Below the pieces are notes generated by a model. The model was not told the origin of the DNA, did not search any database, and was given only the letters and a program-made list of their open reading frames with translations. From contig CANPXD010000008.1 in assembly GCA_947585615.1 (NCBI GenBank), forward strand, positions 1-40,690: a stretch of 40,690 nucleotides of DNA, given 5' to 3'. Shown here in pieces: positions 1 through 40,690 of the stretch. The first letter of the stretch is position 1. Every line of letters begins with the position of its first letter. The DNA comes from an uncultured Clostridia bacterium (GTDB taxonomy: Bacteria; Bacillota; Clostridia; Oscillospirales; Acutalibacteraceae). The position numbers were made by a program, and so were the translations under genes.

Positions 1-404
1 TCGCAGATAAGCTGAAACAGCGTATTGATATTCATTATCTGAATCCCTGTCTCGTTGTAAAGCTGAGAAAGGCTCATTATTCTGTCTGCCCTTTCAAGCA
101 CTCCCTGCGTCCGCGTATCTCGGTAATGATACGGCATATGAATAAGCTTTCCGCCGCTGTCGAGAAGTCCGTAATCAACGCCCCATGTATCAAACGCCAG
201 TGAATCAATATCTCCTGCTTTTTCAACGGCGGTTTTTATTTCATTAAGAATCATCTCAACATCATGGCAGATATGACCGTCCATATTGAGAGGTATATTA
301 TCAAAGCGGTGGATTTCTTCACAATCTATTTTTTCTCCGTCAAACACCGCCCTGATTACTCTTCCGCTTGACGCGCCGAAATCAAATGCAAGCACCTTTT
401 TCAT
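1..404 (-). CDS. rhaB: Rhamnulokinase-type FGGY sugar kinase, N-terminal part (cut by window edge)
   Basis: Only the first ~134 residues are in the window. The N-terminus starts [15 protein letters not shown], the FGGY phosphate-1 motif in its rhamnulokinase form (ASSGR). [12 protein letters not shown] segment and a [14 protein letters not shown] segment follow; both are typical of RhaB, which phosphorylates L-rhamnulose. With a FucU-type mutarotase and class II aldolase next to it, the enzyme could equally act on L-fuculose, because this family is often mis-assigned between the two. The start ATG overlaps the stop of the fucU-like gene by 3 nt (ATGA), so the two are translationally coupled. 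The family is secure; the substrate is inferred. Confidence 0.85.
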
Positions 405-838
405 TTTATGACACCCTTTTTCAGCAGTATGTTGGCATATATAGCCTTTTCACTCGTCGCTATAATGAGATACGCGTTCTTTGCCCTTTCGTAAAAAGCG
501 AACCGCTCCGTGTATTCAACTTCGTGATGCGAAGGCTCGTGCTTATTAAGTATTTTTTCATATTCCTGCCAAATAGCCGGAGTCGGACAGTCGTCACCCG
601 GCACAACCTTCATAAGGGCAACCGGCTTTGGTGTGTATGTATCAAGCGGAACAAGGCGCAGAACAGCGTCGAGCAGTTCGGGTACTCCATGACCGTCCGC
701 TCTTATTACAACAGCGTTTTTCCCCACGCTTCTGCTCGGAAAATTTCCATCGGCTATAACAAGCTCATCGCCATGTCCCATTTCGTCAAGCGCTTTCAGC
801 AGCGCAGGTGAAAGAATATCGGGTATCCCTTTAAGCAT
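401..838 (-). CDS. fucU: RbsD/FucU family sugar mutarotase, probable L-fucose mutarotase
   Basis: A 145-residue protein of the usual FucU length. It starts [34 protein letters not shown], which matches the RbsD/FucU signature: His in the MGHGD segment, then ADGNFP. FucU interconverts the alpha and beta anomers of L-fucose so that the isomerase receives its preferred anomer. A GGAG ribosome site lies 7 nt before the ATG. The gene sits 12 nt after the aldolase gene and overlaps the kinase gene by 4 nt, so it is the middle gene of a three-gene sugar operon. FucU family is confident; RbsD function on ribose is less likely given the neighbours. Confidence 0.88.
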
Positions 839-850
839 ATTTTTTCTCCT

Positions 851-1564
851 TTATCCGTCTGTTTTATGGAGTGTTTTGTCATCGGGATTGAATACTTTGT
901 ATCCCGGGTGTCTGCCCGTTACTCTGTAATAGCCCCTGAGGTCAATCAGCTTCTGTATATTCTCTCTGCTTATATCGTAGCTGCCGCCCAGAATAACAGC
1001 ATTTATCGTAATCTTTGCCCATAGTTCAAGGCTTTCCATTCTGTAAAATGCAGTGACAACATCGCTTCCCACTGCAAGCGCGCCGTGGTTTTCCAGAAGC
1101 ATAACATCGTGCTCTTCAAGATATGGCTCAATCGCGTCGGGAACTTCAGCTGTTGACGGCGTTCCGTACGGCGTAAGCGGAACAGAGCCTATAACGGCAA
1201 CGTCTTCGATCATATTATACATATCCATTGCCTTGTGCGCCACCGCAAACCCCGTTGCTCCCGGCGGATGCGCGTGAATCACACCCATAACATCTTCACG
1301 TTTTTCATAGCAGCGCAAGTGCATTTTGATTTCGCTCGACGGGCGGTATCCATCGTTTGCTTCAAGAATATTTCCGCTGCTGTCAAGCAAAACAAGCTTT
1401 TCCGGAGTAATAAAAGACTTGCTGATTCCCGTGGGCGTTGCAAGAATTTTTCCGTCGTCAAGACGAACACTCACATTCCCGTCGTTTGCGGCAACCCACC
1501 CGAGCTGCCACATTTTGTGGCAAACGTCGCATATCTGCTCCTTTATTTCTTTTATGTTCTGCAT
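851..1564 (-). CDS. fucA: Class II aldolase, probable L-fuculose-1-phosphate aldolase
   Basis: A class II (zinc) aldolase/adducin family protein of 237 residues from the chosen start. Visible signatures are NDGNVSVR near the N-terminus, VIHAHPPGATGFA with the zinc-binding HAH histidines, and LLENHGALAVG with the third histidine. FucA splits L-fuculose-1-phosphate into dihydroxyacetone phosphate and L-lactaldehyde. I chose the ATG at 1564 because an AAGGAAGGGA ribosome site sits just before it; an upstream in-frame Met would lie before this site. First gene of the operon and divergent from the AraC regulator. Rhamnulose-phosphate or a related substrate cannot be excluded. Confidence 0.85.
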   Translation of the reverse strand: MQNIKEIKEQICDVCHKMWQLGWVAANDGNVSVRLDDGKILATPTGISKSFITPEKLVLLDSSGNILEANDGYRPSSEIKMHLRCYEKREDVMGVIHAHPPGATGFAVAHKAMDMYNMIEDVAVIGSVPLTPYGTPSTAEVPDAIEPYLEEHDVMLLENHGALAVGSDVVTAFYRMESLELWAKITINAVILGGSYDISRENIQKLIDLRGYYRVTGRHPGYKVFNPDDKTLHKTDG

Positions 1565-1695
1565 ACAATCCCTTCCTTGTTTGACAAGCATACAAATATA
1601 TGCTATTTTAATTGTATTATATTACATTTTAATAATATGTTCTCGTCATATTATATCATTGTTATATGACGATATTCACTTTTTGGAAGATGTAT
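1565..1695. promoter_or_regulatory. Divergent regulatory region between the aldolase operon and the AraC gene
   Basis: AT-rich divergent spacer. On the minus strand a TATAAT box lies at 1616-1621 with no good -35 box 17 nt upstream, which suits activator-dependent transcription. On the plus strand TTGACA at 1581-1586 is followed after 17 nt by TATTTT. Two inverted repeats stand out: AGCATA/TATGCT (1587-1592 and 1599-1604) and GTCATAT/ATATGAC (1645-1651 and 1664-1670). They are candidate operator sites for the neighbouring AraC protein or another regulator. Boxes and repeats are seen directly; their function is inferred. Confidence 0.5.
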
Positions 1696-2541
1696 ATGAA
1701 TTACAGCGAACTATATGAAAATAAAAAGAGAGGCACATTTGATTTTCCGATTGAGTTATATTATGTTGACGCCTCCTCCGCGCGGTATCAAATGCCGCTT
1801 CACTGGCATCTTGAATACGAACTGATTTTAATTTTAAAAGGCAGTTTTGAGCTTTTAATAGACGGAAAAAGCTTTAAAATGAACAGCGGCGACTGCGCCT
1901 GGATTGGCGACGGCGTTGTTCATGGCGGAATTCCCGACGATTGCGTCTACGAATGCGTTGTATTCGACCTCGGAACGCTTCTTCACGACACGCCCGTCTG
2001 CGCCAGAAGCGCGGCGGAATTCCTTTCCGATGAAAACGGCTACACTGCCGTCTTTTCAAAAGGAAGCCGTCAGGCAGAGCTTGCAGATAAACTATTCGAC
2101 TCGCTCGAACGCGAGCAGAAGGGCTACGAATGGACGACGGTGGGTCTGATGTGGCAGCTTATGGGCAGTCTTATAGGTATGAAAGAAAAAAGCCTTTCCA
2201 TTTCAAAAAACCGCCAGAAAATAATCAGACTCAAAAATGTTTTGACATACATACGGGATAATTATGAAAATGCCATAACGCTCAACGAGCTTGCCGACGT
2301 TGCCGGCATGGCTCCCCGGTATTTCTGCAGGGCATTTTCGGAAATGACGGGGAAAACACCTATAGAATATCTAAACTATTACCGCATTGAGCTTGCAGGA
2401 GAAAGACTGATTTTAACAGACAAGTCCGTAACCGACACAGCGCTTGAATGCGGATTCAACGATATGAGCTATTTTGCAAAAATATTTGCGCGTTATAAGA
2501 ATATGAGTCCCACAGCATACAGAAAAAACCATCTGATTTAA
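1696..2541 (+). CDS. AraC/XylS family transcriptional regulator with cupin sensor domain
   Basis: About 281 residues. The N-terminal ~140 residues look like an AraC-type cupin sensor (an RYQMPLHWHLEYELI segment with His residues, then a SGDCAWIGDGVVHGG segment). The C-terminal ~100 residues form the two helix-turn-helix AraC domain: LNELADVAGMAPRYFCRAF for the first and DTALECGFNDMSYFAKIF for the second, ending in the classic MSPTAYRK. I chose the ATG at 1696 because GGAAG lies 6 nt upstream; in-frame ATGs at 1666 and 1690 lack such a site. Divergent from the fucose/rhamnose-type operon, so it probably senses that sugar or its phosphate. Confidence 0.88.
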   Translation: MNYSELYENKKRGTFDFPIELYYVDASSARYQMPLHWHLEYELILILKGSFELLIDGKSFKMNSGDCAWIGDGVVHGGIPDDCVYECVVFDLGTLLHDTPVCARSAAEFLSDENGYTAVFSKGSRQAELADKLFDSLEREQKGYEWTTVGLMWQLMGSLIGMKEKSLSISKNRQKIIRLKNVLTYIRDNYENAITLNELADVAGMAPRYFCRAFSEMTGKTPIEYLNYYRIELAGERLILTDKSVTDTALECGFNDMSYFAKIFARYKNMSPTAYRKNHLI

Positions 2542-2581
2542 AGCGCAGCCGCGCTTCGCAAACCGCGCCGCAGGATAGTCA

Positions 2582-2610
2582 AAGCCGCAGGTCATTCTGA
2601 CCTGCGGCTT
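2582..2610. terminator. Perfect hairpin between convergent genes, likely bidirectional terminator
   Basis: A 13-bp perfect stem (AAGCCGCAGGTCA and its complement) with a TTC loop sits between the stop of the AraC gene and the end of the SGNH operon. The T-runs on either side are weak, so termination strength is uncertain. Confidence 0.6.
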
Positions 2611-2620
2611 GTGCTTTATG

Positions 2621-3562
2621 CTAAAACGAATCCATTTCCTTAAGATACTGCGCAATAAAGTCGGTTGATTTTTCCGCGCCTTCCGTACATAGGTGGTTCT
2701 CGTCATAAAAATCTGTTTTTCCGTCGATTCCGATTTCAGCAAGGTAATCGTTCATTTCAAGAAATATTAAATTGTTTTTATCCATATAATCCCTTACAGT
2801 CTGTGAATCTGATTTTGTCCATTTTGCTGCCGGAGATTTAAAAAACACAACTTGAATTCCGTTTTCTCTGCACAGTTCGGTAATATTTGAAATTGCCTCG
2901 TCTGTTTCAGGTAGTACCCCCCCCCGAGGGGTTTTTTCGTCCTCTGTCTGAAGATACTTTATTTCAACCTCTTTGATATGTTCACGGCCTATATATCCTC
3001 TTGAGGAATAATCCAGCGTTGTAAGATAATACGTTACATCATCTATCCAAAGTCTTTTCCAATTTGAATGTGTAAAAAAAAGAGGGAAGCCGTACTTAAC
3101 GATTTCTTTTATATCTCCGTTTAAAACCGTATTTAATGAAACTATTTTTTCAGGAGTAAGCTTTGTTGGCACATAATTCCATGCCAATTCACGTTCCTCA
3201 AGATTTTTATTTTCATTGAAGAAAGCGCTTATTTCAACCATAACCACATCGGGTTTCTGTCTTTTAAGAGCTTCTTGCATATAGTAATAGGATATTGTCA
3301 GATTTTGACTGCTCGATCCTAAATCATAGGAAGATATACCGTATTCCTCCGTTAATTTCTGTGAGTCAACGGTGCAGAACATTTGACTTGGACCGACAAA
3401 CAGAACATCCAAGCTGTTTTCAGGCAATTCGTAAAAACCTTTTACCATTTTTGTGGAATCATAATATTTCGGAAGGAAAATCATCTGCAGAACCGCAAAA
3501 ACAATACAGAAAGACAATACAAATGAAATGATTTTACAACTGTTTTTAAAAAATTTTTTCAT
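2621..3562 (-). CDS. Membrane-anchored SGNH/DltD-like protein, paralogue A, with in-frame G9 tract
   Basis: About 313 residues. One N-terminal hydrophobic helix (residues ~10-30) should anchor it, leaving the rest outside the cell. After it comes LDVLFVGPSQM, a GxS block with the candidate nucleophile Ser near residue 59, and at the C-terminus TDFYDENHL, the Asp-x-x-His of an SGNH triad. This is the layout of DltD and PatB partners of MBOAT transferases. I start at the second Met (MKKFFK) because GGAG lies 7 nt before it. A G9 run on the coding strand encodes Arg-Gly-Gly-Val near residue 213; loss or gain of one G would remove the C-terminal His. More A/T-rich than flanking housekeeping genes. 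Acceptor is unknown. Confidence 0.8.
   Translation of the reverse strand: MKKFFKNSCKIISFVLSFCIVFAVLQMIFLPKYYDSTKMVKGFYELPENSLDVLFVGPSQMFCTVDSQKLTEEYGISSYDLGSSSQNLTISYYYMQEALKRQKPDVVMVEISAFFNENKNLEERELAWNYVPTKLTPEKIVSLNTVLNGDIKEIVKYGFPLFFTHSNWKRLWIDDVTYYLTTLDYSSRGYIGREHIKEVEIKYLQTEDEKTPRGGVLPETDEAISNITELCRENGIQVVFFKSPAAKWTKSDSQTVRDYMDKNNLIFLEMNDYLAEIGIDGKTDFYDENHLCTEGAEKSTDFIAQYLKEMDSF
2917..2925 (-). repeat. G9 homopolymer (coding strand) in SGNH paralogue A
   Basis: Nine consecutive C on the plus strand, nine G in the coding sense, within CGG-GGG-GGG-GTA codons. With ten G the frame reaches a TGA four codons after the tract starts; with eight G it runs about 38 codons to a TAA. Both lose the DENHL motif. 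Homopolymer G tracts of this length are classic slippage sites. Confidence 0.85.
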
Positions 3563-3580
3563 CTGCATTCTCCTTTAAAT

Positions 3581-4519
3581 TCAAAATGAGTAGTTTTCTT
3601 TAAGATATTCTGCAATAAAATCAGTCGCCTTTTCGGCACCCTCTACGCACAAATGCTGTTCGTCATAAAAATCTGTTTGTGTGTCAATGCCCATTTCATC
3701 AATAAAGTCATTCATTTCAATAAATTTATAATGATTCCCGAGCATATATTCTTTAACTGTTTTGGAATCTCCTTTTGTCCATTCAGCCATTGGGGATTTA
3801 AAGAATACAACAATACAACCATTTTCGTCGCACAACTCGGCAATTTCAGAAATTGCCTTGTCTGTTTCAGGTAGTACCCCCCCCCGATTTGATTCAGCGG
3901 CAGAATCAAGATATGCCATCTGAACAGCCTTTATATGTTCCCTGCCGTAATAGCCTCTTGTTGAATAATCCAGCTTTTTAAAATAGTAAGTAATATCCTC
4001 AGATTCAGCAATGTTCCATCTCGTATGGTATTCAAAAAGAGGAAAAGCAAATTTTAAAACCTTTTTAGCATCCCCATCCAAAATTGTATACATTGATTTT
4101 AATTTCTCAATGGTCAACTTCATAGGAACATATGTAAATGCAAAGGTTCTGTCGGTTATTTCAGAATTTTTTTCAAAAAAAGACCCAACTTCCACCATTA
4201 CGACCTTTGGATTCTGAACCTTTAACGCTTCCTGAAGATAATAATACGTGCTGGTAAGACATTGTGATGCTGCGCCGAAATCAAATGCTTTTATTCCGTA
4301 ATTTTCAGTCAGCTTTTGTGCATCTACGGTGCAATACATCTGGCTTGAACCCAGAAATAAAACATCAATGCTATTTTCTTCAAGTTCATAAAGAGCGCTT
4401 CCCATTACAACCGAATTATCTAATTTAGGAATGAGAACAGCCTGTAATCCGGCAAAAATCAAACAAAAGACCAATACAAATGAAATGATTTTGCAGCCGG
4501 TGTTTAAAACTTTTTTCAT
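3581..4519 (-). CDS. Membrane-anchored SGNH/DltD-like protein, paralogue B, with in-frame G9 tract
   Basis: About 312 residues, a clear tandem paralogue of the genes on both sides. Same layout: N-terminal hydrophobic helix, LDVLFLGSSQMYCTVD-type GxS block (LFLGSSQM), long middle with a YYLQEAL helix, and C-terminal TDFYDEQHLCVEGAEK with the Asp-x-x-His pair. GGAG 7 nt upstream favours the second Met (MKKVLN). It carries the same RGGVLPETD codons as paralogue A, with an identical G9 run. Twelve nt separate it from each neighbour. By analogy with DltD it may pass or hydrolyse an acyl group outside the membrane next to the MBOAT protein; the substrate is unknown. Confidence 0.8.
   Translation of the reverse strand: MKKVLNTGCKIISFVLVFCLIFAGLQAVLIPKLDNSVVMGSALYELEENSIDVLFLGSSQMYCTVDAQKLTENYGIKAFDFGAASQCLTSTYYYLQEALKVQNPKVVMVEVGSFFEKNSEITDRTFAFTYVPMKLTIEKLKSMYTILDGDAKKVLKFAFPLFEYHTRWNIAESEDITYYFKKLDYSTRGYYGREHIKAVQMAYLDSAAESNRGGVLPETDKAISEIAELCDENGCIVVFFKSPMAEWTKGDSKTVKEYMLGNHYKFIEMNDFIDEMGIDTQTDFYDEQHLCVEGAEKATDFIAEYLKENYSF
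3877..3885 (-). repeat. G9 homopolymer (coding strand) in SGNH paralogue B
   Basis: Nine C on the plus strand at the codons equivalent to the tract in paralogue A. About 28 nt around it are identical between the two genes (plus-strand 3862-3887 region against 2902-2927), although the genes are clearly diverged elsewhere. Ten G would give an early TGA, as in paralogue A. Confidence 0.85.
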
Positions 4520-4537
4520 TTGCATTCTCCTTTAAAT

Positions 4538-5473
4538 TCAAAAAGAGTAATTCTCTTTAAGATATTCTGCGATAAAATCAGTTGTTTTTTCCGCTCCCGA
4601 AACATTAAGATGAAGTTCATTTGCAAAATCAGTTTTGCTGTCTATACCTATTTCATAGATATAGTCGTTAAAATCTATAAAATCAAGATTGTTTTGATTG
4701 ATAAATTCCTTTACTGTTTTTGAATCATTTCTTGTCCATTCAGCAACAGGGGACTTAAAAAACACAACATCTATATTGTTTTCTTTGCAAAGAGCTGCAA
4801 TATTTGAAATTGCTTTAGCTGTATCCTCCGGAACCTCGCGCACTTCTCCATTTCCCGGCGACAAATACTTGATTGTCTGTTCGTTTACATCTGTTCCCTT
4901 ACAAAAACCTCTTAATGAAAAATCAGGATCTGTAAAATAATATAACAGATCTTCTTTTCCCAAAATATTCCATCTTGAATGATAAGCAAGTAGAGGGATC
5001 GAATACTTAATTGCCGTTTTTATATTACCGCCCGATACCTCAAGCATTGAATCCCATTTTTCCTTATTCCAATCCATAAGTGCGTAGGTCCAACCCATCT
5101 CTGCATCTCTTATATCTTTGTTCTGCAGAAAAAACGATGTAACTTCTACCATAACAACCTTGGGCTTTTGAAGCTTTAATGCTTCTTGGAGATAATAATA
5201 CGTACAGGTAAGATACTGCGACGCCGCTCCGAAATTAAAGGATGATATTCCGTATTCCTCAGTCAATCTTTTGGAATCAACAGTACAATACATCTGACTT
5301 GGTCCCATAAACATAACATCAATACTGTTTTCATCAAGCTGTTTAAGACCGTTGACCATTAACACGGAATCGCCGTACTTTGGCAGCAAGACGGCCTGAA
5401 GTCCGGCAAAAATCAAACAAAATGCCAATACAAATGAAATAACCTTACAGCTTGCTTTTAAAAATTTCTTCAT
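4538..5473 (-). CDS. Membrane-anchored SGNH/DltD-like protein, paralogue C, without G tract and with Asp-to-Asn change
   Basis: About 311 residues, paralogous to the two downstream genes. It keeps the N-terminal hydrophobic helix and the VMFMGPSQMYCTVDS block with the candidate Ser, and the final His in FANELHLNVSGAEK. However, the Asp of the DxxH motif in paralogues A and B aligns with Asn here, so a standard SGNH triad may be incomplete. The segment holding RGGVLPETD in A and B reads REVPEDTA and has no G run. I start at the ATG at 5473, 14 nt after the MBOAT stop; the ribosome site is weak, so coupling to the MBOAT gene is likely. A TTG two codons upstream is the alternative start. Confidence 0.78.
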   Translation of the reverse strand: MKKFLKASCKVISFVLAFCLIFAGLQAVLLPKYGDSVLMVNGLKQLDENSIDVMFMGPSQMYCTVDSKRLTEEYGISSFNFGAASQYLTCTYYYLQEALKLQKPKVVMVEVTSFFLQNKDIRDAEMGWTYALMDWNKEKWDSMLEVSGGNIKTAIKYSIPLLAYHSRWNILGKEDLLYYFTDPDFSLRGFCKGTDVNEQTIKYLSPGNGEVREVPEDTAKAISNIAALCKENNIDVVFFKSPVAEWTRNDSKTVKEFINQNNLDFIDFNDYIYEIGIDSKTDFANELHLNVSGAEKTTDFIAEYLKENYSF

Positions 5474-5487
5474 TGACAATCACACCG

Positions 5488-7095
5488 TTAAAATTCAAAA
5501 TAAATGAAATTCGAGCTGAGATACTGCGTTCCGTATGCTCCGAAAACGATAAGCGTAAAAATGCACGCAAGGTAAAAAGCCATACGTATCGGATACGGCT
5601 TGCTTTCAATTTTTTCTCTTATGAAAACGCCCTTTTCGCGCAACAGGTCGACAAACAGCAGAACGCAAACGCAAAGAACAGTATATACCAATATATTTAT
5701 AATACTGCACTGGAGTGAATCGGCATTTGCAACCTCGACAAGCTGCCCAAGACCGAGTGTCCTGTCTGCAACAATTCTGACGAACATCTGTATGGCGTCT
5801 CCAAACGATTTTGAATTAAAGAACACCCAGGCAAAAATCATCAAAACGGTGCAACGCAGCGACTGGAAGATATGCCAGAACAGATTTTCTTCTCTGATTT
5901 TAAGCTTTGCTTTTATTTTATCGGTAAGCGGTTTGAAAATTTCTCCGCTAAAGATATAAATAAACTGGAGCAAACCGACTCCGAAAACATAATTAAAGCC
6001 TGCACCGTGCCATACGCCTATAAGCGTCCAGAGAATCAGCATACCAATATATGTAGGTATCTGCCTGCCTGCTTTTTTGCCGACCTTTTTTGTGAGCCAT
6101 TTGCCGAGATTCTGAAAAGCCTTTGATTTAAGAACAGGATAAAAAACATAATCCTTGAGCCACGCTCCGAGGCTTATGTGCCATCTCTGCCAGAATTCCG
6201 TTATATTTCTCGAGAAAAACGGCTGCCTGAAGTTTATCGGCATTTCAATTCCAAGCAGTTCGCCTATACCGAGTATAATGTCCATATAGCCTGAAAAATC
6301 GGCATAAATCTGAATTGCAAAACAAACAGCACCGAAGATAATCGCAAGTCCTGCATATTCGGTATAATTGGAGAATATCTCGTTTGTAATGACTCCCATC
6401 TGATCGGCAATACAAAGCTTTTTGATATAGCCCCATGTGATTTTCAGTACCGCGAGCTTGATTGAGTGAAAATCATGCTTTTTTCTTTCCTCGCTGCACA
6501 CCTGCGGCATAAGCTTTCCGTACCGGTTAAACGGTCCCTGCATAATTGACAGGAAAAACATCGCGTACAGAATAACCTTGAGAGGGTTTTTCTCTGCAGG
6601 AATTATTCCGCGCGAAACATCGACAATATACCCGATAAGCTGCAGTGAGAAATACGAGATGCCGAGCGGCAGAAAAATGTTTTCCGCTGTCCAAAGCGAG
6701 GTATTGAACGTATTGTTTATATTTACGGCAAAATGACCGTAATATTTGAACAGAAAAAGCAGACCGACATTTAAAACAACGGCAAGCGCCACCCATAAGC
6801 TCTGACGCTTTGTAAAATACTTTCTTTTTGCTTTTCTTTCTTCCTTGTCAACCTTACCCTTGTTTTCCGAAAGCCACTGCGCCTGCCTGTCCTTGAGCTT
6901 CTGGATCTGAAGCGCGGAAAAATATGTAGCAAGCGACAAACCGATCAGAATGAAAATCCCGTATACACTGAAACTTATGTAAAAAACGGCACTTGCGGCA
7001 AGCAGAACGATCCACTTCCATTTTTTCGGCACCGCATAGTAAAGAATGCAGGTAATGAATACAAAAAGCAAAAATTTAAAAGATGTAATAGCCAT
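5488..7095 (-). CDS. MBOAT family membrane O-acyltransferase (DltB/AlgI/PatA-like)
   Basis: 535 residues with about ten hydrophobic segments. MBOAT signatures are plain: NITEFWQRWHISLGAWLKDYVFYP near residues 298-320 and the invariant active-site His in TLIGVWHGAGFNYV (His ~363). An IYADFSGYMDI segment lies between transmembrane helices, as in AlgI and DltB. These enzymes take an acyl group from the cytoplasmic side and move it to a polymer at the outer face. It starts 4 nt after the VOC gene and is followed by the three SGNH genes, the usual MBOAT partners. The carrier protein two genes upstream suggests a thioester donor, as in Dlt. Acyl group and acceptor are inferred only. Confidence 0.93.
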   Translation of the reverse strand: MAITSFKFLLFVFITCILYYAVPKKWKWIVLLAASAVFYISFSVYGIFILIGLSLATYFSALQIQKLKDRQAQWLSENKGKVDKEERKAKRKYFTKRQSLWVALAVVLNVGLLFLFKYYGHFAVNINNTFNTSLWTAENIFLPLGISYFSLQLIGYIVDVSRGIIPAEKNPLKVILYAMFFLSIMQGPFNRYGKLMPQVCSEERKKHDFHSIKLAVLKITWGYIKKLCIADQMGVITNEIFSNYTEYAGLAIIFGAVCFAIQIYADFSGYMDIILGIGELLGIEMPINFRQPFFSRNITEFWQRWHISLGAWLKDYVFYPVLKSKAFQNLGKWLTKKVGKKAGRQIPTYIGMLILWTLIGVWHGAGFNYVFGVGLLQFIYIFSGEIFKPLTDKIKAKLKIREENLFWHIFQSLRCTVLMIFAWVFFNSKSFGDAIQMFVRIVADRTLGLGQLVEVANADSLQCSIINILVYTVLCVCVLLFVDLLREKGVFIREKIESKPYPIRMAFYLACIFTLIVFGAYGTQYLSSNFIYFEF

Positions 7096-7099
7096 ATTC

Positions 7100-7489
7100 T
7101 TATTCCTTTAAAAGCTCAATCATTCCGGCACGCGCACTTATTAAAAAAGCGACCTCGGAATTTTTACCTATCGCAGGTGCGGGAGACGGCTCCAGAAAGA
7201 GCAGAAACTTTTCTTTTTTCAGTTTTTCTATTGTTTCTTCCAGATTGTTACAACAGTAGCATATATGATACGGAGCGTTCTGATACTGCTTTAAAAGCGG
7301 ATAAAGCGATGATTCACGCGACGGTGCAACTAACTCAACACAGTATCCGCCGTTATCAAGAAAACAGATGTGGGCTTTTCTGCCGTCATCCCATACGGGA
7401 CTGCTCTGAAGCACATATCCCAGCGTTTCAAATGCACTGACAGATTTATTTATCTGCTTTACAAGATAACCAATATGATGAATTCTCAT
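7100..7489 (-). CDS. VOC (glyoxalase/epimerase-like) family protein
   Basis: 129 residues, the length of a single VOC domain pair. It starts MRIHHIGYLV, with ELVAP near residue 53, YHICY near 75 and IELLKE at the end. The pattern His5, Glu53, His75, Glu126 matches the four metal ligands of methylmalonyl-CoA epimerase and glyoxalase I folds. The ATG follows the carrier protein stop directly (TAAATG), and the MBOAT gene starts 4 nt later, so it belongs to the acyl-transfer operon. It might epimerise or otherwise process the acyl group on the carrier; this is inference from context. Confidence 0.78.
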   Translation of the reverse strand: MRIHHIGYLVKQINKSVSAFETLGYVLQSSPVWDDGRKAHICFLDNGGYCVELVAPSRESSLYPLLKQYQNAPYHICYCCNNLEETIEKLKKEKFLLFLEPSPAPAIGKNSEVAFLISARAGMIELLKE

Positions 7490-7729
7490 TTACACTTCTT
7501 CCTCGATATAGTCCACCATTTCGCCGACATTTTTCATGCTTACGGTCTGTCCCATTGAAAACTCAATATCAAATTCGTCCTCAATGGCGGCAAGCAGCGT
7601 TATGTGGCGAAGACTGTCCCAGCCGTCAACGTCGTGTGCTGTTGTTTCATCGTTCACCGTAAGATCATCGTCTCCGAACACATCCTGAAATACGGTATTC
7701 AGTCTTTCGTAAATTTCCTCTCTTGTCAT
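7490..7729 (-). CDS. Acyl carrier protein of the acyl-transfer cassette
   Basis: 79 residues, a typical carrier length. The motif GWDSLRHITLLAAIEDEF places Ser39 as the phosphopantetheine attachment residue (DSL), followed by a helix typical of ACP and PCP domains. An AAGGAGG ribosome site stands 8 nt before the ATG. It is 20 nt downstream of the FkbH-like gene and abuts the VOC gene. In the Dlt system the equivalent is DltC; in glyceryl-loading systems an FkbH-type enzyme loads such a carrier. It is distinct in context from the fatty-acid ACP, since no fatty-acid genes are near. Confidence 0.92.
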   Translation of the reverse strand: MTREEIYERLNTVFQDVFGDDDLTVNDETTAHDVDGWDSLRHITLLAAIEDEFDIEFSMGQTVSMKNVGEMVDYIEEEV

Positions 7730-7749
7730 TGTTTTTTCCTCCTTAATTT

Positions 7750-9528
7750 TTATCTTGAAATATCTATTGCAGGATTTTTCGGTGTGTATGAGCCTGTTTC
7801 AAGCCTCCAGACAGTATTTCCGTTTTCGTCCTGCTCAACAGGTGAAAATCCCATACGCGAATAAAAATCCTTAACCATACCGTTTTTCGCTGTCGGATAA
7901 TAGTAGCCGATAATCGCTTTCATACCGTCTTTCTGTGCGTCGCTCACAAGGGTGTCGAGCATTGCATCCTCCATACCGCGCTTTAAAACACGACAGCTCA
8001 TAAGCCACAGTCTCATATGAAGCTCGTCTGCGATTTTTTCTCCGGCAACAACGCTTACAACTCCGTTGTCTCCGAATTTATCCTCCAGCTTGCCGTAAAG
8101 GCAGAGATAATCGGAAGACTCCGCCATTTTCGTTATATCGCTTTCCGAGCAGCGAAGCGTCGTTAAATTGAACTGATTGCTTTTGTTCGTAAGCTGCGCA
8201 ATCCGCTGCATATATATCGGTTCAAAATTGCGTATGACCGCTTTCATATCAAGACTTTTCAGGAAGTCCTCATAATTACCGACCGACTGCTCAAGTTTTG
8301 CCCTCTGCTGATTTGCCTTATACATTTCCACACGTGATAAATCGTCGCTTGAAAGAGACGTGACCTCAAAATAACCGCCGCGGTCAATCATACGTATATA
8401 GTTTTCAACATTGTCCATCGGCAAAACGGCAACGCCGAAGCCGGCCTGTTTCATAATTTCGCGCTCGGTGGGATTATCGTCGGCAAAAACAAAGCTGTCG
8501 ATTCCAAGATTCAGTTCTGCCGCTATATTCAGCATATTTCTGTCCTTGTTTTCCCAGTTTGCTTTGATATTTACAAAATCATCAGGCTTCAGAATGCCAT
8601 CGGGATGATTCAGACCGGCGATTGCGTTTTCTTCATCGTTTTTACTGTTTACGGCAAGCAGAACGCCTATTGATTTCAGATCCTTGACGTATTTCTGAAA
8701 TTCACTGTAGATTTGACCCATCGGAACTTCAGGACCAATCTGAATTCCCTCAACGCCGTCATCGCCGACAACGCCGCCCCAGAGGGTATTGTCCAAATCA
8801 AGAACAAGCGTCTTTTTATTTTTTCCGTAAATACTCTTTATTATGTCTGCAATGCTTTTTGCAAGCGAGGGAACTGCGTCAAGGCAAAGACTGTATTTAT
8901 ACATATTCCAGTACAGCGGATTGCTCCAAGCCTCAAGACCGTAGCAGGCGGCAAGATAATCTATATCGTTTATATAAAAATTTCTGTGTTCCTGCGCGTA
9001 CCCGTACAAAAGCTGGTTCAGACGTGAAATATAATTCGTTTTTCCCCTGAAGTCCGAAATATCGCTGTTTCCTAAAAGGCGGTAGTTCGGACGGTCGAAG
9101 TTATTCTGGATTATCGGGCAGGCATAACGCTCCTCAATCTTTGCCCACATCAGGGAAAAATGATTGAATTCCTCATCAAGCAGAGCCTCGGTTTCCCCGG
9201 GAGTGCTCTGCACAGTCGGAAAATTGGTTATGTTGCGCCAATTCGTGTGAATATAAACAATATCCGGCTTAAACGAATCCAGTTCCTCGTTTCCGAAAAC
9301 CGCGTCCTGCCAATACTGCGCGTATTCCGACTGATAAAAAACAGGTTTGATACCGTAATTGAGAAGAAAAAGCTCAAGCTGATCCACGATCTCATTTGTT
9401 GTTGAACCGCCCAGCACGGCAACACGTTTCTCAATAAAGGCCGTGCCGTTTGCCAGCAATTCCTTTTTTATTCTGATTTTTTTGCGAAGCAGCGTTTTGC
9501 TGTCTATCGGATATTCCAGAATCTCCAT
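7750..9528 (-). CDS. FkbH-like HAD-IIIC protein (putative glyceryl-ACP loading enzyme)
   Basis: About 592 residues, the long form of the FkbH family. The N-terminal ~240 residues contain a Rossmann/SGNH-like start (RVAVLGGSTTNE). Then comes the HAD domain: TLVLDLDNTLWGG (motif I, Asp pair near 244 and 246), VNSKND (motif II, ~293-298) and FADDNPTERE (motif IV, ~348-357). The C-terminal ~150 residues look like a GNAT-type domain (LWLMSCRVLKRGMEDAML, then FYSRMGF). Known relatives convert 1,3-bisphosphoglycerate to glyceryl-S-ACP in polyketide pathways. I prefer the second Met because GGAG lies 6 nt upstream. First gene of the cassette. That it makes glyceryl-ACP here is inference. Confidence 0.87.
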   Translation of the reverse strand: MEILEYPIDSKTLLRKKIRIKKELLANGTAFIEKRVAVLGGSTTNEIVDQLELFLLNYGIKPVFYQSEYAQYWQDAVFGNEELDSFKPDIVYIHTNWRNITNFPTVQSTPGETEALLDEEFNHFSLMWAKIEERYACPIIQNNFDRPNYRLLGNSDISDFRGKTNYISRLNQLLYGYAQEHRNFYINDIDYLAACYGLEAWSNPLYWNMYKYSLCLDAVPSLAKSIADIIKSIYGKNKKTLVLDLDNTLWGGVVGDDGVEGIQIGPEVPMGQIYSEFQKYVKDLKSIGVLLAVNSKNDEENAIAGLNHPDGILKPDDFVNIKANWENKDRNMLNIAAELNLGIDSFVFADDNPTEREIMKQAGFGVAVLPMDNVENYIRMIDRGGYFEVTSLSSDDLSRVEMYKANQQRAKLEQSVGNYEDFLKSLDMKAVIRNFEPIYMQRIAQLTNKSNQFNLTTLRCSESDITKMAESSDYLCLYGKLEDKFGDNGVVSVVAGEKIADELHMRLWLMSCRVLKRGMEDAMLDTLVSDAQKDGMKAIIGYYYPTAKNGMVKDFYSRMGFSPVEQDENGNTVWRLETGSYTPKNPAIDISR

Positions 9529-9573
9529 AAAAATCTCCATTTAAATAGTTTATAATTATAATAGGCGATTTGC

Positions 9574-9602
9574 ATTATATCACAGTATTTTAGCGTTTTC
9601 AA
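9574..9602 (-). promoter_or_regulatory. Sigma-A-type promoter of the acyl-transfer operon
   Basis: On the minus strand TTGAAA (9597-9602), 17 nt, TATAAT (9574-9579), about 45 nt before the FkbH-like start. No other good promoter is obvious in the tightly packed seven-gene run downstream, so one transcript is likely. Confidence 0.7.
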
Positions 9603-9687
9603 TATATTAATAAATAATTAATATTTTAAAATATTGTCAAACAGGCGGATTTTTCATCAACCGTAAATAGCGTTCACGGCAGAATAA

Positions 9688-9725
9688 AAGCAGCCGCGAA
9701 ATGCAAAAACACACCGCGGCTGCTT
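9688..9725. terminator. Bidirectional-type terminator after larE
   Basis: AAGCAGCCGCG pairs with CGCGGCTGCTT around a ~16 nt loop. The T-run is strong on the plus strand (TTTTTT) and TTTT-A-TT on the minus strand. It follows the larE stop and separates that operon from the acyl-transfer cassette. Confidence 0.75.
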
Positions 9726-9727
9726 TT

Positions 9728-10549
9728 TTATTCTTTTTCACCGAGCAAGGAAAGCGTTTCGTTCATACTGCCTGTACGGTAGCCTGTAAGATCCATTGTG
9801 ACATACAAAAAACCGTATTTTTTGAATTCGGATACGATCCTCTCTCTGTTTTTCAACAGACGTTCAAATTCTTCGGGGCTGACCTCTATTCTCGCAAGAT
9901 TATTATGTATCCGCACTCTCACCTGGCTGAATTTCAGATCAATCAGAAGTTGCTCCGCTCTATCGACCATTGCAAGCTTTTCTCTGCTTATCGTCTCACC
10001 GTAAACAAAGCGAGATGAAAGGCAGGCAAATGACGGTTTGTTCCAGGTCGGAAGTCCTATATCCTTTGAAAGAGCACGTATATCCTCCTTGGACAGTCCT
10101 GCCTCCATAAGCGGACTTTTAACGTTTAGTTCCCTGACTGCGGTCATTCCGGGTCTGTAATCACCGACGTCATCTGTGTTCGAGCCTTCGGCGATATTTT
10201 TTATTCCGTTTTCCGCAGCGATTTTTATTATTTTTGAAAAAAGATTTTTCTTGCATAGATAGCATCTGTTGACGGGATTTTTGCGAAAGCCCTCCATTTC
10301 AAGTTCATTGGAGTCAACAATTATATGCCTTATCTTTTCTTTTGCGCAAAACCGAACGGTCTCGTCAAGCTCACGCTTCGGAAATGTGCATGATCGCGCC
10401 GTTACCGCAATTACCCGATTACCCAAAACATCGTGGGCGGCTTTGAGAAGAAAAGTTGAATCCACTCCGCCCGAAAAAGCAACGGCAACGCTCCCGAGAG
10501 ACTTTAAATATTCTTTCAGTCTGTTAAATTTTTCCTGTAGATTATCCAT
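9728..10549 (-). CDS. larE: LarE-type ATP-dependent sacrificial sulfur transferase
   Basis: 273 residues, normal for LarE. The PP-loop AFSGGVDSTFL is at residues 24-34, NRCYLCKKNLF at 95-104, the GSNTDD segment at 122-127 and KPSFACLSSRF at 171-181. In Lactobacillus plantarum LarE the Cys176 of the equivalent segment donates its sulfur to the nickel-pincer cofactor of lactate racemase; the Cys here is also residue 176. The ATG follows the tcdA stop directly. No larA, larB or larC is in the window, so the target enzyme lies elsewhere or the protein has another sulfur-transfer role. Family assignment is secure. Confidence 0.9.
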   Translation of the reverse strand: MDNLQEKFNRLKEYLKSLGSVAVAFSGGVDSTFLLKAAHDVLGNRVIAVTARSCTFPKRELDETVRFCAKEKIRHIIVDSNELEMEGFRKNPVNRCYLCKKNLFSKIIKIAAENGIKNIAEGSNTDDVGDYRPGMTAVRELNVKSPLMEAGLSKEDIRALSKDIGLPTWNKPSFACLSSRFVYGETISREKLAMVDRAEQLLIDLKFSQVRVRIHNNLARIEVSPEEFERLLKNRERIVSEFKKYGFLYVTMDLTGYRTGSMNETLSLLGEKE

Positions 10550-11293
10550 TCAGCAGTTGTTTTTCACTCCCGTCAAATCCTTTATAACCTCGCCTGCAAT
10601 TATCAAACCGGCAACACCCGGAACAAAAGAGCAGCTGCCGGGCGTCTGCCTTTTAATGTGTTCCGTTTCAGCGGAGCTGCCGCATCGTTCAGCATCGGCG
10701 GCAAGTGTCATAGCAGGCTCTTTTGAATAGACCGTTTTCAGCTTTTTGATTCCGCGCTTTTTCAGTTCGTGCCGCATTACCCTCGCAAGAGGACACACGG
10801 AGGTATCATATAGATCGGCAACCTCAAACGCTGCCGCGTCGAGTTTATTTCCTGCTCCCATTGAGCTTATGATCGGCGTGTCCGCCTTTTGCGCGTTCTC
10901 AGCGAGCAGCAGTTTTGCCGAAACCGTGTCTACAGCGTCAACAATATAGTCATACTGCGTAAAATCAAAGCTGTCTGCCGTTTCCCCTATGTAAAAAATC
11001 TTGTGTTTTTTTATACGGACATCGGGATTGATTTCAAGCAATCGTTCTTCCGCGGCGTCAACCTTATACTGTCCGACAGTCCTGTGCGTCGCAAAAATCT
11101 GACGGTTGATATTTGACAGGCAGACTTTGTCGTCATCAATAAGATCAACCGCCCCGATTCCGCCTCTTACAAGCGCTTCGGCGGCCTGTCCTCCGACTCC
11201 GCCTATTCCGAAAACCGCGACACGGCAGTGAGACAGAATTTTCAAAGCCTCGCTTCCGAGAAGCATTTTCGTTCTTGAAAACTGATTTTCCAT
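10550..11293 (-). CDS. tcdA: tRNA threonylcarbamoyladenosine dehydratase TcdA (CsdL), ThiF/E1-like
   Basis: 247 residues. VAVFGIGGVGGQAAEAL (ATP-binding GxGGxG at ~29-34) and VCLSNINRQIFA are E1/ThiF-family motifs. The segment TSVCPLARVMRHELKKRGI and the late SCSFVPGVAGLIIAG helix are typical of TcdA, which uses ATP to cyclise t6A37 to ct6A in tRNAs. An AAAGGAT ribosome site overlaps the trxB stop. It sits between trxB and larE in one operon. The tsaD gene needed for t6A, the substrate, is also in this window but in a separate unit. Confidence 0.9.
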   Translation of the reverse strand: MENQFSRTKMLLGSEALKILSHCRVAVFGIGGVGGQAAEALVRGGIGAVDLIDDDKVCLSNINRQIFATHRTVGQYKVDAAEERLLEINPDVRIKKHKIFYIGETADSFDFTQYDYIVDAVDTVSAKLLLAENAQKADTPIISSMGAGNKLDAAAFEVADLYDTSVCPLARVMRHELKKRGIKKLKTVYSKEPAMTLAADAERCGSSAETEHIKRQTPGSCSFVPGVAGLIIAGEVIKDLTGVKNNC

Positions 11294-11295
11294 AA

Positions 11296-12201
11296 CTAAT
11301 CCTTTAAATAATCCGTTACGCCGGCAACGGCATTTGCTCCGTCCGCAACAGCGGTCACAAGCTGACGAAGCTGTTTTTTTCTTATATCTCCTGCAGCAAA
11401 AATTCCGCCCACCGCCGTTTTGCAGTCCTCTCCCGCGACAACATATCCGTTATCAAAATCAAGCGGCAGACCGCTGAGATAAGCTGTTGCCGGTTCTGAG
11501 CCTACGGCAATAAACACCGCGCTCGCAGCCATATGCCTGTTCCCGTCGGCAGTTTGTATATCTGCGCCGTCAACTCTTTCTTCGCCCGTTATTTTATTCA
11601 GCGTCGCATTACATATAATATTAACATTATCCTTTTCCCGCAGAAGCTCTACTCTTGTTTTCGGAGCACGGAAAACGTCCCTGCGGTGAACAAGCGTTAC
11701 ACTTTTGCAGATTGAGGAAAGATACAGAGCGTCCTCAACGGCTGTGTCGCCGCCGCCTATAACAAAAACGTCTTTTCCCTCAAAAAAAGCTCCGTCGCAT
11801 ACCGCACAGTAGGACACGCCTCTGCCGAGCAGAGTTTTCTCTCCGTCAACCCCGAGTTTTCTCGGCGAAGCGCCCGTGGCGGCAATAACGGTTTTGGCGC
11901 GCACGGAATCTCCAGAATGAAGCAGTATTTCCTTATAATCTGCACAGTTCCTGACTTCGTCAACAATCGCAAATACGATTTTTGCACCGAGTGAAACGGC
12001 ATGGCTCTTGATTGCCTCGCCGAGATCCGCACCGCTTATATTCGGAAGACCCGGATAATTTTCAACAGTATGCGCGGAGGTAATCTGTCCTCCTCCCCAG
12101 CCGTCCTGCTCAAGGATAACGAAATCAAGACCTGCCCTTGCAGCGTAAACGGCGGCAGTCAGTCCTGCCGCGCCGCCGCCTATAATCACAAGATCATACA
12201 T
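11296..12201 (-). CDS. trxB: Thioredoxin-disulfide reductase
   Basis: About 301 residues from MYDLVIIGGGAAG, the FAD dinucleotide motif. The redox pair is CAVCDG (Cys132, Cys135), followed by the NADPH motif VFVIGGGDTAVEDA and the FAD-binding AAGDIR near the C-terminus. All parts of a low-molecular-weight TrxB are present. I chose this start over an earlier Met (twelve residues upstream) because the family begins at the FAD motif and a GGGGTG site precedes it. It reduces thioredoxin with NADPH. It lies 74 nt after trxA and 2 nt before tcdA. Confidence 0.95.
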   Translation of the reverse strand: MYDLVIIGGGAAGLTAAVYAARAGLDFVILEQDGWGGGQITSAHTVENYPGLPNISGADLGEAIKSHAVSLGAKIVFAIVDEVRNCADYKEILLHSGDSVRAKTVIAATGASPRKLGVDGEKTLLGRGVSYCAVCDGAFFEGKDVFVIGGGDTAVEDALYLSSICKSVTLVHRRDVFRAPKTRVELLREKDNVNIICNATLNKITGEERVDGADIQTADGNRHMAASAVFIAVGSEPATAYLSGLPLDFDNGYVVAGEDCKTAVGGIFAAGDIRKKQLRQLVTAVADGANAVAGVTDYLKD

Positions 12202-12275
12202 CAGTCGAAACACCCCGCCAAACCGTCCGACAGGCAAAATTTCAAGTGTCTTGCCCGCGGGCGGTTCAAATATGC

Positions 12276-12581
12276 TTAAATTCCATTTTCAATAAAATGA
12301 TTAACCGTTTCGGCGTCCGCCGCACCTCTCAGGCGGCTTATCTCCGTACCGTCCTTGAATATTATAAGTGTGGGCACTGCCTCAACGTCAAATTTGTCAA
12401 TACATTCGGGGCAGTCTGAAATATTTACTCTAACAAATTTCAGTGCGTCTCCGAAATCCTCCTCCGCCTTGCTGATAATCGGCGCAATTCTTCTGCAGGG
12501 AGCACAGCCGTCCTTATAAAAATCCACAAGAACGGGCAGTCCGCCGCTTTCTTCAAAAGCATGATAGAGATTTTCTGCCAT
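12276..12581 (-). CDS. trxA: Thioredoxin with atypical GCAPC active site
   Basis: About 101 residues, one thioredoxin domain. The active site reads FYKDGCAPCRRIAP (Cys26, Cys29) instead of the usual WCGPC: Gly replaces Trp and Ala replaces the central Gly. The cis-Pro loop is intact (EAVPTLIIFKDG). It starts at the ATG at 12581 with a GGTGA site 6-7 nt upstream; GTG or TTG a few codons earlier are alternatives. Placed directly before trxB, so it is the likely partner of that reductase. The altered motif may shift redox potential or partner choice. Confidence 0.9.
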   Translation of the reverse strand: MAENLYHAFEESGGLPVLVDFYKDGCAPCRRIAPIISKAEEDFGDALKFVRVNISDCPECIDKFDVEAVPTLIIFKDGTEISRLRGAADAETVNHFIENGI

Positions 12582-12638
12582 TTCAGTCACCAATCCTTAA
12601 TCAACGTTGTTCGATTTTCCGTTGCTTAAACAATTAAA

Positions 12639-12667
12639 TTAATAAATTTCGTCTAAAAATATGACAA
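12639..12667 (-). promoter_or_regulatory. Candidate promoter of the trxA-trxB-tcdA-larE operon
   Basis: On the minus strand TTGTCA (12662-12667), 17 nt, TATTAA (12639-12644). The -10 box is imperfect, so this is moderate evidence. The rest of 12582-12765 is AT-rich spacer, and I see no clear terminator for the upstream glycosidase gene. Confidence 0.45.
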
Positions 12668-12765
12668 TTATATTTTATACCGTTTCGGACGAAAATTCAT
12701 AGGAATATTACGGAAATCGTTTTCTTCGCACTGAAAGGCACAAGCGCAATTCCAGACTGAAAAGT

Positions 12766-15492
12766 TTAACCTTTTGAAATTCTGACCACTGTTGCTGAAT
12801 ACTTCGGCACCGTGTAATTGAATTTTTCAGAGACCCCCGAAACAGAAAGTTCCTCCATAACGCACGTTTCTTTCTCTCCGAGAACATTTTCATCGGAAGT
12901 GCTTTCACCTGCTACCTGATAAATGGCGGCAGTATCGCCTATGCTGTCCGCGCCGGAAATGTCGATTGCAAAGGTACGCTCGGAAGCGGTCGTGTTCACA
13001 AGTTTTACAATTATATCTCCGCTGCTGTCGGTGCTTACAACCTGGTAAGCCTCTGCCTCAGCGGGAGAAATTGCGTCGTAATCAACATAAAGTTCGTTGT
13101 CTACATAGCACTTTACGTGCGTGCCGCTGACATTGACCTTGAGCTTGTAGGTTTTTCCCGTTTCCGCCGTAAACGGCTTTTCGGTTCCCGCGAGCTGACC
13201 TGTCTTTATTCCGTTTTGCAGATGCTGCAGACAGGAAACCGTGTTTTCCCAGCCTCCGAGATTCCAGAAAAAGTTCGTTTTGCTGTCCTGAACCGCAAAC
13301 GGGATAAGGAATCCCTCTGTTCCGTCAAGCTTCGTTGCCTCAACGGTGAACGTGTAATTTGACCAGTCGCTCTCTCCGAAGTAAACAACAGAGCCGATTT
13401 CGCTGTACGCCATTTCCGTTGTCGCCTGGCGCAGTTTGCCGTCCGTAACCTTAAATTTACCGTCGGAAACGCGCTCCCAATTTTTTTTGAACGCGCCGCC
13501 GGAGGAAAAATCCTCCTCTCCGAGAACTTCGCCTGTGTCATTATTCACGATTTTGACGTTGTCAAATTCAGCGGACGTGTACCATGTTCCGACTCCGACT
13601 TTGCCCGAAAGACCCTTTTCATAAAGCGAAGCGCCGCCAAGCTCCGATGAAAGAAGCTTTGAGCCTGTATTGAGCGAGAACATTTTTTGTATGTAATAGT
13701 TCACGGATCCCACGCTTGAGCTGTTGTTGAACCAGATAAGATCGGGCGCCCAATGCCTTGCGGTAGTGCTGCTGAAAAGAGGAGCATACGCCGCCATTTT
13801 CACTATGTCGCCGTTTCTTTCAAGCCCTGTCATATACGCCGCCTCTGCAAGCGCCGAGTTGAGATTGTTAGACCAAGAGGCATATTCTCCGAGGAAAACG
13901 TTTATAGCTCCACCGTACTGCGTATCGGTCATTTCGGAAACGGCTCTTCTGTAGTTGTTTTCATCATAATAATCGGTGTTTTTAAGAAACCACTCGGGAT
14001 TATTGTAATAATGGTGATCGGTAGCGCCCGCAAAATCAGACGCGTTTTCACTGCCCGCAAGCTGTTCCTTCGCATATTCATAAGAGGAAAGATAATTTTC
14101 ACCGCCTGCCGCAGAAGCTCCCGACGAATAAATCAGTTCCAGTCCCTCATATAATTCGGGGTTTTTCGCCTTTGCGGAGTTGAACGCGTCAAGAAACGCC
14201 TGATAGCGGACAAAATAATCATTTCCCTCGTTTTCGTTTCCTATACAGATATATTTAAGTTCAAACGGCTCCGCGTGACCCATATCGACCCTCACTTTAC
14301 CCCATGTTGAAGACTCGTCGCCCCTGCAGAACTCAACAAGGTCGAGCATATCCTGAATGTACGAAGCGAATTCGGGTGAATTCATATCAACAGGCTCTTT
14401 GCCCCTCATCTGGCAGAAAAGTCCGCAGTTGAGAACGGGAACACCCACCGCGCCTATATCCTCCGCAAGCTGGAAATATTCATAAAATCCAAGTCCGTAG
14501 GTCATAAAGCTCGGCCACGGATCATCTGTCGCCGCGTGGTCTGTCCATATATTTTCACCCTGACTTCTCGCCGCAACATCACCGTATTTTCCGTTGAATT
14601 CAAGCGGCAGCCCGTCGCTTCCGACGCCTATGGAATCCTTCCAGTGATATGCCGTGCCGTCGTTTTCTCCCTCGATAACGCAGCCGCCGGGGAATCGCAG
14701 GAACTTCGGATGAAGTTCCTCAAGCAAAACGGCAAGATCCTTTCTCATTCCGTTTTCTCTGCCCTTATAGGTGTCGGCAGGGAAAAGTGAAACCATATCT
14801 ATGGCGGCGCTTCCGCCGTCAATAAGCACCTGAAGCGTTACGTTTTCGTTTGCCGCAGCCGATGATTTCAGCGAAAGGGAATATTTTGCCCATTCGCCTG
14901 TAATACTGTCTGTCTGCGCCTCGGCGGCAACCTTTTTGCCTGCCATAAGGCGCACGGTAACGGGGCCGCTGTAATTGTCAAGTCCCTTGGCATAAACGGA
15001 AAAATTGTAATCGGCGTCCTTTTCAACGGACATTCCCTCCATAAAGCCGAGATTTTCTATTCCGGCCTTATCGCCTGTACTGTTTGTGATAACAAGATAG
15101 TTCGTATTGTTTTCATTAAGGCAGTTTTCTGTATCATTGATTTTTACCTCTGTTTTCGCATCTCCCACAGTGCGCCAGCCATAAAGCTGGTCGCCTTCGG
15201 CAAGCTCGGAAAACTCAAACGAACGGTTTACCGCCTTTTCGGCATAAAGACCGCCGTCCGCAGCAAAATTAATGTCCTCAAAGAAAATGCCGAAAAGCAT
15301 ATCGCTTATATCATGAATTTCATTTGAAGCGTCAATGCTGAGTGTGTAATCTGCATTTTCGGCACTATATGCCGAAATTATATTCGCGTCCGCGTTTTTC
15401 CCTCCGAGTCCGCAGCCGCTGAGACATATTACCGAAACTGCAAGCACAACGGCTGTTGCAGGCTTCAGAAAAGAAAGTATTTTATGTTTCAT
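12766..15492 (-). CDS. Lipoprotein GH51-type alpha-L-arabinofuranosidase with carbohydrate-binding-like domains
   Basis: 908 residues. A lipoprotein signal ends in VICLSGC (lipid Cys27), so it sits on the outer surface. A GH51 start (MLFGIFFEDINFAADGGLYAE) at ~66-86 is split from the catalytic barrel by a CBM4/9-like jelly roll (~95-240). The barrel carries FLRFPGGC, ICIGNENEG (acid/base Glu420) and VFLGEYAS (nucleophile Glu536). A laminin-G/concanavalin-like segment (~630-800) is inserted before the final beta domain. It releases arabinose from arabinan or arabinoxylan. GGAG 8 nt upstream fixes the start. The gene has its own promoter and no neighbouring sugar genes. Confidence 0.92.
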   Translation of the reverse strand: MKHKILSFLKPATAVVLAVSVICLSGCGLGGKNADANIISAYSAENADYTLSIDASNEIHDISDMLFGIFFEDINFAADGGLYAEKAVNRSFEFSELAEGDQLYGWRTVGDAKTEVKINDTENCLNENNTNYLVITNSTGDKAGIENLGFMEGMSVEKDADYNFSVYAKGLDNYSGPVTVRLMAGKKVAAEAQTDSITGEWAKYSLSLKSSAAANENVTLQVLIDGGSAAIDMVSLFPADTYKGRENGMRKDLAVLLEELHPKFLRFPGGCVIEGENDGTAYHWKDSIGVGSDGLPLEFNGKYGDVAARSQGENIWTDHAATDDPWPSFMTYGLGFYEYFQLAEDIGAVGVPVLNCGLFCQMRGKEPVDMNSPEFASYIQDMLDLVEFCRGDESSTWGKVRVDMGHAEPFELKYICIGNENEGNDYFVRYQAFLDAFNSAKAKNPELYEGLELIYSSGASAAGGENYLSSYEYAKEQLAGSENASDFAGATDHHYYNNPEWFLKNTDYYDENNYRRAVSEMTDTQYGGAINVFLGEYASWSNNLNSALAEAAYMTGLERNGDIVKMAAYAPLFSSTTARHWAPDLIWFNNSSSVGSVNYYIQKMFSLNTGSKLLSSELGGASLYEKGLSGKVGVGTWYTSAEFDNVKIVNNDTGEVLGEEDFSSGGAFKKNWERVSDGKFKVTDGKLRQATTEMAYSEIGSVVYFGESDWSNYTFTVEATKLDGTEGFLIPFAVQDSKTNFFWNLGGWENTVSCLQHLQNGIKTGQLAGTEKPFTAETGKTYKLKVNVSGTHVKCYVDNELYVDYDAISPAEAEAYQVVSTDSSGDIIVKLVNTTASERTFAIDISGADSIGDTAAIYQVAGESTSDENVLGEKETCVMEELSVSGVSEKFNYTVPKYSATVVRISKG

Positions 15493-15523
15493 AATTACCG
15501 CTCCTTTCAAGCTTTTTCACTAT

Positions 15524-15553
15524 ATTTTACCATACGGCTTTACTAGAAATCAA
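15524..15553 (-). promoter_or_regulatory. Promoter of the GH51 arabinofuranosidase gene
   Basis: On the minus strand TTGATT (15548-15553), 18 nt, TAAAAT (15524-15529), about 30 nt before the start codon. Near-consensus but not perfect. Confidence 0.5.
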
Positions 15554-15610
15554 TATATTTGTTTCACTTACATATACTCTGCGGACAAATCAACCCGCTC
15601 TTCCGCCGCC

Positions 15611-15639
15611 TTGACAAACTTTCGTAATATATTTATAAT
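15611..15639 (+). promoter_or_regulatory. Perfect consensus sigma-A promoter before the TtcA-like gene
   Basis: TTGACA (15611-15616), exactly 17 nt, TATAAT (15634-15639). This predicts a transcript start near 15646 and an untranslated leader of about 140 nt. Confidence 0.85.
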
Positions 15640-15697
15640 AAACACGTGAATTTTATTCGGTTTTTCCGAAATATTCAGTTATTCTGCAGCAGAAATC

Positions 15698-15743
15698 AGA
15701 GCTGCCCTGCCGATGCTGTTTTTGCAGTGTCGGCTCTTTTTTT
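15698..15743 (+). terminator. Terminator-like hairpin inside the leader of the TtcA-like gene (candidate attenuator)
   Basis: GCCGATGCTG (15709-15718) pairs with CAGTGTCGGC (15725-15734), with two wobble pairs, and seven T follow at 15737-15743. This is upstream of the gene rather than after it, so it may act as an attenuator. Two alternative pairings are visible: GCAGC (15686-15690) with GCTGC (15701-15705), and CCGATG (15711-15716) with CATCGG (15768-15773), which overlaps the GGGGAG ribosome site. No known riboswitch class was recognised. Confidence 0.6.
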
Positions 15744-15784
15744 CGTATCGTTCAGAAATTGACAATCCATCGGGGAGAATTGAA

Positions 15785-16621
15785 ATGAATAGGGAATTGG
15801 AGCCTTACCGACTTGTTGAGCGGAGTATTACAAAAAAATACAGAAAATCCATATGGAATCCTTTTATCGCATCCGTTAAAAAGTACGAGCTGATAAATGC
15901 CGGAGATAAAATCGCCGTCTGCATTTCGGGAGGAAAAGACTCCATGCTTATGGCAAAGCTGATGCAGCTTCTTCAAAAAATCAGCGACATTCCGTTTGAA
16001 CTTGTCTATCTGGTTATGGATCCGGGTTACAACGAAATAAACCGACGCAAAATCGAAAGCAACACCGCGTTTCTTCACATTCCGATTACCATTTTTGAAT
16101 CAGACATTTTCGCCGTTGCAAACAACACGGCGCAGACGCCCTGCTACTTATGTGCAAGAATGCGCAGAGGTCATCTTTACAACAAAGCAAAGGAGCTTGG
16201 GTGCAACAAAATCGCGTTGGGACACCATTTCAGCGATGTTATTGAAACAACACTGATAGGTATGTTTTACGGCTCACAGCTTCAGGCCATGATGCCGAAG
16301 CTTCACAGCCGGAATTTTGAGGGTATGGAGCTGATCCGTCCGCTGTACTGCGTTCACGAAGATGATATTATTTCATGGTCAAAATACAACAATCTTGAAT
16401 TTATACAGTGCGCCTGCCGCTTTACAGAGGAATGTTCAACAGCGGAAAACGCGGCGGAACTCTCCAAGAGGATTGAAGTAAAAGAGCTTATACGGCAGCT
16501 GAAAAAAGACAATCCGAACATTGAAAAAAACATTTTCAACAGCATTCATTCCGTTTGTCTTGACACATTCCCCTCATACAAGACGCACGGAGAAAAGCAC
16601 TCATTTTTAGAGGACTACTGA
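15785..16621 (+). CDS. TtcA-like PP-loop ATPase (tRNA 2-thiolation family)
   Basis: About 278 residues from the ATG after GGGGAGAATTGAA; an earlier in-frame ATG at 15713 lies inside the leader hairpin and is unlikely. The PP-loop ICISGGKDSML has Ser48-Gly-Gly-Lys-Asp-Ser53. Cys120 and Cys123 (CYLC) plus Cys209/Cys211 match the spacing of the iron-sulfur ligands of TtcA (CxxC and a third Cys). GHHFSDVIETTL is also typical. TtcA makes 2-thiocytidine 32 in tRNA, but many Clostridia carry divergent members of unproven target, so I leave the symbol blank. Single-gene unit followed by a terminator. Confidence 0.82.
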   Translation: MNRELEPYRLVERSITKKYRKSIWNPFIASVKKYELINAGDKIAVCISGGKDSMLMAKLMQLLQKISDIPFELVYLVMDPGYNEINRRKIESNTAFLHIPITIFESDIFAVANNTAQTPCYLCARMRRGHLYNKAKELGCNKIALGHHFSDVIETTLIGMFYGSQLQAMMPKLHSRNFEGMELIRPLYCVHEDDIISWSKYNNLEFIQCACRFTEECSTAENAAELSKRIEVKELIRQLKKDNPNIEKNIFNSIHSVCLDTFPSYKTHGEKHSFLEDY

Positions 16622-16760
16622 TAAAAACGGAGCAGAAAATTTGGTAAACAACATAGAATACAGTAGGCTGACGGGGAACTTCAGCAGAAAATAACGCACA
16701 ACAGAGACATACATCCCTATGCGTTAAAGGACGAAAACGCCGAATACCGCTTGAATATTG
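16622..16760 (+). other. Non-coding stretch with a possible short gene remnant
   Basis: Between the TtcA-like gene and its downstream hairpin no intact ORF is evident. A frame around 16703-16790 reads RDIHPYALKDENAEYRLNIE without a start, and another frame nearby ends in a stop. The peptide looks protein-like, but I cannot assign it, and it may be chance. Confidence 0.25.
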
Positions 16761-16799
16761 AAATGCACCCTATAAGTCAGACGCTTAAGGGGTGCATTT
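16761..16799 (+). terminator. Long hairpin downstream of the TtcA-like gene
   Basis: AAATGCACCC pairs with GGGTGCATTT and the stem continues inward through TAAG/CTTA with one mismatch and a wobble. TTTTAC follows. A likely terminator for the plus-strand gene, though its T-run is short. Confidence 0.6.
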
Positions 16800-16914
16800 T
16801 ACAATACAAAAATCTATTTATTAATGATGGAGTTTTACTGTTTTTAATATATAAATATTATGCCGGTATGACTGTCTTCCTTCGGCGTGTTTCAGACCGC
16901 TTTACCGACAGGCT

Positions 16915-16946
16915 GAAGCGGGCGGTTCAAGTGAACCGCCCGCTTC
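16915..16946. terminator. Perfect 15-bp hairpin between convergent genes
   Basis: GAAGCGGGCGGTTCA and its complement with a 2-nt spacer lie right after the pckG stop. On the plus strand a TATTTTTATTATT tail follows. The minus strand has no T-run after the stem, so it is best as a plus-strand terminator and possible RNA-end protector for pckG. From 16800 to 16914 I see nothing else. Confidence 0.6.
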
Positions 16947-16955
16947 CTATTTTTA

Positions 16956-18734
16956 TTATTTCAGGTTTGCTTTGACCGTTTCAAGCTCTTTTTCAAGCTC
17001 CTCGGGAAGCGTGTCGCCGAACTTTGCGTAAAGCTCTTCAACACCCTTAAGCTCTTCCTCCCAAGCTGCCTTGTCTACATCAAGGATTTTTTCAAGATCT
17101 TCCGTTGTCATATCAAGTCCATCAAGGTTGATGTCCTCTGCCTTGGGAAGATAGCCGATAGCTGTCTCCACGGCGTCAACCCTGCCCTCGCAGCGGTCGA
17201 TAATCCAGTCAAGAACGCGGAGATTATCGCCGAAGCCGGGCCACAGGAAGTTGCCCTCGTCATCCTTGCGGAACCAGTTGACATTAAAGATTTTCGGAGC
17301 CTTATCGGGATCGAGCGTCTTGCCGATTTCAATCCAGTGCTTCCAGTAATCGCCCATATTGTAGCCGCAGAAAGGAAGCATTGCCATCGGATCGCGGCGT
17401 ACTACGCCGACCGCGCCTGTTGCCGCCGCCGTTGTTTCCGAACCCATAATCGAGCCTACGAAAACGCCGTGATTCCAACTCTTTGACTGATAAACAAGCG
17501 GGGTAAGCTTTGCACGGCGACCGCCGAATACAAATGCCGAAATCGGCACGCCCTGCGGATTTTCAAATTCCGGTGAAATGCAGGGGCAGTTTACCGCGGG
17601 AGCGGTAAATCTTGAATTGGGATGAGCGCCCTTTTCGGTTGACTCTGCGCCGTTCCAAGGATTGCCCTTCCAGTCGATGGCGTTTGTGGGCGGATTCTTG
17701 TCAAGTCCCTCCCACCAAACGGTGTTGTTATCAAGATTATGGCAGACGTTTGTGAATATCGTGCCGCTCATTGTTGATTTAAGGGCATTCGGATTTGATT
17801 TCATATTTGTTCCCGGAGCAACGCCGAAGAAGCCATTTTCGGGGTTAATCGCATAAAGTCTTCCGTCTTTGCCCTTTCTTATCCACGAAATATCGTCGCC
17901 CACACACCAAACCTTGTAGCCTTTTTTAAGGTATCCCTCAGGCGGAATAAGCATTGCAAGATTTGTTTTTCCGCAGGCGCTCGGGAATGCCGCGCAGATG
18001 TACTTCACTTCGCCGTCCGGCTTTTGCAGACCGAGAATAAGCATATGCTCCGCCTGCCACATTTCATTCTTTCCGAGATACGACGCGATGCGCAGCGCAA
18101 AGCACTTTTTGCCGAGAAGAACATTTCCGCCGTATGCGGAGTTTACGGAGATGATCGTGTTGTCCTCAGGGAACTGGCATATCCACCTTTTTTCGGCGTC
18201 AACATCACATTTGCAGTGCATACCGCGCACCCAGTCCTCTGAATCTCCGAGAGCTTCAAGCACCTTTTTGCCGATCCTTGTCATAATGTTCATATTGAGA
18301 ACTACATAGATTGAATCGGTGATTTCAATACCGATTTTTGAAAAAGGCGAACCTACCGGGCCCATTGAATACGGAATAATATACATTGTTCTTCCCTCAT
18401 ATGAGCCTGACGCTATATCATAGAGCATTTTATACGCCTTTTCGGGATCCATCCAGTGGTTTGTCGGTCCTGCGTCTTTTTCGTTTTTTGTGCAGATAAG
18501 CGTTCTGTCCTCAACACGCGCGACGTCGTTTTCGGCAGTTCTGTGAAGATAGCAGTCGGGAAGAAGCTCCTCGTTGAGCCTGATCATTTCGCCCGTTTCA
18601 ACAGCCTCTGCCTTGAGCGCGTCTATCTGCTCTTTTGAGCCGTCGATCCACATAATTTCCGACGGCTTCAAAAGCTTTACTTTTTCATCGAGCCAATCAA
18701 GAAGAGATTTATTGTTTGTAAGTGCTGTTTCCAT
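16956..18734 (-). CDS. pckG: Phosphoenolpyruvate carboxykinase, GTP type
   Basis: 592 residues, the GTP-dependent PEPCK length. The R-loop Tyr segment SVNSAYGGN is near 197-203, the kinase-1a P-loop AAFPSACGKTN is at 248-258 and VWCVGDDISWI at 275-285 supplies metal-binding Asp residues. The enzyme interconverts oxaloacetate and PEP using GTP; in anaerobic gut bacteria it often runs toward oxaloacetate during succinate or propionate fermentation, though here the direction is unknown. GGAG lies 8 nt upstream. Single-gene unit with its own promoter, downstream of tsaD. Confidence 0.96.
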   Translation of the reverse strand: METALTNNKSLLDWLDEKVKLLKPSEIMWIDGSKEQIDALKAEAVETGEMIRLNEELLPDCYLHRTAENDVARVEDRTLICTKNEKDAGPTNHWMDPEKAYKMLYDIASGSYEGRTMYIIPYSMGPVGSPFSKIGIEITDSIYVVLNMNIMTRIGKKVLEALGDSEDWVRGMHCKCDVDAEKRWICQFPEDNTIISVNSAYGGNVLLGKKCFALRIASYLGKNEMWQAEHMLILGLQKPDGEVKYICAAFPSACGKTNLAMLIPPEGYLKKGYKVWCVGDDISWIRKGKDGRLYAINPENGFFGVAPGTNMKSNPNALKSTMSGTIFTNVCHNLDNNTVWWEGLDKNPPTNAIDWKGNPWNGAESTEKGAHPNSRFTAPAVNCPCISPEFENPQGVPISAFVFGGRRAKLTPLVYQSKSWNHGVFVGSIMGSETTAAATGAVGVVRRDPMAMLPFCGYNMGDYWKHWIEIGKTLDPDKAPKIFNVNWFRKDDEGNFLWPGFGDNLRVLDWIIDRCEGRVDAVETAIGYLPKAEDINLDGLDMTTEDLEKILDVDKAAWEEELKGVEELYAKFGDTLPEELEKELETVKANLK

Positions 18735-18830
18735 ATTTTTTCTCCTTTATACAGAATACAATTTTATGATGAAAATAATCGGTTTTTGTCTTTTTCAGGC
18801 AGTCCGAAAGCCGCAAATTTCATCAGTATT

Positions 18831-18858
18831 ATTATAGCAACTTTTCCCTGAAATTCAA
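18831..18858 (-). promoter_or_regulatory. Promoter of pckG
   Basis: On the minus strand TTGAAT (18853-18858), 16 nt, TATAAT (18831-18836). It leaves an untranslated leader of about 90 nt. No terminator is obvious between tsaD and this promoter, so some read-through is possible. Confidence 0.65.
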
Positions 18859-18879
18859 TAGGCATATTCTATAAATTGA

Positions 18880-19893
18880 CTAAAAATTAACAATATCTAT
18901 TGGCATTGTTGCATAAGCGTTTAGCTCCGCGCCTCCCCTGACTCCCGAAAGAAACTCATAATATCCCTGAGACGCGACCATTGCCGCGTTGTCGCCGCAG
19001 TATTTCGGTTCGGGCAGATAAAGCTTCCATTTGCGCCTGCCGCAGAGTGCGGCACACTCGCTTCTGAGCCGCGAATTTGCCGAAACGCCGCCCGCAAGCA
19101 CTATTTTATCATATCCGAAATCTGCCGCCGCCTTTTCAAGATTTGCAAGCAGGCAGTCGACCACGCTTTTCTGAAACGAAGCCGCCAGATCGGGAATCTT
19201 TATTTCTGTGCTTTTCTGACGGGCATTATGGATGGTATTTATCACAGCTGTTTTAAGTCCGCTGAAAGAAAAATCATACGGTGCGCCGTCTATTTTCGGA
19301 TGCGGAAAGGTATACGCACCGGCGTCTCCGTTTTTGCTTATCCTGTCTATGCTGATTCCGCCGGGATACGCAAGTCCCATAACGCGCCCTGCCTTGTCGA
19401 GCGCTTCCCCCGCCGCGTCGTCCCGTGTTTTTCCTATAACCTTATAATGCGTATACCTGTTCACGGCTGTTATATGCGAATGACCGCCGCTTACGATGAG
19501 GCACAGAAAAGGCGGCTCGACATCCGACGATATATAATTGGAAGCAACGTGGGAGCGGAGATGATGAACGGGAACAAGAGGTTTGTTTGACGAAACAGAG
19601 AGTCCCTTCGCAAAATTAACACCGACAAGCAGAGAACCGATAAGTCCCGGCGCAAAGGTAACGGCTACGGCGTCTATATCGTCAAGCGTGCAGTTTGCCT
19701 GCTCCAAAGCGGTACGCACAACGCCGCTTATCGCTTCCGCGTGACGGCGTGAAGCAATTTCGGGAACAACGCCGCCGTATATTTTATGCTCCTCAACCGA
19801 GGAAGCAATTACGTTTGATTTAACGAGCCTGCCATTTTCAACTACCGCCGCAGCGGTTTCATCACATGATGATTCAATACCCAGAATATTCAT
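18880..19893 (-). CDS. tsaD: tRNA threonylcarbamoyl transferase TsaD
   Basis: 337 residues. It starts MNILGIESSCDETAAAVV, the Kae1/TsaD signature, and carries the metal-binding HHLRSH with His111 and His115 as in the Escherichia coli enzyme. LIVSGGHSHI and VLAGGVSANSRLR complete the ASKHA fold. It transfers threonylcarbamoyl to A37 of ANN-decoding tRNAs, giving t6A. The first 20 nt overlap the end of rimI, a common arrangement. The partners TsaB and TsaE are not adjacent here. Confidence 0.98.
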   Translation of the reverse strand: MNILGIESSCDETAAAVVENGRLVKSNVIASSVEEHKIYGGVVPEIASRRHAEAISGVVRTALEQANCTLDDIDAVAVTFAPGLIGSLLVGVNFAKGLSVSSNKPLVPVHHLRSHVASNYISSDVEPPFLCLIVSGGHSHITAVNRYTHYKVIGKTRDDAAGEALDKAGRVMGLAYPGGISIDRISKNGDAGAYTFPHPKIDGAPYDFSFSGLKTAVINTIHNARQKSTEIKIPDLAASFQKSVVDCLLANLEKAAADFGYDKIVLAGGVSANSRLRSECAALCGRRKWKLYLPEPKYCGDNAAMVASQGYYEFLSGVRGGAELNAYATMPIDIVNF

Positions 19894-20338
19894 CTGTTTT
19901 CTCCGTCGTATAATTCCTTTCCCATTTCATCAGAACGGCATCCTCTGTTGGATTGCTGTAATAGCTTTTGCGCACGCCCGTATCCCTGAAGCCGAGCGAT
20001 TCATAAAGCTTTATGGCGATAGTATTGCTCTCACGAACATCGAGAAAAATGCAGTTCGCTCCATTTTCCCTGAAGCTCTCCAGCAAAAGCGCGCGCGCCG
20101 CGCCGCGCCGTCTGTATCCGGGCAAAACGGCAACACGCACAACATCTGCCTCGCCGCAGACGACATAAAGCCCCGCATAGCCGACCGCCCTGCCGTCCTC
20201 AACGGCAACATGGAAATGCGAGCAGTCGTTTTTCAGCTCTGCCGCAAGTGTGATTTCATTCCACGGATTAGAAAAACATCTCTTTTCTATCGCTGCAACA
20301 TCGCCGACATATTCACTTGAAAATTTCCTGATTTCCAT
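19874..20338 (-). CDS. rimI: Ribosomal-protein alanine N-acetyltransferase RimI
   Basis: 154 residues, a single GNAT domain. The acetyl-CoA binding segment is VRVAVLPGYRRRGAARALL, followed by IFLDVRESNTIAIKLYESLGF, the RimI hallmark. It acetylates the N-terminal alanine of ribosomal protein S18 in Escherichia coli; targets in Clostridia are less clear. It begins 12 nt after polA and overlaps tsaD, forming polA-rimI-tsaD. The ribosome site is weak, so coupling with polA is likely. Confidence 0.93.
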   Translation of the reverse strand: MEIRKFSSEYVGDVAAIEKRCFSNPWNEITLAAELKNDCSHFHVAVEDGRAVGYAGLYVVCGEADVVRVAVLPGYRRRGAARALLLESFRENGANCIFLDVRESNTIAIKLYESLGFRDTGVRKSYYSNPTEDAVLMKWERNYTTEKTDEYSGY

Positions 20339-20350
20339 ATCAAAAGTTTA

Positions 20351-22948
20351 TCAGTGGGCCTCGTACCACGTTTTTCCGATTTTTCCGTCTGCAAGCAGCT
20401 TTACTTTCATTTTGCAGGCGTTTTCCATTTCCTGTTTAACAATTTCAAGAGCCTTTTCCGCCTCATTTTCAGGCGATTCAACGATCAGCTCATCATGCAC
20501 CTGAAGAATAAGGCGCGATTTCATTTTCTCTGCCTCAAGCCGCCTGTCAACCTTTATCATAGCGATTTTTATTATATCTGCGGCAGTGCCCTGAATGGGC
20601 ATATTTCTTGCGACACGCTCCCCGAAGGAACGCAGCGCGCGGTTGCTTGATGAAAGCTCGGGCAAATAGCGGCGGCGCTTGAACAGTGTCTGCGAATACC
20701 CTCTGTCCTTTGCCGTTTCTATCATTCTGTTCATATATGAAGCAACTGAGCCGAAATGTCTCAAATAGCCGTCAATATATTCTTTAGCTTCCCTGTTTGA
20801 AACGCCTATATCCTTTGCAAGACTGAACGCCCCGATACCGTAGACTATACCGAAATTAACCGCCTTGGCGCGTGAACGGAGCATCGGCGTTATCATTTCC
20901 GGAGGAAGTCCGAACACCTGCGCAGCAGTTGTTCTGTGAATATCCTCTCCGCTGTTGAACGCGTTTATCATATTTTCATCGCCTGCCAGCGCGGCAAGAA
21001 CACGAAGCTCAATCTGGCTGTAATCGGCGTCTATCAGAACACTTCCGCTGCCGGCAATGAAAAACTTTCTCATTTCACGCCCAAGCTCGGTGCGTATCGG
21101 TATATTTTGCAGATTCGGCTCAAGAGATGAAATTCTGCCCGTTCTTGTTTCCACTTGGTTAAATGAAGTGTGTATTCTGCCGTCGTCTGCGATAACCTTG
21201 ATAAGTCCGTCGCAGTAAGTTGATTTAAGCTTTGCAAGACTTCTGTATTCAAGAATAAGCGACACAATGGGATAATTCGGTGCAAGCTCCTCAAGAACGT
21301 CTGCGCTCGTTGAATAGCCTCTCTGATTTTTCTTTCTGCTTGGTATGCCCATATCCTCAAACAGAATCTCGCCGAGCTGCTTCGGTGAATTTATGTTAAA
21401 TTCACGTCCCGCCTCAGAATAAATCTGTTCGGTAAGCTCCTTTATGCGAACAGAGAGCATATTGCCGAAATCCTCTATTCCCTTTCTGTCCACTGCGAAT
21501 CCTACCGTTTCCATTTTGGCGAGCACGGCTGCAAGCGGCAGCTCTATTTCAGTGAGAAGTTCCGTCTGCTCCGCCTCATTAAGAAGAATATCGGTTTTTT
21601 CAAAAAGCTGTTTTAACACGGCGGCGCAGGATACATTTTCATCGCTTAGTCCCGTTTCCCCCTCGTATTCGGGCATAACAACTCCGTATTCAAGGCAAAG
21701 ATGATCTATTGTATAATTTGTGTCGGACGGGCGCAGAAGATACGCGCTGAGCAGAAGATCGCCGCAGACATTTCTGCATTTTGTGTTAAATCTTGCGGCA
21801 AGGCGGTGCAGTTCCTTTGTATTGTAGCTGTACTTCCTGTTCTCACTTTCCAGAAATCGAACCGCGAAATCGCCGAAGTTCTCACTGTAGGACGGCATTA
21901 CAACTATATCGTCGCCGAAAGCAAAATAAAGATCCTCAATACTGCCGTCAATACACATCGGATAAAAGTACACATCGCCGTCGCCGATTTTTTCAAAAAT
22001 CTCTTCAGCGTTTGTGCAGACGGTTTTTGACAACCTGCGCTCGGTTTTCCGTTCATCAGGCTGAGAAGCCGCGTCGCTTTTGCTCAGTCCGAATTTATCC
22101 AGAAGGCTGAAAAGCTCAAGCCTTGCAAATTCAGAAGCGGCGCCGGCTCTGTCGCCGCCTGACGGAACATAGGAATTCAGGTCGGTGTCAATGGGCGCGT
22201 CTGTGCGTATCGTTCCGAGTTCAAGGGACAGATACGCCTTATCCCTGTCTCTGCGGAGCTTTTCACGAACGCCGCTTTTTATATCTATTTCATCGAGATG
22301 ATCATAAATAAAATCAATCGTGCCAAATTTCTGTATCAGGTCAAGCGCCGTTTTTGCTCCAACCCCCGAAACGCCGGGAATATTGTCGCTTGAATCGCCC
22401 TGAAGAGCCTTTACCTGGATAAGCGCGCCGGGAGAGATTCCGTATTCCCTGTTGATTGCCGCCTCATCGTACAAATCGGTAACCGCCTGTCCCATCTTTG
22501 TTCTGGCAAGAAGCACATTAACGCCGTCTCCCGCAAGCTGAAGCGAATCCCGGTCACCCGTGGCAATAAAGCAGGAGTCATTCCCTTTTCTGCACACCTG
22601 CGCAAGCGTGCCCAAAATATCGTCTGCCTCCCAGCCCTCGCATTCGACAGTTGCAATGCCAAGAAGTCTCAGCAGATTTTTAAGAACAGGCATCTGCTGA
22701 CGCAGTTCATCAGGCATCGCGTGCCTGCCCGCCTTGTATTCATCGTACATTTTGTGACGGAATGTGGGCGCGTGAACGTCAAAAGCGACAGCAACAGCGT
22801 CAGGATTGCATATTTCACGCAGCTTCAAATAAATATTCAGAAAGCCGTAAATCGCATTCGTATAGTATCCGCTTTTTGTTGAAAGCAGCTTTATGCCGTA
22901 AAAGGCGCGGTTTACAAGACTGTTTCCGTCAATAACAAGTAATCTCAT
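20351..22948 (-). CDS. polA: DNA polymerase I, lacking a working proofreading site
   Basis: 865 residues. The N-terminal ~290 residues are a 5'-3' nuclease (MRLLVIDGNSLVNRAFYG, then EADDILGTLA and GDSSDNIPGV). The central ~310-460 region keeps the exonuclease fold but I see no Asp-x-Glu or other catalytic acids, so 3'-5' proofreading is probably lost, as in many Bacillota. The polymerase domain has motif A (DADYSQIELRVLA), motif B (RSRAKAVNFGIVYG) and motif C (LQVHDELIVE). It fills gaps and removes RNA primers during repair and lagging-strand synthesis. Confidence 0.98.
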   Translation of the reverse strand: MRLLVIDGNSLVNRAFYGIKLLSTKSGYYTNAIYGFLNIYLKLREICNPDAVAVAFDVHAPTFRHKMYDEYKAGRHAMPDELRQQMPVLKNLLRLLGIATVECEGWEADDILGTLAQVCRKGNDSCFIATGDRDSLQLAGDGVNVLLARTKMGQAVTDLYDEAAINREYGISPGALIQVKALQGDSSDNIPGVSGVGAKTALDLIQKFGTIDFIYDHLDEIDIKSGVREKLRRDRDKAYLSLELGTIRTDAPIDTDLNSYVPSGGDRAGAASEFARLELFSLLDKFGLSKSDAASQPDERKTERRLSKTVCTNAEEIFEKIGDGDVYFYPMCIDGSIEDLYFAFGDDIVVMPSYSENFGDFAVRFLESENRKYSYNTKELHRLAARFNTKCRNVCGDLLLSAYLLRPSDTNYTIDHLCLEYGVVMPEYEGETGLSDENVSCAAVLKQLFEKTDILLNEAEQTELLTEIELPLAAVLAKMETVGFAVDRKGIEDFGNMLSVRIKELTEQIYSEAGREFNINSPKQLGEILFEDMGIPSRKKNQRGYSTSADVLEELAPNYPIVSLILEYRSLAKLKSTYCDGLIKVIADDGRIHTSFNQVETRTGRISSLEPNLQNIPIRTELGREMRKFFIAGSGSVLIDADYSQIELRVLAALAGDENMINAFNSGEDIHRTTAAQVFGLPPEMITPMLRSRAKAVNFGIVYGIGAFSLAKDIGVSNREAKEYIDGYLRHFGSVASYMNRMIETAKDRGYSQTLFKRRRYLPELSSSNRALRSFGERVARNMPIQGTAADIIKIAMIKVDRRLEAEKMKSRLILQVHDELIVESPENEAEKALEIVKQEMENACKMKVKLLADGKIGKTWYEAH

Positions 22949-23020
22949 TTCAGAACCTCTTTTAAAAAGTATATTTTATTTTAACACAAAACAACCGAAA
23001 ATGAAACATAAAAAACAAAA

Positions 23021-23043
23021 GGACTGTCGTTGTAAGACAGTCC
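23021..23043 (-). terminator. Intrinsic terminator after the gene at 23072-23998
   Basis: GGACTGTC pairs with GACAGTCC around a 7-nt loop. On the minus strand it is followed by TTTTGTTTTTT. It separates the upstream gene from polA. Confidence 0.8.
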
Positions 23044-23071
23044 GTTGTCGATTGCTATCAAATATTGATTA

Positions 23072-23998
23072 TTAAGCTCTTACTATCTCTCTCGATTCAA
23101 GGATATATTCATCGCTTGCCGGCGCGTGAATCTTATAGATTATATCAAGAGACGCACTCTTATCCTTGATGACAAGGATGTTTGCGTGCTGAACGTCAAT
23201 GTGAACAAGCATTGTGTAATCGGCTTCAATGATTTCGTTTGTCTTGGTGTCAATCTTGACAACACCTGTACCGCCGTCATAATTTACAACAAAGTTATCC
23301 TGAATCGTTCCCTGTGAGAAGGAAAGCTGTTCAATAGACTCAACCGTTGCCGAAATATCGCCGAGCGTATTGAAAAATCTTCCCTGGGAATCCTTGCCGG
23401 GCATAGAGAGAATCGTTCCTTTCGGCTGGATTGTAATCGTTATGGTTCCGTCTCCGTTATCGGCAACATTGCAGGCGGCGACATCATCTGCCATAAGAGG
23501 AGATGTTCTGAAATCAACAGAGCCGTCGTCAAGTTTATCAAGTTCGGGATTTCTGTTTCTGCTGGGCGGAAGTCCGTATACGCTGCCGCTGAAAAGCTGT
23601 TTGAGGAGCGTGGGAATAAGGTCGTCGATAAGACCGTTTGATTTGCCCTCAATAAGAACATTATTAACGGTAAGGCTTTCGTCCGCAAGCATTTTGTAGT
23701 AGGTTACAGGCTCACCCTTTTCGGTGTACGGCGCAGTAAGCGTTTTTGTGTAATTAAAGCACTCAATATAATAATTGATTACATCTTCCTCGCTTGTGAA
23801 CTCAATTCCGCCGTATGTATTCGCTACGAACGGTTCTATAGTCGTTGCAGTCGAAGAAGCGGGCGAATCGGCCGGCTGAGTCTCACTGTTGCCCTTGTAT
23901 AAGGTAACTACAAGAATAAGTGCGATAAAAGTGAGAACAAGAATAACCGCGAGAATCTTATTGACCGTATCAAGCTTTGATTTTGCTTTGTAATTCAT
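23072..23998 (-). CDS. Unknown membrane-anchored extracytoplasmic protein
   Basis: 308 residues, not recognised. It has a short basic N-terminus, one hydrophobic helix at about 15-34 (ILAVILVLTFIALILVV), and then a Ser/Thr/Ala-rich linker, so most of the protein should be outside the membrane. The remainder alternates beta-strand-like stretches such as GDGTITITIQPKG and VVKIDTKTNEIIEADYTMLVHIDV, suggesting a beta-rich fold. There are no obvious catalytic motifs. GAGGGGG upstream of the ATG supports the start. It has its own promoter and terminator, so it is a single-gene unit. Confidence 0.7.
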   Translation of the reverse strand: MNYKAKSKLDTVNKILAVILVLTFIALILVVTLYKGNSETQPADSPASSTATTIEPFVANTYGGIEFTSEEDVINYYIECFNYTKTLTAPYTEKGEPVTYYKMLADESLTVNNVLIEGKSNGLIDDLIPTLLKQLFSGSVYGLPPSRNRNPELDKLDDGSVDFRTSPLMADDVAACNVADNGDGTITITIQPKGTILSMPGKDSQGRFFNTLGDISATVESIEQLSFSQGTIQDNFVVNYDGGTGVVKIDTKTNEIIEADYTMLVHIDVQHANILVIKDKSASLDIIYKIHAPASDEYILESREIVRA

Positions 23999-24089
23999 AG
24001 GTGTTTACCCCCTCGTAATATGGTGGGCTGACTGTTTAAAGCGCCTGCTGCGACGAATAAAAGAGTCTAGTCCCAACTTTTCAAGTATA

Positions 24090-24118
24090 ATAATATACTA
24101 TTTGAAAAATTTTTTCAA
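24090..24118 (-). promoter_or_regulatory. Promoter of the unknown membrane-anchored protein
   Basis: On the minus strand TTGAAA (24113-24118), 17 nt, TATTAT (24090-24095). It gives a leader of about 85 nt. The rest of 24119-24190 is AT-rich with no further signal. Confidence 0.6.
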
Positions 24119-24191
24119 CATTTTTTATAGATTTTATATGTAAAATTAAGTTAAATTACAAATTTTGTCGTTCATAGACGCTTTTATCAAA

Positions 24192-24228
24192 TAAAAATGC
24201 AGGGGGCGGACTCGTTTCCGCCTCCTGC
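24192..24228 (-). terminator. Intrinsic terminator after the SPFH gene
   Basis: On the minus strand a GC-rich stem, GCAGGAGGCGGA with TCCGCCCCCTGC (one mismatch), is followed by ATTTTTATTT. It ends the nfeD-SPFH transcript. Confidence 0.8.
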
Positions 24229-24244
24229 GCCGCAAATAAACGGT

Positions 24245-25168
24245 TTACTTTTCGACTACGCCCTCAAGCCCCGAAACAAGACCTGCAAGCGACTGAATTT
24301 CGCTCGGAATAATAATTTTTGTTGCCTGGCCGTCTGCCGCCTTGGCAAACGCCTCAAGCGACTTGATTTTAACTACGGCTTCACTTGGGTCGGCTTCTTT
24401 AATCATTCTGATACCATCCGCCTCAGCCTGCTTGATTTTCAGAATTGCCTGAGCCTCGCCGTCCGCCTCGCGGATTTTCTGTTCCCGAACGGCGTCTGCA
24501 CGGAGTATAGCCGACTGTTTTTCAGCCTCAGCTTCAAGAATCTTAGACTCCTTAAATCCCTCTGCCTCAAGAATCCGGCTTTGCTTTTCGCCCTCCGCGC
24601 GAAGAATTGCCTCTCGGCGTTCACGCTCAGCCTTCATCTGCTTCTCCATTGAATCCTGAATCTCCTTGGGCGGAAGAATGTTCTTCAGTTCCACTCTGTT
24701 TACCTTGATTCCCCACGGGTCTGTCGCTTCGTCAAGAATAGAACGGATTTTCGTGTTTATCGTGTCTCTTGACGTAAGCGTTGCGTCAAGTTCAAGCTCG
24801 CCTATGATATTTCTCAGCGTCGTTGCCGTAAGATTTTCAATCGCGGCAAGCGGAGCTTCAACACCATAGCAATAGAGCTTCGGGTCTGTTATCTGGAAGA
24901 AGACAACCGTGTCTATTTTCATCGTAACGTTATCCTTTGTGATAACTGCCTGGGGAGCAAAATCAACAACCTGCTCCTTGAGCGAAACAACCTTTGCGAT
25001 TCTTTCAACGAACGGAATTTTAACGCGCAGTCCTGTTTCCCACGTGGCGGAATACTTTCCGAGCCTTTCGATAACATATGCCTTTGACTGGGCAACCACC
25101 TTGATATTTGCAAGAATAAATATTACAACAATCAAAAATATAACTGTAAGAAAAATGATCAGTTTCAT
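24245..25168 (-). CDS. SPFH/Band 7 (stomatin, QmcA-like) membrane scaffold protein
   Basis: About 307 residues. One N-terminal membrane helix (residues 1-22) is followed by the SPFH domain (AYVIERLGKYSATWETGL to about 185). A long charged coiled coil follows, rich in repeating units such as EAEGFKESKILEAE and ADGEAQAILKIKQAEADG. The C-terminus resembles stomatin/QmcA. These proteins form ring-like membrane assemblies that organise membranes and proteases. The ATG at 25168 has GGAG 6 nt upstream. It lies 13 nt after nfeD, its usual partner. Confidence 0.93.
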   Translation of the reverse strand: MKLIIFLTVIFLIVVIFILANIKVVAQSKAYVIERLGKYSATWETGLRVKIPFVERIAKVVSLKEQVVDFAPQAVITKDNVTMKIDTVVFFQITDPKLYCYGVEAPLAAIENLTATTLRNIIGELELDATLTSRDTINTKIRSILDEATDPWGIKVNRVELKNILPPKEIQDSMEKQMKAERERREAILRAEGEKQSRILEAEGFKESKILEAEAEKQSAILRADAVREQKIREADGEAQAILKIKQAEADGIRMIKEADPSEAVVKIKSLEAFAKAADGQATKIIIPSEIQSLAGLVSGLEGVVEK

Positions 25169-25181
25169 AGCTTTCTCCTTT

Positions 25182-25616
25182 TTAATCCTTTTGTTCGGCT
25201 GCTGAAACAATCAGCTTCACGCCTTCGATTTTTAATACTTTAACCGCTGTTCCGGCACAAATTTCATCTCCGTTTTCGCTTCTTGCCGACCAGATCTGAT
25301 TATCAACCTTAACTTGTCCTCTGGCATTGATGTTTGAGATTTTTTCCGTTACAATCGCTGTTTTTCCGATGTAGCGGTCCGCATTTGTTTTTATATGCTC
25401 TTTCTTCATTATTTTTCCTGCAAACGGGAAAATCACCGCAACAGATACGGCGGACACTGCCGCAAAGATAATCACCTGCAGGGTGACATTGTCGGTAAAA
25501 AAGCTTGCCACCAGCGCCGCGAAGCCGCCGAGCGCAAACCATATGGACAGCAGCTGCGCGCTGATTGCCTCAATCACCACCGCCGCGGCGATAACGGCAA
25601 TCCATACCCAGATCAT
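25182..25616 (-). CDS. nfeD: NfeD-like membrane protein
   Basis: About 144 residues, the short NfeD form without a ClpP-like protease domain. Two to three hydrophobic segments fill the first ~75 residues (IWVWIAVIAAAVVIEAI and VTLQVIIFAAVSAVSVAVIF). A C-terminal OB-fold-like domain follows (IGKTAIVTEKISNINARGQVKVDNQIWSARSENG). NfeD proteins pair with stomatin-like proteins, as here. AGGAGG 7 nt upstream fixes the start at 25616. A riboswitch with terminator lies just upstream, so transcription is probably metal-controlled. Confidence 0.9.
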   Translation of the reverse strand: MIWVWIAVIAAAVVIEAISAQLLSIWFALGGFAALVASFFTDNVTLQVIIFAAVSAVSVAVIFPFAGKIMKKEHIKTNADRYIGKTAIVTEKISNINARGQVKVDNQIWSARSENGDEICAGTAVKVLKIEGVKLIVSAAEQKD

Positions 25617-25662
25617 TTCACAACCTCCTTTTAATAGAATCACTGAGAAAATAATTTTGTTT

Positions 25663-25788
25663 AAAAAAACTCATATACAGGCGCCTGCATATGAGTCTCA
25701 TTCATTAAAACCCTGCCGGAGGCTTATCCTCGGTTGACGACATGGGTTCACAATTTTATTTGTGGAATTACTCCCTCAATGTTGGGCA
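25663..25788 (-). ncRNA. yybP-ykoY family (manganese) riboswitch with terminator, before nfeD
   Basis: On the minus strand the conserved blocks appear in order: GGGAGTA (25769-25775), GTCGTCAA followed by a GAGG-ATAAG-CCTC hairpin and CGGC (about 25711-25742), then GAGAC (25695-25699). The paperclip helix P1 can form between CATTGAG (25775-25781) and CTCATATG (25688-25695, one bulge). That same 3' strand is the 5' arm of a terminator, a near-perfect inverted repeat (25670-25695) followed by seven T (25663-25669). P1 and terminator exclude each other, so ligand binding should turn transcription on, as known for manganese members of this class. Confidence 0.85.
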
Positions 25789-25789
25789 T

Positions 25790-25818
25790 ATTATACCACA
25801 AAATCGCAAAAAAGTCAA
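25790..25818 (-). promoter_or_regulatory. Promoter of the riboswitch-nfeD-SPFH transcript
   Basis: On the minus strand TTGACT (25813-25818), 17 nt, TATAAT (25790-25795). Transcription would start just before the riboswitch aptamer. Confidence 0.8.
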
Positions 25819-25918
25819 TATTCTCCTGCGCGCGCCCGCGTGGAAACGGTTTTCATCGGATAAGGGAGAATCAAACACAACGGCCGGAGACAAACTGTTT
25901 TGCGTCTTTTATATGAAG

Positions 25919-25946
25919 TTGACAAATTTTAATCAGGACGTATAAT
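25919..25946 (+). promoter_or_regulatory. Promoter of the ClC antiporter gene
   Basis: TTGACA (25919-25924), 16 nt, TATAAT (25941-25946), with a leader of about 50 nt. It diverges from the nfeD promoter about 120 nt away. The spacer 25819-25918 shows no further clear element. Confidence 0.8.
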
Positions 25947-26001
25947 AATAGAGCCGTAAAAAACACAGTTTGTCTTCACATGGATTCAAGGATTTTTCAC
26001 A

Positions 26002-27567
26002 ATGAAAGAAAAAGAAAAAAGCACGCTGAGAAAAATTGAATATCACAGAAAAGAAAGCTTTTATCTGATCATACGCGGTGTTGAGACAGGTGTTGCCGCA
26101 GGTCTTATTTCCGTGCTTTACCGCTTTCTTCTCTCTCATGCCGAAACGGCGCTCGGAAAAATAATCGGATTTGTCAGCGGCAGTCCCGTGAAAACAGCCG
26201 TCTGGTTTGCCGTTCTCGCCGCGATCGGCGTGCTCGTTTCGCAGATTGTGAAGCTTGAGCCGATGTCGTCAGGCTCCGGAATTCCCCAGATTGCAGGCGA
26301 AATAAGAGGCTTTTTTTCACCGAAATGGTGGCGTGTTATGCTCGCGAAGCTTGCGGGCGGAACGCTTTCCGTTTTCTGCGGACTGTCTCTCGGCAGAGAA
26401 GGTCCGAGCATTCAGCTCGGCGGAATGGCGGCAAAAGGCGTTGCCGAGCTGACAAAAGCTGACAAAACAACGCAGCTCCGTATGATAAGCTGCGGAGGAG
26501 GCGCAGGTCTTGCCGCCGCATTCAATGCACCGCTCGCAGGAATTATGTTTGTTCTTGAGGAACTGCACCACACGTTTGACAAGGCAATCCTCTGCATGGG
26601 AATCGTTGCCGCTGTAACAGCGGATTTTACCTCTAAGATTTTTTTCGGTCAAAATACCGTTTTTCATTATGAAACGGCAAATATTCCGCTTCGCTGTTAC
26701 TGGCTGCTCGTTATTCTCGGACTGCTTCTCGGTCTCCTCGGCGCAGGCTACAATATTATTATGAGCAAAGGACAGGATTTATTCAAAAAAGCCGCGCGCG
26801 TCCCGCAATGGTTAAAATTTGCCGCCGTATTTGTTTTCAGCGGAGTTGTTGCCATTAACATTCCGCAAATACTCTGCGGCGGACACACGATGGTTGAACT
26901 TCTTATGAACGAGCATCCGGGAATTAAGACGCTCCTGTTTCTGCTTATCGCGAAATTTCTGTTCAGTGTAATTAGCTTCGGCTCGGGAGCGCCCGGAGGA
27001 ATCTTCTTTCCTCTGCTCATTCTCGGAACTTATACAGGCGCAATTTTCGGAAATGTTTTCATACATCTTTTGGGACTTGACCCCACTATGTGGCAGGAAT
27101 TTGCCGTTGTTGCCATGGCGGGACTTTTCGCTTCAATCGTGCGTTCTCCGATTACCGGAATCATTCTCGTTTTTGAAATGACGGGGAACATCAACAATCT
27201 GCTTCCCCTTGCCGTTGTCAGTCTCATCTCATACGCTGTGGCAAATTTTACGGGCGTTGCGCCGATTTACACTACGCTTCTCGACAAAATCAATGCGAAC
27301 CGCTCTGTTCCCGTTCAGGAAGGCGGAGGAGAAAAGATTTTGCAGACCTTCATAATCCCCACGGGAAGTCCCCTGAACGGAAAAACCATTTCCGATACCG
27401 ACTGGGGCAAACACTGCCTCATTGTTTCCGTTGAGCGCGGCGACACTCCGATTACGCCAAAGGGCGATACTGTCCTTGCCGAGGGTGATGGTCTTGTTTT
27501 TCTGGTCAGTCAGCGCAGGTTTGCCGATGACAGAGCGCGAATAGAGAGAATCATAAACGGAGAATAA
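26002..27567 (+). CDS. ClC family chloride/proton antiporter with C-terminal TrkA-C domain
   Basis: 521 residues. ClC selectivity motifs are present: GSGIPQ near 90, GREGPSIQLGG with the gating Glu near 134, and GSGAPGGIFFP near 328. A LEELHH segment at about 187 holds the Glu equivalent to the internal proton Glu203 of ClC-ec1, which argues for an H+/Cl- antiporter rather than a channel. The last ~75 residues (GSPLNGKTISDT and VLAEGDGLVFLVS) form a TrkA-C/RCK-type regulatory domain. AAGGAT precedes the ATG. Likely role: acid or ionic stress balance. Confidence 0.94.
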   Translation: MKEKEKSTLRKIEYHRKESFYLIIRGVETGVAAGLISVLYRFLLSHAETALGKIIGFVSGSPVKTAVWFAVLAAIGVLVSQIVKLEPMSSGSGIPQIAGEIRGFFSPKWWRVMLAKLAGGTLSVFCGLSLGREGPSIQLGGMAAKGVAELTKADKTTQLRMISCGGGAGLAAAFNAPLAGIMFVLEELHHTFDKAILCMGIVAAVTADFTSKIFFGQNTVFHYETANIPLRCYWLLVILGLLLGLLGAGYNIIMSKGQDLFKKAARVPQWLKFAAVFVFSGVVAINIPQILCGGHTMVELLMNEHPGIKTLLFLLIAKFLFSVISFGSGAPGGIFFPLLILGTYTGAIFGNVFIHLLGLDPTMWQEFAVVAMAGLFASIVRSPITGIILVFEMTGNINNLLPLAVVSLISYAVANFTGVAPIYTTLLDKINANRSVPVQEGGGEKILQTFIIPTGSPLNGKTISDTDWGKHCLIVSVERGDTPITPKGDTVLAEGDGLVFLVSQRRFADDRARIERIINGE

Positions 27568-27594
27568 TGCGTTGGACAAGCTCGTTTTATAAAT

Positions 27595-27632
27595 AAAGGG
27601 TTATCTCAAAAACCTGTTTGAGATAACCCTTT
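27595..27632. terminator. Strong terminator between the ClC gene and the convergent aldolase gene
   Basis: A 16-bp perfect stem (AAAGGGTTATCTCAAA with its complement) and a 6-nt loop. T-runs occur on both strands (TTTTTCG on plus, TTTATTTAT on minus), so it can serve both convergent genes. Confidence 0.85.
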
Positions 27633-27643
27633 TTCGTTTTTGC

Positions 27644-28621
27644 TCAGAAATTATCAAGTAAGGATTTATAAAACTCGCAGTAATCGGATCGCTTTTCGGC
27701 GGTAAACGCCATCGCTTCCCTCGGATGGCGGTTCAGCTGACCGGTGAGCATATACTGCACGTCGTATCCCCAGACGATTCCGCTCTCCTTGAGCGGCAGA
27801 ATGTACTTTTCAATAAATGTGAGCAGACTGTATAGATTATATTTCGGATTCTTGAGGAAACCGAGCAGAAGCTCCATTGCGCAGTTTCCTGCTCCTCTGC
27901 CCATTGCGGACGCCGTGGCGTCAAGATAGGAAACGCCGTAGGACATCGTTTCAATCGTATTCGCAAAAGCAAGGTTCTGATTGTTATGGGCATGGAAACC
28001 GATTGCCTTCGCGTATTTTTCTCCCGCTTCAAGATATTTCTTCGCAAGCTTCGCGGCGCTTTCGGGATAAAGCGAGCCGTAGGAATCAACAAGATAAATA
28101 ACGTCCACATTGCTGTTTCCGAGCATTTCGAGCGCCTCGTCTATCTGCTCCGAATTTGCCTGACTGATCGCCATAATATTGCAGGTGGTCTCGTAACCAA
28201 GAGCATGAAAATGCTCTATCATCTCAATCGCGGCAGGAATTTGATGAATATAACACGCAACACGCACCATATCAATTACCGATTCCGATTTCGGAATGAA
28301 ATCCTCTCTGAAATCACACCTTCCGACATCCGCCATAACGGATATTTTCATATCGGACACGTTTTCGCCCACAATGCTTCTTATATCCGCCTCGTCGCAA
28401 AATTTCCACTTGCCGAACTTTGCAGGATCAAAAAGATTTTTTGACGCACGGTAGCCGAACTCCATATAATCCACACCGCTCTTTACATTCGTTTTGTAAA
28501 GCTCGGTAACAAATTCATCCGTAAATTCAAAATTGTTGCACAGTCCGCCGTCCCTTATCGTTGCGTCAAGCACCTTGACATCCGTACGAACCGTCATTAG
28601 ATTGCCTTTTCTCGGCGTCAT
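27644..28621 (-). CDS. HMGL-like (DRE-TIM) aldolase-family protein of unknown substrate
   Basis: 325 residues. The start of the barrel reads VKVLDATIRDGGLCNNF, the DRE-TIM metallolyase signature (Asp-Arg-x-Gly region as IRDGG). HAHNNQNLAFAN near residue 220 gives the metal-binding HxH, and ATASAMGRGAGNC follows. This matches the aldolase half of 4-hydroxy-2-oxovalerate aldolases and HMG-CoA lyase-like proteins, but no acetaldehyde dehydrogenase partner is nearby. GGAG lies about 10 nt before the first ATG; an ATG 8 codons later (28597) with AAAGG is an alternative start. The reaction is not predictable from context. Confidence 0.82.
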   Translation of the reverse strand: MTPRKGNLMTVRTDVKVLDATIRDGGLCNNFEFTDEFVTELYKTNVKSGVDYMEFGYRASKNLFDPAKFGKWKFCDEADIRSIVGENVSDMKISVMADVGRCDFREDFIPKSESVIDMVRVACYIHQIPAAIEMIEHFHALGYETTCNIMAISQANSEQIDEALEMLGNSNVDVIYLVDSYGSLYPESAAKLAKKYLEAGEKYAKAIGFHAHNNQNLAFANTIETMSYGVSYLDATASAMGRGAGNCAMELLLGFLKNPKYNLYSLLTFIEKYILPLKESGIVWGYDVQYMLTGQLNRHPREAMAFTAEKRSDYCEFYKSLLDNF

Positions 28622-28646
28622 AGATCTGCATCTCCTTTTGCTTTAG

Positions 28647-28672
28647 CGCTTTAAAGTCCCACCGCTTTAAAG
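28647..28672 (-). repeat. Two direct copies of CTTTAAAGCG in the leader of the HMGL-like gene
   Basis: The 10-nt unit (each part of a GCTTTAAAGC-type palindrome) occurs at 28647-28656 and 28663-28672, 16 nt apart, between promoter and ribosome site. It could bind a regulator or form RNA hairpins. Confidence 0.5.
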
Positions 28673-28685
28673 CAGATTAGTGCAT

Positions 28686-28714
28686 ATTATAGCAAAGGCG
28701 GATTCGTTTGTCAA
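28686..28714 (-). promoter_or_regulatory. Perfect consensus promoter of the HMGL-like gene
   Basis: On the minus strand TTGACA (28709-28714), 17 nt, TATAAT (28686-28691). Transcript leader of about 60 nt. Confidence 0.85.
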
Positions 28715-28762
28715 TATAAAAAATGAAAAATAACCTCACCGCAAAAAGTGAAAAGCCCCCCG

Positions 28763-28795
28763 TCAGGCATTATACCACATTGTCTGATTTTTTTT
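28763..28795 (+). terminator. Hairpin followed by T8 on the plus strand, role unclear
   Basis: TCAGGCA (28763-28769) pairs with TGTCTGA (28781-28787), with one wobble, followed by eight T. No plus-strand gene precedes it. On the minus strand the loop contains a TATAAT with an extended TG (28769-28774), so it may instead be a promoter with an A-tract upstream. Confidence 0.3.
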
Positions 28796-28808
28796 CGCCG
28801 ATTTAAAA

Positions 28809-28839
28809 GCCGGAATTCGCTTTTAAAGCGAATTCCGGC
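28809..28839 (-). terminator. Terminator downstream of serA
   Basis: A 15-bp perfect inverted repeat starting GCCGGAATTCGC, followed on the minus strand by TTTTAAAT. It lies about 22 nt after the serA stop. Confidence 0.7.
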
Positions 28840-28861
28840 ACAACCGCCTGTGTTAAAGCGT

Positions 28862-30025
28862 TTAAACAATGACCCTTACTCTTACAACGCCGTCTATTTT
28901 TTTGATGTCCTCTACAACTCCGGCTGAAACCTCGGTATCGGTATCTATGATGCTGTAAGCAATCTCGCCGCGGTTTTTATCCTCAAAGTTTGCGATATTA
29001 ACTCCGTCTCTGCTGATTGTGTCGGTTATGGTGGCAATCATATTGGGCTGATTTTTGTGAATCACCGTTATTCTCGCAACGCCGCATCTTTCGGCTGAGA
29101 CAGCCGGAAGATTTACGGAATTTCTTATATTTCCGTTCTCAAGGAAGTCTATCAGCTCAGCCGCGCCCATAGACGCACAATTTTCTTCGCTTTCGGGCGT
29201 TGACGCTCCAAGATGGGGAAGCGCAATGACTCCGTCTTTTCCGATAAGCTCGACTGACGGGAAGTCCGTTACATACGCCGCCATTCTGCCGTTGTCAAGA
29301 GCCGAAACAATATCCGCGCTGTTTGCAAGATCTCCGCGCGCGAAATTGAGTATTCTTACGGTGTTTTTCATCTTGTCTATATTCGCCGTACAAATCATTT
29401 CCTTTGTTTCGGGAGTAAGCGGAACGTGAACGGTTATATAATCGGCAACGGGGAATATTTCATCAAGGTCGTTATTTATTTTAACCTCCTTTTTCAGCGA
29501 TTCCGCCGACGCTTCCGAAAGGAACGGGTCATACCCCACAACCTCCATACCAAGATCCACAGCTGCGTTCGCAACAAGTCTTCCGATTGCGCCGAGACCG
29601 ATAACGGCAAGCGTTTTGCCCTTGATTTCAGGACCTGCAAACGCAGACTTGCCCTTTTCCACGCTCTTGCTTACATTCTCATCGTTCTTTATCGTTTTGC
29701 ACCATTCGATCGCCTTTACTATCTTTCGGCTTGAAAGAAGAAGTCCGCAGAGAACAAGCTCCTTAACGGCGTTTGCGTTTGCACCGGGCGTATTGAAAAC
29801 AGCGATTCCCTGCTGTGTGCAGTCCGCAACGGGAATATTATTCACGCCTGCGCCTGCCCTTGCGATTGCGAGAAGGCTTTCCGGCATCTGCATTTCGTGC
29901 ATAGACGCGGAGCGCACCATTACGGCGTCGGGATTCTCAACGTTATCACCATATGTGTATTTCGCCGGGTCAAACTTTGAAAGACCTACGGCTGAAATTT
30001 TATTGAGCGTTTTTATATTAAACAT
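28862..30025 (-). CDS. serA: D-3-phosphoglycerate dehydrogenase with ACT domain
   Basis: 387 residues, the short SerA form. The NAD-binding Rossmann motif VIGLGAIGR is at 141-149, the catalytic Arg in LNFARGD, and the catalytic His in ALPHLGAST. The last ~70 residues form an ACT domain (VIHKNQPNMIATITDTISRDGVNI), which in this family binds serine for feedback inhibition. It oxidises 3-phosphoglycerate to 3-phosphohydroxypyruvate. Its ATG overlaps the serC stop by one base (TAATG), so serC-serA is an operon for serine synthesis; serB is not in the window. Confidence 0.95.
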   Translation of the reverse strand: MFNIKTLNKISAVGLSKFDPAKYTYGDNVENPDAVMVRSASMHEMQMPESLLAIARAGAGVNNIPVADCTQQGIAVFNTPGANANAVKELVLCGLLLSSRKIVKAIEWCKTIKNDENVSKSVEKGKSAFAGPEIKGKTLAVIGLGAIGRLVANAAVDLGMEVVGYDPFLSEASAESLKKEVKINNDLDEIFPVADYITVHVPLTPETKEMICTANIDKMKNTVRILNFARGDLANSADIVSALDNGRMAAYVTDFPSVELIGKDGVIALPHLGASTPESEENCASMGAAELIDFLENGNIRNSVNLPAVSAERCGVARITVIHKNQPNMIATITDTISRDGVNIANFEDKNRGEIAYSIIDTDTEVSAGVVEDIKKIDGVVRVRVIV

Positions 30026-31110
30026 TACGCGTTTTCCTCCTCAAACTTTTTCATAAAGTCAACGAGCTTTTCAACGCCCTCAATCGGCATGGCGTTATAA
30101 ATGGAAGCTCTCATTCCGCCGACGCTTCTGTGCCCTTTAAGGTTTACAAAGCCTGCGGCTTCCGCCTCTTTTATGAATTTCGCGTTAAGCTCATCGCTGT
30201 CCGTTACAAACGGAACGTTCATAAGTGAGCGGTCCTCGGGAACAACCGTTCCCCTGAACATACTGCTTTCGTCAAGAAAATCATAGAGAATTTTTGCTTT
30301 TCTTTCATTGTGCGCCTTGAGTCCCTCAAGACTGCCGAACGTCTCCTTTATCCACTCAAGCACAAGCTTGCAGATATAGATCGTCCAGCAAGGAGGCGTG
30401 TTGTAGAGCGAATCGGCATCCGCCTGAATTTTGTAATCCATCATAACGGGGCAGATGTCGCGAGCGTTTCCGAGAAGATCTTCGCGGATAATTGCGACAA
30501 CGAGACCTGCTGGCGCAACGTTTTTCTGCGCGCCGAAATAAACCATTCCGAATTTTGAAATGTCAAGCGGCTCGGAAAGCGCGCAGGATGAAATATCGGC
30601 AATGAGCGTTTTGCCGCCTACAGGCGGAAGTTCTCTGTATACCGTTCCGTAAATCGTGTTGTTCATACAGATATATACATAGTCGGCGTCGTCTCTGAAA
30701 TCTCCCGCGGAAGTTTTCGGAATGTAACTGAACGTCTTGTCTGCCGAGGACGCCGCGGCTCTTACGTCTCCGTATTTCTGCGCCTCCTGAAAAGCCTTTT
30801 TTGCCCACTGACCGGTGATTATATAATCTGCCTTGCCGGAGCCGTTCATAAAGTTGAGCGGTATTGCGGAGAACTGAGCGGACGCACCGCCCTGAAGAAA
30901 CAACACCTTATAGTTGTCGGGGATTTGATAAAGCTCTCTCATAAGCGCTTCCGCTTCTTTAATGATCTCATCAAAAACCTTTGAACGATGGCTCATCTCC
31001 ATAACGGACTGACCCGAACCATTGTAATCAAGAATTTCAGCTCCTGCCTTTTCAAGAACCTGCACGGGAAGCGTTGACGGTCCCGCGCTGAAATTATAAA
31101 CACGTGCCAT
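30025..31110 (-). CDS. serC: Phosphoserine aminotransferase
   Basis: About 361 residues from MARVYNFSAGPSTLP, the standard SerC start; GAGAGG precedes it. LQGGASAQF near 72-80 and YFGAQKNVAPAGL with the PLP-binding Lys196 are diagnostic, as is FVNLKGHRSVGGMRASIYNA near the end. It transaminates 3-phosphohydroxypyruvate with glutamate to phosphoserine. First gene of serC-serA, behind a TTGACA/TATAAT promoter and an ~85 nt leader that can fold into two mutually exclusive small hairpins. Confidence 0.97.
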   Translation of the reverse strand: MARVYNFSAGPSTLPVQVLEKAGAEILDYNGSGQSVMEMSHRSKVFDEIIKEAEALMRELYQIPDNYKVLFLQGGASAQFSAIPLNFMNGSGKADYIITGQWAKKAFQEAQKYGDVRAAASSADKTFSYIPKTSAGDFRDDADYVYICMNNTIYGTVYRELPPVGGKTLIADISSCALSEPLDISKFGMVYFGAQKNVAPAGLVVAIIREDLLGNARDICPVMMDYKIQADADSLYNTPPCWTIYICKLVLEWIKETFGSLEGLKAHNERKAKILYDFLDESSMFRGTVVPEDRSLMNVPFVTDSDELNAKFIKEAEAAGFVNLKGHRSVGGMRASIYNAMPIEGVEKLVDFMKKFEEENA

Positions 31111-31194
31111 AAATATATCCTCTCTTTCATAATAATTATACAGTGTAATCTCCTGTGGAGAACGCTCACGGCGCGCTCTCTGAGGCACAAAACT

Positions 31195-31222
31195 ATTATA
31201 AAGATGTTTAATGTTTTGTCAA
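31195..31222 (-). promoter_or_regulatory. Promoter of serC-serA
   Basis: On the minus strand TTGACA (31217-31222), 16 nt, TATAAT (31195-31200). The spacer between this promoter and the terminator at 31349 is AT-rich without other clear signals. Confidence 0.8.
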
Positions 31223-31348
31223 TGCCCAATCGGAAAGTTTGTAAAAAATGACAACAGTTTGATAAAATATTGTCAATATTGTTTGCTTAAGATTTCAAAT
31301 ATGATAAAAAGAATACAATCGCCGCTTATTTGAGAACACGTTGCAGAA

Positions 31349-31382
31349 AAGGCGGCATAGCTATATTCAGCCATGCCGCCTT
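31349..31382 (-). terminator. Terminator downstream of the unknown gene at 31402
   Basis: AAGGCGGCAT and its complement form the base of a hairpin, extended inward by GGCT/AGCT-type pairs. On the minus strand TTTTC follows. Confidence 0.7.
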
Positions 31383-31401
31383 GTTGCTCAATGATTCTGT
31401 T

Positions 31402-32271
31402 TTACTGACCCAGCGCATTTTGCAGAGGTGCGTTTTTCTTTTTCTTCGGCTTGTATGCAGGGGGATTTTTCAGCTTTTTTGTCCACTTGTTATTTTTTGC
31501 GGTGAGCTTGTTTATCTCATGAACAGGACCTGCCATATACTCCGTCATATACATATCGGCAACCGCCATCATTTTCGGGTCGTTTTTCATTTCTCCGAGA
31601 ATTGTTACGCCGATAATATCCTGAACCTCATTTGTTCCGTCCTCATAAATTTCACCGAGCATTTTAAAAAGTTTTTTCTGCTCTGCTTGTGTTCCGTTTT
31701 TGATTATGTCAAGCACTCTTTCCGTTCCGACTTCGGCAAAAAACGTTTCGGGAAGGAACTCGCCGTAATCCGCAATATTCTTCTTGACTTCATCCTTTAA
31801 ATCGGGGAAAAGCACACCGAAACGGTTTGCGAGCGAATCCGTGTCGTAGCTGACAATTCCGCTCTTCGCCTTACCTCTTGACACTCCTTTCGGCATTTTC
31901 ACCTTGTCAAGATCAACTTTTTTTCTTGTGGCATAGAGGGAGCGAAGCTCGTCCGCAATCTCGTTTGCAACAGATTTGCATTCCCTTTCATCGACTGCGT
32001 CCGCTTCAAAAAGCGTTTTAGAAACGGTTTTGAATTCGTTTTCCGCATCGTCGCTGCTGCTTTCAAGCTGCTCGACGTTCATATTTTCATCAGCGCATTC
32101 AAGAGCCAAAATCTGCGTTTCCCTATCAAACGCAAGGCGGTAGATTCCCTTATTGCCCTTAAAGGCACGGCATTCGTCCCCGCCGAGCTTTTTAAATGAG
32201 GAAAAACCGAGTTCCTTGTTTGTATTTTCAAGATATTTTTCAATGAATGAAAAGGCGTCCTTAAGCTCCAT
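31402..32271 (-). CDS. Unknown cytoplasmic protein with lysine-rich tail
   Basis: About 289 residues, not recognised. There is no signal peptide or membrane helix. The N-terminal ~120 residues are acidic and probably alpha/beta, the middle (about 145-250) is helical (FGVLFPDLKDEVKKNIADYGEFL), and the last ~30 residues are basic (NKWTKKLKNPPAYKPKKKKN), which could bind nucleic acid or membrane. GGGAG lies 8 nt before the chosen ATG. It has its own promoter and terminator and is divergent from ddl. Codon usage looks like the housekeeping neighbours. Confidence 0.72.
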   Translation of the reverse strand: MELKDAFSFIEKYLENTNKELGFSSFKKLGGDECRAFKGNKGIYRLAFDRETQILALECADENMNVEQLESSSDDAENEFKTVSKTLFEADAVDERECKSVANEIADELRSLYATRKKVDLDKVKMPKGVSRGKAKSGIVSYDTDSLANRFGVLFPDLKDEVKKNIADYGEFLPETFFAEVGTERVLDIIKNGTQAEQKKLFKMLGEIYEDGTNEVQDIIGVTILGEMKNDPKMMAVADMYMTEYMAGPVHEINKLTAKNNKWTKKLKNPPAYKPKKKKNAPLQNALGQ

Positions 32272-32336
32272 AAACAAATCTCCCGTGTTATTATCGGTTA
32301 AAGCCGTTCGGTTTGCCGCGGCATATACCTTTCCAT

Positions 32337-32365
32337 ATTATATCACCGAAGAATGGATTTGTCAC
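32337..32365 (-). promoter_or_regulatory. Promoter of the unknown gene at 31402-32271
   Basis: On the minus strand GTGACA (32360-32365), 17 nt, TATAAT (32337-32342), about 65 nt before the start codon. Confidence 0.7.
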
Positions 32366-32403
32366 TATATATTTTTTAAAATATAAAACGTATTTGTATT
32401 GAA

Positions 32404-32432
32404 TTGACAAATTTTATATGCTAAAATAATAT
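32404..32432 (+). promoter_or_regulatory. Promoter of the ddl-murI-DUF1934-argS operon
   Basis: TTGACA (32404-32409), 17 nt, TAATAT (32427-32432), about 23 nt before the ddl start. Back to back with the promoter of the divergent gene. Confidence 0.7.
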
Positions 32433-32455
32433 GAATATCTATGAGGTGTACCCAT

Positions 32456-33523
32456 ATGAAAAAAAGAACAATCGCAATTCTGTTCGGCGGGGCTTCATCC
32501 GAGCATGACATAAGCACGGTGTCCGCCAAAGGAATCGTTTCAAATATCAGCAAAGATAAATATAACCTCCTTCTCTTAGGAATAACAAAGGGCGGAGAGT
32601 GGTATCTTTTTGACGGCGACGCTTCATTGCTTCCCGAGGACAGATGGCTTTCCTCCGGCAGACTGAAAAGAGCCTTTATCGCTCCCGACACATCGATCCA
32701 CGGTATCGTTACCGAGGACGGCGAGATAATCCGGCTCGACGCAGTATTCCCCGTTCTCCACGGCAAAAACGGCGAGGACGGAACCGTTCAGGGACTTTTG
32801 CAGCTTGCGGCCATTCCGTTTGTCGGCTGTGACTCCACCACTTCGGGCGTGTGTATGGACAAAAGCATAACAAACGCTGTCCTTGACGCCGTGGGCATCA
32901 ATCAGGCTAAATGGTGTTCCTTTTCCCGATACGACTACTCGTGCAATGCAGACAGATATATTGAAGAAGCGGAAAAAAAGCTTGGTTATCCGATATTCGT
33001 AAAGCCCGCGAACGCTGGTTCATCGGTGGGTATTTCAAAGGCGTCGAACAGAGCGGAGCTTGCCGCCGGAATAGAAATTGCATTCAGCGAGGACAAAAAA
33101 TGCGTGCTTGAGGAATTCATAGACGGCAGCGAGGTTGAATGCGCCGTGCTTGGCAACAGCGAGCCTGTCACGGCGGAGGTCGGAGAAATTCTTGCGGCTG
33201 CCGAATTCTACGATTTTGACGCAAAATACAATAATCCGGATTCCAAAACGCTGATCCCCGCGAGGCTGTCTCCCGAAAAGCGCGAGGAGATTAAGGCGCT
33301 GGCGCTGCGGGCATACAAGGCTCTCGGCTGTGAGGGACTCTCAAGAGTTGATTTCTTTGTAAGAAAGGACAACGGCGAAGTGCTTCTCAACGAAATAAAC
33401 ACCATTCCGGGTCAGACTCCTATCAGTATGTATCCGAAGCTTTTTGAAGCGGCCGGCGTTCCCTACCACGAGCTTATAGACCGCCTTATAGAGCTTGCGC
33501 TTGAAAGAGGAGGAAGCTTCTGA
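32456..33523 (+). CDS. ddl: D-alanine--D-alanine ligase
   Basis: 355 residues from MKKRTIAILFGGASSEHDIS, the Ddl start; GAGGTG is 7 nt upstream, so an earlier Met (5 residues) is rejected. LHGKNGEDGTVQG at 101-113 and the ATP-grasp segment FVKPANAGSSVGISK are typical. The omega-loop reads EFYDFDAKY with Tyr at 258, the Tyr-type that makes D-Ala-D-Ala; D-Ala-D-Lac ligases usually have Phe there. NEINTIPGQTPISMYP supplies the metal ligands. It makes the dipeptide end of peptidoglycan precursors. TGATG overlap with murI. Confidence 0.97.
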   Translation: MKKRTIAILFGGASSEHDISTVSAKGIVSNISKDKYNLLLLGITKGGEWYLFDGDASLLPEDRWLSSGRLKRAFIAPDTSIHGIVTEDGEIIRLDAVFPVLHGKNGEDGTVQGLLQLAAIPFVGCDSTTSGVCMDKSITNAVLDAVGINQAKWCSFSRYDYSCNADRYIEEAEKKLGYPIFVKPANAGSSVGISKASNRAELAAGIEIAFSEDKKCVLEEFIDGSEVECAVLGNSEPVTAEVGEILAAAEFYDFDAKYNNPDSKTLIPARLSPEKREEIKALALRAYKALGCEGLSRVDFFVRKDNGEVLLNEINTIPGQTPISMYPKLFEAAGVPYHELIDRLIELALERGGSF

Positions 33524-34338
33524 TGGACAAAAGACCTATCGGCATATTTGATTCCGGTCTCGGCGGACTTTCAGCAGTCAAGGCTGTCATAAAATATCTT
33601 CCGAACGAGGACATCGTTTATTTCGGCGACACACAGCGCGTGCCCTACGGCTCAAGAAGCGCAAAAACGATAGAAGCGTACGCGAGAGAGGACATCGCAT
33701 TTCTTGAACAGTATGACTGCAAACTGATAATGGCGGCGTGCGGAACAGTATCATCTGTCGCCGTGGACGCCACATCAAATGTAAAAGAACACTTTATAGG
33801 TGTTGTGAAACCTGCCGCAGCAGCGGCGGCAAAAGCAACCGAAAACGGCAGGATCGGCGTTATGGCTACGTGGGCAACAATAAACAGCGGCGCATACACA
33901 AAGGAAATAAAGTCCATTGCGCCGGATGCGCGGATTTTCGGAGTGTCTTGCCCCGTACTTGTTACGCTTGTTGAAAACAACTGGATAGATACCGACGATT
34001 CTATTTCGCGTGAAATCATCAAGCGGTATCTTGAGCCGATGCTGAAAGAAAACGTGGACACCATTATTCTCGGCTGCACGCATTTTCCCCACCTTGCGCC
34101 GATTATCCAAGACGTTGCAGGAAACGGAGTTACGCTGATAGACAACGGCTTTGAGGCTGTTATGGAGGCTAAACAGTTTCTTGAGGAAAACGGTCTTTCC
34201 AACGAAAAAAATCACAGAGGCACTTATCAATTTTATATCTCGGACAAAACACAGAACTTTTCGATGATAGCAAACACACTTCTCGGAATGGACATTTCAG
34301 ACAAGGTCATATTCAGGGAACTTACGGAAAAATTGTAA
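33523..34338 (+). CDS. murI: Glutamate racemase
   Basis: 271 residues. IGIFDSGLGGLSAVK at the start, YFGDTQRVPYG near 33-43, and the two catalytic cysteines Cys73 (AACGTVSS) and Cys185 (LGCTHFPH). The first cysteine motif has Gly in place of the more usual Asn after Cys. It converts L- to D-glutamate for peptidoglycan. Its ATG overlaps the ddl stop by one base, coupling two cell-wall genes. Confidence 0.96.
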   Translation: MDKRPIGIFDSGLGGLSAVKAVIKYLPNEDIVYFGDTQRVPYGSRSAKTIEAYAREDIAFLEQYDCKLIMAACGTVSSVAVDATSNVKEHFIGVVKPAAAAAAKATENGRIGVMATWATINSGAYTKEIKSIAPDARIFGVSCPVLVTLVENNWIDTDDSISREIIKRYLEPMLKENVDTIILGCTHFPHLAPIIQDVAGNGVTLIDNGFEAVMEAKQFLEENGLSNEKNHRGTYQFYISDKTQNFSMIANTLLGMDISDKVIFRELTEKL

Positions 34339-34340
34339 TT

Positions 34341-34766
34341 ATGGATAAGATACTTTTAAAAATAACGGGAACGCAGCAGGACGGCGTTCAGAAGGACAGC
34401 GTGGAGCTTACAACTGTCGGCACTCTGCGTGACGACGGCTCGGCGTATATCGTTAAATACACCGAGGAATGTGAGCCTCCGTTTTCTCCGATAGATGTTA
34501 CGGTGAGAATCCAGAAGGACGAAAGCTTTGTTGAAATGAGGCGCTCGGGCAAATACGGGAGCTGCCTTACAATAGAAAAATCAAAACGCAATCTCTGCCA
34601 TTACGGAACTGAATTCGGCGGAATCCTTATGGGAATCTACGGCAGGGAAATAGAAACAAAAAAAGATGAAAACGGCGGCAGCTTTACTTTCAGATACGAT
34701 ATTGATATAAACGGCTCCGTCACATCTAAGAACACGGTCAATATGATATACAGCAAAAATCATTAA
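34341..34766 (+). CDS. DUF1934 (YwiB-like) beta-barrel protein
   Basis: 141 residues matching the DUF1934 family: VRIQKDESFVEMRRSGKYGSCLTIEKSKRN, then a YGTEFGGILMGIYG segment. The Bacillus subtilis relative YwiB also lies directly before argS, so the gene order is conserved. The fold is a calycin-like barrel; function is unknown. It starts 2 nt after the murI stop and is followed by argS after 16 nt, so it is part of this operon. Confidence 0.87.
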   Translation: MDKILLKITGTQQDGVQKDSVELTTVGTLRDDGSAYIVKYTEECEPPFSPIDVTVRIQKDESFVEMRRSGKYGSCLTIEKSKRNLCHYGTEFGGILMGIYGREIETKKDENGGSFTFRYDIDINGSVTSKNTVNMIYSKNH

Positions 34767-34782
34767 TTAAGGAAGTAAAAAA

Positions 34783-36471
34783 ATGTCTTTATTGGTTAAA
34801 CAGACGCAGGCTGCATTAAGAGAAAAAATCATCGAGGCTTTGGGCAGAGCAGTTGCAAACGGAGAGCTGCCGTGTGAGCCTTTGCCCGATTTCAACATAG
34901 AAAAGCCTGCCAACAGCGCAAACGGAGATTTTTCGGCAAATACCGCGCTTGCGGGCGCAAAAGCTTTTAAAAAAGCCCCTAAAATAATTGCCGAGTGCAT
35001 TGTTAAAAATATAGATTTAAAGGGCACACTCTTTGAGAGGGTTGAGGTTGCAGGCCCCGGATTTCTCAATTTCTATCTGTCGCGCCGTTATTACACCGAA
35101 ATTCTCAAAGACGTTGCCGCAAAGGGTGATCAGTACGGAAAATCCGATTTTGGCAAGGGCAAAAGGATTGTTGTTGAATTTGTTTCGGCAAATCCAACAG
35201 GCCCCATGCACATCGGAAACGCGCGCGGCGGCGCAATAGGCGACTGCCTTTCCTCTGTTCTTGAGTATGCAGGTTATGAGGTGCACCGCGAATTTTATGT
35301 AAATGACGCCGGGAATCAGATTGAAAAATTCGCTTCATCTCTCGAAGCGCGTTATCTTCAGCTTTTTGACGGCAGTGTTGAAATGCCCGAAGGCGCATAT
35401 CTCGGGCCGGATATAACCGAGCATGCAAAAGCCTTTGCGCAGGAACACGGTGACAGCTATGTTCACGTGCCGTCTGAGGAGCGCAGAAAGGCGCTTGTTG
35501 ATTACGCGCTCCCAAAAAACATAGACGGACTTGAACGCGACCTTCTTCAGTACAGAATCAAATACGATCTCTGGTTCAGGGAAAGTACGCTTCACGCGGA
35601 CGGCTCCGTTCAAAAATTTATCAATAAGCTGAAGGATGCCGGGGTAACCTATGAGCAGGACGGCGCTCTCTGGTTCAGAGCGTCTGATTTCGGAAACGAC
35701 AAGGATATAGTGCTTATCCGCTCAAACGGACTTCCGACCTATATTGTTCCGGACATTGCTTATCACTACAACAAGCTCGTAACAAGGGGCTTTGACAGGG
35801 CGGTCGACGTTCTTGGCGCGGATCATCACGGCTACGTGCCGCGTATGAAAGCGGCGCTCACCGCTCTCGGCATAGACGCGTCACGCCTCGACTGCGTTAT
35901 CATGCAGATGGTCAATCTTGTCCGGGACGGCGAAGCAATAAAGCTTTCAAAGCGTTCGGGAAAAGCGATAACGCTTACCACGCTCCTTGATGAAGTTCCC
36001 GTAGACGCGGCAAGATTCTTCTTCAATCTCCGCGAGCCGGACTCGCATTTTGATTTTGATTTGGATTTAGCAGTCCGCGAAACAAGTCAGAATCCCGTTT
36101 ACTATGTTCAGTATGCGCACGCGCGCATCTGCTCCATATTGAAAAAGGCACAGGCAGAAGGTGTAATTCCGCGCGATGTGACCGATGAGGAGCTGGATAG
36201 GCTCGACTCCGATGAGGAAACAGAACTTATCCGCCATCTTTCAGCACTTACGGACGAAATCATTGCGGCTGCAAATTCCTACAATCCCGCAAAAATCACC
36301 CATTATGTCATAGAGCTTGCAACGCTTTTCCACAAATTTTACAATGCAAAGCGCGTGATGGTTGAGGACGAAAGTCTTATGCAGGCAAGGCTCTTTCTCT
36401 GCACAGCTGTCAAAAACACCATCCGAAACATACTTACTATGCTTAAAATCAGCGCTCCCGAATCAATGTGA
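34783..36471 (+). CDS. argS: Arginyl-tRNA synthetase
   Basis: 562 residues. An N-terminal Add-1 domain (about 1-110) is followed by the class I catalytic core with ANPTGPMHIGNARGG (HIGH-type motif at 143-146) and IKLSKRSGKAITL (KMSKS-type site). The C-terminal helical DALR anticodon-binding domain ends the protein (YNAKRVMVEDESLMQARL). It charges tRNA-Arg. An AAGGAAG site precedes the ATG. Last housekeeping member of the operon before the radical SAM gene. Confidence 0.97.
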   Translation: MSLLVKQTQAALREKIIEALGRAVANGELPCEPLPDFNIEKPANSANGDFSANTALAGAKAFKKAPKIIAECIVKNIDLKGTLFERVEVAGPGFLNFYLSRRYYTEILKDVAAKGDQYGKSDFGKGKRIVVEFVSANPTGPMHIGNARGGAIGDCLSSVLEYAGYEVHREFYVNDAGNQIEKFASSLEARYLQLFDGSVEMPEGAYLGPDITEHAKAFAQEHGDSYVHVPSEERRKALVDYALPKNIDGLERDLLQYRIKYDLWFRESTLHADGSVQKFINKLKDAGVTYEQDGALWFRASDFGNDKDIVLIRSNGLPTYIVPDIAYHYNKLVTRGFDRAVDVLGADHHGYVPRMKAALTALGIDASRLDCVIMQMVNLVRDGEAIKLSKRSGKAITLTTLLDEVPVDAARFFFNLREPDSHFDFDLDLAVRETSQNPVYYVQYAHARICSILKKAQAEGVIPRDVTDEELDRLDSDEETELIRHLSALTDEIIAAANSYNPAKITHYVIELATLFHKFYNAKRVMVEDESLMQARLFLCTAVKNTIRNILTMLKISAPESM

Positions 36472-36515
36472 GCGCACTGTTGTAAACTTATTATTTTCTT
36501 TAAGAGAGGTTAGAT

Positions 36516-37937
36516 ATGGCTTCATTAAGAAGTAAAATGCTGCACGGTATAGGTAACGGACTTTTCAGATACACATACAGAAATCCGCAGCGCAATATGC
36601 TGCGCCTTGTTAAGCTCGGCAAAAAATTTGCCGGAAAAATGTATCCCGAAAGCACCTTTACAAAGCCGATAGATATTATTTCCGACAGCGGGAACATCTG
36701 GCATAAATACCTTTTTGACGGTCTCAGGGATATAGACAGGAATTTGTTCCGCAGAGCCGCATTGACTTTTGCCATTGACCTCGGTCTTGACGGGACATCG
36801 ACTCTCAGAAGAAAAAGAAACGAGCTTCACTGCAATATTCCGTGGGTGATTCTGCTCGACCCAACCTCCGCCTGCAATCTTAAATGCAAAGGATGCTGGG
36901 CGGCTGAATACGGCTACCGATCCAATCTGACGCTTGACGAGATGAGAAAGATCATACGAGAAAGCAAGGAGCTTGGAACACATTTCTTTATGTTTACAGG
37001 CGGCGAGCCGCTTATCCGCAAAAAGGATATAATAACGCTCGCGCTTGAAAACAGCGACTGCCTTTTTCTTGCCTTTACAAACGGAACGCTTGTTGACGAG
37101 GAATTTTGCAGAGATTTGCTTCGCTGCGGAAATTTCGGTCTGGCGCTCTCAATAGAGGGAACACAGCAGACGAACGACGACCGCCGCGGAGACGGCGCGT
37201 ATGAGAACACAGTCAGGGCAATGGAACTGCTCAAAAAGCACGGCTGTCTTTTCGGTACATCCGTTTGCTACACAAGCAAAAACTACGACGCCGTTACATC
37301 GGATGAATTCTATGATAAAATGATTGCACTCGGCGCAAAATATATGTGGTATTTTCACTATATGCCTGTCGGCACAACGGCGGACACATCGCTTCTCCTT
37401 ACCCCTGAACAGCGTGAAACCGTCTACCGCAGAATAAGGGAAAAACGCGACGAAAAAAAGGGCAAGCCGATATTCACGGTTGATTTTCAGAACGATGCTG
37501 AATTTGTCGGCGGCTGCATTGCGGGCGGAAGGAATTATTTCCATATCAATTCCGAGGGCGACGCCGAGCCGTGCGTCTTTATTCATTATTCAGACGCAAA
37601 CATACGCGAAAAATCAATCCTTGAATGCCTCAATTCAACGCTTTTCAAGGAATATTACAAAGGACAGCCGTTCAACAGAAATATGCTCCGCCCTTGCCCG
37701 ATGCTCGAAAATCCGCAGGCGCTGCGTAAAATGGTTGAACGGAGCGGAGCAAAATCGACTACTCCGTTGTTTGAGGAAAGCGCCGAAGTTCTCTGCTCCA
37801 AATGCGACGCATACGCGAAAAACTGGGCGCCGAGAGCAAAGGAAATCTGGGAGGAAAAGGAGCGGTTTAAACCCTTTACTCAGTATTTCCGCGATACACC
37901 CGAGGGCAAAAAGGAATACAAGCCCGAAAATTATTAA
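36516..37937 (+). CDS. Radical SAM protein with SPASM-like C-terminal cysteines
   Basis: 473 residues. The radical SAM cluster motif is TSACNLKCKGCW (Cys120, Cys124, Cys127), followed by FMFTGGEPLIRK, the SAM-binding GGE. The C-terminal part has further cysteines (GGCIAGG, AEPCVFIHY, RPCPMLEN, LCSKCDA) in a twitch/SPASM-like arrangement, which may bind extra clusters. The N-terminal ~95 residues are a helical region before the barrel. Such proteins modify peptides or small molecules; no precursor peptide gene is visible nearby. It starts 44 nt after argS with AGAGAGG upstream. Confidence 0.9.
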   Translation: MASLRSKMLHGIGNGLFRYTYRNPQRNMLRLVKLGKKFAGKMYPESTFTKPIDIISDSGNIWHKYLFDGLRDIDRNLFRRAALTFAIDLGLDGTSTLRRKRNELHCNIPWVILLDPTSACNLKCKGCWAAEYGYRSNLTLDEMRKIIRESKELGTHFFMFTGGEPLIRKKDIITLALENSDCLFLAFTNGTLVDEEFCRDLLRCGNFGLALSIEGTQQTNDDRRGDGAYENTVRAMELLKKHGCLFGTSVCYTSKNYDAVTSDEFYDKMIALGAKYMWYFHYMPVGTTADTSLLLTPEQRETVYRRIREKRDEKKGKPIFTVDFQNDAEFVGGCIAGGRNYFHINSEGDAEPCVFIHYSDANIREKSILECLNSTLFKEYYKGQPFNRNMLRPCPMLENPQALRKMVERSGAKSTTPLFEESAEVLCSKCDAYAKNWAPRAKEIWEEKERFKPFTQYFRDTPEGKKEYKPENY

Positions 37938-37950
37938 TCATATTCAATTT

Positions 37951-37980
37951 ACAGGGACTGACCGTTTGGTCAGTCCCTGT
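37951..37980. terminator. Perfect 13-bp hairpin after the radical SAM gene
   Basis: ACAGGGACTGACC and its complement around GTTT. There is no immediate T-run on the plus strand, so its strength as a terminator is uncertain. Confidence 0.6.
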
Positions 37981-38340
37981 CAGCTTATAAAAAAGTCCAA
38001 AAAAATTTCTACACGTCGCAGAGTGCGAAAAACGGAAACGATGTTTTTATTTCATAATTTCCATCCTTTTTTATCCTGTTTTTAACCTCCTGTATTTCAG
38101 CGGCGCGGATGCCAAACCGTTTCTGTTTGCTTCATTCTGTGAACGCATACGTGCAAAACCAAGTAGGCAACGTTTTCCGAAATGATCCGAATTTTTCATT
38201 TGGCTGTGATTTCGTGAAGCTGCTGCACTTGGAGGTTTTCTACACGCTCGCCTTGCTTGCAGCCAGTCGGTTTTATTTTTACTAAAACGTCTTTCCCTCC
38301 GATAGAACCGGGGTGTCTTGCAAGCGGCTCTAAACAAATA
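37981..38340. other. 360-nt stretch without a supported gene
   Basis: I see no convincing CDS. A basic, low-complexity 88-codon open frame (minus strand 38071-38337) lacks a ribosome site and family resemblance. The sequence is unusually balanced in base composition for an intergenic spacer, and several short stretches (for example around 38150-38240) look structured. It may be a dispersed intergenic repeat or a decayed gene. Confidence 0.35.
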
Positions 38341-38372
38341 GGAGCTGCCTCAGCTTTTTCTGAGACAACTCC
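38341..38372 (-). terminator. Terminator downstream of the UxuB-type gene
   Basis: On the minus strand GGAGTTGTCTCAG pairs with CTGAGGCAGCTCC (two wobbles) around AAAAAG, followed by TATTTGTTT. On the plus strand TTACATTTTT follows. Confidence 0.7.
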
Positions 38373-38390
38373 TTACATTTTTATATGATT

Positions 38391-39239
38391 TTACACTCCG
38401 GAATAGGCGTTGAAGCCGCCGTCAACGGGAATGTTTACTCCCGTAATGAAGCCGCTGTATGCCTCGTCGCACAGGAAGAGCAGCGTTCCGTCAAGTTCCT
38501 GCGGCTCACCGAAGCGGTTCATAGGCGTTGCGGCGAGAATTTTGCCTGTTCTCTCTGTCGGAGAGCCGTCTTCGTTCCAGAGCAGGGAAGCATTCTGCTT
38601 TGTAGAGAAAAAGCCGGGAGCGATTGCGTTTACCCTGATTCCCATCGGGGCAAAGTGAACGGCCATCCATTCCGTAAAGTTCTTAACGGCCGCCTTTGCG
38701 GCGGAGTATGCGGGAATTCGTGTAAGCGGTCTGTATGCGTTCATAGATGTTATCATAACGATGCAGGCATGGTTCTTTTCGACCATATCGCGCGCAAAAA
38801 TCTGCGTGGGTATCAGCGTTCCGAGAAAGTTGAGACTGAAAACAAAGTTTATTCCGTCGGGGTCGAGATCAAAAAAGGTTTTTATGTGCTCTTCTTTTTG
38901 AATAAGGTCTGTTTTTTCAAGAGTATCCTTTGTTGTTGTACCTTTCGGATTGTTTCCGCCCGCGCCGTTGAGAAGAATGTCGCAGGTGCCGAGCTTTTCG
39001 GCAACAATGTCCCTTGCTTTCTGCATAGATTCGGCGTCAAGCACATTACAACCGACTGCGACCGCTTCTCCGCCGGATGATGTTATTTCATCCGCGCACT
39101 GCTGTGCCGCCTTCTCGTTTAAATCAAGAACGGCAACGCGGCAGCCCTGAGCGGCAAGCGTTTTTGCAAATGCGCGGCAGAGAACGCCTCCGCCTCCTGT
39201 TACAACGGCAACTCTGCCTTTTAAATTTTCATGAAGCAT
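38391..39239 (-). CDS. uxuB: SDR family oxidoreductase, probable fructuronate/mannonate reductase
   Basis: 282 residues, a classical short-chain dehydrogenase. Cofactor motif VVTGGGGVLCRAFA at the N-terminus, LLNGAGGNNP near 95, catalytic Ser in MITSMNAY and YSAAKAAVKNF with the catalytic Tyr-x-x-x-Lys, and INVPVDGGF-type ending (VNIPVDGGFNAYSGV). It lies 4 nt after uxuA; in Bacillota an SDR next to uxuA usually reduces D-fructuronate to D-mannonate. The assignment rests on this neighbourhood, because the SDR fold alone does not give the substrate. Confidence 0.82.
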   Translation of the reverse strand: MLHENLKGRVAVVTGGGGVLCRAFAKTLAAQGCRVAVLDLNEKAAQQCADEITSSGGEAVAVGCNVLDAESMQKARDIVAEKLGTCDILLNGAGGNNPKGTTTKDTLEKTDLIQKEEHIKTFFDLDPDGINFVFSLNFLGTLIPTQIFARDMVEKNHACIVMITSMNAYRPLTRIPAYSAAKAAVKNFTEWMAVHFAPMGIRVNAIAPGFFSTKQNASLLWNEDGSPTERTGKILAATPMNRFGEPQELDGTLLFLCDEAYSGFITGVNIPVDGGFNAYSGV

Positions 39240-39243
39240 ATTT

Positions 39244-40320
39244 TTATTTATCCTTTCTGTTTTTTACCGCGGCTTCCCACAATCCGTTCAGATAGCAGAC
39301 GCCGAGCGCCCGGTCGTAAAGACCGTAGCCCGGTCTGCCGACCTCGCCCCATATCATTCTGCCGTGGTCGGGTCGGATATAGCCGTCAAAGCCCGCGTCA
39401 AGAAGCGCGCAGACTATTTCATACATATCGAGCGAGCCTGAGGCGCTTTCGTGCGCCGTTTCGTTGAACCACTGATTGTTAATGGAAACATTGCGCAGGT
39501 GTGCAAAATAGATTCTTTTTCCGATTTCGGGGTCGCGTATAATTTCAGCGACATTGTTTTCCGGACTCGCGCCGAGAGAGCCTGTGCAGAGCGTTATGCC
39601 GTTGCATTCACTCGGAACTGACGAAAGCAGCCTTTTAAGAGCGTCTTTGCCTGTTATGATTCTCGGCAGTCCAAATATTCCCCATGGCGGATCGTCAGGA
39701 TGAATTGCCATTTTGATTCCCGTCTCCTCGCAGGTCGGGATGATGGCTTCGAGAAAATATTTGAGATTTTTCCAGAGATCCTCTGAAGTTATGCCGCGGT
39801 ATTTCGCGAAAAGTTCCTTTATTTCTCCCATTCTTTCGCTTTCCCAGCCGGGCATTGCGAAACCGTTTGAGTTGCTGTCTATTTCCCTGAACATATCTTC
39901 CGGAGATTTGCCCTCGACCTGCTTTCCGTCGTAACAAAGACAGGACGAGCCGTCGTCCATCGGCATATAAAGGTCTGTTCTTGTCCAGTCAAAAACGGGC
40001 ATAAAATTATAACAAATACATTTTACGCCGACCTCGGAAAGATTTTTAATTGTCTGTATATAGTTTTCAATATATCGGTCTCGTGACGGAGCACCGAGCT
40101 TTATGTCCTCGTGAACGTTTACGCTTTCAATACATTCCATAGAAAGCCCGGCGTCCGTGATTTCCCTGTGCATTGCGCGGATTCTGTCTTTTTCCCAAAG
40201 CTCGCCGGCAGGAAGATCGTGCAGCGCGGGCACAACGCCTTTTACGTTCGGAATCTGCCTTATCTGCGCAAGCGTAACCTTGTCAAGACCGCTTCCGAAC
40301 CAGCGGAAAGTCATTTGCAT
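39244..40320 (-). CDS. uxuA: Mannonate dehydratase
   Basis: 358 residues from MQMTFRWFGSG, the UxuA start; AAGGAGG is 8 nt upstream. Diagnostic stretches are KGVVPALHDLPAGE, the metal-ligand region MAIHPDDPPWGIFGLPRI, TLCTGSLGASPENN with the conserved Cys, FAHLRNV, and GYIRPDHGRMIWGE near the end. The enzyme dehydrates D-mannonate to 2-keto-3-deoxygluconate in glucuronate use. First gene of a two-gene operon with uxuB; the kinase and aldolase (KdgK, KdgA) are not in the window. Confidence 0.97.
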   Translation of the reverse strand: MQMTFRWFGSGLDKVTLAQIRQIPNVKGVVPALHDLPAGELWEKDRIRAMHREITDAGLSMECIESVNVHEDIKLGAPSRDRYIENYIQTIKNLSEVGVKCICYNFMPVFDWTRTDLYMPMDDGSSCLCYDGKQVEGKSPEDMFREIDSNSNGFAMPGWESERMGEIKELFAKYRGITSEDLWKNLKYFLEAIIPTCEETGIKMAIHPDDPPWGIFGLPRIITGKDALKRLLSSVPSECNGITLCTGSLGASPENNVAEIIRDPEIGKRIYFAHLRNVSINNQWFNETAHESASGSLDMYEIVCALLDAGFDGYIRPDHGRMIWGEVGRPGYGLYDRALGVCYLNGLWEAAVKNRKDK

Positions 40321-40352
40321 ATAAAACGCCTCCTTCATTTTTAATTTGCTTT

Positions 40353-40381
40353 ATTTTATCATAGATTGAAATGCGTTTCAA
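40353..40381 (-). promoter_or_regulatory. Promoter of uxuA-uxuB overlapped by a palindromic operator
   Basis: On the minus strand TTGAAA (40376-40381), 17 nt, TAAAAT (40353-40358). The -35 box is one arm of a perfect palindrome TTGAAATGCGTTTCAA (40366-40381). Such a TGAAA-N4-TTTCA site resembles LacI/GalR-family operators; its centre is GC rather than the CG of a CcpA site. A repressor there would block RNA polymerase. Confidence 0.65.
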
Positions 40382-40385
40382 GGAA

Positions 40386-40690
40386 TTATTCGCTGTCGAA
40401 TAAAATTTCGGTCTGAACGCCGATGTCGCGGATACAGGAATAGCTGTCTGTTATAACGCAACCGTTGTCGTCTGATTCAACGGTTATGTTTTCGTTGAGA
40501 ATTTCACAATCCTTAAGTTCCTGTTCCTTTTTCTTTTCAAGCTCCGATTTCGCAAGGCTTTCAAGTTCGCTGTCGGAAAGCATAGACGTGTTCTCGGTGT
40601 AATACTGAGCCGTCAACATTGTTATTCCGACAGGCAGGCGGCAGTCGTTTATGACGAGCGTGATTTTTTCGATGTTTTCGTCGAATGTGC
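40386..40690 (-). CDS. yqfD: C-terminal part of a probable YqfD-type sporulation protein (cut by window edge)
   Basis: The frame is open to the right edge (about 100 residues visible). It contains a CRLPVGITMLTAQYY segment, then an ELESLAKSELEKKKEQELKDCEILNEN helix and a YSCIRDIGVQTEI ending. This fits the C-terminus of the YqfD family, where a helix rich in Glu/Lys precedes a short beta domain with an ECIEDIG-like motif. YqfD is needed for sporulation in Bacillus and usually follows yqfC. The match is by eye over a short piece, so moderate confidence. Confidence 0.6.
   Translation of the reverse strand, partial: TFDENIEKITLVINDCRLPVGITMLTAQYYTENTSMLSDSELESLAKSELEKKKEQELKDCEILNENITVESDDNGCVITDSYSCIRDIGVQTEILFDSE

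Follow-up and report, generated by a model that had tools for sequence, protein, structure and literature searches.

Genes and G tracts at the locus

The window, that is, the whole 40,690-nucleotide stretch of DNA that was analyzed, comes from an uncultured Clostridia bacterium. Its minus strand carries a row of four genes, in which a membrane-bound O-acyltransferase (MBOAT) gene is followed by three paralogues named C, B and A. The gaps within the row are 8, 12 and 12 nt, and the four genes are presumed to form one operon headed by MBOAT.

2621..3568, minus strand: gene A, 315 aa, in frame at its G9 tract; DltD/PatB-like membrane-anchored acyltransferase/esterase of SGNH fold, the fold being assigned by homology to the model of B
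2917..2925, minus strand: G9 tract of gene A, beginning at codon 215, flanked by C and T
3581..4525, minus strand: gene B, 314 aa, paralogous to A and likewise in frame at its G9 tract
3877..3885, minus strand: G9 tract of gene B, beginning at codon 214, flanked by C and T
4538..5479, minus strand: gene C, third paralogue, 313 aa, without a tract; Asn where B has Asp288
5488..7095, minus strand: MBOAT (DltB-like) membrane-bound O-acyltransferase, Pfam PF03062, E 4.5e-11

The MBOAT protein matches the NCBIfam dltB model with an E value of 3e-41, which is under the cut-off of that model. At both tract sites the plus strand reads nine C, corresponding to nine G on the coding strand of A and B, and the two runs described in an earlier note on this DNA are thereby confirmed. 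The tracts begin at the same codon of the two paralogues (215 in A, 214 in B), as had been reported, are in the same phase and encode R-G-G-V. They are the only G or C runs of at least seven in the window, which has seven runs of five, one of six and these two of nine.

Genes A and B are 67% identical overall. Their longest identical stretch contains the tract and is exactly 28 nt long, in agreement with the earlier estimate of about 28 nt in otherwise diverged genes; in 2000 simple permutations this length falls at the 99.9% point. The identity may be due to gene conversion or to shared descent, which are indistinguishable here.

An alternative to a switch is that A and B simply conserve ordinary glycine codons at their G9 runs and that the frameshifted genes found elsewhere are decaying pseudogenes. 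It is in keeping with both genes being in frame at G9. However, GGG accounts for 5.6% of the 823 glycine codons in the 28 other genes of the window, and A and B match at 25 of 62 fourfold sites, so that the retention of GGG-GGG pairs in both genes is unexpected by chance. The alternative is considered improbable.

Against a switch, the tract is absent from paralogue C and from the closest SGNH homologue (50% identity), which is found in G078, another genome of the genus. A scan of named genomes found no close homologue of gene B. Viral contigs were tried as same-species copies. The 16 bases next to the tract were matched exactly in nine cases, all of them without a C9 run and judged to be unrelated.

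Fold of the SGNH proteins and predicted slip products

The predicted structure of B has the SGNH alpha/beta fold. The best Foldseek match of the model is DltD (6pfx, TM score by query length 0.45), and PatB is at rank 5. None of the SGNH genes matches Pfam at E 0.01, and a search of NCBIfam at E 1 gave no DltD model. Agreement with the DltD family is therefore in the fold alone and not in the sequence models, and the SGNH identity that had been proposed is right by predicted fold.

Residues G59, S61 and H291 of B are invariant in 25 aligned sequences and D288 is found in 24 of them. We take G59 and S61 to represent the Gly-x-Ser nucleophile motif, and the C-terminal D288 and H291 to be catalytic, as in the SGNH hydrolase superfamily. 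Gene C is the one aligned sequence with Asn in place of Asp288. The earlier description of C as a fixed third partner thus stands as regards the missing tract but is weaker as regards an ordinary partner, from which C may differ because of the Asn replacement; judged by its sequence, this non-switching partner may have lost or altered its activity.

Gain of one G gives a computed product of 220 aa in A and 219 aa in B, with the stop falling within a few codons as had been stated. Loss of one G gives 257 aa in A and 270 aa in B. The frame of A does end prematurely in this case, but at 43 residues from the tract start, not at about 38 codons. D288 and H291 (B numbering) are gone in all four slip products in silico, in accord with the claim that the C-terminal Asp and His are lost either way. 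In the model of B the G9 position lies in a loop directly before a helix, upstream of the conserved Asp-His. A change of one unit alters the product of both A and B, in silico only, as is characteristic of a contingency locus.

G runs in the genome of the window

The genome of the window (G000) comprises 1,984,645 bases in 125 contigs and is 96.65% complete. It has 51 runs of at least six G, 11 of at least eight and seven of at least nine, the G10 being counted once. When grouped by length, there are 40 runs of six to seven, four of eight and seven of nine to ten, which is no simple decay with length. Homopolymers of at least seven to eight G beyond chance, characteristic of poly-G contingency loci, are thus found here. 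The longer runs are as follows.

Runs of at least nine, in frame: genes A and B, an MBOAT gene (C62), an acyltransferase-3 gene (C86) and a BCCT transporter gene (C7)
Run of G10: DUF1796 gene (C61), frameshifted at the run
Run of G9, intergenic: C27, upstream of an LRR surface protein
Run of G8: acyltransferase-3 gene (C34), frameshifted at the run

The other three G8 runs (C2:21798, C68:1078 and C85:17) differ from the coding tracts in that they sit in palindromes resembling terminators.

MutS and MutL are present in G000 and in the three other tract-rich genomes, G078, G077 and G076, and are intact in G000. The tracts are therefore not due to a loss of mismatch repair. The presence of both proteins is a point in favor of ordinary, non-switching glycine codons. 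Campylobacter is not known to have MutS/MutL mismatch repair; because MutS and MutL are present here, slippage in these Clostridia may be slower than in Campylobacter.

Tracts in related genomes

The genus sample consists of 80 genomes, one per species, with that of the window included. A G9 run is present in 24 of them and absent in 56, many of which are incomplete. Runs of at least eight were listed in full for six genomes of the genus (G000, G078, G077, G076, G026 and G027). Flanking sequence was retrieved for the runs of the five relatives and for six G000 runs that lie outside the window. The first four, picked after their runs had been seen, form the pooled set; the pooled counts do not include G026 and G027, whose runs are for the most part non-coding, with other flanks, or debris. 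At positions 3331-3403 of locus L166 (G026 C38), 31, 11 and 14 consecutive G lie next to Ns and resemble sequencing debris, which calls for caution when poly-G runs are counted in draft genomes.

Such debris in some genomes of the genus, including the 31-G stretch near Ns and runs at contig ends in G037, is what would be expected if the G runs in general were a sequencing or assembly artifact, with poly-G arising from two-color chemistry. The runs of the window, however, keep the frame of conserved genes and have homologous sequence on both flanks, and the assembly of a second species also has an intergenic tract at the orthologous position. An artifact is scarcely credible as the general explanation.

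The pooled set contains 34 runs of at least nine (G000, 7; G078, 11; G077, 12; G076, 4), with 24 of G9, six of G10, three of G11 and one of G14. By Pfam, the larger classes are Acyl_transf_3 (8), LicD (3), IspD/CTP_transf_3 (3), MBOAT (2), GT2 (2) and DUF1796 (2). To these are added the SGNH genes A and B (by fold), one each of ATPgrasp_ST, Hexapep, YfhO and MptE-like genes, two intergenic tracts, and six others or without a match (BCCT, Orn_Arg_deC, DNA methylase, DUF6625, HpcH/HpaI and one unmatched). By our own grouping, which sets aside the MptE-like gene, the six others and the intergenic tracts, surface-glycan genes hold 25 of the 34 tracts.

Five tracts (at 4198, 6006, 14005, 14989 and 16856) lie within 12.7 kb of a single glycan gene cluster in L135 (G077 C2). 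Two adjacent unrelated genes in this cluster have the same tract followed by a near-identical 44-codon tail, a pattern that resembles duplication of a tract cassette. G077 C6 has a DNA methylase gene (N6_N4_Mtase), possibly for a phase-variable methyltransferase, that contains an in-frame G9 run with T...C edges (L136, 3471-3479). The runs of L067, L071, L074, L075, L082, L184 and L146 are close to gene ends, within the final 8-25 codons; slippage there would alter the tail only or join the next gene.

Frameshifts at the runs

A mechanical open-frame rule was applied to 38 runs of at least eight (41 minus the three palindrome runs) in the stretches around the runs of the four genomes. Nineteen of the runs are internal and in frame, nine are split at the run, eight are terminal or ambiguous and two are non-coding, which gives nine splits among 28 internal tracts. 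In the same stretches, 2 of 32 runs of G5-7 are split (30 internal, 25 others; Fisher p 0.017 against the tracts of at least eight), as are 7 of 323 runs of G4 (316 internal, 82 others; p 2.7e-7). One of the nine splits, a LicD gene in G077 C2 (L135, 6006), is doubtful, as its upstream piece spans the whole LicD model.

Eight split genes have an upstream and a downstream frame that cover consecutive portions of a single Pfam model, with the join at the run.

G000 C34: Acyl_transf_3, model positions 2-92 and 116-320
G078 C44: IspD, 3-54 and 66-220
G078 C99: GT2, 2-75 and 80-143
G077 C93: 3-149 and 142-323
G077 C104: 1-148 and 157-323, the downstream piece below the Pfam cut-off
G077 C22: YfhO, 7-648 and 665-834
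G437 C4, outside the genus: GATase_7, 2-46 and 46-122
G277 C4, outside the genus: 3-264 and 242-320, the downstream piece below the Pfam cut-off

The downstream pieces of two DUF1796 genes, in G000 and G078, have no Pfam match, and each resembles the protein of the other species. Homopolymer assembly could itself have produced some of the frameshifts. The pseudogene part of the alternative given above is disfavored, because frame breaks are commoner at long runs than at shorter ones and the split genes have long open reading on either side of the break.

Edges of the runs

When read on the G strand, 31 of the 34 pooled runs of at least nine are preceded by C and followed by T; among runs of five to seven in the same stretches the count is 4 of 59 (Fisher p 6e-17). 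The edges are found in both orientations: 11 of 11 tracts whose coding strand carries C have them, as do 18 of 21 whose coding strand carries G and both intergenic tracts. They are weaker in the other genus members, with one or two loci each, where 12 of 20 runs have them. In 398 genomes of the family CGGGGGGGGGT occurs 60 times, in 37 genomes, and the reverse, TGGGGGGGGGC, 16 times (summed by hand), an approximately fourfold difference; in G158 alone the counts are 11 and 0. The runs of G158, G437, G277 and others were found with a pattern in which C and T were fixed, so that their own edges prove nothing, and G158 counts toward the edge rule only through the comparison with the reversed sequence. 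Of two extra runs in G158 L204, one has the C...T edges.

Some process that recognizes sequence, for example a dedicated mutagenic mechanism, an insertion step or a binding protein, might make or keep G9 at chosen genes beyond drift and slippage, but this idea is tentative and rather unlikely. For PCR slippage, a Campylobacter study reports flanks to be without influence (PMC4965091).

Origin and length change of the tracts

The DUF1796 orthologues of G000 and G078 are about 69-70% identical in DNA and have their tracts at different sites, and these tracts therefore arose independently. An intergenic run, on the other hand, is orthologous in the two genomes, with G9 in G000 C27 (L120, 4753-4761) and G10 in G078 C8 (L129, 4273-4282). 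The two runs share the edges TTTCGC before and TTATCAG after, and lie 265 and 253 nt before the starts of orthologous secreted-looking LRR_5 proteins of 924 and 927 aa. A small conserved hairpin (GTGCGTTTTGCAC / GTGCGTATTGCAC) is situated about 30 nt ahead of the run. An Rfam search covering L202, L129 and the window found no RNA element that reached the gathering score; there is a sub-threshold match near the G000 intergenic tract (E 0.87).

Genome G158 has three intergenic copies that are 94-96% alike. All three have G9, and this uniformity would fit runs that do not switch. A copy of the BCCT gene in G076, about 94-96% alike to the gene of G000, is without the tract. The BCCT loci L304 and L305, which belong to two species, are about 95% alike over some 3 kb, yet 7 of 21 bases differ at the G9 run (by eye). 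Origin of a tract by clean insertion was rejected: 12 nt are missing from the tractless orthologue at one DUF1796 site only, whereas at the second DUF1796 site and in BCCT the run replaces other bases, so that there is no single rule. Besides the BCCT copy, a search of the genus for relatives of two further tract genes found a single distant acyltransferase (32%).

Tracts between promoter-like hexamers

There are 98 distinct runs of at least nine with enough flank, up to 37 of which, plus most of those of G158, come from the search that fixed the C and T edges. Promoter-like hexamers 15-19 nt apart flank 12 of the 98 runs. Shuffling of the flanks gives 3.6 +/- 2.0, and none of 300 shuffles reaches 12; the shuffle mean of 3.6 indicates that some of the 12 are due to chance. 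At least two of the promoter-type tracts (L131 and L186) lie inside genes. Seven of the 12 score at least 10 of 12, and downstream of six of these seven a secreted-like frame starts at 29-99 nt, the signal peptides being recognized by eye. Two of the six have TTGACA-18-TATAAT, both from one other genus. Neither L183, which is one of the best seven, nor L082 has a frame of 80 aa within 450 nt downstream.

In L176, L177, L193, L215, L061 and L078, all from other members of the family, runs of G9-G11 are situated between -35/-10-like boxes upstream of genes for secreted-looking proteins. The promoter-box tracts are possibly the transcriptional counterpart of the coding tracts. No promoter pair spans the run at G000 C27, at its G078 orthologue or at the G158 copy L202, and the tracts of A and B in the window are not of the promoter type.

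These results bear on whether slippage might occur in transcription or on the ribosome, giving each gene a fixed mix of full-length and truncated protein while the DNA remains unchanged. Nine-G runs can cause polymerase slippage. On this view a frameshift at the run would not inactivate a gene, and the frames seen allow it. Orthologous runs of G9 and G10, and lengths of 8-14, nevertheless imply change in the DNA over evolutionary time, and intergenic and promoter-like tracts have no use for frame slippage. Such an explanation is very improbable.

Proposed mechanism

Genes A and B are probably contingency genes for phase-variable surface modification by G-run slippage, and this is the reading with the best support. 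Slipped-strand phase variation had been proposed as a candidate in the earlier note, and the proposal is supported by the genome-wide set of tracts in surface-glycan genes, by frameshifts at the run, by the orthologous G9 and G10 and by the promoter-box tracts of relatives.

DNA polymerase would slip in the G9 run and add or drop one G. The frame would then be lost and the enzyme truncated, by computation, to about 220-270 aa without the Asp-His, until a second slip restored the frame. By analogy with the DltB-DltD and MBOAT-SGNH pairs, MBOAT would pass acyl groups through the membrane for A and B to attach to a surface glycan. A clonal population would then become a mixture of A+B+, A+B-, A-B+ and A-B- cells. 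The same device may operate at other surface loci in G000 and its relatives, as a translational switch in coding frames and, in the relatives, as a putative transcriptional switch between the -35/-10-like boxes of secreted-protein genes.

Comparison with known systems

DltB-DltD and MBOAT-SGNH are O-acylation pairs. The row in the window resembles them (DltD, PatB) in that an MBOAT gene is followed by genes of SGNH fold. It differs in having three SGNH paralogues per MBOAT, two of them with G9, and in showing no DltD sequence match.

Poly-G phase variation is well known in Neisseria, and porA of Neisseria meningitidis has a poly-G tract in its promoter, located in the promoter spacer. The G9-G11 runs of the relatives, predicted to lie between -35/-10-like boxes before secreted-protein genes, are similar to the porA type; the tracts of A and B are not in a promoter position, and the promoters of the relatives are predicted only.

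In Campylobacter, where poly-G phase variation is well known too, tract lengths are 53% G9 and 26% G10 (PMC6321876), and the tracts are mostly in surface-modifying genes, some ON and some OFF per genome sequence (PMC6321876, PMC4965091). The present set is like the Campylobacter phasome in its mode of G9 and then G10, in its surface-modification frames and in the mix of ON and OFF within a genome. It is unlike the phasome in that the hosts are gut Clostridia and not Epsilonproteobacteria, that MutS and MutL are present, and that the runs have C...T edges. The coding strand carries C in 11 of 32 coding tracts here, compared with 5% in Campylobacter (PMC6321876).

For the sortase-pilus genes of Bifidobacterium breve, a G11/G12 mixture has been measured (PMC9187656). 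The likeness is in G-tract slippage in a gut commensal; in B. breve it concerns one or two pilus clusters per genome, whereas here the set is spread over glycan genes. Among the open-access papers listed as best matches, none describes tracts of this kind in the clostridial group, which is not proof of absence.

The comparison supports a known mechanism in a new lineage, that is, poly-G variation of the Campylobacter/Neisseria type in gut Clostridia. Several uncultured species of gut Clostridia look like multi-locus poly-G switchers, and their target classes, surface glycans and secreted proteins, are those of Campylobacter and Neisseria. Poly-G switching is a possible source of surface diversity against phages, antibodies and competitors in this lineage. 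The loci with their predicted states form a list, and the question can be put to existing metagenome reads.

DNA polymerase I of the organism of the window is 83% identical to that of the uncultured Clostridia bacterium isolate Lapin-030, a rabbit isolate by its name, and 69% identical to that of Eubacterium coprostanoligenes ATCC 51222. Because of these relatives the organism is presumably a gut commensal.
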